From assembly GCF_001747105.1 (NCBI RefSeq), contig NZ_MDGQ01000005.1, forward strand, positions 434,001 through 498,000: 64,000 nucleotides of DNA, in the 5' to 3' direction. Under the pieces are notes generated by a model that saw only the letters and a program-made list of their open reading frames with translations, ran no database searches and was not told the DNA's origin. The stretch comes from Roseivirga misakiensis. GTDB lineage: Bacteria > Bacteroidota > Bacteroidia > Cytophagales > Cyclobacteriaceae. A program made the position numbers and the translations under genes. Each line of letters opens with the position of its first letter. Within the stretch, counting starts at the first letter, position 1. Below are positions 1 through 64,000 of the stretch, piece by piece.

Positions 1-500
1 TATCGATGTTTATAGCCGGGTTTAAAACCATTCAATGTATTACCTCGCGCCGTATGTGTTAACAGGTGTTTTATTTGGATATTATCACTTAATCCCCATT
101 TTCCAGGCAATTTTATGTCATGCTTTTTCAGCGGGTCATTGAGGCTGAATTTTCCATCCTCGATGAGTTGCATCAACACTAGGGCACCGAACGTCTTGGT
201 AATGGAGGCCGTGTGATAGACAGTGTTTTCATCGGGGATTTCTTGTGTTTCTATATCCCGTACTCCGAACCCTTTCTTCCATTTGAGCTCTCCCTGGTTT
301 ACAATGCCTACTGAAAAACCAGGGATATGATGCTTTTGACGCAGTGCCTCTAGCTTTTTCTCGAAACTCGCTATGTTTTGCTCATTCCAACTCGAGTTAT
401 CCTTGCGAACAATGGTATTGGTAGAAATACAACTCGGTAAAAGCAACAGCACTATTAATAGTAATGCCCACTTATCAGCCCTAAGTTCTTTAAGGATCAC
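1..500 (-). CDS. Serine hydrolase (class C beta-lactamase-like) lipoprotein, 3' end outside window
   Basis: Partial gene read from my own translation; it runs off the left edge. It starts at GTG (498-500), which overlaps the TGA of the upstream gene as GTGA, with AGGAG 8 nt before it, so the two genes are probably translationally coupled. The N-terminus is a lipoprotein signal (hydrophobic run ending LLPSC, lipobox Cys). The SxxK nucleophile motif is present as SITK within a TASITKTF context, and HLLTHTA follows as in the beta-lactamase/PBP4* family. The Tyr motif and the C-terminal HxG lie outside. Expected to act in the periplasm or at the outer membrane as an esterase, peptidase or amidase; the substrate cannot be told. 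Confidence 0.85.
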   Translation of the reverse strand, partial: MILKELRADKWALLLIVLLLLPSCISTNTIVRKDNSSWNEQNIASFEKKLEALRQKHHIPGFSVGIVNQGELKWKKGFGVRDIETQEIPDENTVYHTASITKTFGALVLMQLIEDGKFSLNDPLKKHDIKLPGKWGLSDNIQIKHLLTHTARGNTLNGFKPGYKHR

Positions 501-1633
501 TTGATTACTCCTTTTAAGATCTGGTTGGCAGTTTTACTTAACAGTTTTGGAGTTTTCGGTCCACTTTGATTTGTGATTATTGAAATAACAAGGTCGTACT
601 TTGGAAAAATGAATAGCCAATTTTGCATACCTGTAGTTCCCCCATGATGATTGAAGTATTTGCCATGTTTATCAAGGCGCATTTGCCATAAGTAGCCCAT
701 TTTCGAAGCAGAGTTTTGTGCGAATAGTGGCTCATGTGATTTGACAATAACAGGGTCACTATCGTCCAACTGTGCCTTAGCATAGCGCATCATATCGGCC
801 ATGGTCATTTTAAGGCCTGATCCTGCAGCCCAAAGTGTATTAAGTTGATTTGGCGAAAGTGTTTTGTTATCCAGCCAATAACCTTGAGCTAAGCGCTCTT
901 TTTTCGATTCGTCCAGCTTTATTGCTGTATCAGTCATACCATACCGATTTAGTATATGTTCTTCTAATAGAGTGTCTAGATCCTTTTCATAGATAGACTC
1001 TAAGATGTAGCCAACTAATTCAACCCCTGAATTGGAGTAGGAATATTTTGTGCCAGGTTTTGCGGTGATTTCCAGTTTTCTCAAGTCGGTGAAAAACTGA
1101 TCCTTTGTATACTCTTTTTCGATTTTGTAATATTCCTGTGGAACGTCCTTTTGCAACTTCTGAAATATTACGTTGGCTGGCTCGGGTAGGAAAAGCGGTA
1201 AGCCAGCAGTATGTGTCAAGAGGTGTCTGATCGTTATTGCTTCGGATTCATACGCTAGGTTGGGATAGTCCCCATTTAGATATTTTCTAATATCATCTTC
1301 CAAATTAATTTTTCCATCCAAAACAGCCTTAGCCATGAGGTAACCCGTCAATGTTTTTGTGACAGAGCCAATTTCATAGATCGTTTGGTCGTTTGGAGTA
1401 TTTCCTTCCCCTTTATAGAGTTCACCAAGGTGGTTCGTGACAGTTTCACCTTGGTAATAAATTCCAATGGAAACGGAGTTAATATTTTTTGACTTTAAGA
1501 ATTTTGTGCCCTGCTTTTCAGTTATTGCTAGCAGTCGTTCTCGTTCGTTCGTGTTTTGTGCATGTGTTCCATGCACTTTGACGAATAGGCATAGTAGGAG
1601 TGTGAGTTGTAGGACCTTTTTGTAATTTCTCAT
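497..1633 (-). CDS. Secreted serine hydrolase, beta-lactamase family
   Basis: 378 aa with a signal peptide of about 25 residues (MRNYKK, then a hydrophobic core, ending THAQ). All three catalytic signatures of class C beta-lactamase/DD-peptidase-like hydrolases are visible: S90-V-T-K93, Y199-S-N201 and H330-G-G. HLLTHTAGLP (residues 137-146) is the usual family box. Proteins of this type range from true beta-lactamases to esterases and D-amino acid peptidases; sequence alone does not choose. It overlaps the following serine hydrolase by 4 nt, making a pair of paralogues, and lies 90 nt downstream of an AraC-type regulator on the same strand, which may control it. Confidence 0.9.
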   Translation of the reverse strand: MRNYKKVLQLTLLLCLFVKVHGTHAQNTNERERLLAITEKQGTKFLKSKNINSVSIGIYYQGETVTNHLGELYKGEGNTPNDQTIYEIGSVTKTLTGYLMAKAVLDGKINLEDDIRKYLNGDYPNLAYESEAITIRHLLTHTAGLPLFLPEPANVIFQKLQKDVPQEYYKIEKEYTKDQFFTDLRKLEITAKPGTKYSYSNSGVELVGYILESIYEKDLDTLLEEHILNRYGMTDTAIKLDESKKERLAQGYWLDNKTLSPNQLNTLWAAGSGLKMTMADMMRYAKAQLDDSDPVIVKSHEPLFAQNSASKMGYLWQMRLDKHGKYFNHHGGTTGMQNWLFIFPKYDLVISIITNQSGPKTPKLLSKTANQILKGVIK

Positions 1634-1723
1634 GTCGAGTAAGTTTTCTGATTGTTGTTTTCAGTATTACCCGCAAGAGATTCTTTTGTTGATGAGAATT
1701 CTACTCAAATACGGATTTGAGCA

Positions 1724-2863
1724 TTATTTTAAAGCTTTTTCTGCATACTGTGCTGCGTATTCTTTTGGCGATACACCAACAGATTTTTTAAATACACGCT
1801 GAAAAGTTGCCTGTGAATTAAAGCCTGAATCAAGTGCTATTCCAGTGATTGTATTGGTTTTTAGTTTGTCAGAACGCAAGTGTGATTTTACAGCTTCAAT
1901 TCTGTAGTTATTCACAAAATCATTGAAGTTTTGCTTATGGAATTGGTTCAAAATAGTTGATATGTGTTTGGGGCTCACCTCTGCTTTTGTAGCCACTATT
2001 TCTCTTGTAATTTTCGGACTGAGGTAAAGCTGGTCCTCTTCCATGAGCCTCTTCAATTGACTCATAATTTTGGTCGCATCTGACTTAGAAATTTGTAATT
2101 GGTTTGTTTGTTTCTGCTCTTCATTCAAGAACTGGAGCTTATTGTTGATCACAAAAAAGGACCAGTAGATGAAGAATACGAGTGTGATTTCTAAAGGATA
2201 ATAAACAAGTTGAACATTAATCGTCGAGTAACTTGCAAGGGTCCATGCAACGATCCATAATACTGCAAGGCCCGACAAGATGATCAGTAAGATTTTCGTG
2301 AATTTTAGAGTGGTTTTTTGATTAGCACTTGAACTAATCAATTCCCCTTCTTCAGCTGAACTCTTCACGTAAAGCTTAATTGACATACCCAGATAGGTAG
2401 CAAATACCAAAATACTCAGAGGTTGGCTGTATGTATCGAATATTTGATATAGTCCGATTAAATCAACTTCAAAACTTATTACCTGACTTATTGCGAGTAG
2501 ATAAATAGATAGTAGAATCACATTTATGGCACCTTGAAAAATGGGCAATATCAAGTGTTTTAGGATTACACTTCGGGCAATGATCTTTTCGGGAAACAGA
2601 ATGGATTGTATGTAAAAATAAAGGCTTGGGCCTGTTAAAAAGACGACTGTGTACGAGAAAAAATCGAAGAAAAGAATGCTTTTACTTAATCCCGAAAGGG
2701 CAGTAAAGGTTTCAAAGGCGTTATAGGTAATAGCCAAAATGAAAATGCCCAGAAAGAGCTGTGCTTGTCGCTTTCTCTTGGACAGTAAGATCAGTGAAAA
2801 AATAAGCCCCTGAATACCTCCAAGGAGTATGAGAACATTGGTTAAACTATAATCTAATTCCAT
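1724..2863 (-). CDS. Membrane-anchored AraC-family transcriptional regulator
   Basis: 379 aa. The N-terminal ~240 residues form about seven hydrophobic membrane segments (first one LTNVLILLGGIQGLIFSLIL). The C-terminal ~100 residues form an AraC double helix-turn-helix, with KITREIVATKAEVSPKHIST followed by the conserved FNSQATFQRVFKKSVGVSPKEY segment. This architecture (7TM plus AraC HTH) is common in Bacteroidota, where the signal is presumably sensed in the membrane. The downstream serine hydrolases on the same strand are the most likely local targets. The regulator class is certain; the ligand and targets are unknown. Confidence 0.9.
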   Translation of the reverse strand: MELDYSLTNVLILLGGIQGLIFSLILLSKRKRQAQLFLGIFILAITYNAFETFTALSGLSKSILFFDFFSYTVVFLTGPSLYFYIQSILFPEKIIARSVILKHLILPIFQGAINVILLSIYLLAISQVISFEVDLIGLYQIFDTYSQPLSILVFATYLGMSIKLYVKSSAEEGELISSSANQKTTLKFTKILLIILSGLAVLWIVAWTLASYSTINVQLVYYPLEITLVFFIYWSFFVINNKLQFLNEEQKQTNQLQISKSDATKIMSQLKRLMEEDQLYLSPKITREIVATKAEVSPKHISTILNQFHKQNFNDFVNNYRIEAVKSHLRSDKLKTNTITGIALDSGFNSQATFQRVFKKSVGVSPKEYAAQYAEKALK

Positions 2864-3072
2864 GCGTATGTCGAACTGAGCAGTTTTAATTTCGGTATCG
2901 CGATCGAAAATTAGTAAATATTAAGCCAGCAGAAATACTCTTTTGCCGATTAAGAAATAAGTAAGTGGCTTTTCTCATAGGCTGATCGACCTACTTTATA
3001 TAAATTCCCAAATTAAATGATACACTGACTAGTCGCTGATACTCGGCACTTTAGGTATTAAAACTGTAAGCT

Positions 3073-3768
3073 ATGTCAAAAACAAAAAGCAACTTGGGAC
3101 TTCGGTTCTTTATCCTTGAAATTTTTTCAATTTTCTTAGGGGTTACCATTGCATTTTTAGCAAACCATTGGAATGATCTTCGAAAAGATAGAATTAGTGA
3201 GCAGAAGATTCTAGTAGAGATTAAAAAAGAGCTCGAGGCCGATTTGTCAGATATTAAAACAAATATTGGCGGTCACGAGCGAGGTTTGGCCGCTGTTGCA
3301 CTATTTCAAAAATACTGCACTGGGCAGGAGGTCAGCTTTGATTCTTTGAGCGCTAACTACTCACGCCTTTATCGCGATTATATATCCATTACAAACACTA
3401 CTGCTTACGAATCTTTGAAATCTAAAGGCTTGGATATTATTTCAAATGAAAAGCTTAGAAACGATATCGTTTTACTATATGACTTCGAGTATGAGGTCTT
3501 AGAAAAGCTGGAGGAGCAATATCAACCAGCACAATTCCACCAAAACTATTTCACCACCCTCACCGAGCATTTTAAGGATTATATAACGTTTGATCAGAAT
3601 GGGCAATTATTCTTTAACAAGAAATACCAGAAAGAGATCGACACCGAAATCATGATGATTTTGAAAGAAATTAAAGATTGGAGAGGCTTTTTAACGAGAG
3701 CTTACATGCAAACAGTAGATAGAGTAGTATCTGTGAGTCAAGCGATCGACAAGGAGATCGAGGAATAA
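3073..3768 (+). CDS. DUF6090-like single-pass membrane protein
   Basis: 231 aa. One N-terminal membrane segment (FFILEIFSIFLGVTIAFLANHWND) is followed by a long charged, mostly helical region. The pattern (short basic N-tail, one TM ending in a conserved NHWN/NNWN, then an EL/DL-rich coiled stretch) matches the Bacteroidota family labelled DUF6090, of which a clearer member lies at 31209-31970. Function is unknown. The gene is separated by only 2 nt from trmL, so both are probably on one transcript. Confidence 0.6.
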   Translation: MSKTKSNLGLRFFILEIFSIFLGVTIAFLANHWNDLRKDRISEQKILVEIKKELEADLSDIKTNIGGHERGLAAVALFQKYCTGQEVSFDSLSANYSRLYRDYISITNTTAYESLKSKGLDIISNEKLRNDIVLLYDFEYEVLEKLEEQYQPAQFHQNYFTTLTEHFKDYITFDQNGQLFFNKKYQKEIDTEIMMILKEIKDWRGFLTRAYMQTVDRVVSVSQAIDKEIEE

Positions 3769-3770
3769 TT

Positions 3771-4223
3771 ATGGCATTGAATATTGTATTGATCGAACCT
3801 GAAATTCCTAATAACACGGGTAATATTGGTCGTTTGAGTTTAGCAGCTGGAGCACATTTACACCTCGTAAAACCATTCGGCTTTGAACTAACCGATAAAA
3901 GAGTGAAGCGGGCTGGCTTGGACTATTGGCAGCATCTGTCTTTGACTATTTATGAAAATCAAGCATCTTTTTTCGAGCAAAACGGAGATAAACCAATGGC
4001 CTTTTTATCCAGTAAAGGAACTAAAGACCATTGGTCAATTGATTATGAAGACAATATGTTCTTGGTATTTGGTAAAGAGTCAGTGGGTTTATCTTCAGAA
4101 ATCACCGAAAAATATACCGATCGGCTTTTTAAAATCCCGATGCATAGCGAGCATATCCGAAGCCTAAACTTGGCCAATGCAGTCAGCATAGTCGTTTATG
4201 AGGGCTTAAGGAGGTTAAAGTAA
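3771..4223 (+). CDS. trmL: tRNA (cytidine/uridine-34 2'-O)-methyltransferase TrmL
   Basis: 150 aa, the normal length for the minimal SPOUT methyltransferase TrmL (YibK). It uses S-adenosylmethionine to methylate the wobble ribose of certain tRNA-Leu isoacceptors. Visible motifs: NNTGNIGR (14-21), AGLDYW (48-53), FGKESVGL (100-107) and the knot-forming SLNLANAVSIVVYE (131-144). The gene starts 2 nt after the preceding DUF6090-like gene and is convergent with the NTF2-like gene, with only 7 nt between their ends. Very confident family call. Confidence 0.96.
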   Translation: MALNIVLIEPEIPNNTGNIGRLSLAAGAHLHLVKPFGFELTDKRVKRAGLDYWQHLSLTIYENQASFFEQNGDKPMAFLSSKGTKDHWSIDYEDNMFLVFGKESVGLSSEITEKYTDRLFKIPMHSEHIRSLNLANAVSIVVYEGLRRLK

Positions 4224-4230
4224 ATTGACC

Positions 4231-4989
4231 TCAATTCGAACGGATCGCTTCCTCGACTACTTTGCCGTTTTCTCGAATAACAACCTTCTTTCCGTTCTCC
4301 AGGAACTCAAAAGTGAGACTACTTTGCTCATGAAAGAACATATTCGATTTCATAGGGCTTAAAAGTAGCTCCATTGGTCCAGCATTCATCTTAAGTTTCC
4401 CTTCTGACTTACCAAAGGTCACTTTGCCTGTTTGCGGTGCTTGGAATTCACCAACAAAACTCTGCAATGCTTCTTCACTTAAGAAGATGGCAGTATTGGC
4501 ACTTTTGAATTGCACCGTTTGATGATCAAAACTCAGAACACGTGACATTTTCCATTGATTATTTTCAAAGACCCATACATGTGTAAACTTGGCTGACTCA
4601 ACCATTTTGCCTTCAATAGAAAAGTTGTGGGCGCCACTGATAATAGCCCTCGATTTTCCCAAAGGATAAATAGCAATGCTTTCTTTGACAGGGGTTCTTT
4701 CTAGGTAAGCTCCATTGCCACATAAGTTTGATTCTAATGACTTTTTGAAGTTCGAAAGGCCCTGTGTTAAACCAGATTTATCGTGATAAAACTCGAGGTC
4801 TTCAGTCAAAAAGCTTATCATTTTGCTGATGTCACAGCTGTTGTAAGCTTGCCAAAACTGATGGTCATTTTCGCGAATTGCTAGCACAAGTTTATCTTCA
4901 GATTGGCCGTATGCGGCCACGGAATAAAATAGGTATATGATGAAAGCAAGTAGCTTACTTGATTTAAAAAATTGGGAGTTTTTGAACAT
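4231..4989 (-). CDS. Secreted NTF2-like (SnoaL/DUF4440) protein
   Basis: 252 aa with an N-terminal hydrophobic signal (LLAFIIYLFYSVAAYGQ). Residues ~30-155 have the DUF4440/SnoaL-like pattern: a helix with DHQFWQAYNSCDISKMISFLTEDLEFYHDKSG, then strands ending HVWVFENNQWKMSRVLSFDH. This is a cone-shaped ligand-binding or ketosteroid-isomerase-like fold. The C-terminal ~90 residues (AIFLSEEALQSFVGEFQAPQTGKVTFGKSEGKLKMN) look like a DUF3471-type beta domain. The substrate is unknown. The strong terminator at 5004-5050 lies just upstream, so the gene probably has its own promoter. Confidence 0.75.
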   Translation of the reverse strand: MFKNSQFFKSSKLLAFIIYLFYSVAAYGQSEDKLVLAIRENDHQFWQAYNSCDISKMISFLTEDLEFYHDKSGLTQGLSNFKKSLESNLCGNGAYLERTPVKESIAIYPLGKSRAIISGAHNFSIEGKMVESAKFTHVWVFENNQWKMSRVLSFDHQTVQFKSANTAIFLSEEALQSFVGEFQAPQTGKVTFGKSEGKLKMNAGPMELLLSPMKSNMFFHEQSSLTFEFLENGKKVVIRENGKVVEEAIRSN

Positions 4990-5003
4990 TTTCTTTTTTG
5001 ATT

Positions 5004-5050
5004 AAAAAAAGGCGACCGCCCTCTTGAGTTGATAAGAGAGCGGTCGCCTT
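5004..5050 (-). terminator. Rho-independent terminator of the PadR/permease operon
   Basis: A 15-bp stem with one mismatch pairs 5011-5025 with 5034-5048 (arm GGCGACCGCCCTCTT) around an 8-nt loop. On the minus strand it is followed by a run of seven T (plus-strand A-run 5004-5010). It sits 21 nt after the stop of the 5071-7749 permease gene, closing the operon. Confidence 0.9.
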
Positions 5051-5070
5051 TAAAATGTTGCAGAAAACTT

Positions 5071-7749
5071 TTATTCGTTTCGTAGACCTTTAATTGGGCT
5101 ACTCAGTGCGGCTTTTAATGACTGAAAGCTAATGGTAATCAGCGCAATCAAGAAAGTAGCGCCACTGGCCACCACGAAAACGGTCACATTAAGACCATCG
5201 GAATAGACGAAATTATTGATCCAATCTTTCATGACATACCAAGCAATTGGAATTGCGATAAGGATTGAAATTAAGATCGGTTTCATAAAGTTGAATGACA
5301 ATAGCCTAATGATTTGTCCCACTTTTGCCCCAAGTACAAGTCTTACGCTAACCTCCCTCGTTCTTTGTTCCACTAAGAATACCGATAGCCCAAACAGCCC
5401 TAGGCAGGCGATTAAAATGGCAAGCAATGAGAAGGCCATCAATATCTTTTCGATTCGGATAACTTCGGCATACATGCGTTCAAAACGTTGGTCCAAAAAC
5501 GCGTAGACAAACGGTTGATTCGGTGCCATTTCTTCCCAAACGCCTCTAATCCGATCGATAGCACCTTGGATTTGGTCGGTTGCTAGTTTAACTGATCCAG
5601 TAGAATACATAGTGCCGAGCTTCATGGCCAGTGGTTCGATGGCCTCTGTCATTGGTGAAAAATGAAAGTCTTTAACTACACCAATCACCTTATATGTCTG
5701 CGAATTGTCATTTGTATTGGTGATTTTCTTGCCGATTGGATCATCAGCTATATTCAGCGCCTTGGCCATTGACTCGTTGATGACCATTGCCGCACTATCG
5801 CTCTTTATTTCTTTGGAAAAATTTCGGCCTTCGATAAGCTCAATGGCATAAGTTTCCATATAATGATGGTCGACAGTCCAATTTTGGCCATCGGCAGGAG
5901 TATCGCTTTTTGTTCGGCCTTCGAGCCACCAAACATTCCCATTTCTAGTCGATCCAGATACGGGTAAATAACCGCTAAAGGATGTTGAATTTACCTGTGG
6001 AAGCTTATTGAGTTCGGCTCGGAAAGTTTCAATTTTATCATCTCCTACCAAGTATGGACTTTCTATGATGAGCACCTGTTCTTTGTCGAAACCGATGTCC
6101 CTATTCATGATATATGATATTTGCTCGTAGACCACAAAAGTGCCGATCACTAGAACCACCGAAGCTGTGAATTGTAGTATCACAAGCGTGTTTCTTAAGC
6201 GACCACTTTTACTGCCTATGCTTAATTCACCCTTTAAAACGGTCGATGGTTTAAATCCGGATAGATAAAACGCTGGGTAAAGCCCTGCCACAACTCCAAT
6301 CAGTACAGAGGCAACTGTGAGACTCGGGATAAACCAAAGCTCGTTCCATGGTAAGCTGATCGATTTTTGAGCCAGTTCATTAAAATAGGGTAGGAGTAAA
6401 TAACTCAAGACTAGCGCCAGAATAAATGATAATAAACTGTATAGGGTAGATTCTGTGAGAAACTGTGTGATCAGCCCGCCTCTACTCGAACCGATCGTTT
6501 TTCTAAGCCCAACTTCTTTTGCCCTGTTAGCCGATTTGGCGGTTGATAGATTAATGAAATTGATACATGCCAAGCACAGAATGAATGCGGCAATTATAGC
6601 AAAAACCATCACGACCTTAATATCACTTTTTTGGAATGGATCGACTACATCTGCACTGTTCAAATGAATATCGGCGAGTGAAACCATCAAAAAGTGGATT
6701 GTTTCTACCAATCCCTCAGAATTTGCAAAACCCAATTGCTGATAAGTAGGCAAAAGATATTTTGATTTGAGCTGGTCTAGCTTGCCTTGAAATTCGGCTG
6801 GGTTGGTTTCAGTTTTTAGCGTTACAAAAACTTGATAATTATTTGATCCCCACGAAGTCTGTTCACCTTGCCAGAATTCAACTTCAGCCAAGCTTCTTAG
6901 ATAGTCGAACTTAACCGTACTGTTTTCTGGTAAATCTTCAATCACCCCACCTACGGTCATGGGATTTTCCGAGTTTTCGTCGATGTAAACAATTTCACCC
7001 ACTGGATTTTGACCTGGAAAGATCATTTCGGCCTTAGTTCTAGTCAGAACTATGCTATTCGGCTCAGAAAGTGCCGAATTACGATCGCCATAGACCATTG
7101 GGTAATTAAAGATTTCTAAAATCGACTGGTCAGCAAAAGCGAAGCCCTTATCATAATAATTGGTTGGATCATTTGCCTTACGAATATTTGCTGTTCCAGC
7201 ACCAAATCCTTCATTAAATAATATCCTGCCAGCTTTTTCCACCTCAGGGTAGTCCGCTAAAAGCGTTTTCGCATATGGCGGAGCCATCCAAGTGTATTTT
7301 TCCACTTCGCCTTCCTCGTGATACTCTTTTACCGCCATGAAAATGTTTTCATAGCCAGGAATATGCTTGTTGTAGTCTAGTTCTTCCTTGATAAAAAGTG
7401 TGATAAGGAGGCAAACCGCTATGCCAATGGCGAATCCGCCAATCTTGATCGTAGAATACATTTTGCTCCTTAAGAGCTGTCTTTTTGCTACGGTAATGTT
7501 GTTTTTGATCATACCTAGTGAATTGAGTTTTCTAGTACCAGTCATAGATCGGATTATACCAGGCCGAAATAGCTGGATTACATCTTTATTTAACCTCTTT
7601 CTGGCTATGGATTTCCCCTCCTTGGCAGCACTGATTTCAAATCTTTCAAGCAGATCGCCTTCTATATCCTCGACTATATTCGGGTCGCAGAACCATCGAA
7701 AAAATCGTAGGAGTAGAGGGGTTTTTCCATATTTCGTTGAGTTATTCAT
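5071..7749 (-). CDS. FtsX/MacB-type ABC transporter permease with N-terminal prefix domain (paralogue 2)
   Basis: 892 aa. Residues 1-~75 form the cytoplasmic permease-prefix domain found when such genes follow a PadR regulator (LLRFFRWFC...DIEGDLLERFE). TM1 follows (STIKIGGFAIGIAVCLLITLFI), then a MacB-like periplasmic domain, an FtsX three-TM block (ACINFINLSTAKSANRAKEVGLRKTIGSSR), a second periplasmic domain and a second FtsX block near the C-terminus (CLGLFGLSVFLVEQRTREVSVRLVLGAK). No ATPase domain is present, so a separate ATP-binding partner must be encoded elsewhere. It overlaps the upstream paralogue by 8 nt. Transport substrate unknown; family members move lipoproteins, peptides or drugs, or transmit mechanical signals. 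Confidence 0.9.
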   Translation of the reverse strand: MNNSTKYGKTPLLLRFFRWFCDPNIVEDIEGDLLERFEISAAKEGKSIARKRLNKDVIQLFRPGIIRSMTGTRKLNSLGMIKNNITVAKRQLLRSKMYSTIKIGGFAIGIAVCLLITLFIKEELDYNKHIPGYENIFMAVKEYHEEGEVEKYTWMAPPYAKTLLADYPEVEKAGRILFNEGFGAGTANIRKANDPTNYYDKGFAFADQSILEIFNYPMVYGDRNSALSEPNSIVLTRTKAEMIFPGQNPVGEIVYIDENSENPMTVGGVIEDLPENSTVKFDYLRSLAEVEFWQGEQTSWGSNNYQVFVTLKTETNPAEFQGKLDQLKSKYLLPTYQQLGFANSEGLVETIHFLMVSLADIHLNSADVVDPFQKSDIKVVMVFAIIAAFILCLACINFINLSTAKSANRAKEVGLRKTIGSSRGGLITQFLTESTLYSLLSFILALVLSYLLLPYFNELAQKSISLPWNELWFIPSLTVASVLIGVVAGLYPAFYLSGFKPSTVLKGELSIGSKSGRLRNTLVILQFTASVVLVIGTFVVYEQISYIMNRDIGFDKEQVLIIESPYLVGDDKIETFRAELNKLPQVNSTSFSGYLPVSGSTRNGNVWWLEGRTKSDTPADGQNWTVDHHYMETYAIELIEGRNFSKEIKSDSAAMVINESMAKALNIADDPIGKKITNTNDNSQTYKVIGVVKDFHFSPMTEAIEPLAMKLGTMYSTGSVKLATDQIQGAIDRIRGVWEEMAPNQPFVYAFLDQRFERMYAEVIRIEKILMAFSLLAILIACLGLFGLSVFLVEQRTREVSVRLVLGAKVGQIIRLLSFNFMKPILISILIAIPIAWYVMKDWINNFVYSDGLNVTVFVVASGATFLIALITISFQSLKAALSSPIKGLRNE

Positions 7750-10414
7750 TACGCAAGCCTTGTACCGGGCTGGTAAATGCTGCCTTTAGCGATTGGAAAC
7801 TAATGGTAATAAGTGCTATTAGCAGAGCTGAAAGGCCAGCCAATACGAATAATTGAACACTTAGGCCGATTTTGTATTCAAAATCGCTGAGCCATTCGTT
7901 CATCATATACCATGCAATTGGTGTGGCTAGCAGCAATGCGACTAAGATTGGTTTCATGAAGTTGAAACTCAACATGCTGACCACTTGAGTGACTTTTGCC
8001 CCCAAAACCATTCTTACGCTTATTTCTTTTGAACGCTGCTCGACCATAAAGACTGAAAGTCCAAATAACCCGAGACACGCAATTATTATAGCCAACACGG
8101 CAAACGAGGTCAATATATTTCTGATTTGCTTCACATTCGCATACATCTTGGCAAAGCTCTGATCCATGAATTCGTACACGAATGGTTGATTAGGGGCTAT
8201 TTCTTCCCATACTCCCTGAATTTGACTTAGCGTAGAAGCAATATTTTCGCCATTCATTTTTATGGAGGCGATGTTTGCTCCATAATTTAATCGCATGGCT
8301 AGTGGCCGAATAGGGGCTCTTAAATCCTCGAAGTTGAAGTCTTGGATTAAGCCTACAACTGTCCAAACCATTCTGTTACTTGCACGGTTTGTGATCTTTT
8401 GACCGATAGGATTATCAATAATGCCAAGTTTTTTGGCCATTTCTTGGTTAATGATCATAGCAGAGGTATCTGAACTAATCGTTCGATCAAGATTTCTTCC
8501 TTCTAGCAGTTCTAAACCAAGTGTTGCGATGTAGTCTTCATCAACTTCCCAATTCTGTCCAGTAATACCAGCATCAATCTTGGTTCTACCATCTTTCCAC
8601 CAAGTATTTCCATTTCGTGAAGTACTTCTGATAGGCAAATAGCTACTCACGCTAACATTGCTAACTTCTGAAATTTTGAGAAGCTCATTTTTAAATGGAG
8701 TCGTTTGATCTCCCAGGAAACCAGTTCCTCTGACTTGAATTACTTGTTCTTTGTCAAATCCTGTATTGGTATTCAAGATGAACTCCATTTGCTGATACAC
8801 CACAAACGTTCCGATGATGAGCACAATTGACGCCGTAAATTGAAATACCACTAAGGCATTTCTGAGTCTAGAGCTTTTGCTTCCCATACTCAACTTTCCT
8901 TTTAGGACTAAGGCGGGTTTAAAAGAGGACAAATAAAACGCTGGATAAAGCCCCGCAATCACTCCAATAATTATAGCTGAGATTGCGAGTGTAGGAATAA
9001 ACCAGAGTTCAGTCCATGGAAGTTCTAAAGATTTGCCTGCCAATTCGTTGAAATAAGGCATAACTAGACTGGCAATACCAATGGCGATGCCAAATGACAA
9101 GAGGCTATAGAGAATTGATTCAGTTAAAAACTGTGTAATCAAATGAGACCTGTATGAGCCAATTGTTTTGCGAAGACCAACTTCTTTGGCTCTGTTGGCA
9201 GATTTTGCCGTAGATAGGTTGATAAAATTAATGCAAGCTAAACCAAGAATAAACGCTGCGATTATACCGAAGATCCAGATGTACTTTATGTCACTCTTGC
9301 GGTATGGGTCGCTAATGTCAGTACTGTGAAGGTAAATATCCGTAACCGGCTGAAGGCTGAAACTCATATTTTTCATTTCCTCCTCTGCATTCGGATTACC
9401 ATTTCTCTTTTCTACTGGGAGTATATACTTTGTTCCAATTTCAGATAGCCTTGAGTTAAGCGACTCGATATCTGTTCCTGGATTTACTCTTACATAAACC
9501 TGATAGTTCTGAGATTCCCAAGAGGCTTGTTCGCCATCCCAGAATTCTCTACCTGAAAGTGTCCAGAGAAAATCAAATTGAAAGAATCCTGTGGAAGGGA
9601 GGTCTTCCAAAACACCCGTGATTTTAAATGGGCGATCGGTATTGTCATTGATATAAACTGTTTTTCCAACTGGATTTTCCTCTGGAAAGAGTTTTTCGGC
9701 TTTTTTCCTTGTCATAACCAAGGTGTTGGGTTGAGCAAGGGCTTCTTTCAAGTTCCCGTGCACCATGTCAAACTGAAAGAGGTCTAGAATCTGCTGATCA
9801 GCGTAGATAAAGTCTCCTTCATAATGATTCTGCATTTCGCCTTCTATGCGAATGTTAGTTTTTCCTGCGCCAAAACCATTTCCTTCAAGTGTTCTACCAG
9901 CTAGGCTTACTTCTGGGAAGTCATCTTGAATGGCTTGGGCAAACGGTGGGGCAAACCACGTCCATCTAATGATGTCGCCATCAAGTTTATAGTTATTTAA
10001 AACTCGATAAAGGTTTTCGTGATTTGGGATATGCTTGTCATAGCTAAGTTCATTCTTAATAAAAAGTGAGATGAGTAAGCAAACTGCTATACCTAGCGCA
10101 AAGCCTCCAATTTTTATGGTTGAGTACATCTTATGTCTCAATAGTTGCCTTTTGGCAACAACAATGTTGTTTTTAAACATGCCTAATTCGTTTAGTTTTT
10201 GAGTTCCTGTAATTGGTCGGATGATTTCAGGCCTGAAGAGCTGAACTACATCCTTTATAAATAATCGCTTCGCTTTTTTATGACCTTTTTTCGAAGCGCG
10301 TATCTCGAACCTTTCCACCAAATCACCCTCTATAGCTTCCACCAGTAGTGGATTGCAGTACATTCGGAAAAACCGAAGTATAAGCTGTGGAGGTGTTGGT
10401 TGAGATTGGCTCAT
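7742..10414 (-). CDS. FtsX/MacB-type ABC transporter permease with N-terminal prefix domain (paralogue 1)
   Basis: 890 aa, same domain order as its downstream neighbour: prefix domain (LILRFFRMYCNPLLVEAIEGDLVERFE), TM1, periplasmic core, FtsX block (ACINFINLSTAKSANRAKEVGLRKTIGSYR), second periplasmic core, C-terminal FtsX block (CLGLFGLSVFMVEQRSKEISVRMVLGAK). The two proteins are clearly tandem duplicates, alignable end to end by eye. The gene begins 10 nt after the PadR gene and overlaps the next permease by 8 nt, so PadR-permease-permease is one operon. No ATPase is in the window. Confidence 0.9.
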   Translation of the reverse strand: MSQSQPTPPQLILRFFRMYCNPLLVEAIEGDLVERFEIRASKKGHKKAKRLFIKDVVQLFRPEIIRPITGTQKLNELGMFKNNIVVAKRQLLRHKMYSTIKIGGFALGIAVCLLISLFIKNELSYDKHIPNHENLYRVLNNYKLDGDIIRWTWFAPPFAQAIQDDFPEVSLAGRTLEGNGFGAGKTNIRIEGEMQNHYEGDFIYADQQILDLFQFDMVHGNLKEALAQPNTLVMTRKKAEKLFPEENPVGKTVYINDNTDRPFKITGVLEDLPSTGFFQFDFLWTLSGREFWDGEQASWESQNYQVYVRVNPGTDIESLNSRLSEIGTKYILPVEKRNGNPNAEEEMKNMSFSLQPVTDIYLHSTDISDPYRKSDIKYIWIFGIIAAFILGLACINFINLSTAKSANRAKEVGLRKTIGSYRSHLITQFLTESILYSLLSFGIAIGIASLVMPYFNELAGKSLELPWTELWFIPTLAISAIIIGVIAGLYPAFYLSSFKPALVLKGKLSMGSKSSRLRNALVVFQFTASIVLIIGTFVVYQQMEFILNTNTGFDKEQVIQVRGTGFLGDQTTPFKNELLKISEVSNVSVSSYLPIRSTSRNGNTWWKDGRTKIDAGITGQNWEVDEDYIATLGLELLEGRNLDRTISSDTSAMIINQEMAKKLGIIDNPIGQKITNRASNRMVWTVVGLIQDFNFEDLRAPIRPLAMRLNYGANIASIKMNGENIASTLSQIQGVWEEIAPNQPFVYEFMDQSFAKMYANVKQIRNILTSFAVLAIIIACLGLFGLSVFMVEQRSKEISVRMVLGAKVTQVVSMLSFNFMKPILVALLLATPIAWYMMNEWLSDFEYKIGLSVQLFVLAGLSALLIALITISFQSLKAAFTSPVQGLRNE

Positions 10415-10424
10415 TGAATAGATT

Positions 10425-10766
10425 CTATTTTAAGCCAGCAAATTCTAGTGCTACATCTGGCAAGGCGTTCCACAGCTGCATGCGCTGCTCTTTCGAGGTT
10501 CGCAGCATGTCTTTGCCTACGTTAGTTACTGTGAAAAAACGCTTGCGTTTCCCGCCTCTTACTGAGGTGGCTTCACCCATCTCAGATTTGAGGTAGCCTT
10601 TTTCTTCCAGTCTTTTTAACACTACCTGCAAAGAGCCAATGCTGACTGACCTTTTGAGTCTAGATTCCATTTCTTCAATAATGGCTACTCCATAAGCCTC
10701 GCCATGTAAAATGGCTACGGTAAGCATTACAACTTCTTCGAATTCGCCTAAGTGATTTTTACCCAT
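10425..10766 (-). CDS. PadR-family transcriptional regulator
   Basis: 113 aa, typical short PadR. A winged helix spans almost the whole protein: LGEFEEVVMLTVAILHGEAYGVAIIEEME, recognition region SIGSLQVVLKRLEEKGYLKSE, wing RGGKRKRFFTVTNVGKDML. It heads an operon with two prefix-domain permeases. PadR proteins of this group usually repress their own operon and respond to membrane or antibiotic stress; here that is inference. A -7-like box TACTTTTG and a direct repeat lie just upstream (10776-10852). Confidence 0.93.
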   Translation of the reverse strand: MGKNHLGEFEEVVMLTVAILHGEAYGVAIIEEMESRLKRSVSIGSLQVVLKRLEEKGYLKSEMGEATSVRGGKRKRFFTVTNVGKDMLRTSKEQRMQLWNALPDVALEFAGLK

Positions 10767-10775
10767 GATTCTATA

Positions 10776-10852
10776 TTTACCTCAAAAGTAGTTATTATAT
10801 AGATGCCATTTGGTATAAATGGTTGCATTTTTACCTAATTTGTAGTTATTAT
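10776..10852 (-). promoter_or_regulatory. PadR operon control region: direct repeat and -7-like box
   Basis: Two 23-nt copies, 10776-10798 and 10830-10852, share TTTACCT-N6-TAGTTATTAT (19 of 23 positions equal) at a 54-nt offset. On the minus strand the proximal copy contains TACTTTTG (10790-10783), matching the Bacteroidota -7 consensus TAnnTTTG, 16 nt before the ATG. No good -33 TTG was found at the usual distance. The repeats are candidate PadR operators. Confidence 0.5.
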
Positions 10853-10887
10853 TATTGTAACTAATTGAATATCAGTAAAATAAATTT

Positions 10888-11661
10888 TTAAAATGTATCG
10901 AAAGACGTGTTGAGTACCAGGTTGACCCAATTATCCAGGCTAACCCCAAGCATGGTATAGGTATAATTTGAATCGGACATCAACATTGGGGCAGGGGCCA
11001 CATCATTAATATTGAGAACAACATTAGACAAGTCATAAAACTGCCAATTTCTCTCAGTCGTATAGGTTCCTGAAATTAAGTCACCGTTTTGGTCAGACAC
11101 CACATGAAAGTAAATCACGTTTTCGGGTGTTCGTCCTTCTTCCCACTGAAAAATTGGAGATAACACATCCGTCTGGTCTATGTTCAGCAGTGCATTGTTA
11201 AACTCCGTGGGTTTTTCGGAATACTTTATTCTAATCGGGTTAGAATAGTGGACAGCCCCGTTTCGCACAAACGTCACTATTCCCCATCGCTCATTTTGAG
11301 TGGCACTTTGCTCGAAATACCTTAGAAAACCACCAAAGAGCGGTTCATCATTCAAGGTTGTCTGATTGTACTGTGAAAAGTCCGTGTTGTCCACGTCAAT
11401 TCCCGTGGTTTCGAAATACTTAAATTCCGAGGCATTACCTTCTGGAAGAAAAAGTATGGATACTGGATGGCTAGCGGATGCAAGGGCATTGGATTCGCCA
11501 CCTAGAGCGCATGCAATGAGTTCGTTCACTGGATCTGAGTCTGAAGCTTCAATATATCCGGCTAAGGTATTTGTATCTGGAGAGTCATCTGTATCACAGC
11601 TGGTTAAAACTAGGACCAAGAGGATTGACAAAAGTAAGTAGCGAAGCGTTTTGGTTTGCAT
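10888..11661 (-). CDS. Uncharacterised lipoprotein
   Basis: 257 aa. N-terminus YLLLSILLVLVLTSCDTDDS is a lipoprotein signal with lipobox LTSC; the aspartates after the Cys are a feature seen in many Bacteroidota lipoproteins. The rest is strand-rich with no motif I recognise. It is a single gene between the divergent SulP transporter and the PadR operon on the same strand. Function unknown. Confidence 0.75.
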   Translation of the reverse strand: MQTKTLRYLLLSILLVLVLTSCDTDDSPDTNTLAGYIEASDSDPVNELIACALGGESNALASASHPVSILFLPEGNASEFKYFETTGIDVDNTDFSQYNQTTLNDEPLFGGFLRYFEQSATQNERWGIVTFVRNGAVHYSNPIRIKYSEKPTEFNNALLNIDQTDVLSPIFQWEEGRTPENVIYFHVVSDQNGDLISGTYTTERNWQFYDLSNVVLNINDVAPAPMLMSDSNYTYTMLGVSLDNWVNLVLNTSFDTF

Positions 11662-11831
11662 AGTGAAAAAAGGTGTATTGTGTATGTTTAGTTCACATGA
11701 TTAAACGCCGTTTTGTTCAAATGTCACACAGGCAACGAAATTTATTTAGGTATTGATAGTCAATGGGATGCAATCGATAGCTAGACTATTCGTGAACACT
11801 ATTACTACAGAATCAATAGGAAAGATTACCT

Positions 11832-13436
11832 TTGCCGCTTGATTTTTTGAAGCGTAAAACCAAGAGTGTGACTTATACTTTTATCAACAGGAAACAGGGA
11901 ACCATTAAAGACGAAGTTTTATCAGGCCTTACCGTGGCGATCGCCTTGGTGCCTGAGGCCATCGCATTTGCCATCATAGCTGGGGTGGATGCAAAAATTG
12001 GTCTTTTTTCTGCTTTTATGATGGGTTTCATTACCTCACTTTTGGGAGGTAGGCCTGGTATGATTACAGGTGCTACAGGTGCTGTGGCCGTCGTTATTGC
12101 ACCCTTGGTTATGGATAGTGGTGTAGAGTATCTTTTTCCCACCATCATTTTAGCCGGTTTATTTCAAATGGCCGTTGGTGCCCTGAAACTTGGTAAGTTT
12201 ATTAGAATGGTTCCGCATTCGGTAATGCTGGGTTTTGTAAACGGACTGGCGATCGTCATTTTCATGGCTCAATTCAGTCAATTTACGAGCAAAACTGGAG
12301 GTGCTCTAGATAATGCTGGTTTGATCGCGTTCGGTGCCCTTATTGCGATTACAATGCTGGTTATGTTTGTACTGCCAAAGTTTACCAAGGCCATACCGTC
12401 GGCTTTAGTGGCCATCGTCGTAGCCTCAGTCGTGGCGGTATTCTTCTTCCCAAATACCATTACAATAGGTGATAAAGCAGACATGAGTTCTATGTCTGAC
12501 GGCTTGTTTGCTCCTTTCTATATGATGTTCGATGCCATTCCATTTAACATGGAAAGCTTCCTAATTATTCTTCCTTTTGCCCTGAAGGTAGCTGGAGTAG
12601 GGTTGATTGAAAGCCTTTTAACCTTGACCCTGGTCGATGAAATGACCGATACAAGAGGTAGTGGTAATAGAGAATCTATGGCACAAGGTGTTGCCAATGT
12701 AGTAACAGGTTTTTTTAGTGGAATGGGTGGCTGCGCAATGATTGGTCAAACCATGATCAATATTAATTCAGGAGCAAGAGCGAGACTATCATCATTTATC
12801 GCGGCAGTTTTTCTGTTATCCTTTATGCTTGTCCTTGGTGAAGTTATCGCTATCGTGCCGATCGCTGTTTTGGTGGGGGTTATGTTTATGGTAGCAATCG
12901 CCACATTTGAGTGGTCGAGCCTGCGCATTTGGAATAAAGTGCCGAAACTGGATGTTTCGGTAATCATCATCGTTTCGGTCATCACCGTTATTGAAGATTT
13001 GGCCGTAGCTGTGCTGGTAGGCGTAATTATTTCGGCATTAGCATTTGCCTGGGAAAATGCCTTAAGAATTCGGGCAAGAAAATATATCGACGATCATGGA
13101 GTGAAGCATTATGAAATTTTTGGTCCACTATTTTTCGCTTCAACGACTACTTTTTTGACCAAGTTTGATGCGAAGAATGATCCGGACTCGGTAATTATTG
13201 ACTTCCAAGAATCTCGAGTTATGGACCAATCGGCCATAGAAGCTATCAACAAGATTGCCGAGAAGTATACTTCAGAAGGTAAAACGATTCATTTGAGACA
13301 TCTGAGTAAAGACTGTATCAGAATGGTGAAACGTGCGAGTGAAATTTGTGAAGTAAACGTTGTCGAGGATCCAGATTATTTTGTGGCCATCAACGATTAC
13401 GAGCGCAAAATGAAAACACAAAGAGAGGCGGTTTAG
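11832..13436 (+). CDS. SulP-family inorganic anion transporter with STAS domain
   Basis: 534 aa from TTG 11832. About ten to twelve membrane segments begin with LSGLTVAIALVPEAIAFAIIAGV, the hallmark SulP TM1 region; GGRPGMITGATGAVAVVIAPLV and the GMGGCAMIGQTMININSGARARLSS loop follow. The last ~110 residues form a STAS domain (VIIDFQESRVMDQSAIEAINKIA). SulP proteins import sulfate, bicarbonate or other anions; the substrate is not evident. Start is uncertain: an in-frame stop (11817-11819) precedes it, no ATG is available, and TACCTTTG at 11827-11834, a possible -7 box, overlaps the TTG. The next in-frame TTG at 11847 would give 529 aa. Confidence 0.92.
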   Translation: MPLDFLKRKTKSVTYTFINRKQGTIKDEVLSGLTVAIALVPEAIAFAIIAGVDAKIGLFSAFMMGFITSLLGGRPGMITGATGAVAVVIAPLVMDSGVEYLFPTIILAGLFQMAVGALKLGKFIRMVPHSVMLGFVNGLAIVIFMAQFSQFTSKTGGALDNAGLIAFGALIAITMLVMFVLPKFTKAIPSALVAIVVASVVAVFFFPNTITIGDKADMSSMSDGLFAPFYMMFDAIPFNMESFLIILPFALKVAGVGLIESLLTLTLVDEMTDTRGSGNRESMAQGVANVVTGFFSGMGGCAMIGQTMININSGARARLSSFIAAVFLLSFMLVLGEVIAIVPIAVLVGVMFMVAIATFEWSSLRIWNKVPKLDVSVIIIVSVITVIEDLAVAVLVGVIISALAFAWENALRIRARKYIDDHGVKHYEIFGPLFFASTTTFLTKFDAKNDPDSVIIDFQESRVMDQSAIEAINKIAEKYTSEGKTIHLRHLSKDCIRMVKRASEICEVNVVEDPDYFVAINDYERKMKTQREAV

Positions 13437-13475
13437 TCTTTTACCTCAAAATACTCTTTACAGAAATATCGGTCA

Positions 13476-13492
13476 AATTGTGATTCACAATT
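13476..13492. promoter_or_regulatory. 17-bp perfect palindrome, candidate operator
   Basis: AATTGTGATTCACAATT is a perfect inverted repeat (8 + centre T + 8) lying 84 nt before the ATG of the DinB-like gene, whose downstream neighbour is a Crp/Fnr regulator. The TTGTGA/TCACAA halves resemble Crp/Fnr half-sites but with a one-base spacer. Could be an autoregulatory operator; unproven. Confidence 0.4.
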
Positions 13493-13576
13493 GAAAGGCC
13501 ATTTCTTGCCTTAGGTCAAGAAGTTTGCAGGTGTCCCTATCTAATTTGCGATGACAACAATCAAAAACTCATTCAA

Positions 13577-14107
13577 ATGAAAAGGAACATTATAATCTCA
13601 GTATTTTTAGTTGCACCATGGTGGATACATGCGCAACAGCAAAGCAAACTTTCTAAAATGGACAAGCACTTTGATAAAATCGAATCACTAATTCCTTTAC
13701 GGGATAGTCTCAACGCAGAGGTGTCAAAATCTGATGTTGCTTGGCATATTGATCATATGCTTAAAGTGGTCAATAAAATTTACGATTCTTTGTCTTCATC
13801 TGATCCAACGGAGTATAAGTATCAGTTTAGTCTCGCAAGACCATTTGTCTTTCTTTGGGGGGATTTCCCGAGAGGTATTGCCACCTCGCCTAAGGTGGTA
13901 TTGCCACCAGATAACATCAATACAGCCGATATTTATACGCAATTGAAAGAGGCACGTGATAAAATGGATCGGTTCGATGAACTACCTAAAAAGAGCTTCT
14001 TCTATCATTTTGCTTTTAAAAACTTGAATCGGCGCAGGACAAAACGCTTTATTGAAGTGCACACAAAGCACCATTTAAAGATCATCCGAGATATTCTGAA
14101 AAGTTAG
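13577..14107 (+). CDS. Secreted DinB/DUF1569-like protein
   Basis: 176 aa with a signal peptide (IIISVFLVAPWWIHAQ). The remainder is helical with SDVAWHIDHMLKVVNKIYD and, near the C-terminus, FIEVHTKHHLKIIRDIL. The spacing of histidines (WHIDH... and HTKHH...) resembles the DinB/DUF1569 four-helix fold, whose members bind a metal with three histidines. A secreted form is unusual since most DinB-like proteins are cytoplasmic. It is followed directly by a Crp/Fnr regulator, so the pair is likely one operon. Family call is moderate. Confidence 0.55.
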   Translation: MKRNIIISVFLVAPWWIHAQQQSKLSKMDKHFDKIESLIPLRDSLNAEVSKSDVAWHIDHMLKVVNKIYDSLSSSDPTEYKYQFSLARPFVFLWGDFPRGIATSPKVVLPPDNINTADIYTQLKEARDKMDRFDELPKKSFFYHFAFKNLNRRRTKRFIEVHTKHHLKIIRDILKS

Positions 14108-14112
14108 TGCAT

Positions 14113-14676
14113 ATGGAGTTGCTCAATTCGATTTATCATAAAGCCAAACTATCTATTAGTGCTAAAAATGAGCTTTTTGGTATTCATCATCGGAAAGAAA
14201 TAAAAAAGGGACAGCCGCTATTGAAGCTTGGCGTAAAAAGTAATCACTATTGGATAGTGGAGGAGGGGCTACTCAGGTCTTTTGTCATTTCTCCTAATGG
14301 CGATGATGTCACGACTAACTTTTACGGCACCCAGGAGATCGCCATGGAGTTCAATGGTTTCTTTTTGAGAAAGAATTCGCTCGAAGCAATCGAGTCTTTG
14401 ACTGATTCTGTGGTGTGGGAAGTTAACTTCGAAGACTTTTCAAAGTTTATGAAGGGAAATGGACCTTTTGGTACTTGGGGTAGGGAGTGGATGGTAAACT
14501 ATTTGGTGAAAAGGCAAGAGTTTTATTTGTCTGGACATACCGATCCCGCACGCGATCGGTATGAAAAACTTTTGAGTGAGCGCCCTGAAGTTATCAGGCG
14601 CTCGCCACTCAAGCATATTGCATCTTATTTGGGTGTCACGGACAGCACCTTGAGTAGATTAAGAAGACATATTTAG
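14113..14676 (+). CDS. Crp/Fnr-family transcriptional regulator
   Basis: 187 aa from ATG 14113; a GTG at 14107 overlapping the upstream TAG would add two residues. An N-terminal cyclic-nucleotide-binding-like beta-roll (KKGQPLLKLGVKSNHYWIVEEGLLRSF) is followed by a C-terminal HTH (IRRSPLKHIASYLGVTDSTLSRLRRHI). No Cys cluster typical of oxygen-sensing FNR and no clear cAMP-binding residues, as usual for this short Bacteroidota subfamily. Translationally close to the DinB-like gene. The palindrome at 13476-13492 is a plausible target. Confidence 0.9.
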   Translation: MELLNSIYHKAKLSISAKNELFGIHHRKEIKKGQPLLKLGVKSNHYWIVEEGLLRSFVISPNGDDVTTNFYGTQEIAMEFNGFFLRKNSLEAIESLTDSVVWEVNFEDFSKFMKGNGPFGTWGREWMVNYLVKRQEFYLSGHTDPARDRYEKLLSERPEVIRRSPLKHIASYLGVTDSTLSRLRRHI

Positions 14677-14679
14677 GCT

Positions 14680-15420
14680 TTAGCCGTTGTCTCTAGTCTG
14701 TACAGGAACTTCTTGAATAATGCGATTGGCCAGTCTAGAGAAAGGCAAACTCTGTAAAAAGATGGTGCCAGTACCGCTAAGTGTAGCTAAGAAAAGGCCT
14801 TCGCCACCGAAAAACATGGATTTCATGTTGCCCGCTCGTTGAATGTCATAGTCAATGCCCGCTGTGAAGCCAACAACACAGCCTGTGTCTACCAATACGG
14901 TCTCATTATTCAGTTCACGTTTGATAACCGTACCACCAGCGTGCAAAAATGCCTTCCCATTCCCTTGAATGTGTTGCAGTATGAATCCCTCTTTACCGAA
15001 AAAACCAGCACCCAATCGTTTAGTGAAAGCTATATCTAGTTTTGTGCCCAAAGCAGCACATAAAAAGGCATCTTTTTGGCAAAGAATCTCACCATTGACA
15101 TCGGCAAGGTCTATTGGAATAATTTTACCTGGATAAGGAGCAGAAAAACATACCTTTCTCTTACCATTCCCAATATTGGTAAAATGAGTCATAAAGACAG
15201 ATTCTCCCGTTAGTGCGCGCTTACCTGCACTGACCAGTTTTCCAAAAAAACCTTTATCAGGTTCAGATCCATCTCCCATTTTAGTTTCGAAACTAATCTG
15301 GGTGTCCATCCAGTTCATCGCCCCTGCTTCGGCAATCACTGTTTCTTGTGGATCCAATTCTATTTCCACCATTTGCATGTCATCTCCATGCAGTGTGTAG
15401 TCTATTTCGTGAGCATTCAT
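14680..15420 (-). CDS. AIM24/TIGR00266-family protein
   Basis: 246 aa, usual length. Recognised by [25 protein letters not shown] near the N-terminus, the glycine-rich double beta-sandwich repeats ([34 protein letters not shown]) and [20 protein letters not shown] near the end. This is the TRAP-like fold shared with mitochondrial AIM24; bacterial function is not established. Convergent with the Crp/Fnr gene with 3 nt between the two stop codons; no terminator seen. Confidence 0.93.
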
Positions 15421-15486
15421 TCTTCCCTAGTTTAAGGGAGGAATATCAACATTATGGGCTTAAAAAGAAAGGTATTTACCAGCTCT

Positions 15487-16470
15487 CTAATTGGATTCTG
15501 GTTGTATTATTTCTCGAATCGTAGCCCAGCCAGTGGGGCTTTCAGGATATCTGATATACGTTACCATAGTTCGGCCTCCGAAAATGAAGGATTCTCCGCC
15601 AGCTAGCGGGGTTCCTTTGATTGAGAATCGCGTCTGCTCAATCGCAATGTTTCTCTCGATCAGAATACTTTCGACCTCGTTTTTAACAAATTCTAATCTG
15701 AAATTTTCAAGTGTGCCTTTTATGCCGTTAATAACAGCCTCTCTACCCACCTGAGTATCATTGAAGCCCAGAGCTTTTTTAACTTCGGGGTGGTGGAGGC
15801 TTTCAATTTTCTTAACGTCGCCTTCGGCAAATGCAGCTCTAATTTCCGCCCCATGCTTTAGGATTTCTTGCTTAGCTAAATCGGCTTTGTCTTTTTTGAT
15901 TCGAACGAAGTTCCCTTGATAGAATAAGCCAGTTGGTTTGTCAGATGCATCGAACTGGACTGATTTAAGGGCATATTCGTCTAAACTAACCCATGTGTAG
16001 GTATAGATTCGGTAGGTGTTTTTGGGTTCGCCTTCAAAAGAGATTTTTAATCTAAGATCTCCATTCTCATTGACTGTACCTTGGCCTTGGCCTGCGCGAA
16101 TAGTACCAAAACTAGAAGAGTGAAATACTTCTTTGGTATTAGGGTTAAATGACCAAAAAATATGTCCATTGGGCTCAGGTCCGTCAATGATTGAAAGCAA
16201 GCTATTGTCAGTGTTAATTTGACTAGATACAGTATGGTGACCTGGGATTTTAATCGTTTCAGTCTCGCCTCCCCAATTCTGTGTCCAATCATCATTTTTA
16301 AGCCCCCACTCGCCGATGAATTTTACAAATGGATTAATAGAAGTTTTGTAATCACCAGCTTCAAGGCTTTGATTCGATTTTCTTCCATTCAGTTCGTAAG
16401 CAATGGAGGTTTCTTGAGCGTTTGACAGCGCGGTGATCAATAGTAGCGCAAAAAATAGTCTTGTTTTCAT
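15487..16470 (-). CDS. Secreted protein with C-terminal NTF2-like domain
   Basis: 327 aa with a signal peptide (MKTRLFFALLLITALSNAQ). Residues ~40-190 are strand-rich with INPFVKFIGEWGLKNDDWTQNW and IPGHHTVSSQINTDNSLLS, similar in layout to lipocalin-like DUF1579 proteins. Residues ~195-325 carry a SnoaL/NTF2-like segment (EILKHGAEIRAAFAEGDVKKIESLHHPEVKKALG). Substrate unknown. A single gene between two others on the same strand with more than 60 nt on each side. Confidence 0.65.
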   Translation of the reverse strand: MKTRLFFALLLITALSNAQETSIAYELNGRKSNQSLEAGDYKTSINPFVKFIGEWGLKNDDWTQNWGGETETIKIPGHHTVSSQINTDNSLLSIIDGPEPNGHIFWSFNPNTKEVFHSSSFGTIRAGQGQGTVNENGDLRLKISFEGEPKNTYRIYTYTWVSLDEYALKSVQFDASDKPTGLFYQGNFVRIKKDKADLAKQEILKHGAEIRAAFAEGDVKKIESLHHPEVKKALGFNDTQVGREAVINGIKGTLENFRLEFVKNEVESILIERNIAIEQTRFSIKGTPLAGGESFIFGGRTMVTYIRYPESPTGWATIREIIQPESN

Positions 16471-16605
16471 TCTTATAGGTATTGTGAGTTCCTAAATTAA
16501 CTAAGAAAATTAGCGCGCCTACTCTAAGGGGACAATGAATCGACGCATGCCTGATTTATCTGATGAAAATGCCATTTTGATAGACAAAGGTCGTGGGTAC
16601 CTAGA

Positions 16606-17676
16606 TCATTTTATGGCGGCTAGTACTTTGCCGAGCACTCTATAAGCCCTAGGATGCCCATACCGTGGCCCGTAGGCAGTGGAGGTGAGTGCGATGACCA
16701 TATTCTCTTTTGGCAATACAATTAACTGATTTCCGCCCCGGCCTGATGCCCATAAATAGTCAAATTTGCGACCATTGATTGTTCGAGATTTTTTATACCA
16801 TAGCATGCCATAAGCGTCGGTTAAAGCCCAGTAATCAGTCAAGTCAAAGTCCCGGCTTGCGATCAATTTTTCTACGTATTCGGATTGGACAATTTGTTTG
16901 TCGGCCCATTGGCCATTATTAGCAACTAGAACTCCGAGTTTTGCGAAATCTAAGGTAGATATGTATAAAGTACCAGCGGCCACAGTTTGATTAGCCTCAT
17001 TGGTGAACCAAAAGAACTGTTTGATACCCATGGGTTTAAAGACATGTTTGTTCGCAAAATCTCTTAGGCTCATACCAGAAGTTTCCTCGATTATCGCTCC
17101 TATGACGGCCGCATTGATATCGGCATATACCCACTTTTCACCAGGCTTATTGGCTAAAGGAACGCCCAATATGTATTGAACCCATTCTTCTTTTCCTGAC
17201 CAGTTTACGGCATGCCCTGGGGTCTCGCCTCGATCAGTATCGGCATCCAAACCAGAAGCCATATTTAACAGGTGGCTTATTTTAATTTTCTTGTAGTCTT
17301 CATGAATGTTGGGGTATTTCTCTTTTGGAAAAAACGAGTAGACATCTTGATCTATGCTTTGCACTAATCCTTCTTCCATGGCAACACCTAGTAATAAGGA
17401 TGTTATGCTTTTACCGGCCGATCGAATATCAAGGATCTGTTTTCTCCAGAAAGTATTAAAATGCCATTCAGTGACTAATTTGTGATCTTTGATAATGACT
17501 AAACCCGTAAAGTCACCATTATCGAAATTGTAAATATCATTGATCAGCACATCCATGGAGTCCCGGTTAAAGCCGACCTCTTCCAAGCTTGAATAGGGTA
17601 GGTCAGGTACGGGTGGCATCTGCCCTTTGATTGTCACAGAAAGACATAGCAGAATGATGATTACGAAATTTCGCAT
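16606..17676 (-). CDS. Secreted serine hydrolase, NylB-like beta-lactamase superfamily
   Basis: 356 aa with a signal peptide ending in VTIKGQ. The nucleophile motif is S86-A-G-K89 (DIRSAGKSITSLLLG). The second motif is Y184-A-D186 rather than YSN, and the third position is GRGG (312-315) instead of HxG. This combination is typical of the 6-aminohexanoate-dimer-hydrolase-like group of serine hydrolases. It likely cleaves an ester or amide in the periplasm; the substrate is unknown. Distinct from the pair at 1-1633, which keep YSN and HGG. Confidence 0.88.
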   Translation of the reverse strand: MRNFVIIILLCLSVTIKGQMPPVPDLPYSSLEEVGFNRDSMDVLINDIYNFDNGDFTGLVIIKDHKLVTEWHFNTFWRKQILDIRSAGKSITSLLLGVAMEEGLVQSIDQDVYSFFPKEKYPNIHEDYKKIKISHLLNMASGLDADTDRGETPGHAVNWSGKEEWVQYILGVPLANKPGEKWVYADINAAVIGAIIEETSGMSLRDFANKHVFKPMGIKQFFWFTNEANQTVAAGTLYISTLDFAKLGVLVANNGQWADKQIVQSEYVEKLIASRDFDLTDYWALTDAYGMLWYKKSRTINGRKFDYLWASGRGGNQLIVLPKENMVIALTSTAYGPRYGHPRAYRVLGKVLAAIK

Positions 17677-17749
17677 AGCTGTAGTTTGAGGTTAATGTAA
17701 AAGACAGCTAGTGGGTGGGATGGTTGCTTGTGTGATTTGCTGTTGTAGT

Positions 17750-18628
17750 TTAATTACAAAAATCAAGTCGTCTATTGGCGTAGTTTACAGCTTCCTGTTC
17801 AAAGAAATTACAGCGTGTAGCATCTTCAAAACTATATGCTAGCCAAAAAACGGGCCCATTCATATCAAAATAGATATACTTAGAGAGTGATTTGTAGAAA
17901 TTCGAGGATGTTTTAAGGTTGGCATCGAACTTTGTTAAGTAAGCATTTCCGCCTACTTTTCTATCATATTGCAATATATGCGCTACCTCTTCCGCATATG
18001 TATCATAAAATTCATCTCCCTCTAACCTTGAGCTCATGCCGATTGAGCTTACTTGCCCTGTGGCTTTTCCAGAACCAAGTGAAGAAGAGAACCTTCCATC
18101 GGATTCGAAAAAGAGAATTCCGGATTTTAAGGTTTTACCTAGGTCAAATCGTGCGCCTCTCCCGACTATTCTTAAACCGAATAATGAGGAAACGAATAGC
18201 CGTGCTTTCAATTTTCGTTTTAATGGGAAGTATTCGAGTCTTGTTATATACAAATTGAAATGCAATCGCTCGAACATACCCATATCCTGTGCAGCATTTT
18301 GGACAATTGAACTACCTAGGGAATTGACGATTCTAGCAGGCCATGCATAGGCAATATTCTTTTGTTGGAAGACGAGATTGGTCATGGATAGGCCTATGTG
18401 ACTAATACCTCCGCCAATTGCTCCTTTGTAGAAGCCATTTAAAAATGTCTTAAAGTTAGCGTCTCCACCTTTTTTATTGATTACACTACCTAAACCAGCA
18501 ACAAGGCCATTCATGCCTACATTAAATATCGCTAGTTCAGCCCTTTGGTTTTTAAATTCCGAATTTTGACTGTTAGCTTTTAGACTTAGCGTCATCAATA
18601 GTATGCAGAATAGGATTCTATTGGACAT
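17750..18628 (-). CDS. Orphan secreted protein, possibly with an ExxAHxxQ zinc-like motif
   Basis: 292 aa, not recognised. Signal peptide LFCILLMTLSLKANSQ. Residues ~25-115 are glycine- and hydrophobic-rich (GMNGLVAGLGSVINKKGG, GFYKGAIGGGISHIGLSM), resembling a membrane-associated or pore-lining segment. The C-terminal half contains YAEEVAHILQYDRK, reminiscent of HExxHxxQ protease-like boxes but with Glu in place of the first His, and ends with EQEAVNYANRRLDF. Could be a degenerate metalloprotease-like or outer-membrane-associated protein; no function assigned. Confidence 0.6.
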   Translation of the reverse strand: MSNRILFCILLMTLSLKANSQNSEFKNQRAELAIFNVGMNGLVAGLGSVINKKGGDANFKTFLNGFYKGAIGGGISHIGLSMTNLVFQQKNIAYAWPARIVNSLGSSIVQNAAQDMGMFERLHFNLYITRLEYFPLKRKLKARLFVSSLFGLRIVGRGARFDLGKTLKSGILFFESDGRFSSSLGSGKATGQVSSIGMSSRLEGDEFYDTYAEEVAHILQYDRKVGGNAYLTKFDANLKTSSNFYKSLSKYIYFDMNGPVFWLAYSFEDATRCNFFEQEAVNYANRRLDFCN

Positions 18629-18795
18629 AGTTATCTTGTCTTTTACGATCTATGCGATAGCAACACCCAATAAGCTATACTTGTTTCGAGCCTAGATAAC
18701 TGTAAATTTTAGTCTAAAGCCCATTAATACGTCTATTACATCAATAAGATTGAAAAATAATCAGTTGATGTGCAACCCTTAAGAATTTACAATGT

Positions 18796-18848
18796 ATTTA
18801 CTTAACAAATATGAAATTAATAATTAGTTTTACTTTTGTTAAGTAAAT
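18796..18848 (+). promoter_or_regulatory. Inverted repeat and -7 box in front of second PadR gene
   Basis: Perfect 14-bp inverted repeat: ATTTACTTAACAAA at 18796-18809 and its complement TTTGTTAAGTAAAT at 18835-18848, 25 nt apart. TACTTTTG (18831-18838), matching TAnnTTTG, overlaps the right arm, 18 nt before the ATG at 18857. A repressor bound to the arms would cover the promoter, so this is a good candidate PadR operator. Confidence 0.6.
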
Positions 18849-18856
18849 TAATTCTT

Positions 18857-19186
18857 ATGTCTGGACACTCACTTGGTGAATTCGAAGAACTCGTACTACT
18901 TGTGGTAGCGGCGAATAATAATGAGGCTTATGGTGTGCTGATTCTTGAGCAACTAGGAGAAAGGTTGAAAAAGAAATTAAACATCAGTGCCATCCATGTG
19001 GCCTTGAAGCGAATGGAAAAAAAAGGCTTTGTGGAATCAAGTTATGGTGGAATCACCAATGAACGTGGGGGTAGGAGGAAGAAGTATTACTCCATCACTT
19101 CGCTTGGAAAAAAAATGCTGGACAGTCAATATGAATTAAGGACGAGCATTTATAAACAGATTCCGAAAATTTCATTTGGTCAATGA
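18857..19186 (+). CDS. PadR-family transcriptional regulator
   Basis: 109 aa from ATG 18857 (MSGHSLGEFEELV, matching the start of the 10.4-kb PadR). A TTG 21 nt upstream lies inside the promoter/inverted repeat and is rejected as a start. Winged helix with EAYGVLILEQLGERL, SAIHVALKRMEKKGFVESS and wing RGGRRKKYYSITSLGKKML. Its TGA overlaps the ATG of the following permease (ATGA), so both are co-translated. Likely represses its own operon. Confidence 0.93.
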   Translation: MSGHSLGEFEELVLLVVAANNNEAYGVLILEQLGERLKKKLNISAIHVALKRMEKKGFVESSYGGITNERGGRRKKYYSITSLGKKMLDSQYELRTSIYKQIPKISFGQ

Positions 19187-21810
19187 AACCACAACCACCA
19201 CATAGGTCGCAGAGGTTTTTACGATGGTTTTGTAAAGAAGAATACCTCGAAGAATTCGAAGGTGATCTTGTTGAGCTCTACGAGATCTATTATACCGAAT
19301 CACCAACAAAGGCAAAAAGAAAATTCTTTTGGGGCGTCATGCGATGTCTGCGTCCCGAGTTTATTAAATCAATATTTCAGGTCAACCCGAGTAATCGGAA
19401 CTCAAACACAACAGCTATGTTTAAACATAATCTTTTAATTACACTGCGGAACTTTAAGCGATACAAAAGTTCCTTTTTAATCAATTTAGTGGGGCTGTCA
19501 GTTGGTCTATTGTCGGCACTACTCATTTACTTCTGGGTCTATAGTGAAGTCACAGTAGATGCCTTTCATGAAAAAGATGAACAACTTTTTCAAGTCATGA
19601 GAAACTCCAATTATGGGCAAGGTATTCGAGTCTATAATAACAACTCCGATTTACTACCGGATGCTTTAAGGGCAGAAATGGCCGAAGTAGAATATGCCGT
19701 TCCTTTTGTGGAAGTGTGGTCAGATGTTTACCTATCATATGGTGATAAGAATATTAAAGCCAGTGGTCGCTTAGCAGGAAAAGACTTTTTCAACGCCTTT
19801 TCCTATGATTTAATTCAAGGTGATAGGGCTAGCGCATTATCGGGAATCAACTCCATTGTTTTGTCTAAAAAAATGGCCGAAACCTTATCCGTGAATCAGG
19901 AAGTGGGCGTAGGAAAAGTTGTTTCCATTTTGGGGGAAACTCAATATGGTACGCGATATGAAGGCGATTATTTAGTCACAGGTATTGTAGACTTGTCCCA
20001 GCAGAATGTCTCAGAAAAGTTTGACTACTTATTGACCACTGAGCTTTTCTTGAGCAAACGAAGCCCTGGTAATAATAAGTGGAATAGTAATAGTTCTCGC
20101 GTTTATATCACATTAAAAGAAGGAACGGATTTAGACCAGTTTAATGAAAAACTCAACGTCTTTTTTAGAAATAAAAGATATCCAGAAGACGATGATTTAG
20201 ATCCAGAATGGGGTGAGAATATGTTTTTGCAGCAGTATTCAACCCGTTATTTATATGATAGATACGAGAATGGCGTATTAGCCGGTGGCCGAATTGATTA
20301 TATCATTCTATTTGCTGCCGTAGGGGTTATGGTTTTGCTTGTGGCTTGTATCAACTTTATGAACTTGTCCACTGCTCAAGCCTTTAGGAGGTTGAAAGAG
20401 GTTGGGGTTAAAAAAGTAGTTGGCGCATCTAGAAGGTCACTGGCCTTTCAGTATATCACAGAATCAGTGTGTTTGGCTGGTCTGGCATCGGTAATCGCGG
20501 TGATCGGCGCCATGGCACTATACCCAAAGTTGAGCATGATTTCTGGTAGAGATATTATCATAAATTGGGACGCAGAACTTATCGTCGGAATCATTGCTAT
20601 CGTAATTGCAACAGGCTTAATTTCGGGAAGTTACCCTGCGTTTTTCATCTCTAGGATGAAACCTATTCTAATCTTAAAAGGCAAGCTCAAAACTTCTATC
20701 AGTGAAGTTCTTGTTAGAAAAGGCCTGGTGGTCTTCCAGTTCTGCGTCTCATTGGTTTTAATCATAACTGTCATTGTGGTGAACAAACAAATTGACTATA
20801 CCCAATCAAAGAACTTAGGTTATGACAGAGATAACGTATTATCGTTTCGCAGCGAAGGCAAAATGTTGGGGAATTACGAGGCCTTTTTGAATGAGGCAAA
20901 AGCATTAAGAGGGGTTGTAAGTGCTGGAATGGTACAGGGTAATCCAATATACTTCACTAATTCAGGTGGAGGATTCCCAAGAGAAGATCAACCTATGGTC
21001 CAGTTTACTTTTGCCAGGGTTGGTTATGATTTCCTAGAAACTATGGGCATAGAACTACTCGAAGGCCGATCGTTTTCCAGAGAATTTGCCAATGAAGAGA
21101 CGAAAATTATCCTGAATGAGACCTCTGTGAAGGCCATGGGTGTAGAAAATCCAGTGGGTAAGGTTTATGACATACGTGGCAAAAAGCAAGTAATCGGGAT
21201 AATGAAGGACTTTCATTTGCAGTCACTTCACAATGAAATTAAACCAAGTTTTCTCGTTTTTAGGCCCGAGGATGTCAATCGGGCAGTTATAAAAATTCAG
21301 TCAGGCACAGAACGAGAAACCATAACGGAACTCGAAGAACTATACCGATCATTTAATCCAGGTTTGCCTTTCGACTATGAGTTCTTAGATCAGAATTACG
21401 AAGCACTATATCTGGCGGAAGAGCGAACGGCACGACTGTATAGATATTTTGCTATTGTAGTGGTCTTTATTTCTTGTTTAGGGTTATTGGGGCTTGCAGC
21501 ATTTACAGTACAAATGAGGCTCAAAGAGATCGGTATTCGCAAGGTGCTAGGATCGAGTGTTTGGCGAATCGTTGGCCTTTTGACAAAAGATTTAACCAGG
21601 ACGGTGATTATCTCACTGATCATTTCTATTCCTGTCGGATATTATTTGTCCCAAGGTTGGCTTGATGGTTTTGCTTATCGTATGGACTTAAACTTTGGAA
21701 TCTTTGCAGTTTCTGGGCTGGTGGTAGTACTCTTGGCATGGGGGATCGTAGCTATTCAAGCGATGAGGGCAGCCAATGTAAACCCAGTAGAGTGTTTACA
21801 AGATGAGTAA
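19183..21810 (+). CDS. FtsX/MacB-type ABC permease with N-terminal prefix domain
   Basis: 875 aa. Prefix domain at the N-terminus (RFLRWFCKEEYLEEFEGDLVELYE), TM1 (SSFLINLVGLSVGLLSALLIYFWV), periplasmic core, FtsX block (VACINFMNLSTAQAFRRLKEVGVKKVVGASR), second core and C-terminal FtsX block (CLGLLGLAAFTVQMRLKEIGIRKVLGSS). Same architecture as the 5.1-10.4 kb pair but less similar to them than they are to each other. 4-nt overlap with PadR. No ATPase nearby, so the NBD must be supplied from elsewhere. Confidence 0.9.
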   Translation: MKPQPPHRSQRFLRWFCKEEYLEEFEGDLVELYEIYYTESPTKAKRKFFWGVMRCLRPEFIKSIFQVNPSNRNSNTTAMFKHNLLITLRNFKRYKSSFLINLVGLSVGLLSALLIYFWVYSEVTVDAFHEKDEQLFQVMRNSNYGQGIRVYNNNSDLLPDALRAEMAEVEYAVPFVEVWSDVYLSYGDKNIKASGRLAGKDFFNAFSYDLIQGDRASALSGINSIVLSKKMAETLSVNQEVGVGKVVSILGETQYGTRYEGDYLVTGIVDLSQQNVSEKFDYLLTTELFLSKRSPGNNKWNSNSSRVYITLKEGTDLDQFNEKLNVFFRNKRYPEDDDLDPEWGENMFLQQYSTRYLYDRYENGVLAGGRIDYIILFAAVGVMVLLVACINFMNLSTAQAFRRLKEVGVKKVVGASRRSLAFQYITESVCLAGLASVIAVIGAMALYPKLSMISGRDIIINWDAELIVGIIAIVIATGLISGSYPAFFISRMKPILILKGKLKTSISEVLVRKGLVVFQFCVSLVLIITVIVVNKQIDYTQSKNLGYDRDNVLSFRSEGKMLGNYEAFLNEAKALRGVVSAGMVQGNPIYFTNSGGGFPREDQPMVQFTFARVGYDFLETMGIELLEGRSFSREFANEETKIILNETSVKAMGVENPVGKVYDIRGKKQVIGIMKDFHLQSLHNEIKPSFLVFRPEDVNRAVIKIQSGTERETITELEELYRSFNPGLPFDYEFLDQNYEALYLAEERTARLYRYFAIVVVFISCLGLLGLAAFTVQMRLKEIGIRKVLGSSVWRIVGLLTKDLTRTVIISLIISIPVGYYLSQGWLDGFAYRMDLNFGIFAVSGLVVVLLAWGIVAIQAMRAANVNPVECLQDE

Positions 21811-21989
21811 AGTATGGCTAAAAAGTGCCTTTTCATCATTGTATAAGTTATTATAACTACTTACCGAACTCAATTGTTTGTCATACATATAATAAATTAA
21901 CTATAATTTAAACTACGAATAATATTATCATAAATGCGCAACTCATTGACTGTAACTGAGGTATATATCAGTCCATCAAATACATTCAT

Positions 21990-22757
21990 ATGAGGTTGTT
22001 TATAGTATTAGTTCTCGCAGTATCGTTAAGTAGTTGTGCCGTCATTCGTCCAGGAGAAGTGGGTGTAAAACAGAAAATGGGTAAGCTCAGTGATCAGTCA
22101 AAAGCATCTGGATCAATTTGGTATAATCCGTTGAGTAGCCGTGTAATCAAAGTGTCTACACAAACTGAAAACCTTGAGTTGACAATTAGTTTACCGAGTA
22201 AGGAAGGGTTGAGTATTACTTCTCAAATCTCTATTTTATATCAGGTAAATGCCGAAAAAGTAACACAAGTCGTGGAAGATTTGGGCCTTAATTTTGAACC
22301 TATCATTGCCAACATCTTTAGAAGTGCCAGTGCTGATGTTTGTTCAAAATATAGCGCTAAAGACATGCACTCTGGTATGAGGGCTAATATTGAGGGAGCC
22401 ATTGCCACGCGCATGAGTGAAATTTTGAATGACAAAGGGATCTTGATCGAGGAGGTTTTATTGAAGAGTATCCAGTTACCTGCGGCCTTAGCCAATAGTA
22501 TAGAACAAAAGCTTCAGGCCGAGCAAGATGCTTTACGAATGAAGTTTATTCTTGACAGAGAAAAATTAGAAGCTGAGCGTAAACTGATCGCAGCTAAGGG
22601 TACAAGAGATGCCCAGAAGATATTGGCAGAAGGTTTGACTAAGCAGATTCTTGAATTTAAGAGTATCGAAGCATTCATTGAATTAGCTAAATCTCAGAAT
22701 TCTAAGGTGATTATTACAGATGGTAAAACGCCATATTTAATCCAAAACGACAAATAG
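21990..22757 (+). CDS. SPFH/prohibitin-domain lipoprotein
   Basis: 255 aa. Lipoprotein signal with lipobox LSSC (Cys16), then an SPFH/Band 7 domain (GEVGVKQKMGKLSD, TQTENLELTISLPSKEGLSITSQISILYQVNAEKV) and a helical coiled segment (residues ~165-225, KLQAEQDALRMKFILDREKLEAERKLI) ending in a second short strand. SPFH proteins oligomerise into membrane-associated scaffolds; a lipoprotein form places it on the periplasmic side or outer membrane rather than in the usual TM-anchored form. Followed by a clear terminator, single-gene transcript. Confidence 0.88.
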   Translation: MRLFIVLVLAVSLSSCAVIRPGEVGVKQKMGKLSDQSKASGSIWYNPLSSRVIKVSTQTENLELTISLPSKEGLSITSQISILYQVNAEKVTQVVEDLGLNFEPIIANIFRSASADVCSKYSAKDMHSGMRANIEGAIATRMSEILNDKGILIEEVLLKSIQLPAALANSIEQKLQAEQDALRMKFILDREKLEAERKLIAAKGTRDAQKILAEGLTKQILEFKSIEAFIELAKSQNSKVIITDGKTPYLIQNDK

Positions 22758-22775
22758 GGCTTTCCTAGTCTTATT

Positions 22776-22806
22776 AAAGCCTAGCTAAAAAAGCTAGGCT
22801 TTTTTT
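22776..22806 (+). terminator. Rho-independent terminator
   Basis: Perfect 11-bp stem AAAGCCTAGCT/AGCTAGGCTTT (22776-22786 with 22792-22802), 5-nt A loop, followed by T-run to 22806. It ends the SPFH lipoprotein transcript and lies between it and the convergent esterase gene. Confidence 0.93.
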
Positions 22807-22817
22807 ATGGGGTAGAA

Positions 22818-24224
22818 TTACTTCCTTTTTTCCTTTTCTATTGCCGAAGTTTCAGTCAATTCAGACTCAATAGCTCTTGCCTCTGTCAGGTCCCCGGGAA
22901 AGTCGCTATCATAGTTCTTGATATATTCTCGGATAGAGGCTAACCCAACATCCTTTGATTTGCCAGATGCCACTGCGATTCTGGAAATCCATAGGTTAAA
23001 ATATGGCGAAAGGTTAGGCCGGATTTCACGCCATTTTCTAGCAAATTCTATCGCTTTTTCTGGAGCTTTCATTTTTACATGAAGCAATTCAACTGCTCGT
23101 CTATAATAAAACGGATGAATATCCTCATCCATGTTTTTTTCAAGCCTTAGGTTCCAATATTCTAAAGCCTTGTCGTAACTCTTGATAGCTTCATATAACT
23201 GGGCATAGCCAGAGTAGAAGTCTCGCGAAATCTCGAAGTTGGCTATTTCAAAGGCTTGTATTTCAGCAATTTCTTCATTGGTCATGGCCATAGCCTTCAT
23301 AAAACCTAAGTCAGTTTTGTTGAATTTATAGTCTATGCCATAAATATTGGCCATTTCACTTTTGTGCGTGTTTAAAAAGTCCATGGATTTGATGCCTTTA
23401 GCCCAAAGCTCATCGATTAAGTCTTCCTCCCAATCATTGTGACGCTTATAACTTGAAAAAACATGTATAATGCCATTATCCAGACCCTTAGCTGCTACTC
23501 CATCGTGATCAGCATCGAATAAATCATGACGTGTAATTAGATGTTTGTTTTGGTTAATGTTGAACAAACTATCAAGCTGTTGGCCTGACTCCAACCTGTC
23601 GATGGCGTCTCGTTTCCCAGATGCCACATAATAAAATATCGGCTTCTCTTTTTCTTGTTTTGAAAAGTTGATGTACTCGTTAAGTTGATTGCCAAAAAGG
23701 TTCTGACTCAATGCGATAAAACCACGAAATGGCTGTTTTTCTTCAGTTAAGACCTTCGCCGAAAATGTTGCTGAATTAGAATGCCCTATGAGCGTATTAA
23801 AGCCAGAAGTGGCATAATGGTCATCTAGTTTTGGAACTAACTCTAAAGTCAAGAATTTGTAGAACTGATTGCTTTTTGATTTAAACTGCCCTGTTTTCCA
23901 TGTTACTTCTAAATCCTGGTTTCGGTTTTTATGGAAAATACCTACGACAATGGACTTTGGTAAAACGTCAAAGTCAATAAGTTTTTTTACCTCAGTCGTT
24001 GTAGGTTCAAATAGCCATTCACCATCTAATGTATATATGACCGGATATTTAGAGTCTTCCGTGTATCCTTCAGGTAAGTAGATCTTTACGGTTCTGTAAT
24101 CTTGAAGGTAGTCCGAATAAATTGAGTCAGTGATATATCGGTAAGTATTGACCTCAATATTTCCGTTTTGAGCAAATGCTACGAAGCTATTCAGCAAAAG
24201 CAGTAGGGATAACGGTCTTTTCAT
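22818..24224 (-). CDS. Secreted alpha/beta-hydrolase (esterase D-like) with C-terminal helical repeats
   Basis: 468 aa with signal peptide (MKRPLSLLLLLNSFVAFAQ). Residues ~25-270 form a putative-esterase domain: RTVKIYLPEGYTEDSKYPVIYTLDGEW, then the nucleophile elbow G147-H-S149-N-S151, with DHDGVAAKGLDNG giving candidate acid/base residues. Residues ~300-460 are TPR-like helices (AQLYEAIKSYDKALEYWNLRLEKNM). Family members hydrolyse esters such as siderophore or S-formylglutathione types; substrate unknown. Followed downstream on the same strand order by nothing closer than the convergent terminator; a paralogue lies just upstream. Confidence 0.85.
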   Translation of the reverse strand: MKRPLSLLLLLNSFVAFAQNGNIEVNTYRYITDSIYSDYLQDYRTVKIYLPEGYTEDSKYPVIYTLDGEWLFEPTTTEVKKLIDFDVLPKSIVVGIFHKNRNQDLEVTWKTGQFKSKSNQFYKFLTLELVPKLDDHYATSGFNTLIGHSNSATFSAKVLTEEKQPFRGFIALSQNLFGNQLNEYINFSKQEKEKPIFYYVASGKRDAIDRLESGQQLDSLFNINQNKHLITRHDLFDADHDGVAAKGLDNGIIHVFSSYKRHNDWEEDLIDELWAKGIKSMDFLNTHKSEMANIYGIDYKFNKTDLGFMKAMAMTNEEIAEIQAFEIANFEISRDFYSGYAQLYEAIKSYDKALEYWNLRLEKNMDEDIHPFYYRRAVELLHVKMKAPEKAIEFARKWREIRPNLSPYFNLWISRIAVASGKSKDVGLASIREYIKNYDSDFPGDLTEARAIESELTETSAIEKEKRK

Positions 24225-24309
24225 CTTGATACAATGTTTTGATCAAGCATAAAGCTATTACGGCTATGTTTTGGAATCGCTACACTAGAGTGTAGTTCTT
24301 GTGAGCGTA

Positions 24310-25155
24310 CTACTTATTGGTCTTAATGATACCCTGATAGAAACTATCGATATAAAGAGAGTTGTGTGTTTCGTTAGGATAGAAAGTCTTTGTTAATGTT
24401 ATATTCTTATTGCGCTCTAAGGCTTCAATAAACTCCTCAATTTTTCTCTTATGGAATTCCGGTTCGGGCTGGTAAGTGATATGGATTTTTGTGGCTTTTG
24501 TATAGCGTGTGTTTTTGAAAGCCTCAGTTACCTCACCATTGCTAAACCAAATTGAAGGGTCATAAATATGTATTGAGTCAAAAGGATGGTCAAGTGAAAG
24601 TATGTATCCTCCAAAATAGCCACCATAAGAATGCCCAATAAGTGTTTCATGATTATTGGTCGAATAAGTTCGGTTTACATTTGGTATTAACTCCTTTGTC
24701 AGGTACTTGTAAAAGTTTAAACCATTACCTGAATTTGAGTCATTGTACCAAGTCGAGTCTACCTGTTCACCATCGTACTCGTATGTAGAATGACTGAAAG
24801 TAAGGTCCTGGCCGCGCTTTTTTCTCCAATCGATATGAGGAATTCCTACGATGATAGCGTTCTGGATTTTCTCATTGGCTCCCCAATCAAAGGCAATGTT
24901 ACGAACCAACTCAAAGCGCCATTCAGCGTCAAAAACATAGATGACTGGATATTCCAGACTATCTGAATAACGAATTGGCAAGCTTATCCAGTAGTCTCTA
25001 TTCTCGTTAAGGTATTCTGACTTAATAGTGTGGCGAATAGTTTTGTTGACAGCGATCGTGTCTTGGGCAAAGCCAGAAAAATTAATCAAAGTCAATAATA
25101 ATAAAGCAAGAATACTTTTGGCTACAACAAGAATACTTTTGGCTACAATAGGCAT
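24310..25155 (-). CDS. Secreted alpha/beta-hydrolase (esterase D-like)
   Basis: 281 aa. Same fold as its neighbour without the C-terminal repeats: DYWISLPIRYSDSLEYPVIYVFDAEW and nucleophile elbow G174-H-S176-Y-G178. IYDPSIWF and NETHNSLY near the end supply candidate Asp and His. The signal peptide contains a 21-bp exact tandem duplication (VAKSIL repeated) that lengthens it to about 30 residues. 85 nt separate it from the longer paralogue downstream on the same strand. Confidence 0.85.
   Translation of the reverse strand: MPIVAKSILVVAKSILALLLLTLINFSGFAQDTIAVNKTIRHTIKSEYLNENRDYWISLPIRYSDSLEYPVIYVFDAEWRFELVRNIAFDWGANEKIQNAIIVGIPHIDWRKKRGQDLTFSHSTYEYDGEQVDSTWYNDSNSGNGLNFYKYLTKELIPNVNRTYSTNNHETLIGHSYGGYFGGYILSLDHPFDSIHIYDPSIWFSNGEVTEAFKNTRYTKATKIHITYQPEPEFHKRKIEEFIEALERNKNITLTKTFYPNETHNSLYIDSFYQGIIKTNK
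25107..25148 (-). repeat. 21-bp exact tandem duplication in a signal peptide
   Basis: Two identical 21-nt units, 25107-25127 and 25128-25148 (unit begins CAAGAATACTTTTGG on the plus strand), in frame within the 24310-25155 gene. They add seven residues to the signal peptide without disrupting it. Looks like recent replication slippage. Confidence 0.9.
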
Positions 25156-25293
25156 AGGCTTTGATGACTTTTCACACCGAAAAGTTCCTAAATTCTACGG
25201 AATTATCAATTGGTTACGTATTGGATTTAGTACTGTCCGCAGAATTATTTCGACTTCTATTTATCAACCACTATTTGATCGTTATTCTTTCAG

Positions 25294-27093
25294 TTAAATC
25301 AATACCTGATTGATCAGTGATACGGTAAAGATACTTAACAAGAACCAGCCCATAAACCCCTGAAGAATGCAGATATAACGACCAACACCTTTTGTCGGAA
25401 TCGCACCAAAACCAAGTGTTACAAAGGCGTTTAGGCTAAGCGCAAACGCGTTTAGCCAACTTCGGATAATTCCGATTGACATTACTAAGAACGGCCGAAC
25501 GTACCCCTTGTCGTTCTTTTCTTTGAAAATGCGATAATCTTCAATCATGCGCTTCTTACTCTTAGTGTCCCACTCAGAAGGGAAGAGTAGGTAGATAAAT
25601 GAGAAGAGTAAAATGATAAAGAAAGAAACCACTATGGCTCTAGCAGGACTTGTTCCACTACGTGTATAGAACTTTAATAATTTGCCGATCTGGTATTGGA
25701 TAAGGCTCTCATACGATCCCGTTTTTTTGTATGTATGGTAATCATGGTTCAGCATAAGATCCTTTAGGTCTATGTATATATCATTCGCTGAAATCATGTC
25801 GCCACGTTCCTTATAGTTGCTATGCATAAGCTTATAATTGTAAACAAGCTTGTCATAAGGCATTTCCTGTGTAATCTCATCTTGCTCTCCAATAATTAAA
25901 GTCCGCGTTTGCCATTGTTCCCAACTCAATTCTCCTGAAACACCAAAACCACCTTCGAACTGGCGATAGGGTAAATAGTTAGTGGGATTATGAAAGTTAG
26001 TTCCATCAATGTTTACTGCCTTTAAGAAATGATTTCCTAACATGTTTAAGGTTCCCACCTTAGAATCAATGAAGTCGACTTCGTCATGAAAGACATTGTT
26101 ATCGATATACAGTTTTGAAGCATTAATTGAGAAAGGTATTCGGCCAACCGCACCCTCTTTACATTTGAATTCGTTTGATTCAATCCTAATCTCATTAATT
26201 GGTTTTTGAATGGTGCCAAATGGAAAATATGGTGCGCCTTCGTTAGTGCTATAGAATTGTTGTGTCAAGGCAAGCTTTGAATCGGCAATAGTGAAATTTC
26301 CCACACCCTGACAGTTATATAGTTCAATTTTTTCGGTCTCAACCCCAAAGAACCTTACATAGTTATAGCCTTCAAGATTCCAAGACATTACATTAGCCTC
26401 AACGTCGTGTAGCTCAACTACATTTTGAGATTGGTCATTGATATTTAAAAGTCCTGGTGAATTGGCTAAATCAAGCCTGTTTAGCTTGAGGTGCTCAAGT
26501 AGAATGATTCCCCTCCCGTTCCTTATGATTAAATCTTTGTCAGAAAAATCGATCAATGAGTCGCTAGTGAATTTTAGGTCTAGGTCTGGTCTTGCATCTA
26601 GAATCTTTTTAATAGGGGTGCCATTCCAATCATACCAACTACCAATAGAGCTAAAATGATTCTTGTTACTAAGACTTACTACGCGTCTTTTAGTCAGTGC
26701 TTCCAAAAGCCACAGATAGTCAATATTTTCCTCACTGTAAAAGGTTTCCTCTCTTTTGATCAAGGTATTAAAACTAGGGCTCTGCCGGGCTACGGCTAAA
26801 TCAGGGTCTATTTTGGCATATTCCAGGTTTGCGAACCCAGACAGAAAGGCACTGTCAAGATACCTTATTGACTGCTCTTGGTTCTTCAATAATGACCATG
26901 AACAGGAAGCATTGTAATAGTCATTACCATTGCCTTGATACGTTGTGAATAAGAGGTCGTAGGTCTTAACTGCGGCGGCATAGTCTCTTGCTCTAAGTTG
27001 ATTATCTATAACCCACCTAAGAGAATCTTGGGCCGATAAGGTAAGGTTGAGTATTAGCCCAATGGCTATACACAAGTATTTTGGTTGAAGCAT
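25294..27093 (-). CDS. Putative two-TM ion channel with large periplasmic N-terminal domain
   Basis: 599 aa. Signal peptide (CIAIGLILNLTLSAQ), then ~80 residues of TPR-like helices (DYYNASCSWSLLKNQEQSIRYLDSAF), then ~300 residues of short irregular strands (LNRLDLANSPGLLNINDQSQNV, IRIESNEFKC, LYIDNNVFHDEVDFIDSKVG) resembling a right-handed beta-helix. TM1 at 486-504, a re-entrant segment ALSLNAFVTLGFGAIPTKGVG with TLGFG at 559-563 in the place of the K+-channel filter TVGYG, and TM2 ~573-595. The C-terminal part matches the Ion_trans_2 layout. I infer a channel gated by something sensed in the periplasm; ion selectivity unproven. Confidence 0.6.
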   Translation of the reverse strand: MLQPKYLCIAIGLILNLTLSAQDSLRWVIDNQLRARDYAAAVKTYDLLFTTYQGNGNDYYNASCSWSLLKNQEQSIRYLDSAFLSGFANLEYAKIDPDLAVARQSPSFNTLIKREETFYSEENIDYLWLLEALTKRRVVSLSNKNHFSSIGSWYDWNGTPIKKILDARPDLDLKFTSDSLIDFSDKDLIIRNGRGIILLEHLKLNRLDLANSPGLLNINDQSQNVVELHDVEANVMSWNLEGYNYVRFFGVETEKIELYNCQGVGNFTIADSKLALTQQFYSTNEGAPYFPFGTIQKPINEIRIESNEFKCKEGAVGRIPFSINASKLYIDNNVFHDEVDFIDSKVGTLNMLGNHFLKAVNIDGTNFHNPTNYLPYRQFEGGFGVSGELSWEQWQTRTLIIGEQDEITQEMPYDKLVYNYKLMHSNYKERGDMISANDIYIDLKDLMLNHDYHTYKKTGSYESLIQYQIGKLLKFYTRSGTSPARAIVVSFFIILLFSFIYLLFPSEWDTKSKKRMIEDYRIFKEKNDKGYVRPFLVMSIGIIRSWLNAFALSLNAFVTLGFGAIPTKGVGRYICILQGFMGWFLLSIFTVSLINQVLI

Positions 27094-27191
27094 TTTATAA
27101 GGTACTAAGTCTGGTTATGACCTACAACTCTACTTTGATAAGGCGCCTTTATCTTATTAGATGCTTTGATGTAGCCTTCTGATGTGGGTGA

Positions 27192-27998
27192 TTAATAAGT
27201 GATTTGTAGTTCTGCGACCAGCGGTCGATGATCAGAAACAATGGGTTCATTCAAGAGTCGAATACTTTTTAGACCGATTTTTTGCTCCGAAGTACCACGA
27301 TAAATTACATGATCTATTTCCGATTTTTTTTCTCCTTGAAAACTCAAATTATCTTCGCCTTTGTCCGCAAATTGAAATCCATGATCATAGAAATATCGCA
27401 TGGTAGGGGAGTCGGGGGTACAATTGAAATCCCCTGTAATGACAATCGGATTTGTTAATGAGTTCAAGTGATCGACTAATGCTTTCGCTTGCCTTAATCG
27501 ACTGGCTGACCCCTCATCTCCACCGATCCAATCAAAGTGAACATTAACAAAAACAATCTGGCCGCCTTTGGCAAGCTCTAACTCTTGGACTATCGCTGAC
27601 CTGGGTTCATAAAGACCATCGGGCAAGGATAATACCGTACTTTTTACAACAGAATTGGTAGTGAGCGTGGCCATACCATAGGCACCTCCTTGATAGTCCA
27701 TAAATTTACCGAAAGTGCTTTTCATGTTAGTTCTTTCGGCTAAATAACGGCTTTGGTCTACACTGTCTGAACGTGTGCACAAATAGTCAATTTCCTGAAG
27801 TCCACAGATATCAGGTTTTTGGTCATTTATGACGCTTGCGGCTCTAGATAAGTCCAAAACAGCGTCATTTCCTACACCATGTTTTATGTTGTAAGACATG
27901 ATCTTAAAGCTGATGGTTTGTTCCTTCTGGCATGCAAATAAACTCAATAGTCCTGCTATCAACAGAATTGAGAATATGAGGTGCTTTTGAGTTACCAT
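27192..27998 (-). CDS. Endonuclease/exonuclease/phosphatase-family lipoprotein
   Basis: 268 aa. Lipoprotein signal with Cys23 (LLSLFAC). EEP fold motifs in order: MSYNIKHG, GLQEID (metal-binding Glu), NVHFDW, GDFNCTPDS (Asp/Asn pair), EIDHVIYRG and SDHRPLVAEL (catalytic His). Members of this secreted group act on phosphodiesters such as nucleic acids, sphingomyelin or inositol phosphates; the substrate is not evident. Located between the CPBP protease and the channel gene, all on the minus strand but with ~70-100 nt spacers. Confidence 0.93.
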   Translation of the reverse strand: MVTQKHLIFSILLIAGLLSLFACQKEQTISFKIMSYNIKHGVGNDAVLDLSRAASVINDQKPDICGLQEIDYLCTRSDSVDQSRYLAERTNMKSTFGKFMDYQGGAYGMATLTTNSVVKSTVLSLPDGLYEPRSAIVQELELAKGGQIVFVNVHFDWIGGDEGSASRLRQAKALVDHLNSLTNPIVITGDFNCTPDSPTMRYFYDHGFQFADKGEDNLSFQGEKKSEIDHVIYRGTSEQKIGLKSIRLLNEPIVSDHRPLVAELQITY

Positions 27999-28066
27999 TA
28001 TAAAAGGAAGATGCCCAAAACAAGTATAATATACAACTGCTTAAACGTCTAGGTGTCTTTGGCAAA

Positions 28067-28948
28067 TTAGGCTAAAGTGTTAGATCGATTAGAAAGGTTG
28101 TTCATTGCCTTTTTTCCGTTATAGTATTTCCAAATTACCAAAATGGCGATGAGTTCGGCTACGATGGATATATATGAACCTTCTAGACCGAATAAGCCTC
28201 CGTTCATTAGGTTGCTTTCTTGGATCTGAAATTCAATTATTGAGTAGGTGTCTTGTCCACTTACATTGAACCCAAGAAGTGTCTGGAACAGGTTCCAGCT
28301 TAAATGTAGTGCGATAGGAAACCATAGATTTTTTGTATACACATAAGATAACCCAAGTAATATACCTGCCAGAAATAGGTCGAAAAGTGAGAATAAACTG
28401 ATATTAGGGTTAAATGAGTGCATTAATGCGAAAAGGATTGAAGAAATAACCAAGGCAACATATTTATTGAATGAACTCATCAGGTTTTTCAAAATGTATC
28501 CTCTCATCAGTGTTTCCTCAACAACCGCAACAGATGTAAAGAGCATTATTGAAATCACTAATTCTTCTAAGTCGAAATTAACTTCCACAATGAAGATTTC
28601 TTCGAGATAGAGCAATAGTAAAAACCCCAATGATATGATGATCAAACCAAGAAAAATACCATATAAGAATTCTTTGAGTCGGTTTTTTGTGTGAAAGCCT
28701 AAATTAATAAAAGGACTCTTATCTACATTTTGCATGAACATCCACAGGACTATAAATGTCCCAAGCAAATCAAAAATGCTAATTATTAATAGCTGAATAG
28801 ATGTCTCTTGCGATTCAAGGTTGGTAATATCAACACCGACTATTAATGCTCCTATATATTGAAGTATCCCAACGACAATCAGATACGGGACTATTAATAG
28901 CAGTATTCTTTGCCACCCCTTTACTTTGTTTGTGTGCATAGTGTTCAT
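28067..28948 (-). CDS. CPBP-family intramembrane glutamic protease
   Basis: 293 aa with about eight membrane segments. The three CPBP/Abi motifs are intact: E144-E145-xxx-R149 (VVEETLMRGYIL), FALMH with H177, and HLSWN with H215 and N219. These form the active site of Rce1-like intramembrane proteases. In bacteria such proteins process peptides or protect against bacteriocins; the local role is unknown. ATG at 28948 chosen; an alternative in-frame ATG sits three codons downstream. Confidence 0.92.
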   Translation of the reverse strand: MNTMHTNKVKGWQRILLLIVPYLIVVGILQYIGALIVGVDITNLESQETSIQLLIISIFDLLGTFIVLWMFMQNVDKSPFINLGFHTKNRLKEFLYGIFLGLIIISLGFLLLLYLEEIFIVEVNFDLEELVISIMLFTSVAVVEETLMRGYILKNLMSSFNKYVALVISSILFALMHSFNPNISLFSLFDLFLAGILLGLSYVYTKNLWFPIALHLSWNLFQTLLGFNVSGQDTYSIIEFQIQESNLMNGGLFGLEGSYISIVAELIAILVIWKYYNGKKAMNNLSNRSNTLA

Positions 28949-29336
28949 ATTAATCGATTTAACTTATTCTTAATCAGGGGTTTAATAAGGGGTTTGAGGT
29001 TTTGAGAAAAGTCAAGAACCGTAGTGTCTAAGACCCATGGGGGACTCGATATCTTCTTCAGGTTCGGGGATTTAACTAATTTAATAAAATAAGTTGTCTA
29101 AATGTTTAGACTTGAATATATAAACCTCCACCAAGGTTCTTTTTTATGAGATTTTTGATTGGTGAAAGTACTATCAATTTTCGATGGCTACACCACCTAT
29201 GTGATTGGTTTTATGTCTAAAACAAACACATCAATGAAGTCCTAAACCTTGTTTTTGACCTTTCTATTTTCTCTATTATGAGAAGTGTATTAATCCATTG
29301 ATGGCTAAAAAATTTCTTTATTTAGTGCTATTAAAA
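28949..29336. other. Non-coding spacer
   Basis: A 388-nt AT-rich divergent spacer between the CPBP protease and the START-domain gene. I see no open frame, repeat or convincing promoter box in it; the palindrome at 29337-29355 is listed separately. Confidence 0.6.
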
Positions 29337-29355
29337 GATAGAAAATCTTTCTATC
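29337..29355 (+). promoter_or_regulatory. 19-bp palindrome upstream of START-domain gene
   Basis: GATAGAAAATCTTTCTATC: perfect 8-bp arms with a 3-nt centre, 27 nt before the proposed TTG start. Could be an operator or a 5'-UTR hairpin. Confidence 0.35.
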
Positions 29356-29382
29356 ATGTATGACTTAATTTAATACTTAGAC

Positions 29383-30039
29383 TTGAAGAACCACTATTTG
29401 ATATGGCATTTAGCCGTTTTATTTACGATGACTTTTCCGAATTCAAGTGATGGAAATTCGGAATGGATATTGAAGAAGAATAAAGAAGGCATTACCGTTT
29501 ATGTTAAGAGTAATCCTAGTTTTAGAGTTAAAACTTTCCGAGGTATAATGGAGGTGGAATCAACCCTAAGCGAACTTGTCGCTATATTGAAGGATGTCGA
29601 AAACAATCGTAATTGGATTTATAAGTGTAAAGAATCAGAACTATTAGACACTGTTAACTTTTGGCACCAATTCAATTATTATGAGATAGGTGTAACCTGG
29701 CCTTATAATAATAGAGATGTTATTATGGAACTTAAGATGGATCAACATTTGCCTTCAAAAGAGGTTACTATAGCTATTGAAAACGCAAATTCATACATAC
29801 CAAATAAGGAAAGCCTTTATCGAATTAAAATTGCGCAGGGGTTTTGGAAGTTTACTCCATTGGAAAGTGGTAAGATCAAAGTTACATATGAGTTGACCAT
29901 TGATCCTGGAAAGAATATTCCTGCTTTGTTAGTGAACGGGAGGGCCGTAAAAGATCCTTTCATGACCTTAAAGAAATTGAGGTCAACTGTTATGAAAGGC
30001 GCATATAAAGGGCAACATTACCAACAGATAATTCATTAA
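29383..30039 (+). CDS. START-domain (lipid-binding-like) secreted protein
   Basis: 218 aa. TTG start, because a stop at 29371 is the only in-frame limit and no ATG is available before the signal-like segment (YLIWHLAVLFTMTF). SEWILKKNKEGITVYVKSNPSFRVKTFRG, then ILKDVENNRNWIYKCKESELLDT, WPYNNRDVIM and GFWKFTPLESGKIKVTYELTIDPGKNIPALLVN follow the START fold of StAR-like lipid carriers. The next gene begins 1 nt after its stop, so the pair is one operon. Ligand unknown. Confidence 0.82.
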   Translation: MKNHYLIWHLAVLFTMTFPNSSDGNSEWILKKNKEGITVYVKSNPSFRVKTFRGIMEVESTLSELVAILKDVENNRNWIYKCKESELLDTVNFWHQFNYYEIGVTWPYNNRDVIMELKMDQHLPSKEVTIAIENANSYIPNKESLYRIKIAQGFWKFTPLESGKIKVTYELTIDPGKNIPALLVNGRAVKDPFMTLKKLRSTVMKGAYKGQHYQQIIH

Positions 30040-30040
30040 G

Positions 30041-31171
30041 ATGAGTGAGTTGCAGGATTCAAATCAAAAGAGTAACAAGGTTCGGCTTAAAGAAAGTGCC
30101 GAAGGCATTCAAGCATTTTACGAAAAGTTAATTTATAAAGTCCCAGGCACCACGAAATACGCCCAGTTATTAATCGCTTCTGTAGGCTTAACGGTCGTAA
30201 GTTATGGTATTCATTTGTGTCTAAGCCTGAATACGGTAGATTCTATCTTTGATGATTATAGTTTTTTATTATCTATAATGCACGGCTTCTGTCTTTTCGT
30301 ATTAACCTATGCCACCTGGCGAATTAAAAGGTATGCTGTAGAACTTACGGATTTGGTAAGTGTTGAATACTTCCAAAATGAAGTCTATTTAGAAACTTCC
30401 ATAAAGTTTTTGAAGAGGAATGTAGGTGGCTTCGGTCTCGTACCTTGGGGGCTGTTTTTTGCGATATTAAATCTTTTTGTTGGCTTTCTTTTTGGCCCAT
30501 ACTATAATACAGCGTCCTTAATTTTATCCATTCATATTCAGCACTTTCTGATCGGTTTTTTATGTGGAATGGCGGTAGGAGGTATCTATGCCATTTTAGT
30601 GATGACCCACCGTACTAGTTTATTGAAGCTTCGGTTAAATTTTTATCATCCAGACAAGTGTTGTGGTACTTCTAGTATTGGTAATTTGCTTTTTACCTTC
30701 GCCCTTATCACTTTGGCAATGGCTGTTCTGGTATCGAGCTACATTAGCTTATCTTGGGATCATAATCGTTTTGTTCCAGTTAAAGAGTTTGTTTATTGGT
30801 TTTGGGTTGCTTGGCCTTACTTGCTGTCGGTGATCGTGTTTGGCTTTCCGATATTGAAGATTCATTCTAAACTCAAGCGTTACAAAGAGCAAGAACATTT
30901 TGCTTTAAGAAAAAAGTTGAGAAGTGTGGATCAAAAACTTATAGACCTGGACTATCAAAACGAAAAGGCCATGGAAGAGGCAGAAAAATTAATTGCTTAC
31001 TCTGAGAAATTAAAGGGTATAGATGAAACAATAGATGCAGCCAGTTCATGGCCATATACTAAAGGGCAAACTGGTACATTTTTTAGTATTTTTCCTGTGA
31101 CTACCATTGCAAGCACAGAAGTCAGTGAGTATATCAATGATGCTTTAACTAATGCCGGGATTGGGAGTTAA
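30041..31171 (+). CDS. Polytopic membrane protein of unknown function
   Basis: 376 aa, not recognised. About six membrane segments (for example LLIASVGLTVVSYGIHLCLSL, FGLVPWGLFFAILNLFVGFLFG, HFLIGFLCGMAVGGIYAILVM, LLFTFALITLAMAVLVSSYISL, YWFWVAWPYLLSVIVFGFPIL) are followed by a cytoplasmic coiled coil (~residues 285-335, KLRSVDQKLIDLDYQNEKAMEEAEKLIAYSEKL). Tight coupling with the START-domain gene (1 nt gap) suggests a shared membrane or lipid-related role. Ends in a 7-bp hairpin. Confidence 0.75.
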   Translation: MSELQDSNQKSNKVRLKESAEGIQAFYEKLIYKVPGTTKYAQLLIASVGLTVVSYGIHLCLSLNTVDSIFDDYSFLLSIMHGFCLFVLTYATWRIKRYAVELTDLVSVEYFQNEVYLETSIKFLKRNVGGFGLVPWGLFFAILNLFVGFLFGPYYNTASLILSIHIQHFLIGFLCGMAVGGIYAILVMTHRTSLLKLRLNFYHPDKCCGTSSIGNLLFTFALITLAMAVLVSSYISLSWDHNRFVPVKEFVYWFWVAWPYLLSVIVFGFPILKIHSKLKRYKEQEHFALRKKLRSVDQKLIDLDYQNEKAMEEAEKLIAYSEKLKGIDETIDAASSWPYTKGQTGTFFSIFPVTTIASTEVSEYINDALTNAGIGS

Positions 31172-31188
31172 CTTACCTTAAGTAAGTT
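31170..31188. terminator. Hairpin between convergent genes
   Basis: AACTTAC-CTTAA-GTAAGTT, a 7-bp perfect stem starting at the stop codon of the membrane-protein gene. No T-run follows on either strand, so terminator function is only possible. Confidence 0.35.
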
Positions 31189-31208
31189 GAGATCTTGGTC
31201 ACTTATTT

Positions 31209-31970
31209 TCAATAGTTTCTTGTTTCTAATTCCTGATCAATATCTACCATCAGTTTTTTACAGTTGTTAATGAAATCTTTTATTTCATTCAACCTGTATT
31301 TGTCTGTTTCTGTAAAAAAAGATGCTTGCTTGAAAAAGCCAATATAACTCGCGGAGTTAGGGTTGTGTATCCAGGTGGTATCTATGCCTTTTAAATCTAT
31401 TGGAGATTGTTTTAACCTGTCTATTAACACTAGCAGGGGATAAAGCTCTTTGTTAAGGTTTGTAATGTCCTGACCATTTCGATTTATTTCCTGAAAAGCA
31501 CTTTCATAACTCTCGGCCAGGTTATAATGATTACTGATTTTTTCTTTCAGTGTAGCGTTCCTAATGCTATAAAAATTTCCACCACTAAGCATTTCATCAT
31601 AAGTGCTCCGGTTAACTGGAAATATGCTCCAGTAAGTAGAAGTTAACGAATCTATGGTCCTAAAGTCAAAGATTGAAGGGGTGTTTTTAAATAATTGAAT
31701 CCCTTTCTGAAGGTTTGAAATGTTGATCTTATATATAGAATCAAGGGGAGTTAATAGTTCGATATTATTACTTAAATCATTTTTTAGGTTTGTCAAATAC
31801 ACAAGCTCTTGCTTGCGTTTTAACCTATCTTGGTTCCAGTTATTGATACCCATTGCGAGAAGAATACCAATCATAACGAGAGTGATCTCTCCAATGGCGT
31901 ATTTTAGGTATGTGCCAGTCTTACTTTGTGAAATTAACTTTCCCCTGATACTACGAAAGAACTTGATCAT
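31209..31970 (-). CDS. DUF6090 family membrane protein
   Basis: 253 aa. The N-terminus shows the family signature MIKFFRSIRGKLISQSKTG, then YAIGEITLVMIGILLAMGINNWN as the single TM ending in NNWN, then a long helical region (LVYLTNLKNDLSNNIELL). Widespread in Bacteroidota with unknown function. A more divergent relative is at 3073-3768. Confidence 0.9.
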   Translation of the reverse strand: MIKFFRSIRGKLISQSKTGTYLKYAIGEITLVMIGILLAMGINNWNQDRLKRKQELVYLTNLKNDLSNNIELLTPLDSIYKINISNLQKGIQLFKNTPSIFDFRTIDSLTSTYWSIFPVNRSTYDEMLSGGNFYSIRNATLKEKISNHYNLAESYESAFQEINRNGQDITNLNKELYPLLVLIDRLKQSPIDLKGIDTTWIHNPNSASYIGFFKQASFFTETDKYRLNEIKDFINNCKKLMVDIDQELETRNY

Positions 31971-32051
31971 GAATACTTATTATAATGCCACGCCGATCAA
32001 TTTACAGAATCTAATTTTATCAAATCGAAGTTTATTCTTTTGACTGACTCT

Positions 32052-32507
32052 CTATAAAAATTTGATTGAGCTTATATAGGCCCAAGCTATAAATAGAAGC
32101 TGTAAAGGAATTCTAAACCATAAATATGAAATTCCATGCCCATCAAATGAGCCTTTTTGAAAGTCTATTTTATGAACTGAGGCATAAATGTTAGCTGGTA
32201 ACATCAATACTAAGAAAATAATCAAAGCCCATCCACTGATCACTCTCAACTTTGGTATTAGTAAGCCAATGGCCAGCAGGATTTCAAAAACTCCAGTGAG
32301 ATAAACTAAGTCTGTCTTAAAAGGGATGAACTGCGGTATCATCATTGACATCCCTTTGGTATATACGAAATGCCCTATTGCCGTAAAGCACAACATTATT
32401 GACAAGGCCAATCTGGCAGAAAAGGCAAAATTGTATTCATTACTTACCATTTTCATCACGAAAATGGTAAGCACAAAACTTGCTAAAAGTACTACTAATG
32501 GTTTCAT
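32052..32507 (-). CDS. DoxX-family membrane protein
   Basis: 151 aa with four hydrophobic segments and the DoxX pattern AIGHFVYTKGMSMMIPQFIPFKTDLVYLTGVFEILLAIGLLIPKLRVISGWALI. DoxX-like proteins are implicated in quinone-linked or redox stress functions in some species; role here not shown. A Crp/Fnr gene lies 63 nt upstream on the same strand, a pairing often seen, so that regulator may control it. Confidence 0.88.
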   Translation of the reverse strand: MKPLVVLLASFVLTIFVMKMVSNEYNFAFSARLALSIMLCFTAIGHFVYTKGMSMMIPQFIPFKTDLVYLTGVFEILLAIGLLIPKLRVISGWALIIFLVLMLPANIYASVHKIDFQKGSFDGHGISYLWFRIPLQLLFIAWAYISSIKFL

Positions 32508-32570
32508 GTTATCTGCGTTTAATCCTTTACAAAGGGAGTAAATGATTTCGGAGATGGCAATGAACCTGGG

Positions 32571-33137
32571 TTAAGTAATGCGTTTACGTATTCTACTCAG
32601 GGCCTGAGGTGTAACACCAATATAAGACGCTATGTACCTTAATGGTATTTGTTTTAGTAGCCTAGGGCGTTCTAAGAACAAGTCTAAATATCGTTCTTCT
32701 GCAGTTTTTTTAAGTAGGGAAAGCTCTCTTTTAGATTTTATTAAAAACATATTTTCAGCCATAATACGTCCAATAAAATTTCCACTTTCAGTTTTGTCAT
32801 AAACCTCTTGAAGGTCGTTGTAAGATATGCGCCACAAAACTGTTTCGGTCAGCGTTTCTATTTGATAGTGAGATGGTGCTTGGGTAATGAAGGAGTCATA
32901 AGCAGTTACAAATTCATTTTCGAATAAGAAACCAAAGGTTAAATCATTCTCTTCCTGTGGAATATAGAATCTCACTATCCCTTCAGAAATAAAGGATAGA
33001 TAGTTTTCTATTGATCCAACCGCCGTAAGGTTAGCATTCTTATTCAATTTTACCTTATCCAATTTTGAAGCAAAAAGGCTCCAATCAGGATCGTTCATTG
33101 GATAAATTTTATCTATAAACTTTTTGATCTCTTCCAA
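32571..33137 (-). CDS. Crp/Fnr-family transcriptional regulator
   Basis: 188 aa. N-terminal cNMP-binding-like domain (LNKNANLTAVGSIENYLSFISEGIVRFYIPQEENDLTFGFLFENEFVTAYDSF) and C-terminal HTH (LKQIPLRYIASYIGVTPQALSRIRKRI). Same short subfamily as the 14.1-kb regulator; no cysteine cluster. Upstream of the DoxX gene and likely co-transcribed with it. Confidence 0.9.
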   Translation of the reverse strand: MEEIKKFIDKIYPMNDPDWSLFASKLDKVKLNKNANLTAVGSIENYLSFISEGIVRFYIPQEENDLTFGFLFENEFVTAYDSFITQAPSHYQIETLTETVLWRISYNDLQEVYDKTESGNFIGRIMAENMFLIKSKRELSLLKKTAEERYLDLFLERPRLLKQIPLRYIASYIGVTPQALSRIRKRIT

Positions 33138-33174
33138 TTGCCAAAATTTAGCTCAATTAATACAGAGTCTTTGC

Positions 33175-33648
33175 TTACTTCTCGTATTCTATTTTGTGAA
33201 TGCGCCATGTAATACTAGCCGCTGGAGTTTTAACTAGTACTTCATCTCCTTCCCGTTTCTTTAACAAGGCTTGAGCGATAGGAGAGTCGATAGAAATATA
33301 ATCTTTCATGCCTATAAGCTCTTCATAGCCAACGATCCGAAGTCTTTTTTTTAGGCCTTTGTCGTTTTCAATTTCTACCCAAGCACCAAACATGACTTGG
33401 CCTTCTTGATGGGGATGATAATGGATAACTTTAAAGTTGTCAACGCACTTCCGCAGGTAGTGAATGCGTCCATCAATCTCTCTAAGGCGTTTTTTATTGT
33501 AATGATAGTCGGCATTTTCCGATCTGTCTCCCAAACTCGCCGCCCAGGAAACCTTCTTTGTAGTCTCAGGACGTTCTACACGCCAGAGGTGATCAATTTC
33601 GTCCTTTAGTTTCTCCATCCCTTCCGGGGTAATCATCGGAGTCCTCAT
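33175..33648 (-). CDS. greB: Transcript cleavage factor GreB
   Basis: 157 aa, the GreB length. N-terminal antiparallel coiled coil with the acidic tip loop GDRSENADYHYNKKR (D41, E44) that reaches into the RNA polymerase secondary channel to stimulate cleavage of backtracked RNA. C-terminal FKBP-like domain ends SPIAQALLKKREGDEVLVKTPAASITWRIHKIEY. TYHYNKKRLREID context favours GreB over GreA. On the minus strand TATATTTG (33696-33689) 41 nt upstream may be its -7 box; no good -33 is seen. Confidence 0.93.
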   Translation of the reverse strand: MRTPMITPEGMEKLKDEIDHLWRVERPETTKKVSWAASLGDRSENADYHYNKKRLREIDGRIHYLRKCVDNFKVIHYHPHQEGQVMFGAWVEIENDKGLKKRLRIVGYEELIGMKDYISIDSPIAQALLKKREGDEVLVKTPAASITWRIHKIEYEK

Positions 33649-34067
33649 TTTATTGATTATTCAACAGTTTGTAGAAAAATGATAGGTACAAATATAAAAG
33701 ACACGAGGAGCATATTCGCGCGTTCAACCTCCAATTTTTGTAGACTTATAGGATCGTTTTAAGCTAAATCGTAGACACGTATAAGAGGAAAAGGATTGCT
33801 TTGTAAACCGTTTTTAGAGCTATTTAGGTTTGATTTTTTGGTTTGCTTGTGAAAAACTAACAAGGGACGGGAGAAAACTGCTTCCAGTACCGATGAGATA
33901 CCTCCAATTTTCTGATGGCTCCTTATGACTTCATTTTTTGGTAAGACGACCTAAATCAAGTCTTTTTATATATTCCTGAGAACGAGGTCTTCTTGCTTTT
34001 GTCGGTCTTATGACCAATAAGAGCGTAGAATTCAGTCTATGACCTTAGACTATCAAGGATGTATTAC
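33649..34067. other. Intergenic region with degenerate REP-like element
   Basis: A 419-nt non-coding stretch at the left border of the REP/RAYT island. It contains the degenerate hairpin element R0 (33838-33877), a short AGTCTA/TAGACT stem at about 34033-34050, and a possible greB -7 box; otherwise no gene. Confidence 0.6.
33838..33877 (+). repeat. REP-like element R0 (degenerate)
   Basis: Shares TTGGTTTGCT, GTGAAAA and ACAAGGGACGGGAGAAAA with element R2 at 36169, in the same orientation, but has lost most of the left arm (only CTTGT/ACAAG can pair). Reads as a decayed copy of the same family. Confidence 0.65.
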
Positions 34068-35375
34068 CTATTCTATTGCTTTTAGTTTCTCACTAAGATT
34101 CTCTAATATGAGCTTCGTTAATTCTTCAATAGGTAGTTTGACTTCAATCGTTGAAAGACCTTTTTTCGTTGTTTGAGTCAAAATACAATGAGAATAAGCC
34201 TTCACAAAAGGACTAGAAAATGAGTAAAGCCCAGATATCTCATCATGCCTCAGAATGCTGCCTCGATCTTGTCCCTGAAGTTTGGATAAATAGCTTGTGA
34301 GATTACCAGCAGGGTATTCTTTTTGAGCTATTCTTATATGAGTTAGAATTTCATTGTATGAAAGCTCATCTTTTCCTAAGTCTAGAATGGCTTTCAGAAT
34401 TATCCGAGGGTTATTATATTTTCTAGATCTTGAAACCTTCATGGCCTTATCAAAGATTTCCTTCAATGTGTCCGACGAAGACTTTACGTACTTTGACACA
34501 GCCTTGTCAAAATCGGTAACATTTAATGTAACCGTTTTAACTTGGGTAGATTCTATCCCTTCTTTTCGACACATGTTAAGACATAGATGATGACACGCAG
34601 AAGCAAGGCCACTGGAAAATTTAATTGTTCTTTTTACAACCGTTGATTGAAACTTGATGTTTAGAAGTTCTTCACCACTGTAGATGACTTTCGATAATTC
34701 GTTTTCATTCATTAAGGGTACATAGATTTCGGCAACACGTTGCTTCATTTCTGGATCGTATTTAATCACTTCCCTTGCCGTATTTACAGCCCCAATCGCT
34801 AATATTTTGAGATCGGGGTAGTCAACAGAATAGTCCATAAAGATCTTCATAATCTGAGCTATTTTTACTTTCTCGGGCTCTTCAACTTTATGAAAATCTT
34901 CGAGCACCCAACAGATCCCCATTTCGCCAAAAAACTTCCCGAGCCTTTGAGGGGTTAACTGAACAGGTACTAAACGCCTAGAAACTTCCTGAATATTTTC
35001 CTCAAATGAATTTTTGATACTCAAATATTCAGATTTAATACCAAGCGAAATAGATGATTTAGTTGAGAAACTTTTTTCGTCGGTATAATATTTATTAAGT
35101 TGATCAAAGCCATCAACCAGTATCTGCTCGAAAGTCATCCCTTTCATGCATCTTGTAATAACATGATTTTCGTAGAGCTGGTTAAGTTTGTTGACTAATA
35201 ATGTGGTTTTTCCTGCTCCAGAAGGCCCATATACTACAATTTGCATTCCAGGTGTCCGTAGTGCATCTACTAAATCATCATTTATTGACTCGTCCCGTTC
35301 GACGAAAGAAAGTTTAGCAGGTGCCGTTGGAGTAAAGACTAAATTGAGATTATGACTTACCATTAAATTTGTCAT
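34068..35375 (-). CDS. Orphan P-loop ATPase (AAA/STAND-like)
   Basis: 435 aa. Walker A G50-PSGAGKTT-58 and Walker B ICWVLEDFHK (154-163, D160) define a P-loop NTPase; ILAIGAVNTAREVI is a sensor-1-like strand. The C-terminal half looks like a winged helix (LSYNEILTHIRIAQKEYPAGNLTSYLSKLQGQDRGSILRHDEISGLYSFSSPFVKAY), as in archaeal-type ATPases and some STAND proteins. No effector domain seen. It lies between REP-like elements R0 and R1 in the accessory island; a defence or mobile-element role is possible but unproven. Confidence 0.8.
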   Translation of the reverse strand: MTNLMVSHNLNLVFTPTAPAKLSFVERDESINDDLVDALRTPGMQIVVYGPSGAGKTTLLVNKLNQLYENHVITRCMKGMTFEQILVDGFDQLNKYYTDEKSFSTKSSISLGIKSEYLSIKNSFEENIQEVSRRLVPVQLTPQRLGKFFGEMGICWVLEDFHKVEEPEKVKIAQIMKIFMDYSVDYPDLKILAIGAVNTAREVIKYDPEMKQRVAEIYVPLMNENELSKVIYSGEELLNIKFQSTVVKRTIKFSSGLASACHHLCLNMCRKEGIESTQVKTVTLNVTDFDKAVSKYVKSSSDTLKEIFDKAMKVSRSRKYNNPRIILKAILDLGKDELSYNEILTHIRIAQKEYPAGNLTSYLSKLQGQDRGSILRHDEISGLYSFSSPFVKAYSHCILTQTTKKGLSTIEVKLPIEELTKLILENLSEKLKAIE

Positions 35376-35582
35376 TCTAATTTGATTTTTTTTGCTAAGA
35401 CAATTAAGAGCTGAGGCTATCTAACTGTTTTAGAATAATTTATTAAAATAGACATAAAGCAGGAGTAAATTGTAGGATATTGTATTTATTCTTAGTGATT
35501 AGGCTCCGCTAGAGCAAGGATGTTTCAGAACTAAAAGTTTTTTAACCATTCAGATTTGAAGTAGGTTGTTTGAGTTTTCTCC

Positions 35583-35606
35583 CTTGTTGGTGTTGTCACC
35601 AACAAG
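35583..35606 (-). repeat. REP-like hairpin R1
   Basis: Perfect 10-bp stem CTTGTTGGTG/CACCAACAAG with loop TTGT. On the minus strand it is preceded by CATTGG and followed by GGGAGAAAA. It stands 13 nt after the RAYT stop codon, in inverted orientation to R2 on the other side of that gene. Confidence 0.9.
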
Positions 35607-35619
35607 CCAATGCCGTTGA

Positions 35620-36147
35620 TTAACCACCAAAACATTCCATATAATGTCTCAAGAAGCTAAATTTATTGTCATTATCCTCATAAAATGAGGCAGAAGAGTA
35701 TTGATACTGGACAAAATCGTCAGCAAGGTTCCATTTGCCACTGACTGGATTAGCATGTATATAGTTTAACTTTTGCTCTAACATATTTCTGCTTAATAGG
35801 TCTATAGACAAAGCGTTTCTTTGCCAAAACTGATACCTTCTGTCTTTTAAGTTTACCTCGAATTTAGAAAGTAAGTGAGGGTTGTGCTTTTGTAAATGAA
35901 ACTTGATCTGTTGTCCAGTAAACTTAAGGAAATCCCGTTGTACATCTTTGAGAAGGTGTTTGTTCGATATTCTCCAAATTAAATGAATATGATTTGGCAT
36001 AATCACGAAGCCATAGACTCTGACTCTATTCTCCTTACACAGGTATGTAAGTGAATCAATGATGACCTGTTTATTGTGGTGGTCATATAATGCTGGTATC
36101 CATTGATATATAGTAGCTGTAAAAAATTGAATACCATGTGTGTGCAC
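35620..36147 (-). CDS. REP-associated tyrosine transposase (RAYT, IS200/IS605-like)
   Basis: 175 aa. HUH motif N52-H53-I-H55-LIW and the catalytic tyrosine in LNYIHANPV (Y129) define the Y1 transposase family that acts on single-stranded REP hairpins. GTG start: a TGA two codons upstream in frame leaves no alternative. The gene is bracketed by inverted REP-like hairpins (R1 downstream, R2 upstream), the usual RAYT arrangement, and appears intact. A 79-nt copy of its 3' end occurs at 37286-37364. Confidence 0.92.
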   Translation of the reverse strand: MHTHGIQFFTATIYQWIPALYDHHNKQVIIDSLTYLCKENRVRVYGFVIMPNHIHLIWRISNKHLLKDVQRDFLKFTGQQIKFHLQKHNPHLLSKFEVNLKDRRYQFWQRNALSIDLLSRNMLEQKLNYIHANPVSGKWNLADDFVQYQYSSASFYEDNDNKFSFLRHYMECFGG

Positions 36148-36168
36148 GATTCAATTTAAGAAGATTAT

Positions 36169-36215
36169 CTTGGTTTGCTCGTTGGTGAAAACACCAACAA
36201 GAGACGGGAGAAAAA
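36169..36215 (+). repeat. REP-like element R2
   Basis: Hairpin CTCGTTGGTG-AAAA-CACCAACAAG (36178-36201, one mismatch) with left flank TTGGTTTG and right flank AGACGGGAGAAAAAA. Lies just upstream of the RAYT start and opposite in orientation to R1. Confidence 0.88.
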
Positions 36216-36237
36216 ATCCATCTTTACTTTTCAGAGA

Positions 36238-36429
36238 TTACACTTCCTTTTCAAAAATCAATTCGAAGTAGCTGGAAGAACCATAGCCAGATGTTGAAGG
36301 CGCAAAGATCTGCTTAAATCGCCAACCTTTCTTGGCATAAGCTGCGATTACTTCTTTATAATCCACTTTCGGTTTTGCGCTCAAGAAACCAGATTTCAAT
36401 TCAATTTTGACGAATTCATATTTATACAT
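36238..36429 (-). CDS. DUF4177-domain small protein
   Basis: 63 aa. YKYEFVKIELKSGF and DYKEVIAAYAKKGWRFKQIFAPS followed by YFELIFEKE match the compact strand-helix-strand DUF4177 family. No signal peptide. Between REP-like hairpins R2 and R3. Function unknown. Confidence 0.82.
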   Translation of the reverse strand: MYKYEFVKIELKSGFLSAKPKVDYKEVIAAYAKKGWRFKQIFAPSTSGYGSSSYFELIFEKEV

Positions 36430-36519
36430 GATAAACCCTTTTCTTATAGATTTTATTATTCCTAAAATATCGAATCAATCGTAAAGATTCGGATATAAGA
36501 TGACTAAACACTATACGCT

Positions 36520-36543
36520 CTTGTTGGTGTTCTAACCAACAAG
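36520..36543 (-). repeat. REP-like hairpin R3
   Basis: 9-bp perfect stem CTTGTTGGT/ACCAACAAG with a 6-nt loop, 24 nt overall like R1. Same orientation as R1, with the same CATTG and TAATCAAC flank; the SUKH gene's stop lies in that flank. Confidence 0.85.
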
Positions 36544-36557
36544 GCAATGAATGTTGA

Positions 36558-37235
36558 TTAGTAGCCGAATTCTTCAAAGTTTTCTCTTTGCATTACCATC
36601 CAATTCTCCCAATAAATCCTTCCAGTAGAACCAGCTCCATCTGGGTCAATTGAGAAGAAGTCAGGTAATATTTTAAAGTTTTTTTGTGTCTTCTTCTCGA
36701 TTAAATAATGCGTTAAACACTCTAATAGCTTGTTGAAAGAAGAGAAGATTATTTCGGAAAGTCCGTCCAAGTCACCCTGATACTCATGATCATATACACG
36801 GATAGGGAAATCCTTTTTCTCCAGCTGTCCTCTTAAGTCAAATACTAAAGGGCCCGTATCATTTCCTTCATCGGCAAAAGGAACAAGTCCTTGAGGAATT
36901 AATTTTTGCGGAATGTGCCAATCAAGAATATTCCTTAAATATTCCAATGGTCGAGTGGGTAAAGATGAAGGAAGTCTTATGATAGAACAGTCGCCATCCT
37001 CAAAAAAGTATCTTCGGTGCCATTCTATGAAATTCTCTGGCAAAACAACATTAAAGTGGTTTTCTATTTTCTGATAGTCTTCAATTGTTAGTCTTCCGGG
37101 TAAGATTTTCCACTCATACCAACCATCTTCGTCAATTTTAGATTGTATCATTTCCTTTGGAACCTCCTCCCTGAAAACCATCTTCATTCCAGGTTGCCAA
37201 TAAGCATTGAAAAATTGTTCTATTAAATCAGTCAT
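36558..37235 (-). CDS. SMI1/KNR4 (SUKH) family protein
   Basis: 225 aa from ATG 37235. A longer open frame to 37268 exists, but its first 11 codons are the REP-like hairpin R4, so it is rejected. ITIEDYQKIENHFNVVLPENFIEWHRRY is the SUKH N-terminal box, with QGLVPFADEGNDTGPLVFDLRG as the second conserved part. SUKH proteins often act as immunity proteins to secreted toxins; no toxin gene is next to it. Bracketed by R3 and R4. Confidence 0.87.
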   Translation of the reverse strand: MTDLIEQFFNAYWQPGMKMVFREEVPKEMIQSKIDEDGWYEWKILPGRLTIEDYQKIENHFNVVLPENFIEWHRRYFFEDGDCSIIRLPSSLPTRPLEYLRNILDWHIPQKLIPQGLVPFADEGNDTGPLVFDLRGQLEKKDFPIRVYDHEYQGDLDGLSEIIFSSFNKLLECLTHYLIEKKTQKNFKILPDFFSIDPDGAGSTGRIYWENWMVMQRENFEEFGY

Positions 37236-37248
37236 ACGATTTTTCGCC

Positions 37249-37272
37249 CTTGTTAGTGTTGTCACCAACTAG
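37249..37272 (-). repeat. REP-like hairpin R4 (degenerate)
   Basis: CTTGTTAGTG-TTGT-CACCAACTAG, same size and loop as R1 with two arm mismatches. It belongs to a ~126-nt block (37239-37364) that repeats 35573-35698 with about six differences. Confidence 0.85.
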
Positions 37273-37285
37273 CCAATGCTGTTGA

Positions 37286-37364
37286 TTAACCACCAAAACA
37301 TTCCATATAATGTCTCAAGAAGCTAAATTTATTCTCATTATCCTCATAAAATGAGGCAGAAGAG
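37286..37364 (-). pseudogene. 3' remnant of a second RAYT transposase gene
   Basis: 79 nt match the last 26 codons of the RAYT gene (35620-35698), including the TAA stop; the encoded end ...NKFSFLRHYMECFGG is unchanged apart from one Asp-to-Glu. Similarity stops abruptly at 37364. With R4 it shows that a second RAYT copy, or a partial duplication, was once here. Confidence 0.85.
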
Positions 37365-37399
37365 ATTCGCCGGTTAATAAAATCTTTTGATAGGCGGGC

Positions 37400-37429
37400 T
37401 TGTGGAATTATAAGCGACAACTATCTTTG
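37400..37429 (+). promoter_or_regulatory. Promoter of the his operon
   Basis: TTG at 37400-37402, 19 nt, then TATCTTTG at 37422-37429: this fits the Bacteroidota -33/-7 consensus TTG-N19-TAnnTTTG. Transcription would begin about 37434-37437, at or just before the leader peptide ATG. Confidence 0.7.
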
Positions 37430-37435
37430 CACTCG

Positions 37436-37501
37436 ATGTACGCAAATTCACATATCGCACCCAGCGCAGCTTATGCACATCATTTCCATCATCTCGGTTG
37501 A
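37436..37501 (+). CDS. hisL: His operon leader peptide
   Basis: 21 codons plus TGA, starting ATG 37436, 7 nt after the -7 box. The peptide begins MYANSH and ends AYAHHFHHLG: five histidines in 21 residues, four of them within HHFHH near the end. The reading frame stops 90 nt before hisG. This is the arrangement of a his attenuator leader, where ribosome stalling at His codons senses charged tRNA-His. A hairpin CATCTC-GGTT-GAGATG (37490-37505) covers the stop codon and the last His codon, and imperfect pairing is possible between 37457-37469 and 37524-37535. No U-run terminator is seen, so the mechanism may be non-classical. Confidence 0.78.
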   Translation: MYANSHIAPSAAYAHHFHHLG

Positions 37502-37590
37502 GATGTATATAAAACTATGTGGCCTACGCGGTCGCAAGAATTCCCAACTTTCTTAAATCATTTTACACTAATTACAGTTCTTACATCCAG

Positions 37591-38451
37591 ATGGATAATA
37601 CATTACGCATAGCAGTACAGAAAAAGGGTCGTTTGAGTGATGATTCTTTAAAACTTATAAAAGAGTGTGGCATCAAATTCAACAATGGTGCGGGCAAGTT
37701 AAAGGCCAATTCAACCAACTTTCCAATGGAATTTCTCTTCCTTAGAGATGATGATATTCCCGGTTATGTTCAAGATGGTATTGCCGATATTGGTATAGTT
37801 GGAGGCAATGAGGCAGAGGAGAAAAATAAGGATGTCGATACGGTTAAAAACCTTGGGTTCTCTAAATGCAGATTATCGTTAGCGATCGATAAAAACGAAA
37901 CATATAATGGAGTTGAAGACTTCGAGGGCAGGAGCCTAGCTACATCATATCCAAAGATTCTCGGAGATTACCTCAAATCGAAAAATGTCAACGCCGAAAT
38001 TAACGAAATCAGTGGTTCAGTTGAAATTGCACCAAGTATCGGTTTAGCTTATGGTATCTGTGATATAGTCAGTTCGGGGTCCACACTTTTGAGCAATGGC
38101 TTAAAAGAAGTAGAGGTGATCTACAAGTCGGAAGCTGTACTTTTGGCGAATAAAAATCTAAGTGCTGAAAAACGCGAGATTCTTGATCGTTTTATCTTTA
38201 GAATTGAGTCGGTACAAGCCGCAAAAAACAACAAATATATCTTAATGAATGTGCCGAACGAGTCTGTTCAGCAGATCATTGATATACTTCCGGGTATGAA
38301 AAGCCCAACAGTTATGCCATTGGCCGATGAAGGCTGGAGTTCTGTGCATACTGTTATTCAAGAAGACGATTTTTGGGAAATTATTGAAGCATTGAGAGGT
38401 GCTGGGGCAGAAGGTATATTGGTGGTGCCAATCGAAAAAATGATCTTATGA
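37591..38451 (+). CDS. hisG: ATP phosphoribosyltransferase, long form (HisG)
   Basis: 286 aa from ATG 37591 (MDNTLRIAVQKKGRL). A GTG extension at 37519 is rejected because it would translate the leader region. First enzyme of histidine synthesis, joining ATP and PRPP. PKILGDYLKSKNV and GSVEIAPSIGLAYGICDIVSSGSTL form the catalytic domains; the last ~75 residues (KYILMNVPNESVQQIIDILPGMKSPTVMPL) are the regulatory ACT-like HisG_C domain of the long, feedback-inhibited form. Its stop overlaps hisD by ATGA. Confidence 0.97.
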   Translation: MDNTLRIAVQKKGRLSDDSLKLIKECGIKFNNGAGKLKANSTNFPMEFLFLRDDDIPGYVQDGIADIGIVGGNEAEEKNKDVDTVKNLGFSKCRLSLAIDKNETYNGVEDFEGRSLATSYPKILGDYLKSKNVNAEINEISGSVEIAPSIGLAYGICDIVSSGSTLLSNGLKEVEVIYKSEAVLLANKNLSAEKREILDRFIFRIESVQAAKNNKYILMNVPNESVQQIIDILPGMKSPTVMPLADEGWSSVHTVIQEDDFWEIIEALRGAGAEGILVVPIEKMIL

Positions 38452-39737
38452 AAACAGTAGTTAACCCTGTAAAGTCTACATGGTCGGAGCTACTGGCCAG
38501 GCCAACCATGGACTTGGAATCGATAGAGGGATTGGTAAGACCGGTGATGGAGTCAGTTCAGTCTCGTGGTGATTCAGCATTACGCGAGTTCACTGAGAAA
38601 TTTGATGGCGTTTCTTTGTCAGATCTACAGGTTACGACAGAGGAGATTAGTCAAGCGATCAGCCAAGTGGATGATGATTTAAAGGCAGCGATTTCTATTG
38701 CTAAAAAGAACATTGAGACCTTTCACCAAGCACAAAAAGACGATTTCGTGAAGGTGGAAACAATGCCTGGAGTCAATTGCTTCAGGAAGTCTGTTGGGAT
38801 AGATAAAGTAGGTTTATATATCCCGGGAGGCACCGCGCCGCTATTTTCTACAGTATTGATGTTGGCTGTACCGGCTAAAATTGCTGGCTCTCGGGAGCTT
38901 GTACTTTGTACCCCTCCTGATAAAAGTGGCAATGTTCATCCAGCCATACTTTATACGGCACAATTGGTCGGCATCGAAAAAATCTTCAAAGTTGGTGGAG
39001 CTCAAGCTGTTGCCGCTATGACTTTCGGAACAGAAACTATACCTCAAGTATACAAGATTTTTGGGCCAGGGAATCAATATGTCACAGCGGCCAAGCAATT
39101 GGCTATGAAATACGGTGTGGCTATCGATATGCCCGCAGGCCCTTCGGAAGTTGCAGTTTACGCCGATGAATCAGCAGTGCCAGCCTTTGTAGCGGCAGAT
39201 TTACTTTCTCAGGCCGAACATGGTGTGGATTCACAAGTCGTTTTGGTCGCTTCTTCAGAAGAGATCGTCAATGAGGTGAAAGCCGAAGTTGCTGATCAGT
39301 TAAAGACATTGCCGAGGGCAGAGTTTGCCGAAAAAGCCTTGTCAAATAGTATCGCGATCGTGTTGTCTGACGAAGATCAAGCGATTGATTTGTTAAATGA
39401 ATATGGGGCAGAGCACTTGATTCTTTCGGTCAAGAAACCCTGGGGAGTTGCCAATCGCATTGTAAATGCTGGCTCGGTCTTTTTGGGTAATTATACGCCA
39501 GAATCGGCGGGAGATTATGCGTCAGGCACCAATCACACCTTACCGACAAATGGCTATGCTAAAATGTATAGCGGTGTTTCACTTGATAGTTTCGTGAAAA
39601 AGATAACATACCAAGAAATTACGCCGCAGGGTCTTTCTGTTTTGGGGCCAGTGGTGGAAACTATGGCTGCTGCGGAGGAATTAGAAGCACATAAAAACGC
39701 GGTTACCTTAAGGTTAAATGAGATTAATAATGTTTGA
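38448..39737 (+). CDS. hisD: Histidinol dehydrogenase
   Basis: 429 aa, normal length. Catalyses the last two oxidations from L-histidinol to L-histidine with NAD+ and zinc. Motifs: GLYIPGGTAPLFSTVLML, GPGNQYVTAAKQLA, DMPAGPSEVAVYAD, and LLSQAEHGVDSQ with the catalytic Glu/His; GTNHTLPTNGYA near the end. 4-nt overlap with hisG and 8-nt overlap with hisC. Confidence 0.98.
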   Translation: MKTVVNPVKSTWSELLARPTMDLESIEGLVRPVMESVQSRGDSALREFTEKFDGVSLSDLQVTTEEISQAISQVDDDLKAAISIAKKNIETFHQAQKDDFVKVETMPGVNCFRKSVGIDKVGLYIPGGTAPLFSTVLMLAVPAKIAGSRELVLCTPPDKSGNVHPAILYTAQLVGIEKIFKVGGAQAVAAMTFGTETIPQVYKIFGPGNQYVTAAKQLAMKYGVAIDMPAGPSEVAVYADESAVPAFVAADLLSQAEHGVDSQVVLVASSEEIVNEVKAEVADQLKTLPRAEFAEKALSNSIAIVLSDEDQAIDLLNEYGAEHLILSVKKPWGVANRIVNAGSVFLGNYTPESAGDYASGTNHTLPTNGYAKMYSGVSLDSFVKKITYQEITPQGLSVLGPVVETMAAAEELEAHKNAVTLRLNEINNV

Positions 39738-40779
39738 TCCTAACGAACTTTTAAGACCTCATCTGAAAAATTTGGTGCCATATTCTTCGGCTAGAGAAGA
39801 TTATAAAGGCAGTGAAGGTGTCTTTTTAGATGCGAACGAGAATCCTTTTGGGTCGATTACCGAAGAGAATTGGAACCGATACCCAGACCCATATCAAGTA
39901 AAATTGAAAGGTCGAATTGGCGAGATTAAATCTGTCAGTGCCGATCGCATTTTCCTAGGAAATGGAAGCGACGAACCGATCGATTTACTGTTTAGGGCTT
40001 TCTGCGAACCTGGTGTCGATAATGTGATTATCAATCCGCCGACTTATGGTATGTATAAGGTGAGCGCCGACATTAATAACGTTGAAGCCCGCGAAGTATT
40101 AATGACGCGAGACTTCGACCTAGATGTAGATGGCATTCGACAAGCCATAGATGATCAGACTAAAATCGTATTTATCTGTTCGCCAAATAATCCTTCGGGC
40201 AACGATGTTGATTTAACCAAGATTGAGGCCATATTGAAGGAATTCAATGGGTTAGTAGTCATCGATGAGGCCTATATTGATTTCACTGAAAGAGCTTCTT
40301 TTATCGATCGCTTAGATGAGTTTCCTAACCTAATTGTGCTACAAACTTTTAGTAAAGCTTGGGGATTGGCAGCACTTCGTTTGGGAATGGCCTTTTGTTC
40401 GAAGGAAGTCTTAAATGTTTTGAATAAGATAAAGGCACCTTACAACTTGAGTGGCCTCACTCAAGAAACTGTTTTTGAAGCTTTGAAAGATGTGAAGCGA
40501 AAAGATGATATGGTGAGGGACATTTTGGTGAATAAAGAGACACTGAAGGTCGCTTTAGAAGGTTTGGAACGAATAGAAAAAGTATATCCTTCAGATGCGA
40601 ATTTTTTCTTAGTAAAAACGCGCAAGGCACGTCAACTTTACGAAGATTTAATTGGGCACCAAGTCATATTAAGAGATCGCTCAAAAGTAGCTCTTTGCGA
40701 AGAGGGTATTAGAATTACGGTTGGAACAAAATCTGAGAACAGGATTTTAATCCAGACTTTGAAGGAAATAGGCAATTAA
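39730..40779 (+). CDS. hisC: Histidinol-phosphate aminotransferase
   Basis: 349 aa from ATG 39730 (MFDPNELLRPHLKNLVPY); an ATG four codons earlier (39718) is possible. Class I/II PLP aminotransferase converting imidazole-acetol phosphate to histidinol phosphate. Visible are DANENPFG, FICSPNNPSGN, VVIDEAYIDF and the PLP lysine in QTFSKAWGLAALRLG. Overlaps the end of hisD by 8 nt and is followed by hisB after 3 nt. Confidence 0.97.
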   Translation: MFDPNELLRPHLKNLVPYSSAREDYKGSEGVFLDANENPFGSITEENWNRYPDPYQVKLKGRIGEIKSVSADRIFLGNGSDEPIDLLFRAFCEPGVDNVIINPPTYGMYKVSADINNVEAREVLMTRDFDLDVDGIRQAIDDQTKIVFICSPNNPSGNDVDLTKIEAILKEFNGLVVIDEAYIDFTERASFIDRLDEFPNLIVLQTFSKAWGLAALRLGMAFCSKEVLNVLNKIKAPYNLSGLTQETVFEALKDVKRKDDMVRDILVNKETLKVALEGLERIEKVYPSDANFFLVKTRKARQLYEDLIGHQVILRDRSKVALCEEGIRITVGTKSENRILIQTLKEIGN

Positions 40780-40782
40780 AGA

Positions 40783-41880
40783 ATGAAAAAGGTACTTTTT
40801 ATAGATAGGGACGGTACAATAATCGTTGAACCACCAATAGATTTTCAGGTTGATTCTTTGGAGAAACTCGAGTTTTTACCGGGAGCAATTTCTAACCTTA
40901 GAAAAATTGCTGAACAGCTCGATTTTGAATTGGTCATGGTGACAAATCAAGACGGTTTGGGCTCAGATTCTTTTCCAGAAGATACCTTTTGGCCTGCTCA
41001 GAACAAAATGTTGAAAACACTCGAAGGGGAAGGCGTGGTTTTCAATGAAATATGCATTGATCGTACTTTTGAAGCAGAAAATGCCCCAACCCGTAAGCCT
41101 AGAACAGGACTATTGACGAATTACTTGGAAGGCGATTATGATCTAGCCAATTCCTACGTTTTAGGAGATAGAAAAACGGATATTCAACTAGCCGAAAACT
41201 TAGGAGCGAGAGCGATATTTATATCAGAAGAATCCGATAAACGTGCTGCACTTTCCACAACTAGTTGGGATGAAATTTTCAGTTACTTACAAATGCCAGC
41301 ACGGACTGCTGAAATTCATCGTGTAACAAAAGAGACTGATATTCTCATACACTTGAATTTAGATGGTACTGGGCAGTGTGATAATGATACGGGTTTAGGC
41401 TTCTTCGATCATATGCTAGATCAGCTGGGGAAACATTCGGGAGCCGATTTGACGGTCAAAGTAAAGGGAGATTTACATATAGATGAGCATCATACGATTG
41501 AAGACACAGCCCTTGCGCTGGGTGAAGCTTATTTAGAGGCGATTGGCGATAAAAAGGGAATTAATCGATATGGTTTCCTATTGCCAATGGATGAAGCACT
41601 TGCCCAAGTTGCCATCGATTTTAGTGGTCGGCCGTGGTTGGTTTGGGAAGCTGATTTCAAACGAGAAAAGGTGGGTGACATGCCGACAGAAATGTTTATG
41701 CACTTTTTCAAGTCATTTTCTGACACCTCAAAATCTAACCTAAACATTAAAGTTGAGGGGGATAACGAGCACCATAAAATCGAGGCTATCTTTAAAGCTT
41801 TTGCCAAGGCGATCAAAATGGCAATAAAAAGAAACCCAGATGAGCTCGATATTCTACCGAGTACAAAAGGGTTACTCTAA
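40783..41880 (+). CDS. hisB: Bifunctional histidinol-phosphatase/imidazoleglycerol-phosphate dehydratase
   Basis: 365 aa. N-terminal HAD phosphatase ([10 protein letters not shown]8 and D10; [20 protein letters not shown]) fused to C-terminal IGPD ([55 protein letters not shown]) with its manganese-binding histidines. The fused form is known from Enterobacteria and Bacteroidota. The his cluster ends here; hisH, hisA, hisF and hisI do not follow. Confidence 0.98.
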
Positions 41881-41941
41881 TCGCGGTCAAACGAAATTAC
41901 TATATAAGTCGTCAATTTTCGAATTTGACAACCTCGAGCTT

Positions 41942-42328
41942 TTAGTCTTCGTCTACTCGTATGGCTTCTAATTGTTGGCCATCTTCGCGGATCATGAGCA
42001 GTTTGGTGATTTTGTCTTTGTCGTTTTTCACAAATTCAATATCTACACCGAATGCTTTGAGGAAAAAACGACTATTCGTGATAGGTACCAGTTCGTAAAC
42101 CTTCTCATCTGGTCCAACGGCCTGCAGGTTGTTTTTCTCAATTTCAATTTTAAGAAAAGTGTCCTTTTGCATTTCATAACTACCTACGTAGGCTTTCATG
42201 GTCTTCTTCGGTACTGTAATGCCTTGCTCTTGCTTACTTTGAGCTTGGCCGCCGAATTGGAACAACGCTATGGCGATTAAGGTGAACAAGCTTACTCTTA
42301 TGGTTTGTTGTTTTTGATTTGTTTTCAT
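41942..42328 (-). CDS. Secreted DUF3471-like protein
   Basis: 128 aa. Signal peptide (LFTLIAIALFQFGGQAQ), then MKAYVGSYEMQKDTFLKIEIEKNNLQAVGPDEKVYELVPITNSRFFLKAFGVDIEFVKN, the beta-strand pattern of DUF3471, normally a C-terminal add-on of serine hydrolases, here free-standing. Convergent with hisB, 61 nt between ends. Confidence 0.7.
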   Translation of the reverse strand: MKTNQKQQTIRVSLFTLIAIALFQFGGQAQSKQEQGITVPKKTMKAYVGSYEMQKDTFLKIEIEKNNLQAVGPDEKVYELVPITNSRFFLKAFGVDIEFVKNDKDKITKLLMIREDGQQLEAIRVDED

Positions 42329-42548
42329 GGTCTTTGCTGTTATTTAAAGAGAAGACTTTCAATGGGTTAATGTGGTTAACAAGCCTATTTCACTAATCTA
42401 CAAGTTGGCTGAATCGCTCTTTGAAATCAGATTATTTCTAGACCAAAACCGAAAGCAATAGAGGCTAAAGTATCTCAGCTAACAGTTAGGTGTTAAATTT
42501 TTCCACTTTTAAGCTCCTATGTTTTACTTTCGACCTTGAATTTCAGCC

Positions 42549-43469
42549 ATGAAGAAGATTTTTTGCCTTTTCCTCATCCTAACGGTTCATCAACTATCGG
42601 GTCAAAACCTGGATTGGTGGGATGCCCTGCATGACTATCCTAACGCGGCTGGAACAGATCGTGATCGATACGTGAGCATATCACCAGGTTATTTTGGGCC
42701 AAATGCCTTAAGAATTCCAGTCCTCCGAAATGGCAAAATTGATAATGAGCTATGGTCAGAAAATACTATTGAATATCATTTTGGTCAAGGTGATAATACA
42801 TTGAATCACTGGTCTGAATTCAATATTCCATTGGCTAAGGATAAAGCTGTTCTTTATGTGCAAAGTATTGCGTGGGAATATTGGGAGGTGACAGATGAGA
42901 TCCGCGATGAACGCAGAATGCGTAGTAGAAGTGGCATTGGCTGGAATACAGGAGATACTTCGTTCGGGGTTATTCTTAGAATTGCCAATGAAGATAAGTC
43001 TCGCTTGCCGAACATTACTTTTAGAGCACACTCTAAAACCACAACTGGTGGAAATGTAAGCAATGCACGTTTCACCGATGCGAGTATGTTCTTCTGGGAA
43101 GCAACTGTTAGTAAGACCATTCTAAAAACAGATGATAGTAGTCTTTTATTAAAGGGAATGTTGGGCTTTTACACTTGGCAAACCAATAAAAACGGATTGC
43201 CAAACGGTTCCGATTTCTTTCAAAATGATGCAGGTACTTATGGTGTAGGAATTGAATGGACTAAGGGTAAATGGTTTGTCGCAAGTGATGTCTCTGGTTA
43301 TCATGGTTATATTGAAAACCGAGATACACCAAGTGCATGGCGCAATCAGATACAATACAGACTTGGTAAACACATTGCGCTTTACTCCAATTTCAATGTA
43401 GGCTTAAATAGTTGGGGCTGGCAAACGGTAACGATCGGCTACCGCCATTTCTTTAAGACGATAGATTAA
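42549..43469 (+). CDS. Secreted, probably outer-membrane beta-barrel-like protein
   Basis: 306 aa, not recognised. Signal peptide (MKKIFCLFLILTVHQLSGQ). The body is rich in alternating strands with aromatic ends (NTIEYHFGQG, ITFRAHSKTTTGGN, LLLKGMLGFYTWQ, GTYGVGIEWTKGKWFVASDVSGYHGY) and ends in WQTVTIGYRHFF, a C-terminal aromatic typical of outer-membrane barrels. Function unknown. Ends 2 nt before the convergent DUF1801 gene. Confidence 0.7.
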   Translation: MKKIFCLFLILTVHQLSGQNLDWWDALHDYPNAAGTDRDRYVSISPGYFGPNALRIPVLRNGKIDNELWSENTIEYHFGQGDNTLNHWSEFNIPLAKDKAVLYVQSIAWEYWEVTDEIRDERRMRSRSGIGWNTGDTSFGVILRIANEDKSRLPNITFRAHSKTTTGGNVSNARFTDASMFFWEATVSKTILKTDDSSLLLKGMLGFYTWQTNKNGLPNGSDFFQNDAGTYGVGIEWTKGKWFVASDVSGYHGYIENRDTPSAWRNQIQYRLGKHIALYSNFNVGLNSWGWQTVTIGYRHFFKTID

Positions 43470-43471
43470 AA

Positions 43472-43906
43472 CTACAATCCAAGTGTAGGCAGTTTCTTTA
43501 CCTTGTGATAAGTCAATGCTGTAGCTATACATTGTTTTAAAATGTCCACTGGTGGATCATTATCCAAAGGCAATATTATAGCTCTATTTCCTTCGAAACT
43601 TAAAGTATCACCAAAAACAAACCTGAAAGTCGGCACTAACTGACTTGTACATTGAAAGTATAAAGCATATTGATTTGGATTTTTCGTTTTCCAATCAATT
43701 CTTAGCGTACTGCCATGTTTAGTGAGGTAAGCAGGCTCGCCCCATTTCAATGTTTCTTCAAGGTCTTCTACACCATGAGTTTCATTTGCAACAGTAATGA
43801 TCAATTCGCGAAGCTGATCCATTTTGGCTTTAACATCTTCAGGGTACTTCTCGAACTTTGTGTCAACTGCTGGGTTGGATGCTACGACTAAACTGTTACT
43901 ACTCAT
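43472..43906 (-). CDS. DUF1801-domain protein
   Basis: 144 aa from ATG 43906; a TTG at 43936 would add ten residues. VDTKFEKYPEDVKAKMDQLRELII, then EDLEETLKWGEPAYLTKHGSTLRIDWK and YALYFQC match DUF1801 (YdhG-like), a small fold of unknown biochemical function. Confidence 0.85.
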   Translation of the reverse strand: MSSNSLVVASNPAVDTKFEKYPEDVKAKMDQLRELIITVANETHGVEDLEETLKWGEPAYLTKHGSTLRIDWKTKNPNQYALYFQCTSQLVPTFRFVFGDTLSFEGNRAIILPLDNDPPVDILKQCIATALTYHKVKKLPTLGL

Positions 43907-43943
43907 TTTATGGGTGTGATACTTCGTTATGGACAAATTGAAT

Positions 43944-43971
43944 AAAAAAAAGGAGAGTGAAAACTCTCCTT
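43944..43971 (-). terminator. Rho-independent terminator
   Basis: 9-bp perfect stem AAGGAGAGT/ACTCTCCTT with a GAAA loop (43950-43971), followed on the minus strand by seven T. It lies 5 nt after the stop of the SPFH gene at 43976. Confidence 0.92.
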
Positions 43972-43975
43972 GGTA

Positions 43976-45340
43976 TTAGTTGCCTCCTTTACCAGAGTTG
44001 GTCAACTGTTTGGTCATGGCCGCGCCTATCAAAGCCTCTAGTGGTGTGCCGCCATCATCACCACCTGATATAATCATAGTGGTTGGGAATTTGATTTTAG
44101 CAATTTGCTGTGCTACACCTATGGCAATTTGCTTTTCTAGTTCCGCTCTTTGCTGCGGTGTTAAACCTGCCGATACAAGTTTCGCGTTTTGGTAGGATTC
44201 AGCATCAGCTTTTACCTTTTGAGCCGTGGCTTTTAGACGCTCAGTTTCTAGTGCAATGGCTGCTAACTTTTTGTTAGTTTCCTCTTGTTTAAGCTTTGTT
44301 TCAATTGAAATCAAAGCCTTTACTTGCTCTTTCTCCTGTGTTACACGCTCTCCTGCCTTATCACGCTCACCTTCGGCAATAATTCTGGCTTGGGCATCTT
44401 TGGCAGTTTTAATTTTTTGCTGCTCTAATTGACGCTTCGCAGATTCGTCTCGTTGTGCTTCTAACCGTTGTTTAAAGACCTGCTCAAGTACTACGTCGTC
44501 TACGATCACTTGAGCCACGATAATATTGTTCTCATTTATATCGTGAGGTATTCTAATGAACTGGCCATTTTCATCTTTCCGCTTGTTTACCTCATAACGT
44601 GTCTGTACCTCCTTGATCTCGCGCTCGCCCTGCTCAATGGCAGTTATTATAGTATCCCGATACTCGGTTTTCTCTACACTAAAAGCACCATCTTTTAATT
44701 GCTCTTCGATAGAAACTCTGAAGTCAGAAGCCGAACCTGATATATAGTCCTGTGCCGCAAACATGTAACCCGTGTTAGATACAACCTCTCGCACGGTAGG
44801 TATTAGGGTGTTTTGTGCAAGATTTTGTAAGCTACGGAACTCGATAGCCAACTCGATGAAAGACTCCTTGTCTGCAGGTAGCTGAAAACGAGTTGATAAC
44901 TTTGTAGTAGCCGTGACTTGGTCGATGAATCGTATGGGAATTGGGTCCATTTGACCCTCAATATCATTCGTGTCATCCCCTGGGTTCACCACTTTTACGT
45001 CGATAAACTTTTGCCAAGGTGTTATTTTGGCAAAGCCCCTAAACTTAATTCCTTCCGTCATAATGGCACTTTTTTTACCATTTGGATAAACTAGAAAGTA
45101 TTGATATCCAGGTTCTGCCCAAAAGAATAAATTCGGTAAGGTGACAAACGTTAGGCCAGCAATTACCATGGTCATGGAGACCTTGCGGCTAAACATGAGG
45201 AGCCATGTCGGCGATTTTGACTTGATTTTTTCAAGATGCCCAGAAGTATTCTCCTTGAATTTATCTTCATCAGAAAGGAGGGGTCTGATGATTAAAGTGA
45301 TTATTCCGATGATTAATAAAATGATTCCGAAAAGTATCAT
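43976..45340 (-). CDS. SPFH/Band 7 (flotillin-like) membrane protein
   Basis: 454 aa from ATG 45340 (MILFGIILLIIGIITLIIRPLL); an upstream-extended frame to 45445 begins with TTG-type codons and a polar stretch and is rejected. An N-terminal TM pair (second segment MVIAGLTFVTLPNLFFWAEPGYQYFLVYPNGKKS) is followed by a Band 7 domain (KFIDVKVVNPGDD... IDQVTATTKLSTRFQLP), a long coiled coil (~residues 290-410, RLEAQRDESAKRQLEQQKIKTAKDAQARIIAEGERDKAGERV) and a short C-terminal domain. Likely a membrane scaffold. Strong terminator follows. Confidence 0.9.
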   Translation of the reverse strand: MILFGIILLIIGIITLIIRPLLSDEDKFKENTSGHLEKIKSKSPTWLLMFSRKVSMTMVIAGLTFVTLPNLFFWAEPGYQYFLVYPNGKKSAIMTEGIKFRGFAKITPWQKFIDVKVVNPGDDTNDIEGQMDPIPIRFIDQVTATTKLSTRFQLPADKESFIELAIEFRSLQNLAQNTLIPTVREVVSNTGYMFAAQDYISGSASDFRVSIEEQLKDGAFSVEKTEYRDTIITAIEQGEREIKEVQTRYEVNKRKDENGQFIRIPHDINENNIIVAQVIVDDVVLEQVFKQRLEAQRDESAKRQLEQQKIKTAKDAQARIIAEGERDKAGERVTQEKEQVKALISIETKLKQEETNKKLAAIALETERLKATAQKVKADAESYQNAKLVSAGLTPQQRAELEKQIAIGVAQQIAKIKFPTTMIISGGDDGGTPLEALIGAAMTKQLTNSGKGGN

Positions 45341-45891
45341 AGTTGTAAGTTTTAAGATGAAACATAGTTTGACTGATCTGCCCGTTTGGCAAATGCGATG
45401 ATGGTTAACATGGTTGTGTATTAGATGGCGTCGATTGGTTGCCAAATTGTGATTTAACCCAAAATGCTATGGGTTTAATTCACTATGTGAAAAGGAATTA
45501 TCGATGTGTCCAACACTGCCGAGTGGCCTTGAATGCCGCGTGCTGGTAGTGTTTTTAAAATCGATTCTCTTTAGAAAATCTAATGCTCCTCGATGGAGGT
45601 TCTGAAAGGATTTCCCAATAATCCCGGCTCAAGCGAGTGCTTGACTTTTGAGGGATTTGAAATGGGAGTAAAGTTTTCATGGTATTTAAGATTAGATGTT
45701 TCTTTTTCTGAAACACAATAATATATACGGTAATATATCGTAAAATGTTACATGTACAGAATAATATTTTATATATATGAAATATCGGAATATAGTTCTG
45801 TTTTGGTAAATCCTCATTATCAGCAAATTAGAGTTGTAGCTTCGATGAGCTCTAATGCTACCTCGTGAAATTTGACTCCTTTTTTTACTTA
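45341..45891. other. Structured non-coding region
   Basis: About 550 nt between divergent genes without a credible protein. It contains three hairpins: AACACTGCC/GGTAGTGTT (45512-45520 with 45545-45553) enclosing GTGGC/GCCGC, then TTTTT; a short CTCC/GGAG stem near 45590; and AATCCC/GGGATT (45620-45625 with 45652-45657) enclosing TCAAGC/GCTTGA. Possibly a structured RNA; strand and function undetermined. Confidence 0.4.
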
Positions 45892-45927
45892 TATATAAGA
45901 AAATTATATATTGTGTTTTCTTATATA
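45892..45927 (+). promoter_or_regulatory. Inverted repeat in front of third PadR gene
   Basis: Perfect 12-bp inverted repeat TATATAAGAAAA (45892-45903) and TTTTCTTATATA (45916-45927), 12-nt spacer, ending 6 nt before the PadR ATG. Candidate autoregulatory operator. Confidence 0.5.
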
Positions 45928-45933
45928 AAAACT

Positions 45934-46266
45934 ATGTACTCAAAAGAACTAATAAGAGGTACACTTAGAACAATAATTCTAAAGTTGCTTTCCGAAAATG
46001 GGGAGATGTATGGCTATGAAATTACCCAAAAGGTAAAAGAGCTTTCCTCGAATGAAATTAGCCTCACTTTTGGGGCGCTATATCCTACACTTCACAAGTT
46101 AGAGAAAGAAGGGATTGTTACCACCAAGTCTAGAGAGGTGGATAACAGGACGAGGAAGTATTACGCCTTAACAGATGCTGGTAATGAGGCCGCAAGAATC
46201 AAAATAGAAGAGTATTTCCAATTCGCTAAAATGATGAACCTAATCATGATTTCCGATGGTGACTAG
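45934..46266 (+). CDS. PadR-family transcriptional regulator
   Basis: 110 aa from ATG 45934 (MYSKELIRGTLRTIILKLL); a longer frame from 45865 would translate the inverted repeat and is rejected. Winged helix: ENGEMYGYEITQKVKELS, LTFGALYPTLHKLEKEGIVTTK, wing NRTRKYYALTDAGNEAA. It belongs to the classical PadR type (GxLYPxLHxLE), unlike the LGEFEE type at 10.4 and 18.9 kb. The last 11 nt overlap the permease gene. Confidence 0.94.
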   Translation: MYSKELIRGTLRTIILKLLSENGEMYGYEITQKVKELSSNEISLTFGALYPTLHKLEKEGIVTTKSREVDNRTRKYYALTDAGNEAARIKIEEYFQFAKMMNLIMISDGD

Positions 46267-48895
46267 AAGCCAAGTGAACATGATCACTCGGATGGTGAGA
46301 TCGAGAAACATCAAAAGCTTTTCAATTGAAGAGGAGCTTATTGATTTCATCTCTTGCGAAATCGAAGAGAAGATGAACCGAGGCGAGACATTCGAGAATG
46401 CCCTCGAAGAGGTATTCGCCTCGATGAACTTCGAGTCAAAAACAGAAGTCAACAAACTCAAAAGGCTTAGTCAGCCAAACACAATCGATATGTTACATAA
46501 TTATTTAAAAATTGCTTTAAGAAACATTTCGCGGTACAGGGTCAATGCTGCGATTAACATTTTCGGATTAGTCATTTCATTGACTGCGGCCCTTACGATT
46601 GGCCTATATTTGAAATATGAAAACTCATTTGATGCTCAATATCCTGAAGGGGATAGACTATATAGAGTAAATACGATTTCTAATTTGGGCCAAACGCCAA
46701 CCCACATGACATCTGTTTCCGCTAAGCTGATCCCTGAGGTTAAAGCAAATATTCCAGAGATTGAAGCTTCCTCAGGTTTGTTTCTTGCCATTCTAAATCA
46801 ACCGCTAAAATGGAGCGATGGAGTTTTCTTTAATAACCTAATCTCGGCAGTGGAAAGTGATTTCCCGAAAATGATGGGGTTGAAGGAAACCAAAGGGTCA
46901 ATTGAAAATGCTTTTACAAAGGTGAATACTGTTCTTGTTTCTGAGAAACAGGCAAAGAATATCTTTGGAGAGATTAATCCAATAGGAGAAATTTTAGAAA
47001 TAAAAGTCAATGATAAATTACTTCGGCTAGAGGTAGCTGCAGTTTATGAAGACCTTCCTCCGAATACTCATTTTGCCGAAAACCGTTGGACAGATTTCGG
47101 ATTTCTTATCTCCAACAAAACACTAGAAGGTTTTTCTGGAAATAAGCCCACTTGGACTTCCATAAATGGTTCTGCCTATGTAAAGCTGAGTGAAGGAGTG
47201 TCTGTTGAAGATGCGGAACAAAAAATTAACGACCTGATTGAACAGCGGTTTGGGAAAAATATTTGGTATGAGCATTACTTACAGCCAGTATCTGATATCC
47301 ACCTGAATAAAGGTGATTTAGAGATTGGATCGGAAGGTAGTTATGCTCAATTAAAGCTCTTTGTGCTCGTAGGGATAATTATAGTCTTTATAGCCTGTAT
47401 AAATTACGTGAACTTGACAACTGCACAAGCTTCGATTAGGCTAAAAGAGGTGGGTGTAAGAAAAGTGATTGGCGCGAGGAGACGACAATTTTTAACTCAA
47501 TTCCTTGTTGAAGGCACGCTCATTTCTTGCATAAGCTTGATCTTAGCTTCGGTATTAGTCTTAATACTTATTCCCTTTTTAAATTCTAAATTTTCATTGC
47601 ATTTGGGTTTAGGCCTTGCGGAAAATACCGGTGAATTCGTTGTATTTATAGTTCTCGGTCTTCTCATTAGCCTGGTTTGTGGTATTTATCCAGGTTGGTA
47701 CCTCTCGCGAATGAAGGCAAACCAATTACTTAGAGGTGGTGGGGCTCTCAGTTCTGGAGGAGGCTTATTGAGGAAGGTTTTGGTAACTGTCCAGTATGTA
47801 ACCTCCATTACTTTGATAGTAGCAACGCTCATTATAACAAGTCAGATGAACTTTATGAGTGAAAAGGACCTCGGCTTCGATAAGGAAGAAGTTGTGTACT
47901 TGACCCTTGATTATAAAGTAGCGGCTAAATATGGAGAAGTAGTTTATCAGGAAATCATAAAGGAAAGTGGTATCGTAGCTGCCTCACTTACAGGCGCTTC
48001 TCTCGGGGATGGTAATATGCCAGGTAATCGTATCATAGTTGGCACCGAAGACCCTGAGGATAATAATCAAATGCTTCAAGTTTTGGCGGTTGGTGATGAT
48101 TTTCATAAAGCTTTAGGACTCACAATGAAAGAAGGACGTTGGTTTTCTGCCGATTATGCTACTGATAAGGCAAAAGGTTTTGTAGTGAATGAGACGTTTG
48201 TGAAACATTTTGGGCTCGAAGAACCTTTGGGTGTAGCAATAAACCGAAATGGTCAGGAAGGTAGCATCATTGGGGTCGTTAAGGATTACCATTTTAAATC
48301 TATGCGGAATGAAATCGAACCATTGGTAATGCACCAAAGCGAGAACCCTCAGTTCGATTATTGGAATATTGCAGTTCGTTTGGCCGAAGGAGATAAGGCC
48401 AATGCATTAAGGCGATTAGAAGAGATATGGACAAGTGTTATTCCTGAGTATCCTTTTGATTATGAGTTCTTGGACGATAAAATAGATCAGTATTATAAGT
48501 CAGATCAATATTTTGCCATGGTATTCAGGATTTTCTCATTCATTGCGATCCTTGTTTCTTGTTTAGGACTAATTGGGTTAGTTGCTTTTACTACGCAGCG
48601 AAGGGCAAAAGAAATTGGGGTTAGAAAAGTACTTGGTGCCTCCATCACCACCATAGTAAGCTTGTTATCAAAAGATTATCTCAGGCTGATCATTATAGCG
48701 GCGCTGGTGTCTATTCCTATAGCCTATTATGCCATGGATGATTGGTTAGATAATTTTGTCTACAGCATAGGTATTCAGCCGCATGTCTTTATTTTAGGAT
48801 TACTCATTACGATCGTTTTATCATGGTTATCAGTAAGTTATCTTTCTATTAGGGCAGCAAAGGCTAATCCAGCAGAGTCATTGCGATCGGAATAA
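46256..48895 (+). CDS. FtsX/MacB-type ABC permease with N-terminal extension
   Basis: 879 aa. The first ~75 residues are a different, helical prefix (FSIEEELIDFISCEIEEKMNRGETFENALEEVFASMNF). TM1 (NAAINIFGLVISLTAALTIGLYL), periplasmic core, FtsX block (ACINYVNLTTAQASIRLKEVGVRKVIGARR), second core, C-terminal FtsX block (CLGLIGLVAFTTQRRAKEIGVRKVLGAS). 11-nt overlap with PadR signals co-expression. No ATPase domain; the NBD partner is not in the window. Confidence 0.9.
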   Translation: MVTRSQVNMITRMVRSRNIKSFSIEEELIDFISCEIEEKMNRGETFENALEEVFASMNFESKTEVNKLKRLSQPNTIDMLHNYLKIALRNISRYRVNAAINIFGLVISLTAALTIGLYLKYENSFDAQYPEGDRLYRVNTISNLGQTPTHMTSVSAKLIPEVKANIPEIEASSGLFLAILNQPLKWSDGVFFNNLISAVESDFPKMMGLKETKGSIENAFTKVNTVLVSEKQAKNIFGEINPIGEILEIKVNDKLLRLEVAAVYEDLPPNTHFAENRWTDFGFLISNKTLEGFSGNKPTWTSINGSAYVKLSEGVSVEDAEQKINDLIEQRFGKNIWYEHYLQPVSDIHLNKGDLEIGSEGSYAQLKLFVLVGIIIVFIACINYVNLTTAQASIRLKEVGVRKVIGARRRQFLTQFLVEGTLISCISLILASVLVLILIPFLNSKFSLHLGLGLAENTGEFVVFIVLGLLISLVCGIYPGWYLSRMKANQLLRGGGALSSGGGLLRKVLVTVQYVTSITLIVATLIITSQMNFMSEKDLGFDKEEVVYLTLDYKVAAKYGEVVYQEIIKESGIVAASLTGASLGDGNMPGNRIIVGTEDPEDNNQMLQVLAVGDDFHKALGLTMKEGRWFSADYATDKAKGFVVNETFVKHFGLEEPLGVAINRNGQEGSIIGVVKDYHFKSMRNEIEPLVMHQSENPQFDYWNIAVRLAEGDKANALRRLEEIWTSVIPEYPFDYEFLDDKIDQYYKSDQYFAMVFRIFSFIAILVSCLGLIGLVAFTTQRRAKEIGVRKVLGASITTIVSLLSKDYLRLIIIAALVSIPIAYYAMDDWLDNFVYSIGIQPHVFILGLLITIVLSWLSVSYLSIRAAKANPAESLRSE

Positions 48896-48934
48896 ATGAA
48901 TATGAAATAGGAATTAAATACCTAATCTGTTCAA

Positions 48935-49010
48935 GGCCTAATATTAGCCCAATTGTCACTAGAAATACTGTCTAAATATTAGTGATTAGTCAGGGCTAAT
49001 ATTATTTTTG
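48935..49010 (+). promoter_or_regulatory. guaA upstream palindrome pair and -7 box
   Basis: GGCCTAATATTAGCCC (48935-48950) is a palindrome with one mismatch. GGGCTAATATTA (48993-49004) repeats its complement 58 nt on and runs into TATTTTTG (49003-49010), a TAnnTTTG -7 box only 3 nt before the guaA ATG. The arrangement suggests an operator overlapping the promoter, and a very short or absent 5' UTR. Confidence 0.45.
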
Positions 49011-49013
49011 CGC

Positions 49014-50543
49014 ATGGCAGAACAGATACTGATTCTCGACTTTGGTTCACAGTACACGCAGCTTATAGCCAGAAGAGTTCGAGAGCTTGATGTATATTGC
49101 GAAATACATCCATTTAACAATATTCCTGAAATTACTCCCGACATAAAAGGTGTTATCCTTTCTGGTAGCCCTTGTTCGGTAAGAGAAGAAGATGCACCTG
49201 ATTTAGACTTAGAACAATTTAGAGGTAAGCTGCCTGTTTTGGGTATTTGCTATGGTGCACAATTGATGGCTCAGAAGTTCGGTGGCAACGTTATGCCATC
49301 CGAAATTAGGGAGTATGGCCGTGCTAGACTGAGTCGCGTAGATGGACATCATGATTTGTTAAAAGAGATCAGTCTAGATTCCCAAGTATGGATGTCACAT
49401 GCCGATACAATTTCGGTTCTTCCAGATAATTTTGAAATCATTGCCAGTACTGCCAGCGTTGAAATGGCGGCTTATAAAATCAAAGAAGAGGATACTTATG
49501 GGATTCAGTTTCACCCAGAAGTAACACATTCCGAAGAAGGTAAAACATTACTGAGAAATTTTGTAGCGCATATCTGTAATTGCTCGCAGGATTGGACGCC
49601 AGATATGTTTGCCGAAACGGTAATAGCCGAGCTCAAAGAACAACTTGGAGATGATAAAGTGGTTCTAGGCCTTTCAGGTGGAGTAGATTCCTCCGTAGCC
49701 GCTATTCTAATTCATAAAGCGATCGGTGAGAACCTTCATTGTATTTTCGTTGATAACGGACTACTTCGCAAGAACGAATTCGAGTCAGTTTTGGACTCAT
49801 ATAAAGGAATGGGGCTGAATGTGAAAGGAGTTGATGCGAAAGATCAGTTCTATGAAGCATTAAAAGGTATCTCTGATCCTGAAGGTAAAAGAAAGGCTAT
49901 TGGTCGCGTATTTATAGAGGTTTTCGACCAAGAGGCACAAAAGATTACTGGGGTAAAATGGTTAGGGCAAGGAACCATCTACCCAGATATTATTGAATCT
50001 GTTTCAGTAAAGGGACCATCCGCGACAATAAAATCTCATCACAACGTTGGTGGATTGCCAGAGAAGATGAATTTGAAAGTGGTAGAGCCATTAAAAACAC
50101 TCTTCAAAGATGGTGTGAGAAACGTTGGCAGAAGCTTAGAAATAGATCAAAACATCCTTGGTCGGCACCCTTTCCCAGGGCCTGGTTTAGGTATCAGAAT
50201 TTTGGGTGATGTTACTGCCGAGAAAGTGGCCATACTACAAGAAGTAGACTACATTTTCGTGGAAGGCCTTAAGAAAAGAGGTATTTACGATGAAGTTTGG
50301 CAAGCAGGTTCCATGCTGTTACCAGTTCAATCTGTGGGCGTAATGGGAGACGAGCGAACCTATGAACGCGTTGTCGCCCTTAGAGCCGTAACCAGTGTGG
50401 ACGGAATGACAGCGGACTGGAGTCATCTGCCATATGATTTTCTACAGGACGTTTCTAACGAAATAATTAATAAAGTTAAAGGAGTCAATAGAGTTGTATA
50501 TGACATTAGCTCTAAACCACCAGCGACTATAGAATGGGAGTAA
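49014..50543 (+). CDS. guaA: GMP synthase (glutamine-hydrolysing)
   Basis: 509 aa from ATG 49014 ([16 protein letters not shown]); a TTG two codons earlier is inside the -7 box and is rejected. Converts XMP to GMP using glutamine and ATP. Class I glutaminase triad: nucleophile Cys79 in GICYGAQL and [16 protein letters not shown]-loop [13 protein letters not shown] in the ATP pyrophosphatase domain; C-terminal dimerisation domain ends [18 protein letters not shown]. It overlaps the next gene by 10 nt. Confidence 0.98.
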
Positions 50544-52360
50544 TTCGTAAGTACTTTGTGGCGGTTGTTTTGGTTTTGTGCAGTTTGCTGCAAGCCAAAG
50601 GCCAAAATGTGAAAACTCTTTTCGAAGAAGGAAAACAACTCTTTGATCAAGAGCAATACGCATTGGCCTTAGCAAAGTTTGCCCCTCTAACTTCACTTGA
50701 TCAATCAAACGATATGGTGAGATATGCGGCTTATTTCTATGCCATATCTGCCCATAAGTCAGGAGACAATGTGACTGCCAAAAATATGTTCTTGCAGGTT
50801 TTACGCAAGTACCCAAATTGGGACGTCACCAATGATATCAATTATTGGTTGGGCTTTTTGGCCGCAGAAAGGGGCGACCTCAGTGATACCTTTAGCTACT
50901 TAGCCAAAGCCGAAACAATTGATACCAAACAAAAAAATGCCGTAAAGCAAAAGGCACTTCTTGGAGAGGTGGATATGGGTATATTGAAAGAATTACTCGC
51001 TGAGTATCCAGAAGATAATCTCATTGCTTCAAAACTTGCCAATGGAATTTTAGCCTTAGATGTAGAAGATCAAGACATTGATTTATTAAACGAACTCCAG
51101 TCCACATATTCACTGGATTTGGATTTGAGTATCGATGGCATAGAATCCTCCCCAAAGAAGTCGACCTACAATGTCGGCTTATTTTTGCCTTTCGCATATA
51201 GCAGCGATTCTGCAAGACTAGTAAGGTCTATGACTACTTGGACAACAAGGATGTATCAAGGTGTGAGCCTAGGAGTAGATAAATTGAAAGAAGAAGGTAT
51301 CGACTTGAATTTGATTACGATCGATACGCGTAATAGCGAAACACGCCTTTTCGAAATGATCAGGAGCGGAGAGCTTGACGATTTAGATCTCATTATCGGT
51401 CCTGTTACGCAAAGCGCGGTGCAATTGATTACGGGCTTTTCGAAGAACAAAAGAATCAACATGGTTAATCCACTTTCTTCTAATAGCGATATTTTAACCG
51501 ATAATCCTTTTGCATTTCTTTACTACCCAAGCAATGAATCTTTGGCTATAAAAGCGGCTGATTATGCTCGCGTTAATTTTACTAGAAATAAGAATGTCGC
51601 AGTCTTTTATAGCGGCTTTGCCGATAAGGCAAGGGCTGACCTTTACAAGCAAATCATAGAAAAAGACTCCTTCAATGTGACGATTTTTCAAGAGGTGCGT
51701 GAAAACGAGTCTGCCTACATTCAAACCCTTTTATCTGAAGAGCATGAACAAGATAAGGATTCAGCTGTTGTGGCAAATATGATTGCCGAAATGGATTCTT
51801 TAAGAGAAGCAGGCGAAGAAGATTGGGAAATCTATATGCCTAGAGATTTTGTGTATGATACACTAAAAATATTACCGGATAGTATAGGGCATGTATTCAT
51901 TGCATCTGATTTTTCATCGTTAGCCTCAAGTGCTTTGAGCGGCATTGAAAGTAGACCTGATACAGTAGAGTATCTTTCGTCATCGAGGTTTTTGAGTACA
52001 GAAAACTCAATATCATTTGATCAACTGGAAAGGCTGAATGCCACATTTATTGGTTCAAACTTAATAGATTATACCACCGACGAGGTATCGACATTTAGGG
52101 AGTTATATGTAGAAAAATATTTAGCCAGTCCCATTAAAGAAGATCGTTTAGGCGATGCTTACATTGGGTATGACATCACAGTTACATTTGGCCGATTGCT
52201 GCAGCAATACGGAAAATACTTTCAAATAGGGCTAAAGCGGAAAGACGTTATCTCAGGAGAACTCACCGATAAGTTCAACTACAAATTCTCGAACGATAAC
52301 CGCTATACACCGGTATTGAAAGTAAAGGAAGGTGTCGTGGTGCCTGTAGAAAAACATTAA
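50534..52360 (+). CDS. Secreted TPR plus periplasmic-binding-protein-like (LpoA-like) protein
   Basis: 608 aa. Signal peptide ([17 protein letters not shown]), TPR-like helices (~25-200: [39 protein letters not shown]), then a type I periplasmic-binding fold (~215-600: [80 protein letters not shown]). The same TPR-plus-PBP order is found in the PBP1a activator LpoA, but it has no lipobox. Overlaps guaA by 10 nt and is 2 nt before hemL, so all three form one operon. Ligand unknown. Confidence 0.8.
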
Positions 52361-52362
52361 AT

Positions 52363-53670
52363 ATGACAGCACATTCAAACAGCCAACGCCTTTTCGAAGA
52401 GGCGCAAAACTATATTCCTGGAGGTGTAAATTCACCAGTTCGTGCATTTAAAGCAGTAGGCGGCAACCCGCTCTTTATTAAATCAGCTAAGGGAGCATAC
52501 ATTACTGATCAAGACGATAATGCTTATATCGAATTGATCAACTCATGGGGACCAATGATTTTAGGGCATGGCAATACGCATATTCAGGCGGCCGTTGCTA
52601 AGGCCATCGAAGATTCGCTGTCTTTTGGGGCACCCACTGCCATAGAAGTTGAAATGGCAAAAATGATCTGCGGAATGGTGCCGAGCATCGAGAAAGTCCG
52701 TATGGTCAATTCAGGTACCGAAGCCACTATGTCGGCTATACGTTTGGCCCGTGGATTTACAGGTCGCGATAAGATTATCAAATTTGAAGGCTGTTATCAT
52801 GGCCATGGAGACTCTTTCTTAATCGCAGCAGGTAGCGGCGCGATCACACTAGGGCAGCCAGATAGCCCAGGTGTAACTCAGGGAGTAGCCCGAGATACTT
52901 TAACCGCCCCATACAATAACTTGGATAGCGTTCATGAAATCGTCAAAGCAAATGACGGGCAGATCGCCGCAATCATTGTTGAGCCGGTGGCTGGAAATAT
53001 GGGCTGTGTCTTACCTGCGGAAGGATTTTTGGAAGGCTTAAGGTCACTTTGCGATGAGGAAGGAATCGTTTTAATCTTCGACGAGGTAATGACCGGTTTT
53101 AGATTGTCGAAAGCTGGTGCTCAAGGCGTTTTTAATGTACAAGCGGATATTACCACACTCGGTAAGATCATTGGCGGAGGAATGCCAGTAGGAGCATATG
53201 GAGGGAAAAAGGAGATAATGGATTACGTATCGCCTCAAGGTCCCGTTTATCAAGCTGGTACACTTTCTGGAAACCCAGTAGCCATGGCCGCGGGACTTTC
53301 CATGCTTACTCAGATTAATGAAGACGAGACGCTCTATGCCGATCTCTCTAAGGCTACAGAAGCTCTAGAGGAAGGCTTTCAAGCTAATTTAGATGAGCTT
53401 GGCTTAGGCTATACCATGAATAGAATTGGCTCTATGATCAGCCTCTTCTTTACAGAAGAGCATGTAGTTGACTTTGACACAGCAAAAACTAGTAATATTG
53501 AGCTTTTTGGGAAGTATTTCAGGGAAATGCTGAACAATGGTGTCTATCTAGCGCCGTCGCAATACGAAAGTCTCTTTATTTCAAAATCAATCACTACAGA
53601 TGCGGTAGGAAAAATAGTTGAGGCGAATAGAATAGCTTTAAAGGCTATCCATTATAATACCAAAAGCTAA
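52363..53670 (+). CDS. hemL: Glutamate-1-semialdehyde 2,1-aminomutase
   Basis: 435 aa, normal length. PLP enzyme of the C5 tetrapyrrole pathway producing 5-aminolevulinate. PGGVNSPVRAF, MVNSGTEATMSAIRLAR, EGCYHGHGDSFL, LIFDEVMTGFR and the PLP lysine K268 in TTLGKIIGGGMPVGAYGG are all present. Third gene of the guaA operon. Its last 26 nt overlap the end of the convergent DUF3667 gene. Confidence 0.98.
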   Translation: MTAHSNSQRLFEEAQNYIPGGVNSPVRAFKAVGGNPLFIKSAKGAYITDQDDNAYIELINSWGPMILGHGNTHIQAAVAKAIEDSLSFGAPTAIEVEMAKMICGMVPSIEKVRMVNSGTEATMSAIRLARGFTGRDKIIKFEGCYHGHGDSFLIAAGSGAITLGQPDSPGVTQGVARDTLTAPYNNLDSVHEIVKANDGQIAAIIVEPVAGNMGCVLPAEGFLEGLRSLCDEEGIVLIFDEVMTGFRLSKAGAQGVFNVQADITTLGKIIGGGMPVGAYGGKKEIMDYVSPQGPVYQAGTLSGNPVAMAAGLSMLTQINEDETLYADLSKATEALEEGFQANLDELGLGYTMNRIGSMISLFFTEEHVVDFDTAKTSNIELFGKYFREMLNNGVYLAPSQYESLFISKSITTDAVGKIVEANRIALKAIHYNTKS

Positions 53671-54823
53671 TAAATACTTCTAGCGAGAAAAACACAAAGA
53701 GGAAAAAGGAGTAGACATAGCCCACTATGTTGAACTTGATAAGTGTTTTAAACCAGCCCTGTCCATATACCTTTAAAAAAGAGATATACACGTAGGTGCT
53801 GACCAGTACGAAAGTAATAATGCCAATGGTCACACGCCAACTAGTAATATCAAGGTTTGGAAAGTTCCCTGGGGTAAAAACCTTAAACATTAAAAGTAAA
53901 CCTAAGCCGTAGGTTAAGTAAGCAAAGGAGTGTACGTGTAAGGAATGAACTATATGTTTTATGTATAGATGTTTTCTTCTGACGTAAATGAACTTCAAGA
54001 CCCCTGCAAAAAGCGGAATCAAGATGAACATCATTAAAGGCAAATTCCCCAAAACAAAGCCTTTGAACCCTTCGTCATTTTCAAAGATTTTCCTCACTTG
54101 ACTAAAGAAGTGTGCTCGCTGGTCAGGATCTAGAAAGTTGCTTTCCATAAGGCCAGAGCCATAAGCAAGAGAGTCCATAAAAGCCTCATCGCTAATTCTC
54201 CTTTTATCGCGAGCCAAGCGATGAAATTTCTCCACCTTTCGTTCTTCCACCGGCGGCAAAGTCGTCGGCTTTATGGAAACAGAAAACTTCTCGATAGAAT
54301 CTATTCCAATTTTTGAACTTAGCGAATCATAAAACTGATCAAAGGTTTCGATTCCAGAGAACAGATTAACTAATGAATCAGGTACGGCTTTTAATTTTAT
54401 GTCGTCTGTAACTAATTTCCAGCGTTCACCGGTATTCATTTGCATCAGTCTCGTATCACCTGAGACTTTTATGTCTTCATCATCAATCAGCCTCAAATCA
54501 ATTCCAGATAGCAAGAAGCTAATTGTGAAAAAGTAGAAGAGACTCATTACAAAATAGAGTCTGATAGGGTGTATGAAGTGCTTTATTTTTCCTTCTTGGA
54601 ATCTGTTCGTCAGGTTACCTGGTTTGATTAAAAAAGGAATGGCACTGTGAGCCATTTTTGAATCAATTCCCAGATAGTTGTCAATGAACTCCTTCATTAA
54701 AGTCGAAAAAGTCACATTATTATCCGAGTTCGACTGCCCGCAATTCGGACAGAAATTATAGTTCTCTTCAAGAGAATGGCCACAGTTGTGGCAAATAGCA
54801 CTTTTACGCTTCTTGGGCTTCAT
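53645..54823 (-). CDS. DUF3667 zinc-ribbon membrane protein
   Basis: 392 aa. N-terminal zinc ribbon with C11-x2-C14 and C25-x2-C28 (CHNCGHSLEENYNFCPNCGQ), then FIDNYLGIDSKMAHSAIPFLIKPGNLTNRFQEGKIKHFIHPIRLYFVMSLFYFF, the DUF3667 signature, a soluble loop and about four C-terminal membrane segments. Function unknown. Its stop lies inside hemL, a 26-nt convergent overlap. Confidence 0.9.
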   Translation of the reverse strand: MKPKKRKSAICHNCGHSLEENYNFCPNCGQSNSDNNVTFSTLMKEFIDNYLGIDSKMAHSAIPFLIKPGNLTNRFQEGKIKHFIHPIRLYFVMSLFYFFTISFLLSGIDLRLIDDEDIKVSGDTRLMQMNTGERWKLVTDDIKLKAVPDSLVNLFSGIETFDQFYDSLSSKIGIDSIEKFSVSIKPTTLPPVEERKVEKFHRLARDKRRISDEAFMDSLAYGSGLMESNFLDPDQRAHFFSQVRKIFENDEGFKGFVLGNLPLMMFILIPLFAGVLKFIYVRRKHLYIKHIVHSLHVHSFAYLTYGLGLLLMFKVFTPGNFPNLDITSWRVTIGIITFVLVSTYVYISFLKVYGQGWFKTLIKFNIVGYVYSFFLFVFFSLEVFISFWYYNG

Positions 54824-54843
54824 AGAAGAACCTGACTCAAAAT

Positions 54844-54872
54844 CAAAGATAAGGGATGAATCGACAGTTCAA
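54844..54872 (-). promoter_or_regulatory. Promoter of DUF3667 gene
   Basis: On the minus strand TTG (54872-54870), 18 nt, TATCTTTG (54851-54844), fitting the -33/-7 consensus; the ATG is 20 nt downstream. The -7 box is identical to that of the his operon. Confidence 0.6.
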
Positions 54873-54889
54873 AAAGTTGATAAATGAAA

Positions 54890-54917
54890 AAAGTCAGCCT
54901 TTTTAGGTGCTGACTTT
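54890..54917 (-). terminator. Probable Rho-independent terminator
   Basis: 9-bp perfect stem AAAGTCAGC/GCTGACTTT with a 10-nt loop; on the minus strand the stem runs into a six-T stretch. It lies 31 nt after the stop of the 54948 gene. Confidence 0.75.
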
Positions 54918-54947
54918 GGGTATTAGGTGTTTAGGTAAAGGTGATCT

Positions 54948-55589
54948 TTAAACCATATCGAGCAATAATTCGGATTGCTCTAATCGGCTATATCTTTTCG
55001 TGCTTTGCACAGGTACTAATTCTAATTTTATCCTGTTTAGAAGAAATTGGTTACCAGTTACGTAAATAACACTCGGAACCATGTTTTGTTTGATATGAAC
55101 TTTATTAGAATTCTGATCAATGATGGCACCAGTCCAATCATTTTCAGAGATTCCATATTTCTGACATACCAGTGCACTGATATCTCTTTTGGTCTGAGGA
55201 TTACTACTTCTAATTTCCATTTTACCAAAGAAGAATTGGTCTTGGTAGTAATGCATTTGAAGTATACACTTCACTTGCTTAATCATCAATCGATAATAAA
55301 TAGTTGTGTGCTTATCAAGGCAAAGAGTTCTTTTGTCCTTGTAGTTCGGCTTGCCTAACTTTTTAATGGTTTCTTTTACGCTTTGGCCGAATTCTAATCC
55401 AAAAAATCGGATAGGTTTTTCGGTGTCGCGAGACGGAGTTGCGTCATGACTATTGAAGAGAACACTGAAGGAAGATCTAGAAACTAGAGCGTTTCTACCT
55501 TCATAAAAGTCGATTCTACTTTGCTGATAGCGCCGTCTTTTTTTGGAGCTAAGACTCCATTGGAAATCTGATGAAAACAGAGTTCGCAT
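54948..55589 (-). CDS. Hypothetical protein
   Basis: 213 aa from ATG 55589 (a TTG two codons earlier is possible). No signal peptide. FFGLEFGQSVKETIKKLGKPNYKDKRTLCLD resembles the short helix-strand box that recurs in SmpA/BamE-like and related families, but no family is assigned. LQMHYYQDQFFFGKMEI and VHIKQNMVPSVIYVTGNQFLLNRI follow as strand-rich regions. Single gene, own terminator. Confidence 0.65.
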   Translation of the reverse strand: MRTLFSSDFQWSLSSKKRRRYQQSRIDFYEGRNALVSRSSFSVLFNSHDATPSRDTEKPIRFFGLEFGQSVKETIKKLGKPNYKDKRTLCLDKHTTIYYRLMIKQVKCILQMHYYQDQFFFGKMEIRSSNPQTKRDISALVCQKYGISENDWTGAIIDQNSNKVHIKQNMVPSVIYVTGNQFLLNRIKLELVPVQSTKRYSRLEQSELLLDMV

Positions 55590-55810
55590 TGTCAATTATT
55601 CAAGTGTTTAGGTTCGGTGTTGTTCCTGAGAACGTCAACAAGATATGCAAAGAACTCGATAAAAGTCAAATATGTTTAGAACACAAATCTTCGTTTTTAG
55701 CCTGTTTTTAACCTTTTTGAGTACGATCAGATTTTAGATGTATGTGAAAAGCAATTATGTGTATCTACAAATATCCTTCTTTTTTTATACTAAAATCGGA
55801 AGGAACACAA

Positions 55811-56320
55811 TCAAGCTTTTGTTTTGACTTTTTCCCAAGATTTTACCTGCCAGAAAATATGGCCTGTCGTTAATTGATTGCCTGCAGCATCATGAGAATG
55901 AACTTCGCAGTCTATGATCACGGCATCTTCTTTAGTTAAAGGATTGCGTACATGTTCATTTAGCCATTCGTCTTTGACACTATAGGTCACATATACATCC
56001 ATCTTACCTTGGTAGTGATAGTTCATTTCCATTTTCTGCATAATGATCCTGAAGTCGCTTTGACCTAGCTTGCTTAACAAAACAAGACCTGTAGCATATT
56101 CCGATGCTGTTGCTAAGGCGCATGCATGGATGCCTCTGATGTGATTGAAGTTTATACGGCGGTAAGGAATTTTCACTTTTACTTCGTCATCACCCAGGCT
56201 GACAATTTTAAAACCGTGAGGCTTATTGAAGGGAATCATGCGAGCAAGCCCAAAGTTAAGTAGTGCTAAGTGTCTTTTGGAGGTTTTTGCCCGCTCCATC
56301 AATTTTTCAGGGTCCAACAT
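55811..56320 (-). CDS. DUF4442 hotdog-fold protein
   Basis: 169 aa from ATG 56320 (a TTG five codons earlier would extend it). KTSKRHLALLNFGLARMIPFNKPHGFKIVSLGDDEVKVKIPYRRINFNHIRGIHACALATASEYATGLVLLS is the DUF4442 pattern of the hotdog thioesterase-like fold. Substrate unknown; acyl-CoA-like ligands are typical of the fold. Divergent from the FAD oxidoreductase gene, 46 nt between starts. Confidence 0.88.
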   Translation of the reverse strand: MLDPEKLMERAKTSKRHLALLNFGLARMIPFNKPHGFKIVSLGDDEVKVKIPYRRINFNHIRGIHACALATASEYATGLVLLSKLGQSDFRIIMQKMEMNYHYQGKMDVYVTYSVKDEWLNEHVRNPLTKEDAVIIDCEVHSHDAAGNQLTTGHIFWQVKSWEKVKTKA

Positions 56321-56366
56321 TACAGAGATTTTCAACTAATTTAGAGCATCTAAACCATATTATATA

Positions 56367-57491
56367 ATGCTGAGCTTTTGGGAGAAAGATGAATTTCTGA
56401 ATTATGATGTTATCGTTATTGGAGCGGGTATAGTTGGGTTATCTACGGCCATCAGCCTAAAAGAACAGGATTCAGAACTGAGCGTGCTCGTCTTAGAGCG
56501 AGGAGTTTTCCCTACTGGTGCGAGCACCAAAAACGCCGGTTTTGCTTGTTTTGGTAGTTTAACGGAGATCTTATCCGACTTGGAAACACTGCCAAGTCAA
56601 GAAGTTTATAACCTTGTGAAATTAAGGTGGAAAGGCTTAAACCTACTGCGAGAAAGACTTGGAGACGAAGCTATAGACTACAAGAATTATGGTGGTTACG
56701 AGTTATTGAGTGAAAGCCAATTGGATTGTTTGGATCAGATGAACAATGTCAACGATCTGTTAAATCCACTATTCAAACAAGATGTATATAGCGCTGTTAC
56801 CGATCGCCTACCTGATTTTAGGTTTGGGAAGGAAAAAGTTAAAGGGTTAATCTTCAACCCCCTAGAAAGCCAGATACATACTGGTAAAATGATGCGTGAA
56901 CTTGCGATGTTAGCTCAGAGATTAGGCGTCAATATTTTGACTGGTACAACTGTGAAGAATTTTACGGACAACGGACAAGAATGTGAAGTGTTGACAAACG
57001 ATGAGCTGACTTTTAAGGCGAAACGAGTAGCCATATGCACGAATGCATTCTCAAAGAAGTTGATCAAAGACGCCGAACTCAAGCCGGGAAGAGGAGTGGT
57101 CTTGATTACAAAGCCGATCAAAGGCTTAACATTAAAAGGTACCTTTCATTATGACGAGGGCTACTACTACTTTAGGAATTATCAGGATAGAATAATTTTT
57201 GGTGGTGGCCGAAATCTTGATTTAGAAGGAGAAAACACGACAGATTTCGAAATTCGGTCATTAATACTAGATAGATTGAAAACAGATCTCGAACAAATGA
57301 TTATTCCAAACCATGATTTCGAAATTGACCACGTTTGGTCGGGGATTATGGCCTTTGGTCACAATAAAAAACCAATTTTAAAGAAACATAGCGAGAACGT
57401 TTTTATCGGAATCAGACTAGGTGGAATGGGAGTTGCTATTGGTAGTAAAGTAGGAGAAGAACTAGCGGAGTTGATGTATCCAACTACCTAA
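56367..57491 (+). CDS. FAD-dependent oxidoreductase (D-amino-acid-oxidase-like)
   Basis: 374 aa. Rossmann dinucleotide motif DVIVIGAGIVGLSTAISL, then VLERGVFPTGASTKNAGFACFGS, the isoalloxazine-contacting stretch of the DAO/glycine oxidase family. HVWSGIMAFGHNKKPIL and GIRLGGMGVAIGSKVGEELAELM form the C-terminal FAD-binding part. Likely oxidises a small amine or amino acid; substrate unknown. Single transcript, then NhaC 42 nt on. Confidence 0.9.
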   Translation: MLSFWEKDEFLNYDVIVIGAGIVGLSTAISLKEQDSELSVLVLERGVFPTGASTKNAGFACFGSLTEILSDLETLPSQEVYNLVKLRWKGLNLLRERLGDEAIDYKNYGGYELLSESQLDCLDQMNNVNDLLNPLFKQDVYSAVTDRLPDFRFGKEKVKGLIFNPLESQIHTGKMMRELAMLAQRLGVNILTGTTVKNFTDNGQECEVLTNDELTFKAKRVAICTNAFSKKLIKDAELKPGRGVVLITKPIKGLTLKGTFHYDEGYYYFRNYQDRIIFGGGRNLDLEGENTTDFEIRSLILDRLKTDLEQMIIPNHDFEIDHVWSGIMAFGHNKKPILKKHSENVFIGIRLGGMGVAIGSKVGEELAELMYPTT

Positions 57492-57533
57492 TTTTCCTTA
57501 TATTTCAGTTCTGATCTTTTCAGCTTAAAGTCT

Positions 57534-59000
57534 ATGACCTACAATTACAAGAAGCCAACCCTACTTCAAGCCCTAATTCCAATTATTTTTCTAATCGTAG
57601 CACTCTTTTATAACGTGCTAGTTTTTGGCGATGGCGCGTTGGATGGCTCCAACCAAATCATTCTAATCCTTTCAGGAGGGGTAGGTGCGATCGTAGCCAT
57701 GCGGTTGGGAATGAAATGGAAAGAGATAGAGAAAGGGATCGTTAAAACGATCAGTTCGGCCATGTCTTCGATAATTATTCTATTGTTAATTGGTTCGTTG
57801 GCAGGTACTTGGCTTTTATCAGGTGTAGTGCCAGCCATGATCTATTATGGTCTTCAAATACTAAACCCTACCATCTTTCTAGTTGCCGCTTGTATAGTTT
57901 GTGCGATTGTGTCTATTGCCACAGGAAGTTCTTGGACAACCGCTGCAACGGTTGGTATAGCCCTAATGGGCATAGGAAAAGCCTTAGGCGTACATGAGGG
58001 GATGATCGCTGGAGCCGTTCTTTCAGGAGCTTACTTTGGTGATAAAATGTCGCCACTTTCTGATACCACCAATTTGGCCCCAGCTATGGCAGGTACCGAT
58101 TTGTTTACGCACATCAGGTACATGACCATCACCACAATTCCCTCAATAGGTATTGCATTAGTACTGTTTTTGATCCTTGGGTTTACACAAGGTGGATCTG
58201 GAGAAGTAACAGAAACTTCTGCGATTTTGACCGCCATAGAAAGCAAGTTTAATATTAGTGGTTGGTTGTTTTTAGTGCCTGCCGCAGTCGTTTTTCTCAT
58301 TGTCAAAAAGGTGCCTGCAATCCCGGCTATACTAATCGGAGCACTCTTAGGAGGGGTTTTTGCCCTAATTTTCCAGCCAGAAGTAGTAAAAACCGTTGCC
58401 GATTCAACAGGTAGTACTGGGGAGTTGATGTTTGTAGGTATTATGAAGTCTCTCTTCGGAGACGTCGCAATTGTCACAGGTAATGGAGTAGTTGATGACT
58501 TATTGCAATCAGGAGGAATGGGCGGAATGCTCAAAACGGTTTGGTTGATTATCTCAGCGATGATTTTTGGTGGCGTAATGGAATCTAGTGGTCTATTAAA
58601 ACGAATTGCAGAAGCAGTAATCACTAAGGTCAGCTCTACAGGCTCATTAGTAACAGCCACAGCTGGTACAACGATCTTTTTTAATGGAACTGCCTCTGAT
58701 CAATACTTGGCGATTGTAGTGCCTGGCAGAATGTACGCCGACGTTTATAGAGAAAATGGGTTAGCGCCTGAAAATTTAAGTAGGACTTTGGAAGATTCGG
58801 GAACTGTTACTTCAGTTTTGGTGCCTTGGAATACTTGTGGCGCCTATCATTCCAACGTGTTAGGTGTGGCGACAGGTGCGTACTTACCCTACGCGTTCTT
58901 TAACCTTATTAGTCCGGTGATGACCATCACCGTCGCTTACTTGAACTTCAAGATTAGAAAGATCAAGCCAGGTTCAACACAAACTGAGGCTGCCGTATGA
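57534..59000 (+). CDS. nhaC: Na+/H+ antiporter, NhaC family
   Basis: 488 aa with about eleven membrane segments. GSSWTTAATVGIALMGIGKALGVHEGMIAGAVLSGAYFGDKMSPLSDTTNLAPAMAGTDLFTHIRYM is the strongly conserved NhaC box; TTIFFNGTASDQYLAIVVPGRMY and VLVPWNTCGAYHSNVLGVATGAYLPYAFFN follow. Exchanges Na+ for H+ (some members malate/lactate). ATGA overlap with the exonuclease gene. Confidence 0.95.
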   Translation: MTYNYKKPTLLQALIPIIFLIVALFYNVLVFGDGALDGSNQIILILSGGVGAIVAMRLGMKWKEIEKGIVKTISSAMSSIIILLLIGSLAGTWLLSGVVPAMIYYGLQILNPTIFLVAACIVCAIVSIATGSSWTTAATVGIALMGIGKALGVHEGMIAGAVLSGAYFGDKMSPLSDTTNLAPAMAGTDLFTHIRYMTITTIPSIGIALVLFLILGFTQGGSGEVTETSAILTAIESKFNISGWLFLVPAAVVFLIVKKVPAIPAILIGALLGGVFALIFQPEVVKTVADSTGSTGELMFVGIMKSLFGDVAIVTGNGVVDDLLQSGGMGGMLKTVWLIISAMIFGGVMESSGLLKRIAEAVITKVSSTGSLVTATAGTTIFFNGTASDQYLAIVVPGRMYADVYRENGLAPENLSRTLEDSGTVTSVLVPWNTCGAYHSNVLGVATGAYLPYAFFNLISPVMTITVAYLNFKIRKIKPGSTQTEAAV

Positions 59001-59581
59001 TGTTTCCGCTTTCAATAACCAAAGATGAAGTGATGGAGCGTCCGCTAAAAAGCTACGATGGTAAAGTAGTCATTGCGGCAGACGATAAAAGTATTGCAGC
59101 GGCAATGGCAGAGATCGGCCAGTGCGATACTGTCGGTTTTGATACGGAAGCCAAACCTACCTTTAAAAAGGGCGAAATCCGAAATATTAGCCTAATACAA
59201 GTTGCTACACCAGACAAGGTTTTTCTTCTAAGAACTCAGCATACGGGTATTTCAAATGAATTACACACTTTCTTACAAGACCCCAATGTCACGAAAGTAG
59301 GCATAGGATTGTTAGATGATTATAATTTGCTGGATAGGCTTCGTCCCTTCAAACCAGACGGCTTTATAGATCTCAATAATACCTTTAATGAGCTCGGGGC
59401 AGAAAAAATAGGAGCTAGAAACTTGGCAGCCATGGTTTTAGATATCAGAATATCTAAATCTGCCCAAACCTCTAATTGGGAAGCTCATACACTTTCTGAT
59501 AAACAAGTGAAGTATGCATCTACCGATGCATGGATTTGTCTAGAAATTTATAATAAACTCCTTTACTGGGGATACATTTAA
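58997..59581 (+). CDS. RNase D-like 3'-5' exonuclease
   Basis: 194 aa, a single DEDDy exonuclease domain without HRDC. Catalytic residues D49 and E51 (VGFDTEAKP), D107/D108 (VGIGLLDDYN), Y173 and D177 (YASTDAWICLEIY). LSDKQVKYASTDAW is the ExoIII motif. It degrades RNA or DNA from the 3' end; substrate unknown. Overlaps nhaC by 4 nt. Confidence 0.92.
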   Translation: MMFPLSITKDEVMERPLKSYDGKVVIAADDKSIAAAMAEIGQCDTVGFDTEAKPTFKKGEIRNISLIQVATPDKVFLLRTQHTGISNELHTFLQDPNVTKVGIGLLDDYNLLDRLRPFKPDGFIDLNNTFNELGAEKIGARNLAAMVLDIRISKSAQTSNWEAHTLSDKQVKYASTDAWICLEIYNKLLYWGYI

Positions 59582-59914
59582 TCCCTACCTGTCTACACCT
59601 TGTCTACGCCTACCCCCTCTTTCTAATGCGGGGGACATTTACATTTGTTTATCCATTCATAGTTAAGGACTTAAGTCAAAACCTTGAATGAACAGAAGAC
59701 CTTTGCAGAAGTTGGAAATGTTGAAGATAAGGTTATCTGTAAAAGATAAAATAGAGTTTATTTAGTACTATGTGTTTTGATGAGAAGAGCTGACCTAGAC
59801 GAGGACAGCTCTTTCACTTTATAGCATAACTGATTTAACTCATTAGATTAAGATTTAATACTTTTATAGATACTGAACCAAAACTCAACCCTTACCCAGG
59901 GGAATAGATATCAT
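59582..59914. other. Intergenic region with a hairpin
   Basis: 333 nt without a gene. It has an AAGAGCTG/CAGCTCTT stem (59785-59792 with 59806-59813) enclosing CCT/AGG, with only a weak T tail (CTTTCACTTT); a possible terminator far downstream of the exonuclease. No convincing -7 box before the kinase. Confidence 0.45.
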
Positions 59915-62350
59915 TTGAAACAGATATATCTTTATGTAATAGCCTTGATGCTACCGGTGCTTTCGCATGGGCAGACACCGGCAAATGATCAGGATCTTCA
60001 GCGTCAGTACGATTCGTTATTCCAATATGAAAGAAGAGGTGATTTAAACGATGGAATTCGATTCGCTTACCAGCTCCTAAAAAAATCTCAGAATACCGAT
60101 GATCGGCGGTTAGAGGGTAAAATTAGTCATACCCTGTCAAAGTTGCTGTATTACAATAATCTGGTAGATAGCAGCAGGGCATTAGCTAGATCGAATATTA
60201 AATATGGAGAGGAGATAGAAGATTATGACGTTTCTATGAACGCCGCTAACCTCCTAGGGACCTTTTATTTCAATGAAAGCACTTTCGACTCCAGTGAATA
60301 CTACTTCAATTATTGCATGGAAGTATCAAAAATCTACTTACCCAAACGATACCCTACTTCTTTAATTAACATGGCCTTTATCAATGGTTATAGAGGACAA
60401 GAAGAAGCCGAAATGACCTATTATTATGAAGCACTCCGGGCTGTTTTGGCCGAACCAGCTTTTGATAGTCTAGGCAGAGTCAAAGCGATGGCTTATGGGG
60501 GTATAGGTGATTATTATTTGCGCATAAAAGATTACGACAAGGCAAAAGAAAATTTTGAAGCTAAACTAGCACTTGGCTACGAGAAGAATGATAAGCGTAT
60601 GATTTTCGAGGCAGGATTCGGACTGTCAAGTCTTTATAGAATGCCTGAGAATTTCGATTTTGATAAATCTGATAAATACTTAAAAATAATGCTTACCGAC
60701 ACCACCAAAGAATTTGGCGAATATCGTGGAAGGGCATTGATTAGTTTAGGTAAGCTCTACCGAGATGTTAAGAAATATGATCAAGCACTAAAGTACCTAG
60801 AGGATGCTTATAAAGTCTTTGATGAGGGAGATGGAAATGACGCATTTTCTAGAGTAGAAATTGAAATGGGGGAAGTCTTTTTGGCACTTGGTCAAATCGA
60901 AAAAGCGGAATATTGGCTAAAAAACGGACTGAATAATGCAGTTGCCGGAAAACTCGCATTAAGAGAGAAAGAAGCTTTATATACACTCTATAAAATCGAT
61001 TCTATAAAATCTGATTTTAAAGCGTCATTAATAAAATATCAACGCCTAAGAGCCATCCAAGATTCTCTTTTTACTGAGGAATCGGCCGAAAAATTAAGTG
61101 CATTACAGGTAGAATATGAAACAGAAAAGAGTGAAAGAGAGAATCTAATCCTTAAGAATGATTTAGCGTTATCAGAAGCACTAGTTGAGAAACAGAAACT
61201 GATACAACAGTTTCATGTAGTGGTTATCGCCGTTTCAGTCATCTTAATCGCCGTCTTAATTTTTAGCTATAGAAGAAAGCGTTTGTCAAATCTAAAACTT
61301 GCCGATCAATTCCAATTGATCACCAGTCAAAAGGAAGAATTAAGTTTCAAGACGGATAAATTAGAATTGGTAAATTCTCAGCTACGATCATTGGCCGAGT
61401 TTCGAACAGACCTAACAAGAATGATCGCGCATGACATGAAAAACCCTTTGAATTCTATTATTGGGCTTTCAACTATCGACCCGAATGACAAACATTTCAA
61501 AAACATCACGCAATCTGGCTATCAATTGCTAAACCTGGTGACAAATATGCTAGACGTCGATAAATTTCAATCGACTGATTATACGCTAGAAACCACTTCA
61601 ATTCCGCTAGATCAAATTATTCTGGAATCTAAGAGAAGAGTTGAAATCTTGCTAGAAGCAAAAAGCATTCGGTTCGAAAGCTTGATTCCAAAACAGATCT
61701 GCGTCAATGTAGACCCAGAAGCCATCCGACGAGTATTTGTGAATTTGATCTCCAATGCCATAAAATATTCTTCTTCTCAAGGCAAAATCACGGTTGATAA
61801 GTTGAAAGTGGAGGGTGACAGAATCTTTGTTAAGGTCACAGATGAAGGAGCTGGAATTTCACCAGAAAGATTACCATTCGTATTTGAAAAGTTCTGGCAA
61901 TCTAATGCTAAGAAGTCAGGTTTTGCGGCCTCTACAGGTTTGGGGTTAACCTTCTGTAAAATGACAATCGAGGCACATGGTGGAAAAATTTGGGCTGAAT
62001 CCGAAATTGGTAAGGGAACTTCAATATTCATGACACTCCCAATTGATACAAGTGAATCATGCGATCGAGCGATTTCCGACAAAAACGGAAATAGTGAAAG
62101 CGTGTTTATAGACGAGGAAGTTTTAATTGAAGCGAATGAGCATGAGGAACTTCTTGCGCACGCCGAGTTTTTGAAGAATTTAAAAGTACACCAAATCAGT
62201 GCTATAAACAGGATTTTGAATGGCTTGGAAGCACAGGGTATTAAGTCCAATTGGAGGGTTAAAGTGCAGGCCGCGGTTTATAATGCAAACCAAGAAGGAT
62301 ACGATGAACTGATTCAGAAACTGATCGATTTTAATCCAAAGGCTCCATGA
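59915..62350 (+). CDS. TPR-domain sensor histidine kinase
   Basis: 811 aa. TTG start, since no ATG lies between it and the preceding frame and the signal peptide (IYLYVIALMLPVLSHGQ) follows at once. Periplasmic TPR-like repeats span ~25-400, a TM at ~435-452, a coiled linker, then the kinase: H-box H506 (MIAHDMKNPLNSIIGLS), N-box VFVNLISNAIKYSS, G-boxes DEGAGIS and GLGLTFCK. About 95 further residues follow the ATPase domain (LLAHAEFLKNLKVHQISAINRILNGLEAQ). ATGA overlap with the response regulator. Confidence 0.93.
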   Translation: MKQIYLYVIALMLPVLSHGQTPANDQDLQRQYDSLFQYERRGDLNDGIRFAYQLLKKSQNTDDRRLEGKISHTLSKLLYYNNLVDSSRALARSNIKYGEEIEDYDVSMNAANLLGTFYFNESTFDSSEYYFNYCMEVSKIYLPKRYPTSLINMAFINGYRGQEEAEMTYYYEALRAVLAEPAFDSLGRVKAMAYGGIGDYYLRIKDYDKAKENFEAKLALGYEKNDKRMIFEAGFGLSSLYRMPENFDFDKSDKYLKIMLTDTTKEFGEYRGRALISLGKLYRDVKKYDQALKYLEDAYKVFDEGDGNDAFSRVEIEMGEVFLALGQIEKAEYWLKNGLNNAVAGKLALREKEALYTLYKIDSIKSDFKASLIKYQRLRAIQDSLFTEESAEKLSALQVEYETEKSERENLILKNDLALSEALVEKQKLIQQFHVVVIAVSVILIAVLIFSYRRKRLSNLKLADQFQLITSQKEELSFKTDKLELVNSQLRSLAEFRTDLTRMIAHDMKNPLNSIIGLSTIDPNDKHFKNITQSGYQLLNLVTNMLDVDKFQSTDYTLETTSIPLDQIILESKRRVEILLEAKSIRFESLIPKQICVNVDPEAIRRVFVNLISNAIKYSSSQGKITVDKLKVEGDRIFVKVTDEGAGISPERLPFVFEKFWQSNAKKSGFAASTGLGLTFCKMTIEAHGGKIWAESEIGKGTSIFMTLPIDTSESCDRAISDKNGNSESVFIDEEVLIEANEHEELLAHAEFLKNLKVHQISAINRILNGLEAQGIKSNWRVKVQAAVYNANQEGYDELIQKLIDFNPKAP

Positions 62351-63243
62351 TGGCTTTGGCCGAAAAATCTAAAATATTAATTGCGGACGACGACCCTCAA
62401 AACCTTGAGGTGATGCTGGCGCATTTAGAAAACGGTGCTTACGAGGTGCTTTATGCCCCAAATGGAGAAAAGGCGGTCGAAATTGCCACTTCTGAACGTC
62501 CGGACCTTATTATTTTGGATTGGGAAATGCCAGTCATGAATGGTATTGAGGCGATTAGTATCATTAGGAAAAACGAGATCACAAAGGATATCCCAATTGT
62601 AATGGCTACTGGTGTCATGACAGGAGCCGTTGATTTGAAAACTGCTCTGGATGCTGGCGCGAATGACTTTCTTAAAAAACCTTTCGAAGGCATTGAATTT
62701 AAAGCCAGAATTGAAAATGCTTTGAGGTTAGCCATTTCTCAAAAAGAGATTAAAAAGCAGCACCACGAAATTTTGGCACTATCCAAAAGGGAACGGGTGT
62801 TATTAAAGGAGAACCTCGATTTTAAAACACGAGAACTTAGCTCGGCTACACTGATTGACTACCAGAAAAACGAGTTGTTGGCCAACCTTTTGGAACAAGT
62901 AAAAAGATTAGATAACCTTACGAACAATCTCTACGCACCAGAGATTAAGAAAATAACTCGTCAAATAAGCTCCTACGCCAACATAGACAAGAGTTGGTCT
63001 AACTTCAAGAAACACTTTGACGAGGTACATCCAAACTTCTTTGAAAGTGTGAATAACGGTAAGGCACTCACAAATAATGAGGCTAGAATTTGTGCCTATC
63101 TCAAGATCGGTTTGGGGAATAAGGAAATAGCCTCATTAACGAATGTCGAAAGTGGTTCAGTACGAAGAGCACTCCATCGTTTAAAGAAAAAGTTGAACCT
63201 TCCGCAAGAGCAACCCCTCAGAGAATACATCAGTGAAATTTAG
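62347..63243 (+). CDS. Response regulator with C-terminal LuxR-like HTH
   Basis: 298 aa. REC domain with ADDD (13-16), phosphoacceptor D58 (LIILDWEMP) and the conserved K111 (FLKKPFE). A coiled linker (~130-205) leads to a C-terminal helix-turn-helix LTNNEARICAYLKIGLGNKEIASLTNVESGSVRRALHRLKKKLNL, the LuxR/GerE-type DNA-binding pattern. Overlaps the kinase gene by 4 nt; the two form a cognate pair. Confidence 0.92.
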   Translation: MMALAEKSKILIADDDPQNLEVMLAHLENGAYEVLYAPNGEKAVEIATSERPDLIILDWEMPVMNGIEAISIIRKNEITKDIPIVMATGVMTGAVDLKTALDAGANDFLKKPFEGIEFKARIENALRLAISQKEIKKQHHEILALSKRERVLLKENLDFKTRELSSATLIDYQKNELLANLLEQVKRLDNLTNNLYAPEIKKITRQISSYANIDKSWSNFKKHFDEVHPNFFESVNNGKALTNNEARICAYLKIGLGNKEIASLTNVESGSVRRALHRLKKKLNLPQEQPLREYISEI

Positions 63244-63314
63244 CAGGTTTTCAAGGAGAAAATAGGCGCTTGATCATAATTCCATTTACTTTAAGTCAAA
63301 GTGCTTAGAATATC

Positions 63315-64000
63315 ATGAAACGAGTTTTTTTACTGCTTATCGCCATACTGTTAGGGACAAACTCCAGCGTTTTTAGCTTTCAGTTCGATCAATTTACAAC
63401 AACATACTACAATTTGGCTGATTCAAATTTCGATAAAGAGTCGGCATATGGGACTGTCTCTTTCGTGGAGAAGTATTTTAGGGTAGTTGGAAACAGCGGG
63501 TTTGACAAAAGCATCTACCATGTCGTGGAAAAACTGAAGGCAGCAGGTTATGTGGAAGAGAAAACGGCAAAATCAAGCGATCGGCTGGTATATAGAATAG
63601 AAAAAAGAGCGCTTAAAAACCCAACATGGGAACCAGTAGCTGGGAGTTTAAAACTAGCATCTGGAGAGGAAATACTGAATTTCGAAACCAACTTCAACAT
63701 GATCGCTATAAACTCCTACAGCACGAATGGGGAGCAGGATTTTGACCTAGTCTATGTTGGTGATTCTAAAGCCAACGAGTTGGATGACTACGACATCAAG
63801 GGTAAAGTAATAATCGGTGAAAATTCGGCGAGCTTTTTATTTCGCGAAGGCGTGCAAAAGCGTGGAGCAGTCGGTGTGATTAGCTATCGAATTCCTGGTT
63901 ATAACCAAGCCAGCAAGCATAGAAACTCAATTTCATTCAGTAGTATCCCTCGGGACGAAGAAGCAAAATCATTCGCCATTCTCACTTCTTATAATGCTTA
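63315..64000 (+). CDS. Putative M28-family peptidase (PA domain visible), 3' end outside window
   Basis: Partial; my translation gives 228 residues from ATG 63315. Signal peptide (MKRVFLLLIAILLGTNSSV), then a propeptide-like region with YHVVEKLKAAGYVEE and WEPVAGSLKLASGEEILNF, then LDDYDIKGKVIIGENSASFLFREGVQKRGAVGVISY, the protease-associated (PA) domain of secreted aminopeptidases. The zinc-binding M28 catalytic domain would lie beyond position 64000. Family call by analogy. Confidence 0.65.
   Translation, partial: MKRVFLLLIAILLGTNSSVFSFQFDQFTTTYYNLADSNFDKESAYGTVSFVEKYFRVVGNSGFDKSIYHVVEKLKAAGYVEEKTAKSSDRLVYRIEKRALKNPTWEPVAGSLKLASGEEILNFETNFNMIAINSYSTNGEQDFDLVYVGDSKANELDDYDIKGKVIIGENSASFLFREGVQKRGAVGVISYRIPGYNQASKHRNSISFSSIPRDEEAKSFAILTSYNA

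Follow-up and report, generated by a model that had tools for sequence, protein, structure and literature searches.

Introduction

The textbook view of attenuation comes mostly from bacteria that have Shine-Dalgarno sites and U-run terminators. In the classical his attenuators of Proteobacteria, whose Rfam family is presumably His_leader (RF00514), a His-rich peptide precedes hisG, as it does at the locus described here, and stalling-based sensing is likewise to be expected. At tnaC, as we propose for our locus below, whether a short leader ORF is translated influences termination by Rho. The comparative survey of bacterial attenuation by Lopatovskaya et al. in 2010 is said to cover Bacteroidetes.

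Within the phylum, the available text of PMC9723704 gives strong indications that amino-acid operons of F. psychrophilum are preceded by leader-peptide attenuators, and describes a structured 5′ element at hisG that is conserved in other Flavobacteriaceae and, in that text, has no Rfam match. Leader-peptide control of hisG in Flavobacteriaceae is, to that extent, already published, and our locus shares with it the phylum, the gene and the leader-peptide clues; a U-run terminator is present at one Flavobacteriaceae locus of our sample (L036), whereas the genus studied here lacks one. Short ORFs reminiscent of leader peptides occur in long 5′ UTRs of B. thetaiotaomicron (PMC7366714, available text). 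According to the accessible part of PMC2965389, His leader peptides precede hisS-type genes in bacilli, and as of 2010 none were known outside Proteobacteria and Actinobacteria. Two more distant systems are also relevant. The mycobacterial polycysteine attenuators, to go by the title of Canestrari et al. 2020, are likewise leaderless short ORFs with runs of the sensed codon, but the amino acid and the phylum are different. In the E. coli topAI leader, translation of the short uORF toiL also affects Rho-dependent ending; according to the available text of PMC12121999, however, toiL senses antibiotics and stalling there unmasks the next ribosome site, whereas at our locus we only infer Rho. No paper on a his leader in the present lineage was found in the openly accessible literature.

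Here we describe a conserved amino-acid sensor in a phylum generally without Shine-Dalgarno sites; its predicted start is at the 5′ end of the RNA, and one lineage lacks the terminator. Unlike the classical his attenuators, it has a predicted near-leaderless start and no Rfam match, and our searches showed no general antiterminator.

Results

A conserved His-rich leader peptide precedes hisGDCB

The window analysed here is a 64,000-nt stretch of the Roseivirga misakiensis genome. A sequence-only reading had proposed that it contains a his operon headed by a His-rich leader peptide. Profile matches above cut-off identify the downstream genes as hisGDCB (Table 1), and relatives whose hisG is 91–92% identical are recorded as Roseivirga; one of these relatives shares an identical region 5′ of hisG with a genome of the genus group of the window. 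The leader ORF was read directly in the sequence as claimed, with 21 codons and five His, one early and four in the HHFHH cluster; its stop lies 89 nt from the hisG ATG. Further upstream, on the minus strand of the window at 35620–36147, is a REP-associated tyrosine transposase-like gene (75.2 bits, cut-off 80).

Table 1. Features of the his leader and operon, in window positions.
Feature	Position	Strand	Details
Sigma-A (Bacteroidota type) promoter	37400..37429	+	TTG 37400-37402, 19-nt spacer, TATCTTTG 37422-37429
His leader peptide ORF, MYANSHIAPSAAYAHHFHHLG	37436..37501	+	21 codons, ATG 37436, TGA 37499-37501
C-rich, G-poor leader RNA, candidate Rho loading region	37436..37590	+	26% C, 14% G
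Regulatory codon cluster CAT CAT TTC CAT CAT (HHFHH)	37478..37492	+	sequence
Hairpin H1, CATCTC-GGTT-GAGATG	37490..37505	+	6 bp, -6.0 kcal/mol
Hairpin H2, GTGGCC-TACGC-GGTCGC	37519..37535	+	6 bp, -6.9 kcal/mol, no U-run behind
hisG, ATP phosphoribosyltransferase	37591..38451	+	TIGR00070 and TIGR03455 above cut-off; ATG at 37591
hisD, histidinol dehydrogenase	38448..39737	+	TIGR00069 above cut-off
hisC, histidinol-phosphate transaminase	39718..40779	+	TIGR01141 above cut-off
hisB, bifunctional histidinol-phosphatase / imidazoleglycerol-phosphate dehydratase	40783..41880	+	NF003937 above cut-off

Regions upstream of hisG were collected from 19 genomes of the genus, from 148 family genomes, of which 138 have hisG, from 47 loci (6 in Pasteurellaceae) returned by scanning named genomes, and from 296 genomes across the phylum (252 with hisG; 30 became loci, some of which were in the sample before, and 40 more were fetched). 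One family genome, G069, was left out because its hisG is interrupted at a contig end. Of 267 regions in total, 24 were dropped as identical over 150 nt to another, leaving 243 distinct regions, and with the 6 Pasteurellaceae regions set apart the Bacteroidota sample comprises 237.

The proposed leader peptide is kept in relatives, a prediction of the sequence-only reading that we put to the test. At least 4 His within 8 codons were found upstream of hisG in 188 of the 237 distinct Bacteroidota regions, compared with 29 of 4860 shuffled regions (0.6%); fewer than 3 His in 8 codons, counted as misses, occurred in 24 of 237. By set, the frequencies were 18/19 in the genus, 99/127 in the family, 26/29 in the scan and 45/62 in the phylum. 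When the window region alone was shuffled, a short ORF reaching this His density no more than 300 nt from hisG appeared in 1.06% of 5000 shuffles. Within the genus the motif HHxHHL is kept in 15 of 19 leaders, the exceptions being L002, L011, L012 and L040. The window thus has what defines a classical attenuator on the sensing side, a run of His codons in a short ORF directly 5′ of the first his gene, and we regard the element as very probably a His-sensing leader peptide.

The U-run terminator is missing in the genus and in many relatives

Terminators between leader and hisG were scored as a hairpin of at least 5 bp, at -5 kcal/mol or lower, followed by a T tract; those with a hairpin at -9 kcal/mol or better were called canonical. 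The scan covered 218 leaders, reduced to 217 on removal of L103, in which the wrong ORF had been picked. At the window leader the absence of a U-run noted previously was borne out, as the hairpin/T-tract search returned nothing and a second tool gave 0 hits in 37380–37620. The Pasteurellaceae his loci (L042–L047), by comparison, have a U-run terminator in 6 of 6 cases. At the -5 criterion terminators were found in 42/54 phylum, 19/26 scan, 37/119 family and 1/19 genus leaders. Canonical terminators are present in 93 of 217 leaders, in 35 of the 137 from genus and family together, and in 0 of 19 from the genus. The sole genus match at -5 is L093, where TTTTTCTT comes after CTGGC-loop-GCCAG (-7.5 kcal/mol). 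Elsewhere in the window, U-run terminators were found at 4 of 27 gene ends. The window had no Rfam match at the gathering threshold, and 37350–37650 had none at E values up to 1.

When the 88 leaders with full hisG (32 with a terminator) were placed on a quick tree, which has a weak backbone and leaves 129 mostly short stretches unplaced, the trait required 2 changes, compared with 26 when labels were shuffled. In some members of other families, L222–L225 and L246–L249 among them, the criterion gave no canonical terminator either, and the terminator-less state is therefore not limited to the lineage of the window. Two of these leaders, L247 and L248, are long and His-rich with a predicted near-leaderless GTG start. 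A different arrangement was seen at L039, where two tandem His-codon stretches, each with its own terminator-like hairpin, lie from about 350 to 100 nt 5′ of hisG.

The trp leader served as a control in the same genomes. A WWW peptide precedes trpE in 16 of 16 genus genomes examined, and a U-run terminator accompanies 16 of 17 WWW leaders (the 16 of the genus plus one order relative), that of the window's genome included; in the 17th, the assumed, misassigned trpE start falls inside the hairpin. The second tool detects the trp terminator of the window's genome and none in its his leader. By promoter box, the trp leader is near-leaderless in 8 of 16 genus genomes, again including that of the window. 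In the latter (L324, contig C5 near 2172532, minus strand), the leader reads MKMTNRNNAWWWHVTEIR and is followed by a textbook terminator before trpE. With the classical form present in many relatives and also at the trp leader of this genome, the leader set amounts to a natural experiment on how the output of an attenuator can change when the input is kept. A search for similar leaders in relatives, at 20 loci of ilvD and 28 of homoserine dehydrogenase, gave no consistent picture. In the genus member L273 a short ORF rich in Ile and Val, MKQLTVIISVIIISPSG, ends 209 nt before ilvD; it was not seen at the other ilvD loci.

The leader is predicted to start near the RNA 5′ end and to stop close to its last His codon

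The promoter TTG-N19-TATCTTTG that had been proposed upstream of the leader ORF was verified in the sequence at the coordinates of Table 1. In Flavobacterium johnsoniae the last G of the TAnnTTTG box lies at -5 (PMC6847099, available text). Taking the last box G as -5 in the same way predicts a transcription start at 37434, 2 nt before the leader ATG, so that translation of the leader would begin near-leaderless, at the 5′ end of the RNA.

This arrangement recurs in relatives. We called a leader near-leaderless when a perfect TA(not G)(not G)TTTG box placed the predicted start 0–7 nt before an in-frame ATG or GTG, and found 106 such cases among 217 leaders, including 19/19 in the genus. Frequencies were 61/83 for terminator-less family leaders, 10/22 for other terminator-less leaders and 16/93 for terminator-bearing ones. 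With the upstream 130 nt shuffled the same spacing was seen in 0.5%, and for hisG's own start in 1 of 217. Otherwise only a minority of the phylum's mRNAs are leaderless or near-leaderless, judging by the figures in the accessible parts of three reports: 5.5% leaderless mRNAs in F. psychrophilum (PMC9723704), about 3.7% of mRNAs with a 5′ UTR under 10 nt in B. thetaiotaomicron (PMC7366714), and about 13% of 5′ UTRs at 10 nt or less, with 87% longer, in F. johnsoniae (PMC6847099). A second box was noticed in a sister clade (L051–L076), most of whose members have TATATTGC within the last 15 nt, immediately 5′ of the hisG ATG. It matches TAnnTTGY, which the available text of PMC9723704 attributes to an alternative sigma factor; a second promoter at this place would make hisG leaderless there.

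The leader stop also differs in position between the classes. It falls no more than 2 residues past the last His in 87 of 102 terminator-less leaders of genus and family and in 13 of 22 other terminator-less leaders, as opposed to 8 of 93 terminator-bearing ones. A stop so close to the last His is as expected if the ribosome no longer needs to halt further along and cover a second RNA segment.

One hairpin covers the leader stop, and a second, H2, covaries in the genus

The hairpin previously described over the last His codon and the stop was found at 37490–37505 (H1). Its 5′ arm holds the last His codon, and the stop codon lies at the loop and 3′ arm. Folding energies of the stop region were unusually low (z < -2) in 17/19 genus and 35/83 terminator-less family leaders, compared with 4/22 other terminator-less and 4/93 terminator-bearing leaders. 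Enclosure of the stop in some short hairpin is about as frequent in shuffles (19/19 versus 17 in the genus, 80/83 versus 74 in the family), and leaders are separated from shuffles at the stop by the energy z-score only. The whole leader RNA (37434–37560) is not unusually stable (z = -0.85).

Covarying stems had been named as a feature to look for in relatives, and one of the two hairpins shows covariation. The inner four pairs of H1 are invariant in 19/19 genus members and the outer pair is kept in 12/19, a pattern in which covariation is not assessable. H2, a hairpin that the sequence-only reading did not contain, covaries across the genus, with changes on both sides at 5 of its 6 pairs. H1 and H2 together gave a covariation score of 0.345 in the genus versus 0.161 when shuffled, and 0 of 500 shuffles scored as high; measured as further pair types, covariation was not above shuffles (196/500). 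The position of H2 after the stop is similar even in L005–L007, whose hisG is more distant. In the sister-clade alignment A2, the consensus structure of 23 of 30 sequences contains H1 only and shows no covariation, and H2 is unproven in this clade. Members of A2 (L051–L108) carry an almost invariant ATATCGCCC between H1 and the next segment, outside the predicted pairs.

Mutually exclusive pairing of the antiterminator type was not found in the window, nor generally in the genus. The alternative pairing of 37457–37469 with 37524–37535 suggested from the sequence is included in the best leader-to-downstream duplex of the window, but this duplex does not stand out from shuffles (p = 0.74). Leader-to-downstream duplexes reached p <= 0.05 in 3/19 genus members (L008, L012 and L091), which use other segments. 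An antiterminator formed by the H1 3′ arm was likewise rejected, being found at p <= 0.05 in only 1/19 genus and 2/82 terminator-less family leaders, and in 1/22 other terminator-less and 7/93 terminator-bearing leaders.

Terminator-less leaders are C-rich and G-poor

High C:G ratio and YC content are features of rut sites, and Rho also needs ribosome-free RNA (PMC12121999, available text). A rho gene is present in the genome (one match over cut-off, E = 5.7e-36). Family members differed in the C minus G of their leader ORF, with 0.139 in terminator-less and 0.063 in terminator-bearing leaders (p = 2e-10), although part of this skew is forced, because His codons (CAY) are themselves C-rich. 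After the stop the values were 0.087 and 0.012; with the terminator hairpin removed, this difference was weak (p = 0.018). No difference within the family was found in the 120 nt upstream or in the first 60 nt of hisG, and across all lineages the first 60 nt of hisG also differ (p = 0.014). In the genus, the C:G ratio and the content of YC dinucleotides are both higher in his than in trp leaders (p ~5e-7). All these p-values overstate the evidence, the sequences being related, and much of the contrast may reflect one or two evolutionary events. Among the 22 intergenic 5′ regions of the window, itself included, the his leader ranks only sixth by its best 78-nt C:G ratio.

Discussion

We read the locus as a histidine-responsive, ribosome-mediated attenuator of hisGDCB in which a classical sensor is joined to a non-classical readout, most likely Rho-dependent, and give this reading a probability of roughly 0.4. 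On the same tentative footing, the lineage may have swapped its his readout and kept the sensor, with a near-leaderless peptide and a stop hairpin leading to non-intrinsic, probably Rho-dependent attenuation. We infer leaderless initiation, stalling, Rho action and the direction of control as follows. Transcription would start about 2 nt before the leader AUG, and a ribosome would load onto the 5′ end of the transcript with no Shine-Dalgarno site to guide it. When histidyl-tRNA is scarce it would stall on HHFHH, covering the H1 5′ arm and the C-rich leader, and RNA polymerase would proceed into hisG. The footprint of a ribosome reaches about 12–15 nt ahead of the A site; a stall at any of the four His codons in HHFHH should cover the H1 5′ arm, because that arm begins with the last of them. 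When histidine is plentiful, the 21 codons would be completed and the ribosome released at the stop, 2 residues past the last His. H1 could then close, the C-rich, G-poor leader RNA would be exposed, and transcription would end before or in early hisG. An open H1 would in this way signify a stalled ribosome and a closed H1 one that has departed. As our searches returned no intrinsic terminator, Rho is the most likely agent, and H2 may be the pause or end point. If this is true, the same cell runs two attenuation machines for two amino acids, a non-intrinsic one for his and a textbook terminator for trp. The leader set also gives a defined place at which a possible role of Rho in Bacteroidota can be tested.

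Beyond the C-rich nature of His codons, the weak post-stop difference, the relatedness of the sequences and the sixth rank of the window's leader, two features argue against Rho. H2 is conserved in the genus and is unneeded by a pure Rho model, and the gap from leader stop to hisG, 89 nt in the window and 39 nt in L117, is short for separate loading and stopping zones. A rival reading is that H2 itself is a U-less terminator, perhaps with NusA or NusG, and that H1 is a pause hairpin synchronising ribosome and polymerase. The two-sided changes at 5 of 6 H2 pairs, its similar place after the stop even in L005–L007, and the short hairpin with T tract in L093 all favour this reading. We nonetheless consider it unlikely, as the H2 stem has only 6 bp and -6.9 kcal/mol, the same genome uses U-run terminators at trp and at 4 of 27 gene ends in the window, and an alternative pairing partner is not general in the genus (leader-downstream 3/19, H1 3′ arm 1/19); moreover, several terminator-less family leaders lack H2 by eye, and the space between stop and hisG can be as little as 39 nt (L117). 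L093 also bears on whether the locus might be a classical attenuator whose terminator our criteria, being thresholds, have missed, or a relic in decay that has lost its regulatory function. Both parts of this proposal meet opposing evidence, in that the second tool sees no terminator-like site in the window stretch yet detects the one at trp, and the retention of HHxHHL in 15/19 and of the inner H1 pairs in 19/19 genus leaders amid divergence is unlike decay; we judge it improbable.

The sequence-only reading had suggested that control might act on translation of hisG. The state of the leader would then set initiation through masking of the start or re-initiation after the leader stop. Simulated stalling argues against masking, which we rejected: the median change in opening energy of the hisG start region was 0.13 kcal/mol over the 19 genus members and 0.00 in 84 terminator-less family leaders. 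Shifts above 1 kcal/mol occurred in both directions, with 2/19 opening and 1/19 closing in the genus, and 8 opening and 12 closing in the family. Apart from the two genus members that open, translational control draws on the full leader fold of the window, which pairs the leader start with the segment just 5′ of hisG, and on L002, L003 and L078, which by eye are capable of the same leader-start pairing. This pairing of the window was, however, not seen in other genus members, and about 184 nt separate the leader stop from hisG in L005–L007, so that we hold control at this level to be quite unlikely, though not as improbable as a missed terminator or relic. Equally improbable as the latter, in our estimate, is RNA processing or stability control, in which H1 or H2 shields hisG mRNA from RNases or exposes it according to ribosome position; what speaks for it is the pair of hairpins close to the 5′ end, neither of them followed by a U-run.

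Pairing of the leader start in terminator-less relatives

A long-range helix between the leader start and the segment after the stop was tested in the 155 of 217 leaders whose predicted 5′ UTR does not exceed 16 nt and whose box matches in 5 or more of 6 letters. It reached p <= 0.05 in 1/18 in the genus and was excluded from the explanation of the window. In the terminator-less family leaders it reached p <= 0.05 in 21/74 with the leader start shuffled and in 18/74 with the leader starts of other species as the control. By the same two controls the counts were 4 and 5 of 12 for other terminator-less leaders and 1 and 4 of 51 for terminator-bearing ones. The leader start can pair with the post-stop segment in terminator-less family members, for example L122, L132, L141, L143 and L152. 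In L143 the pairing extends to as much as 14 bp, and pairing of this kind might shut the leader to new ribosomes.
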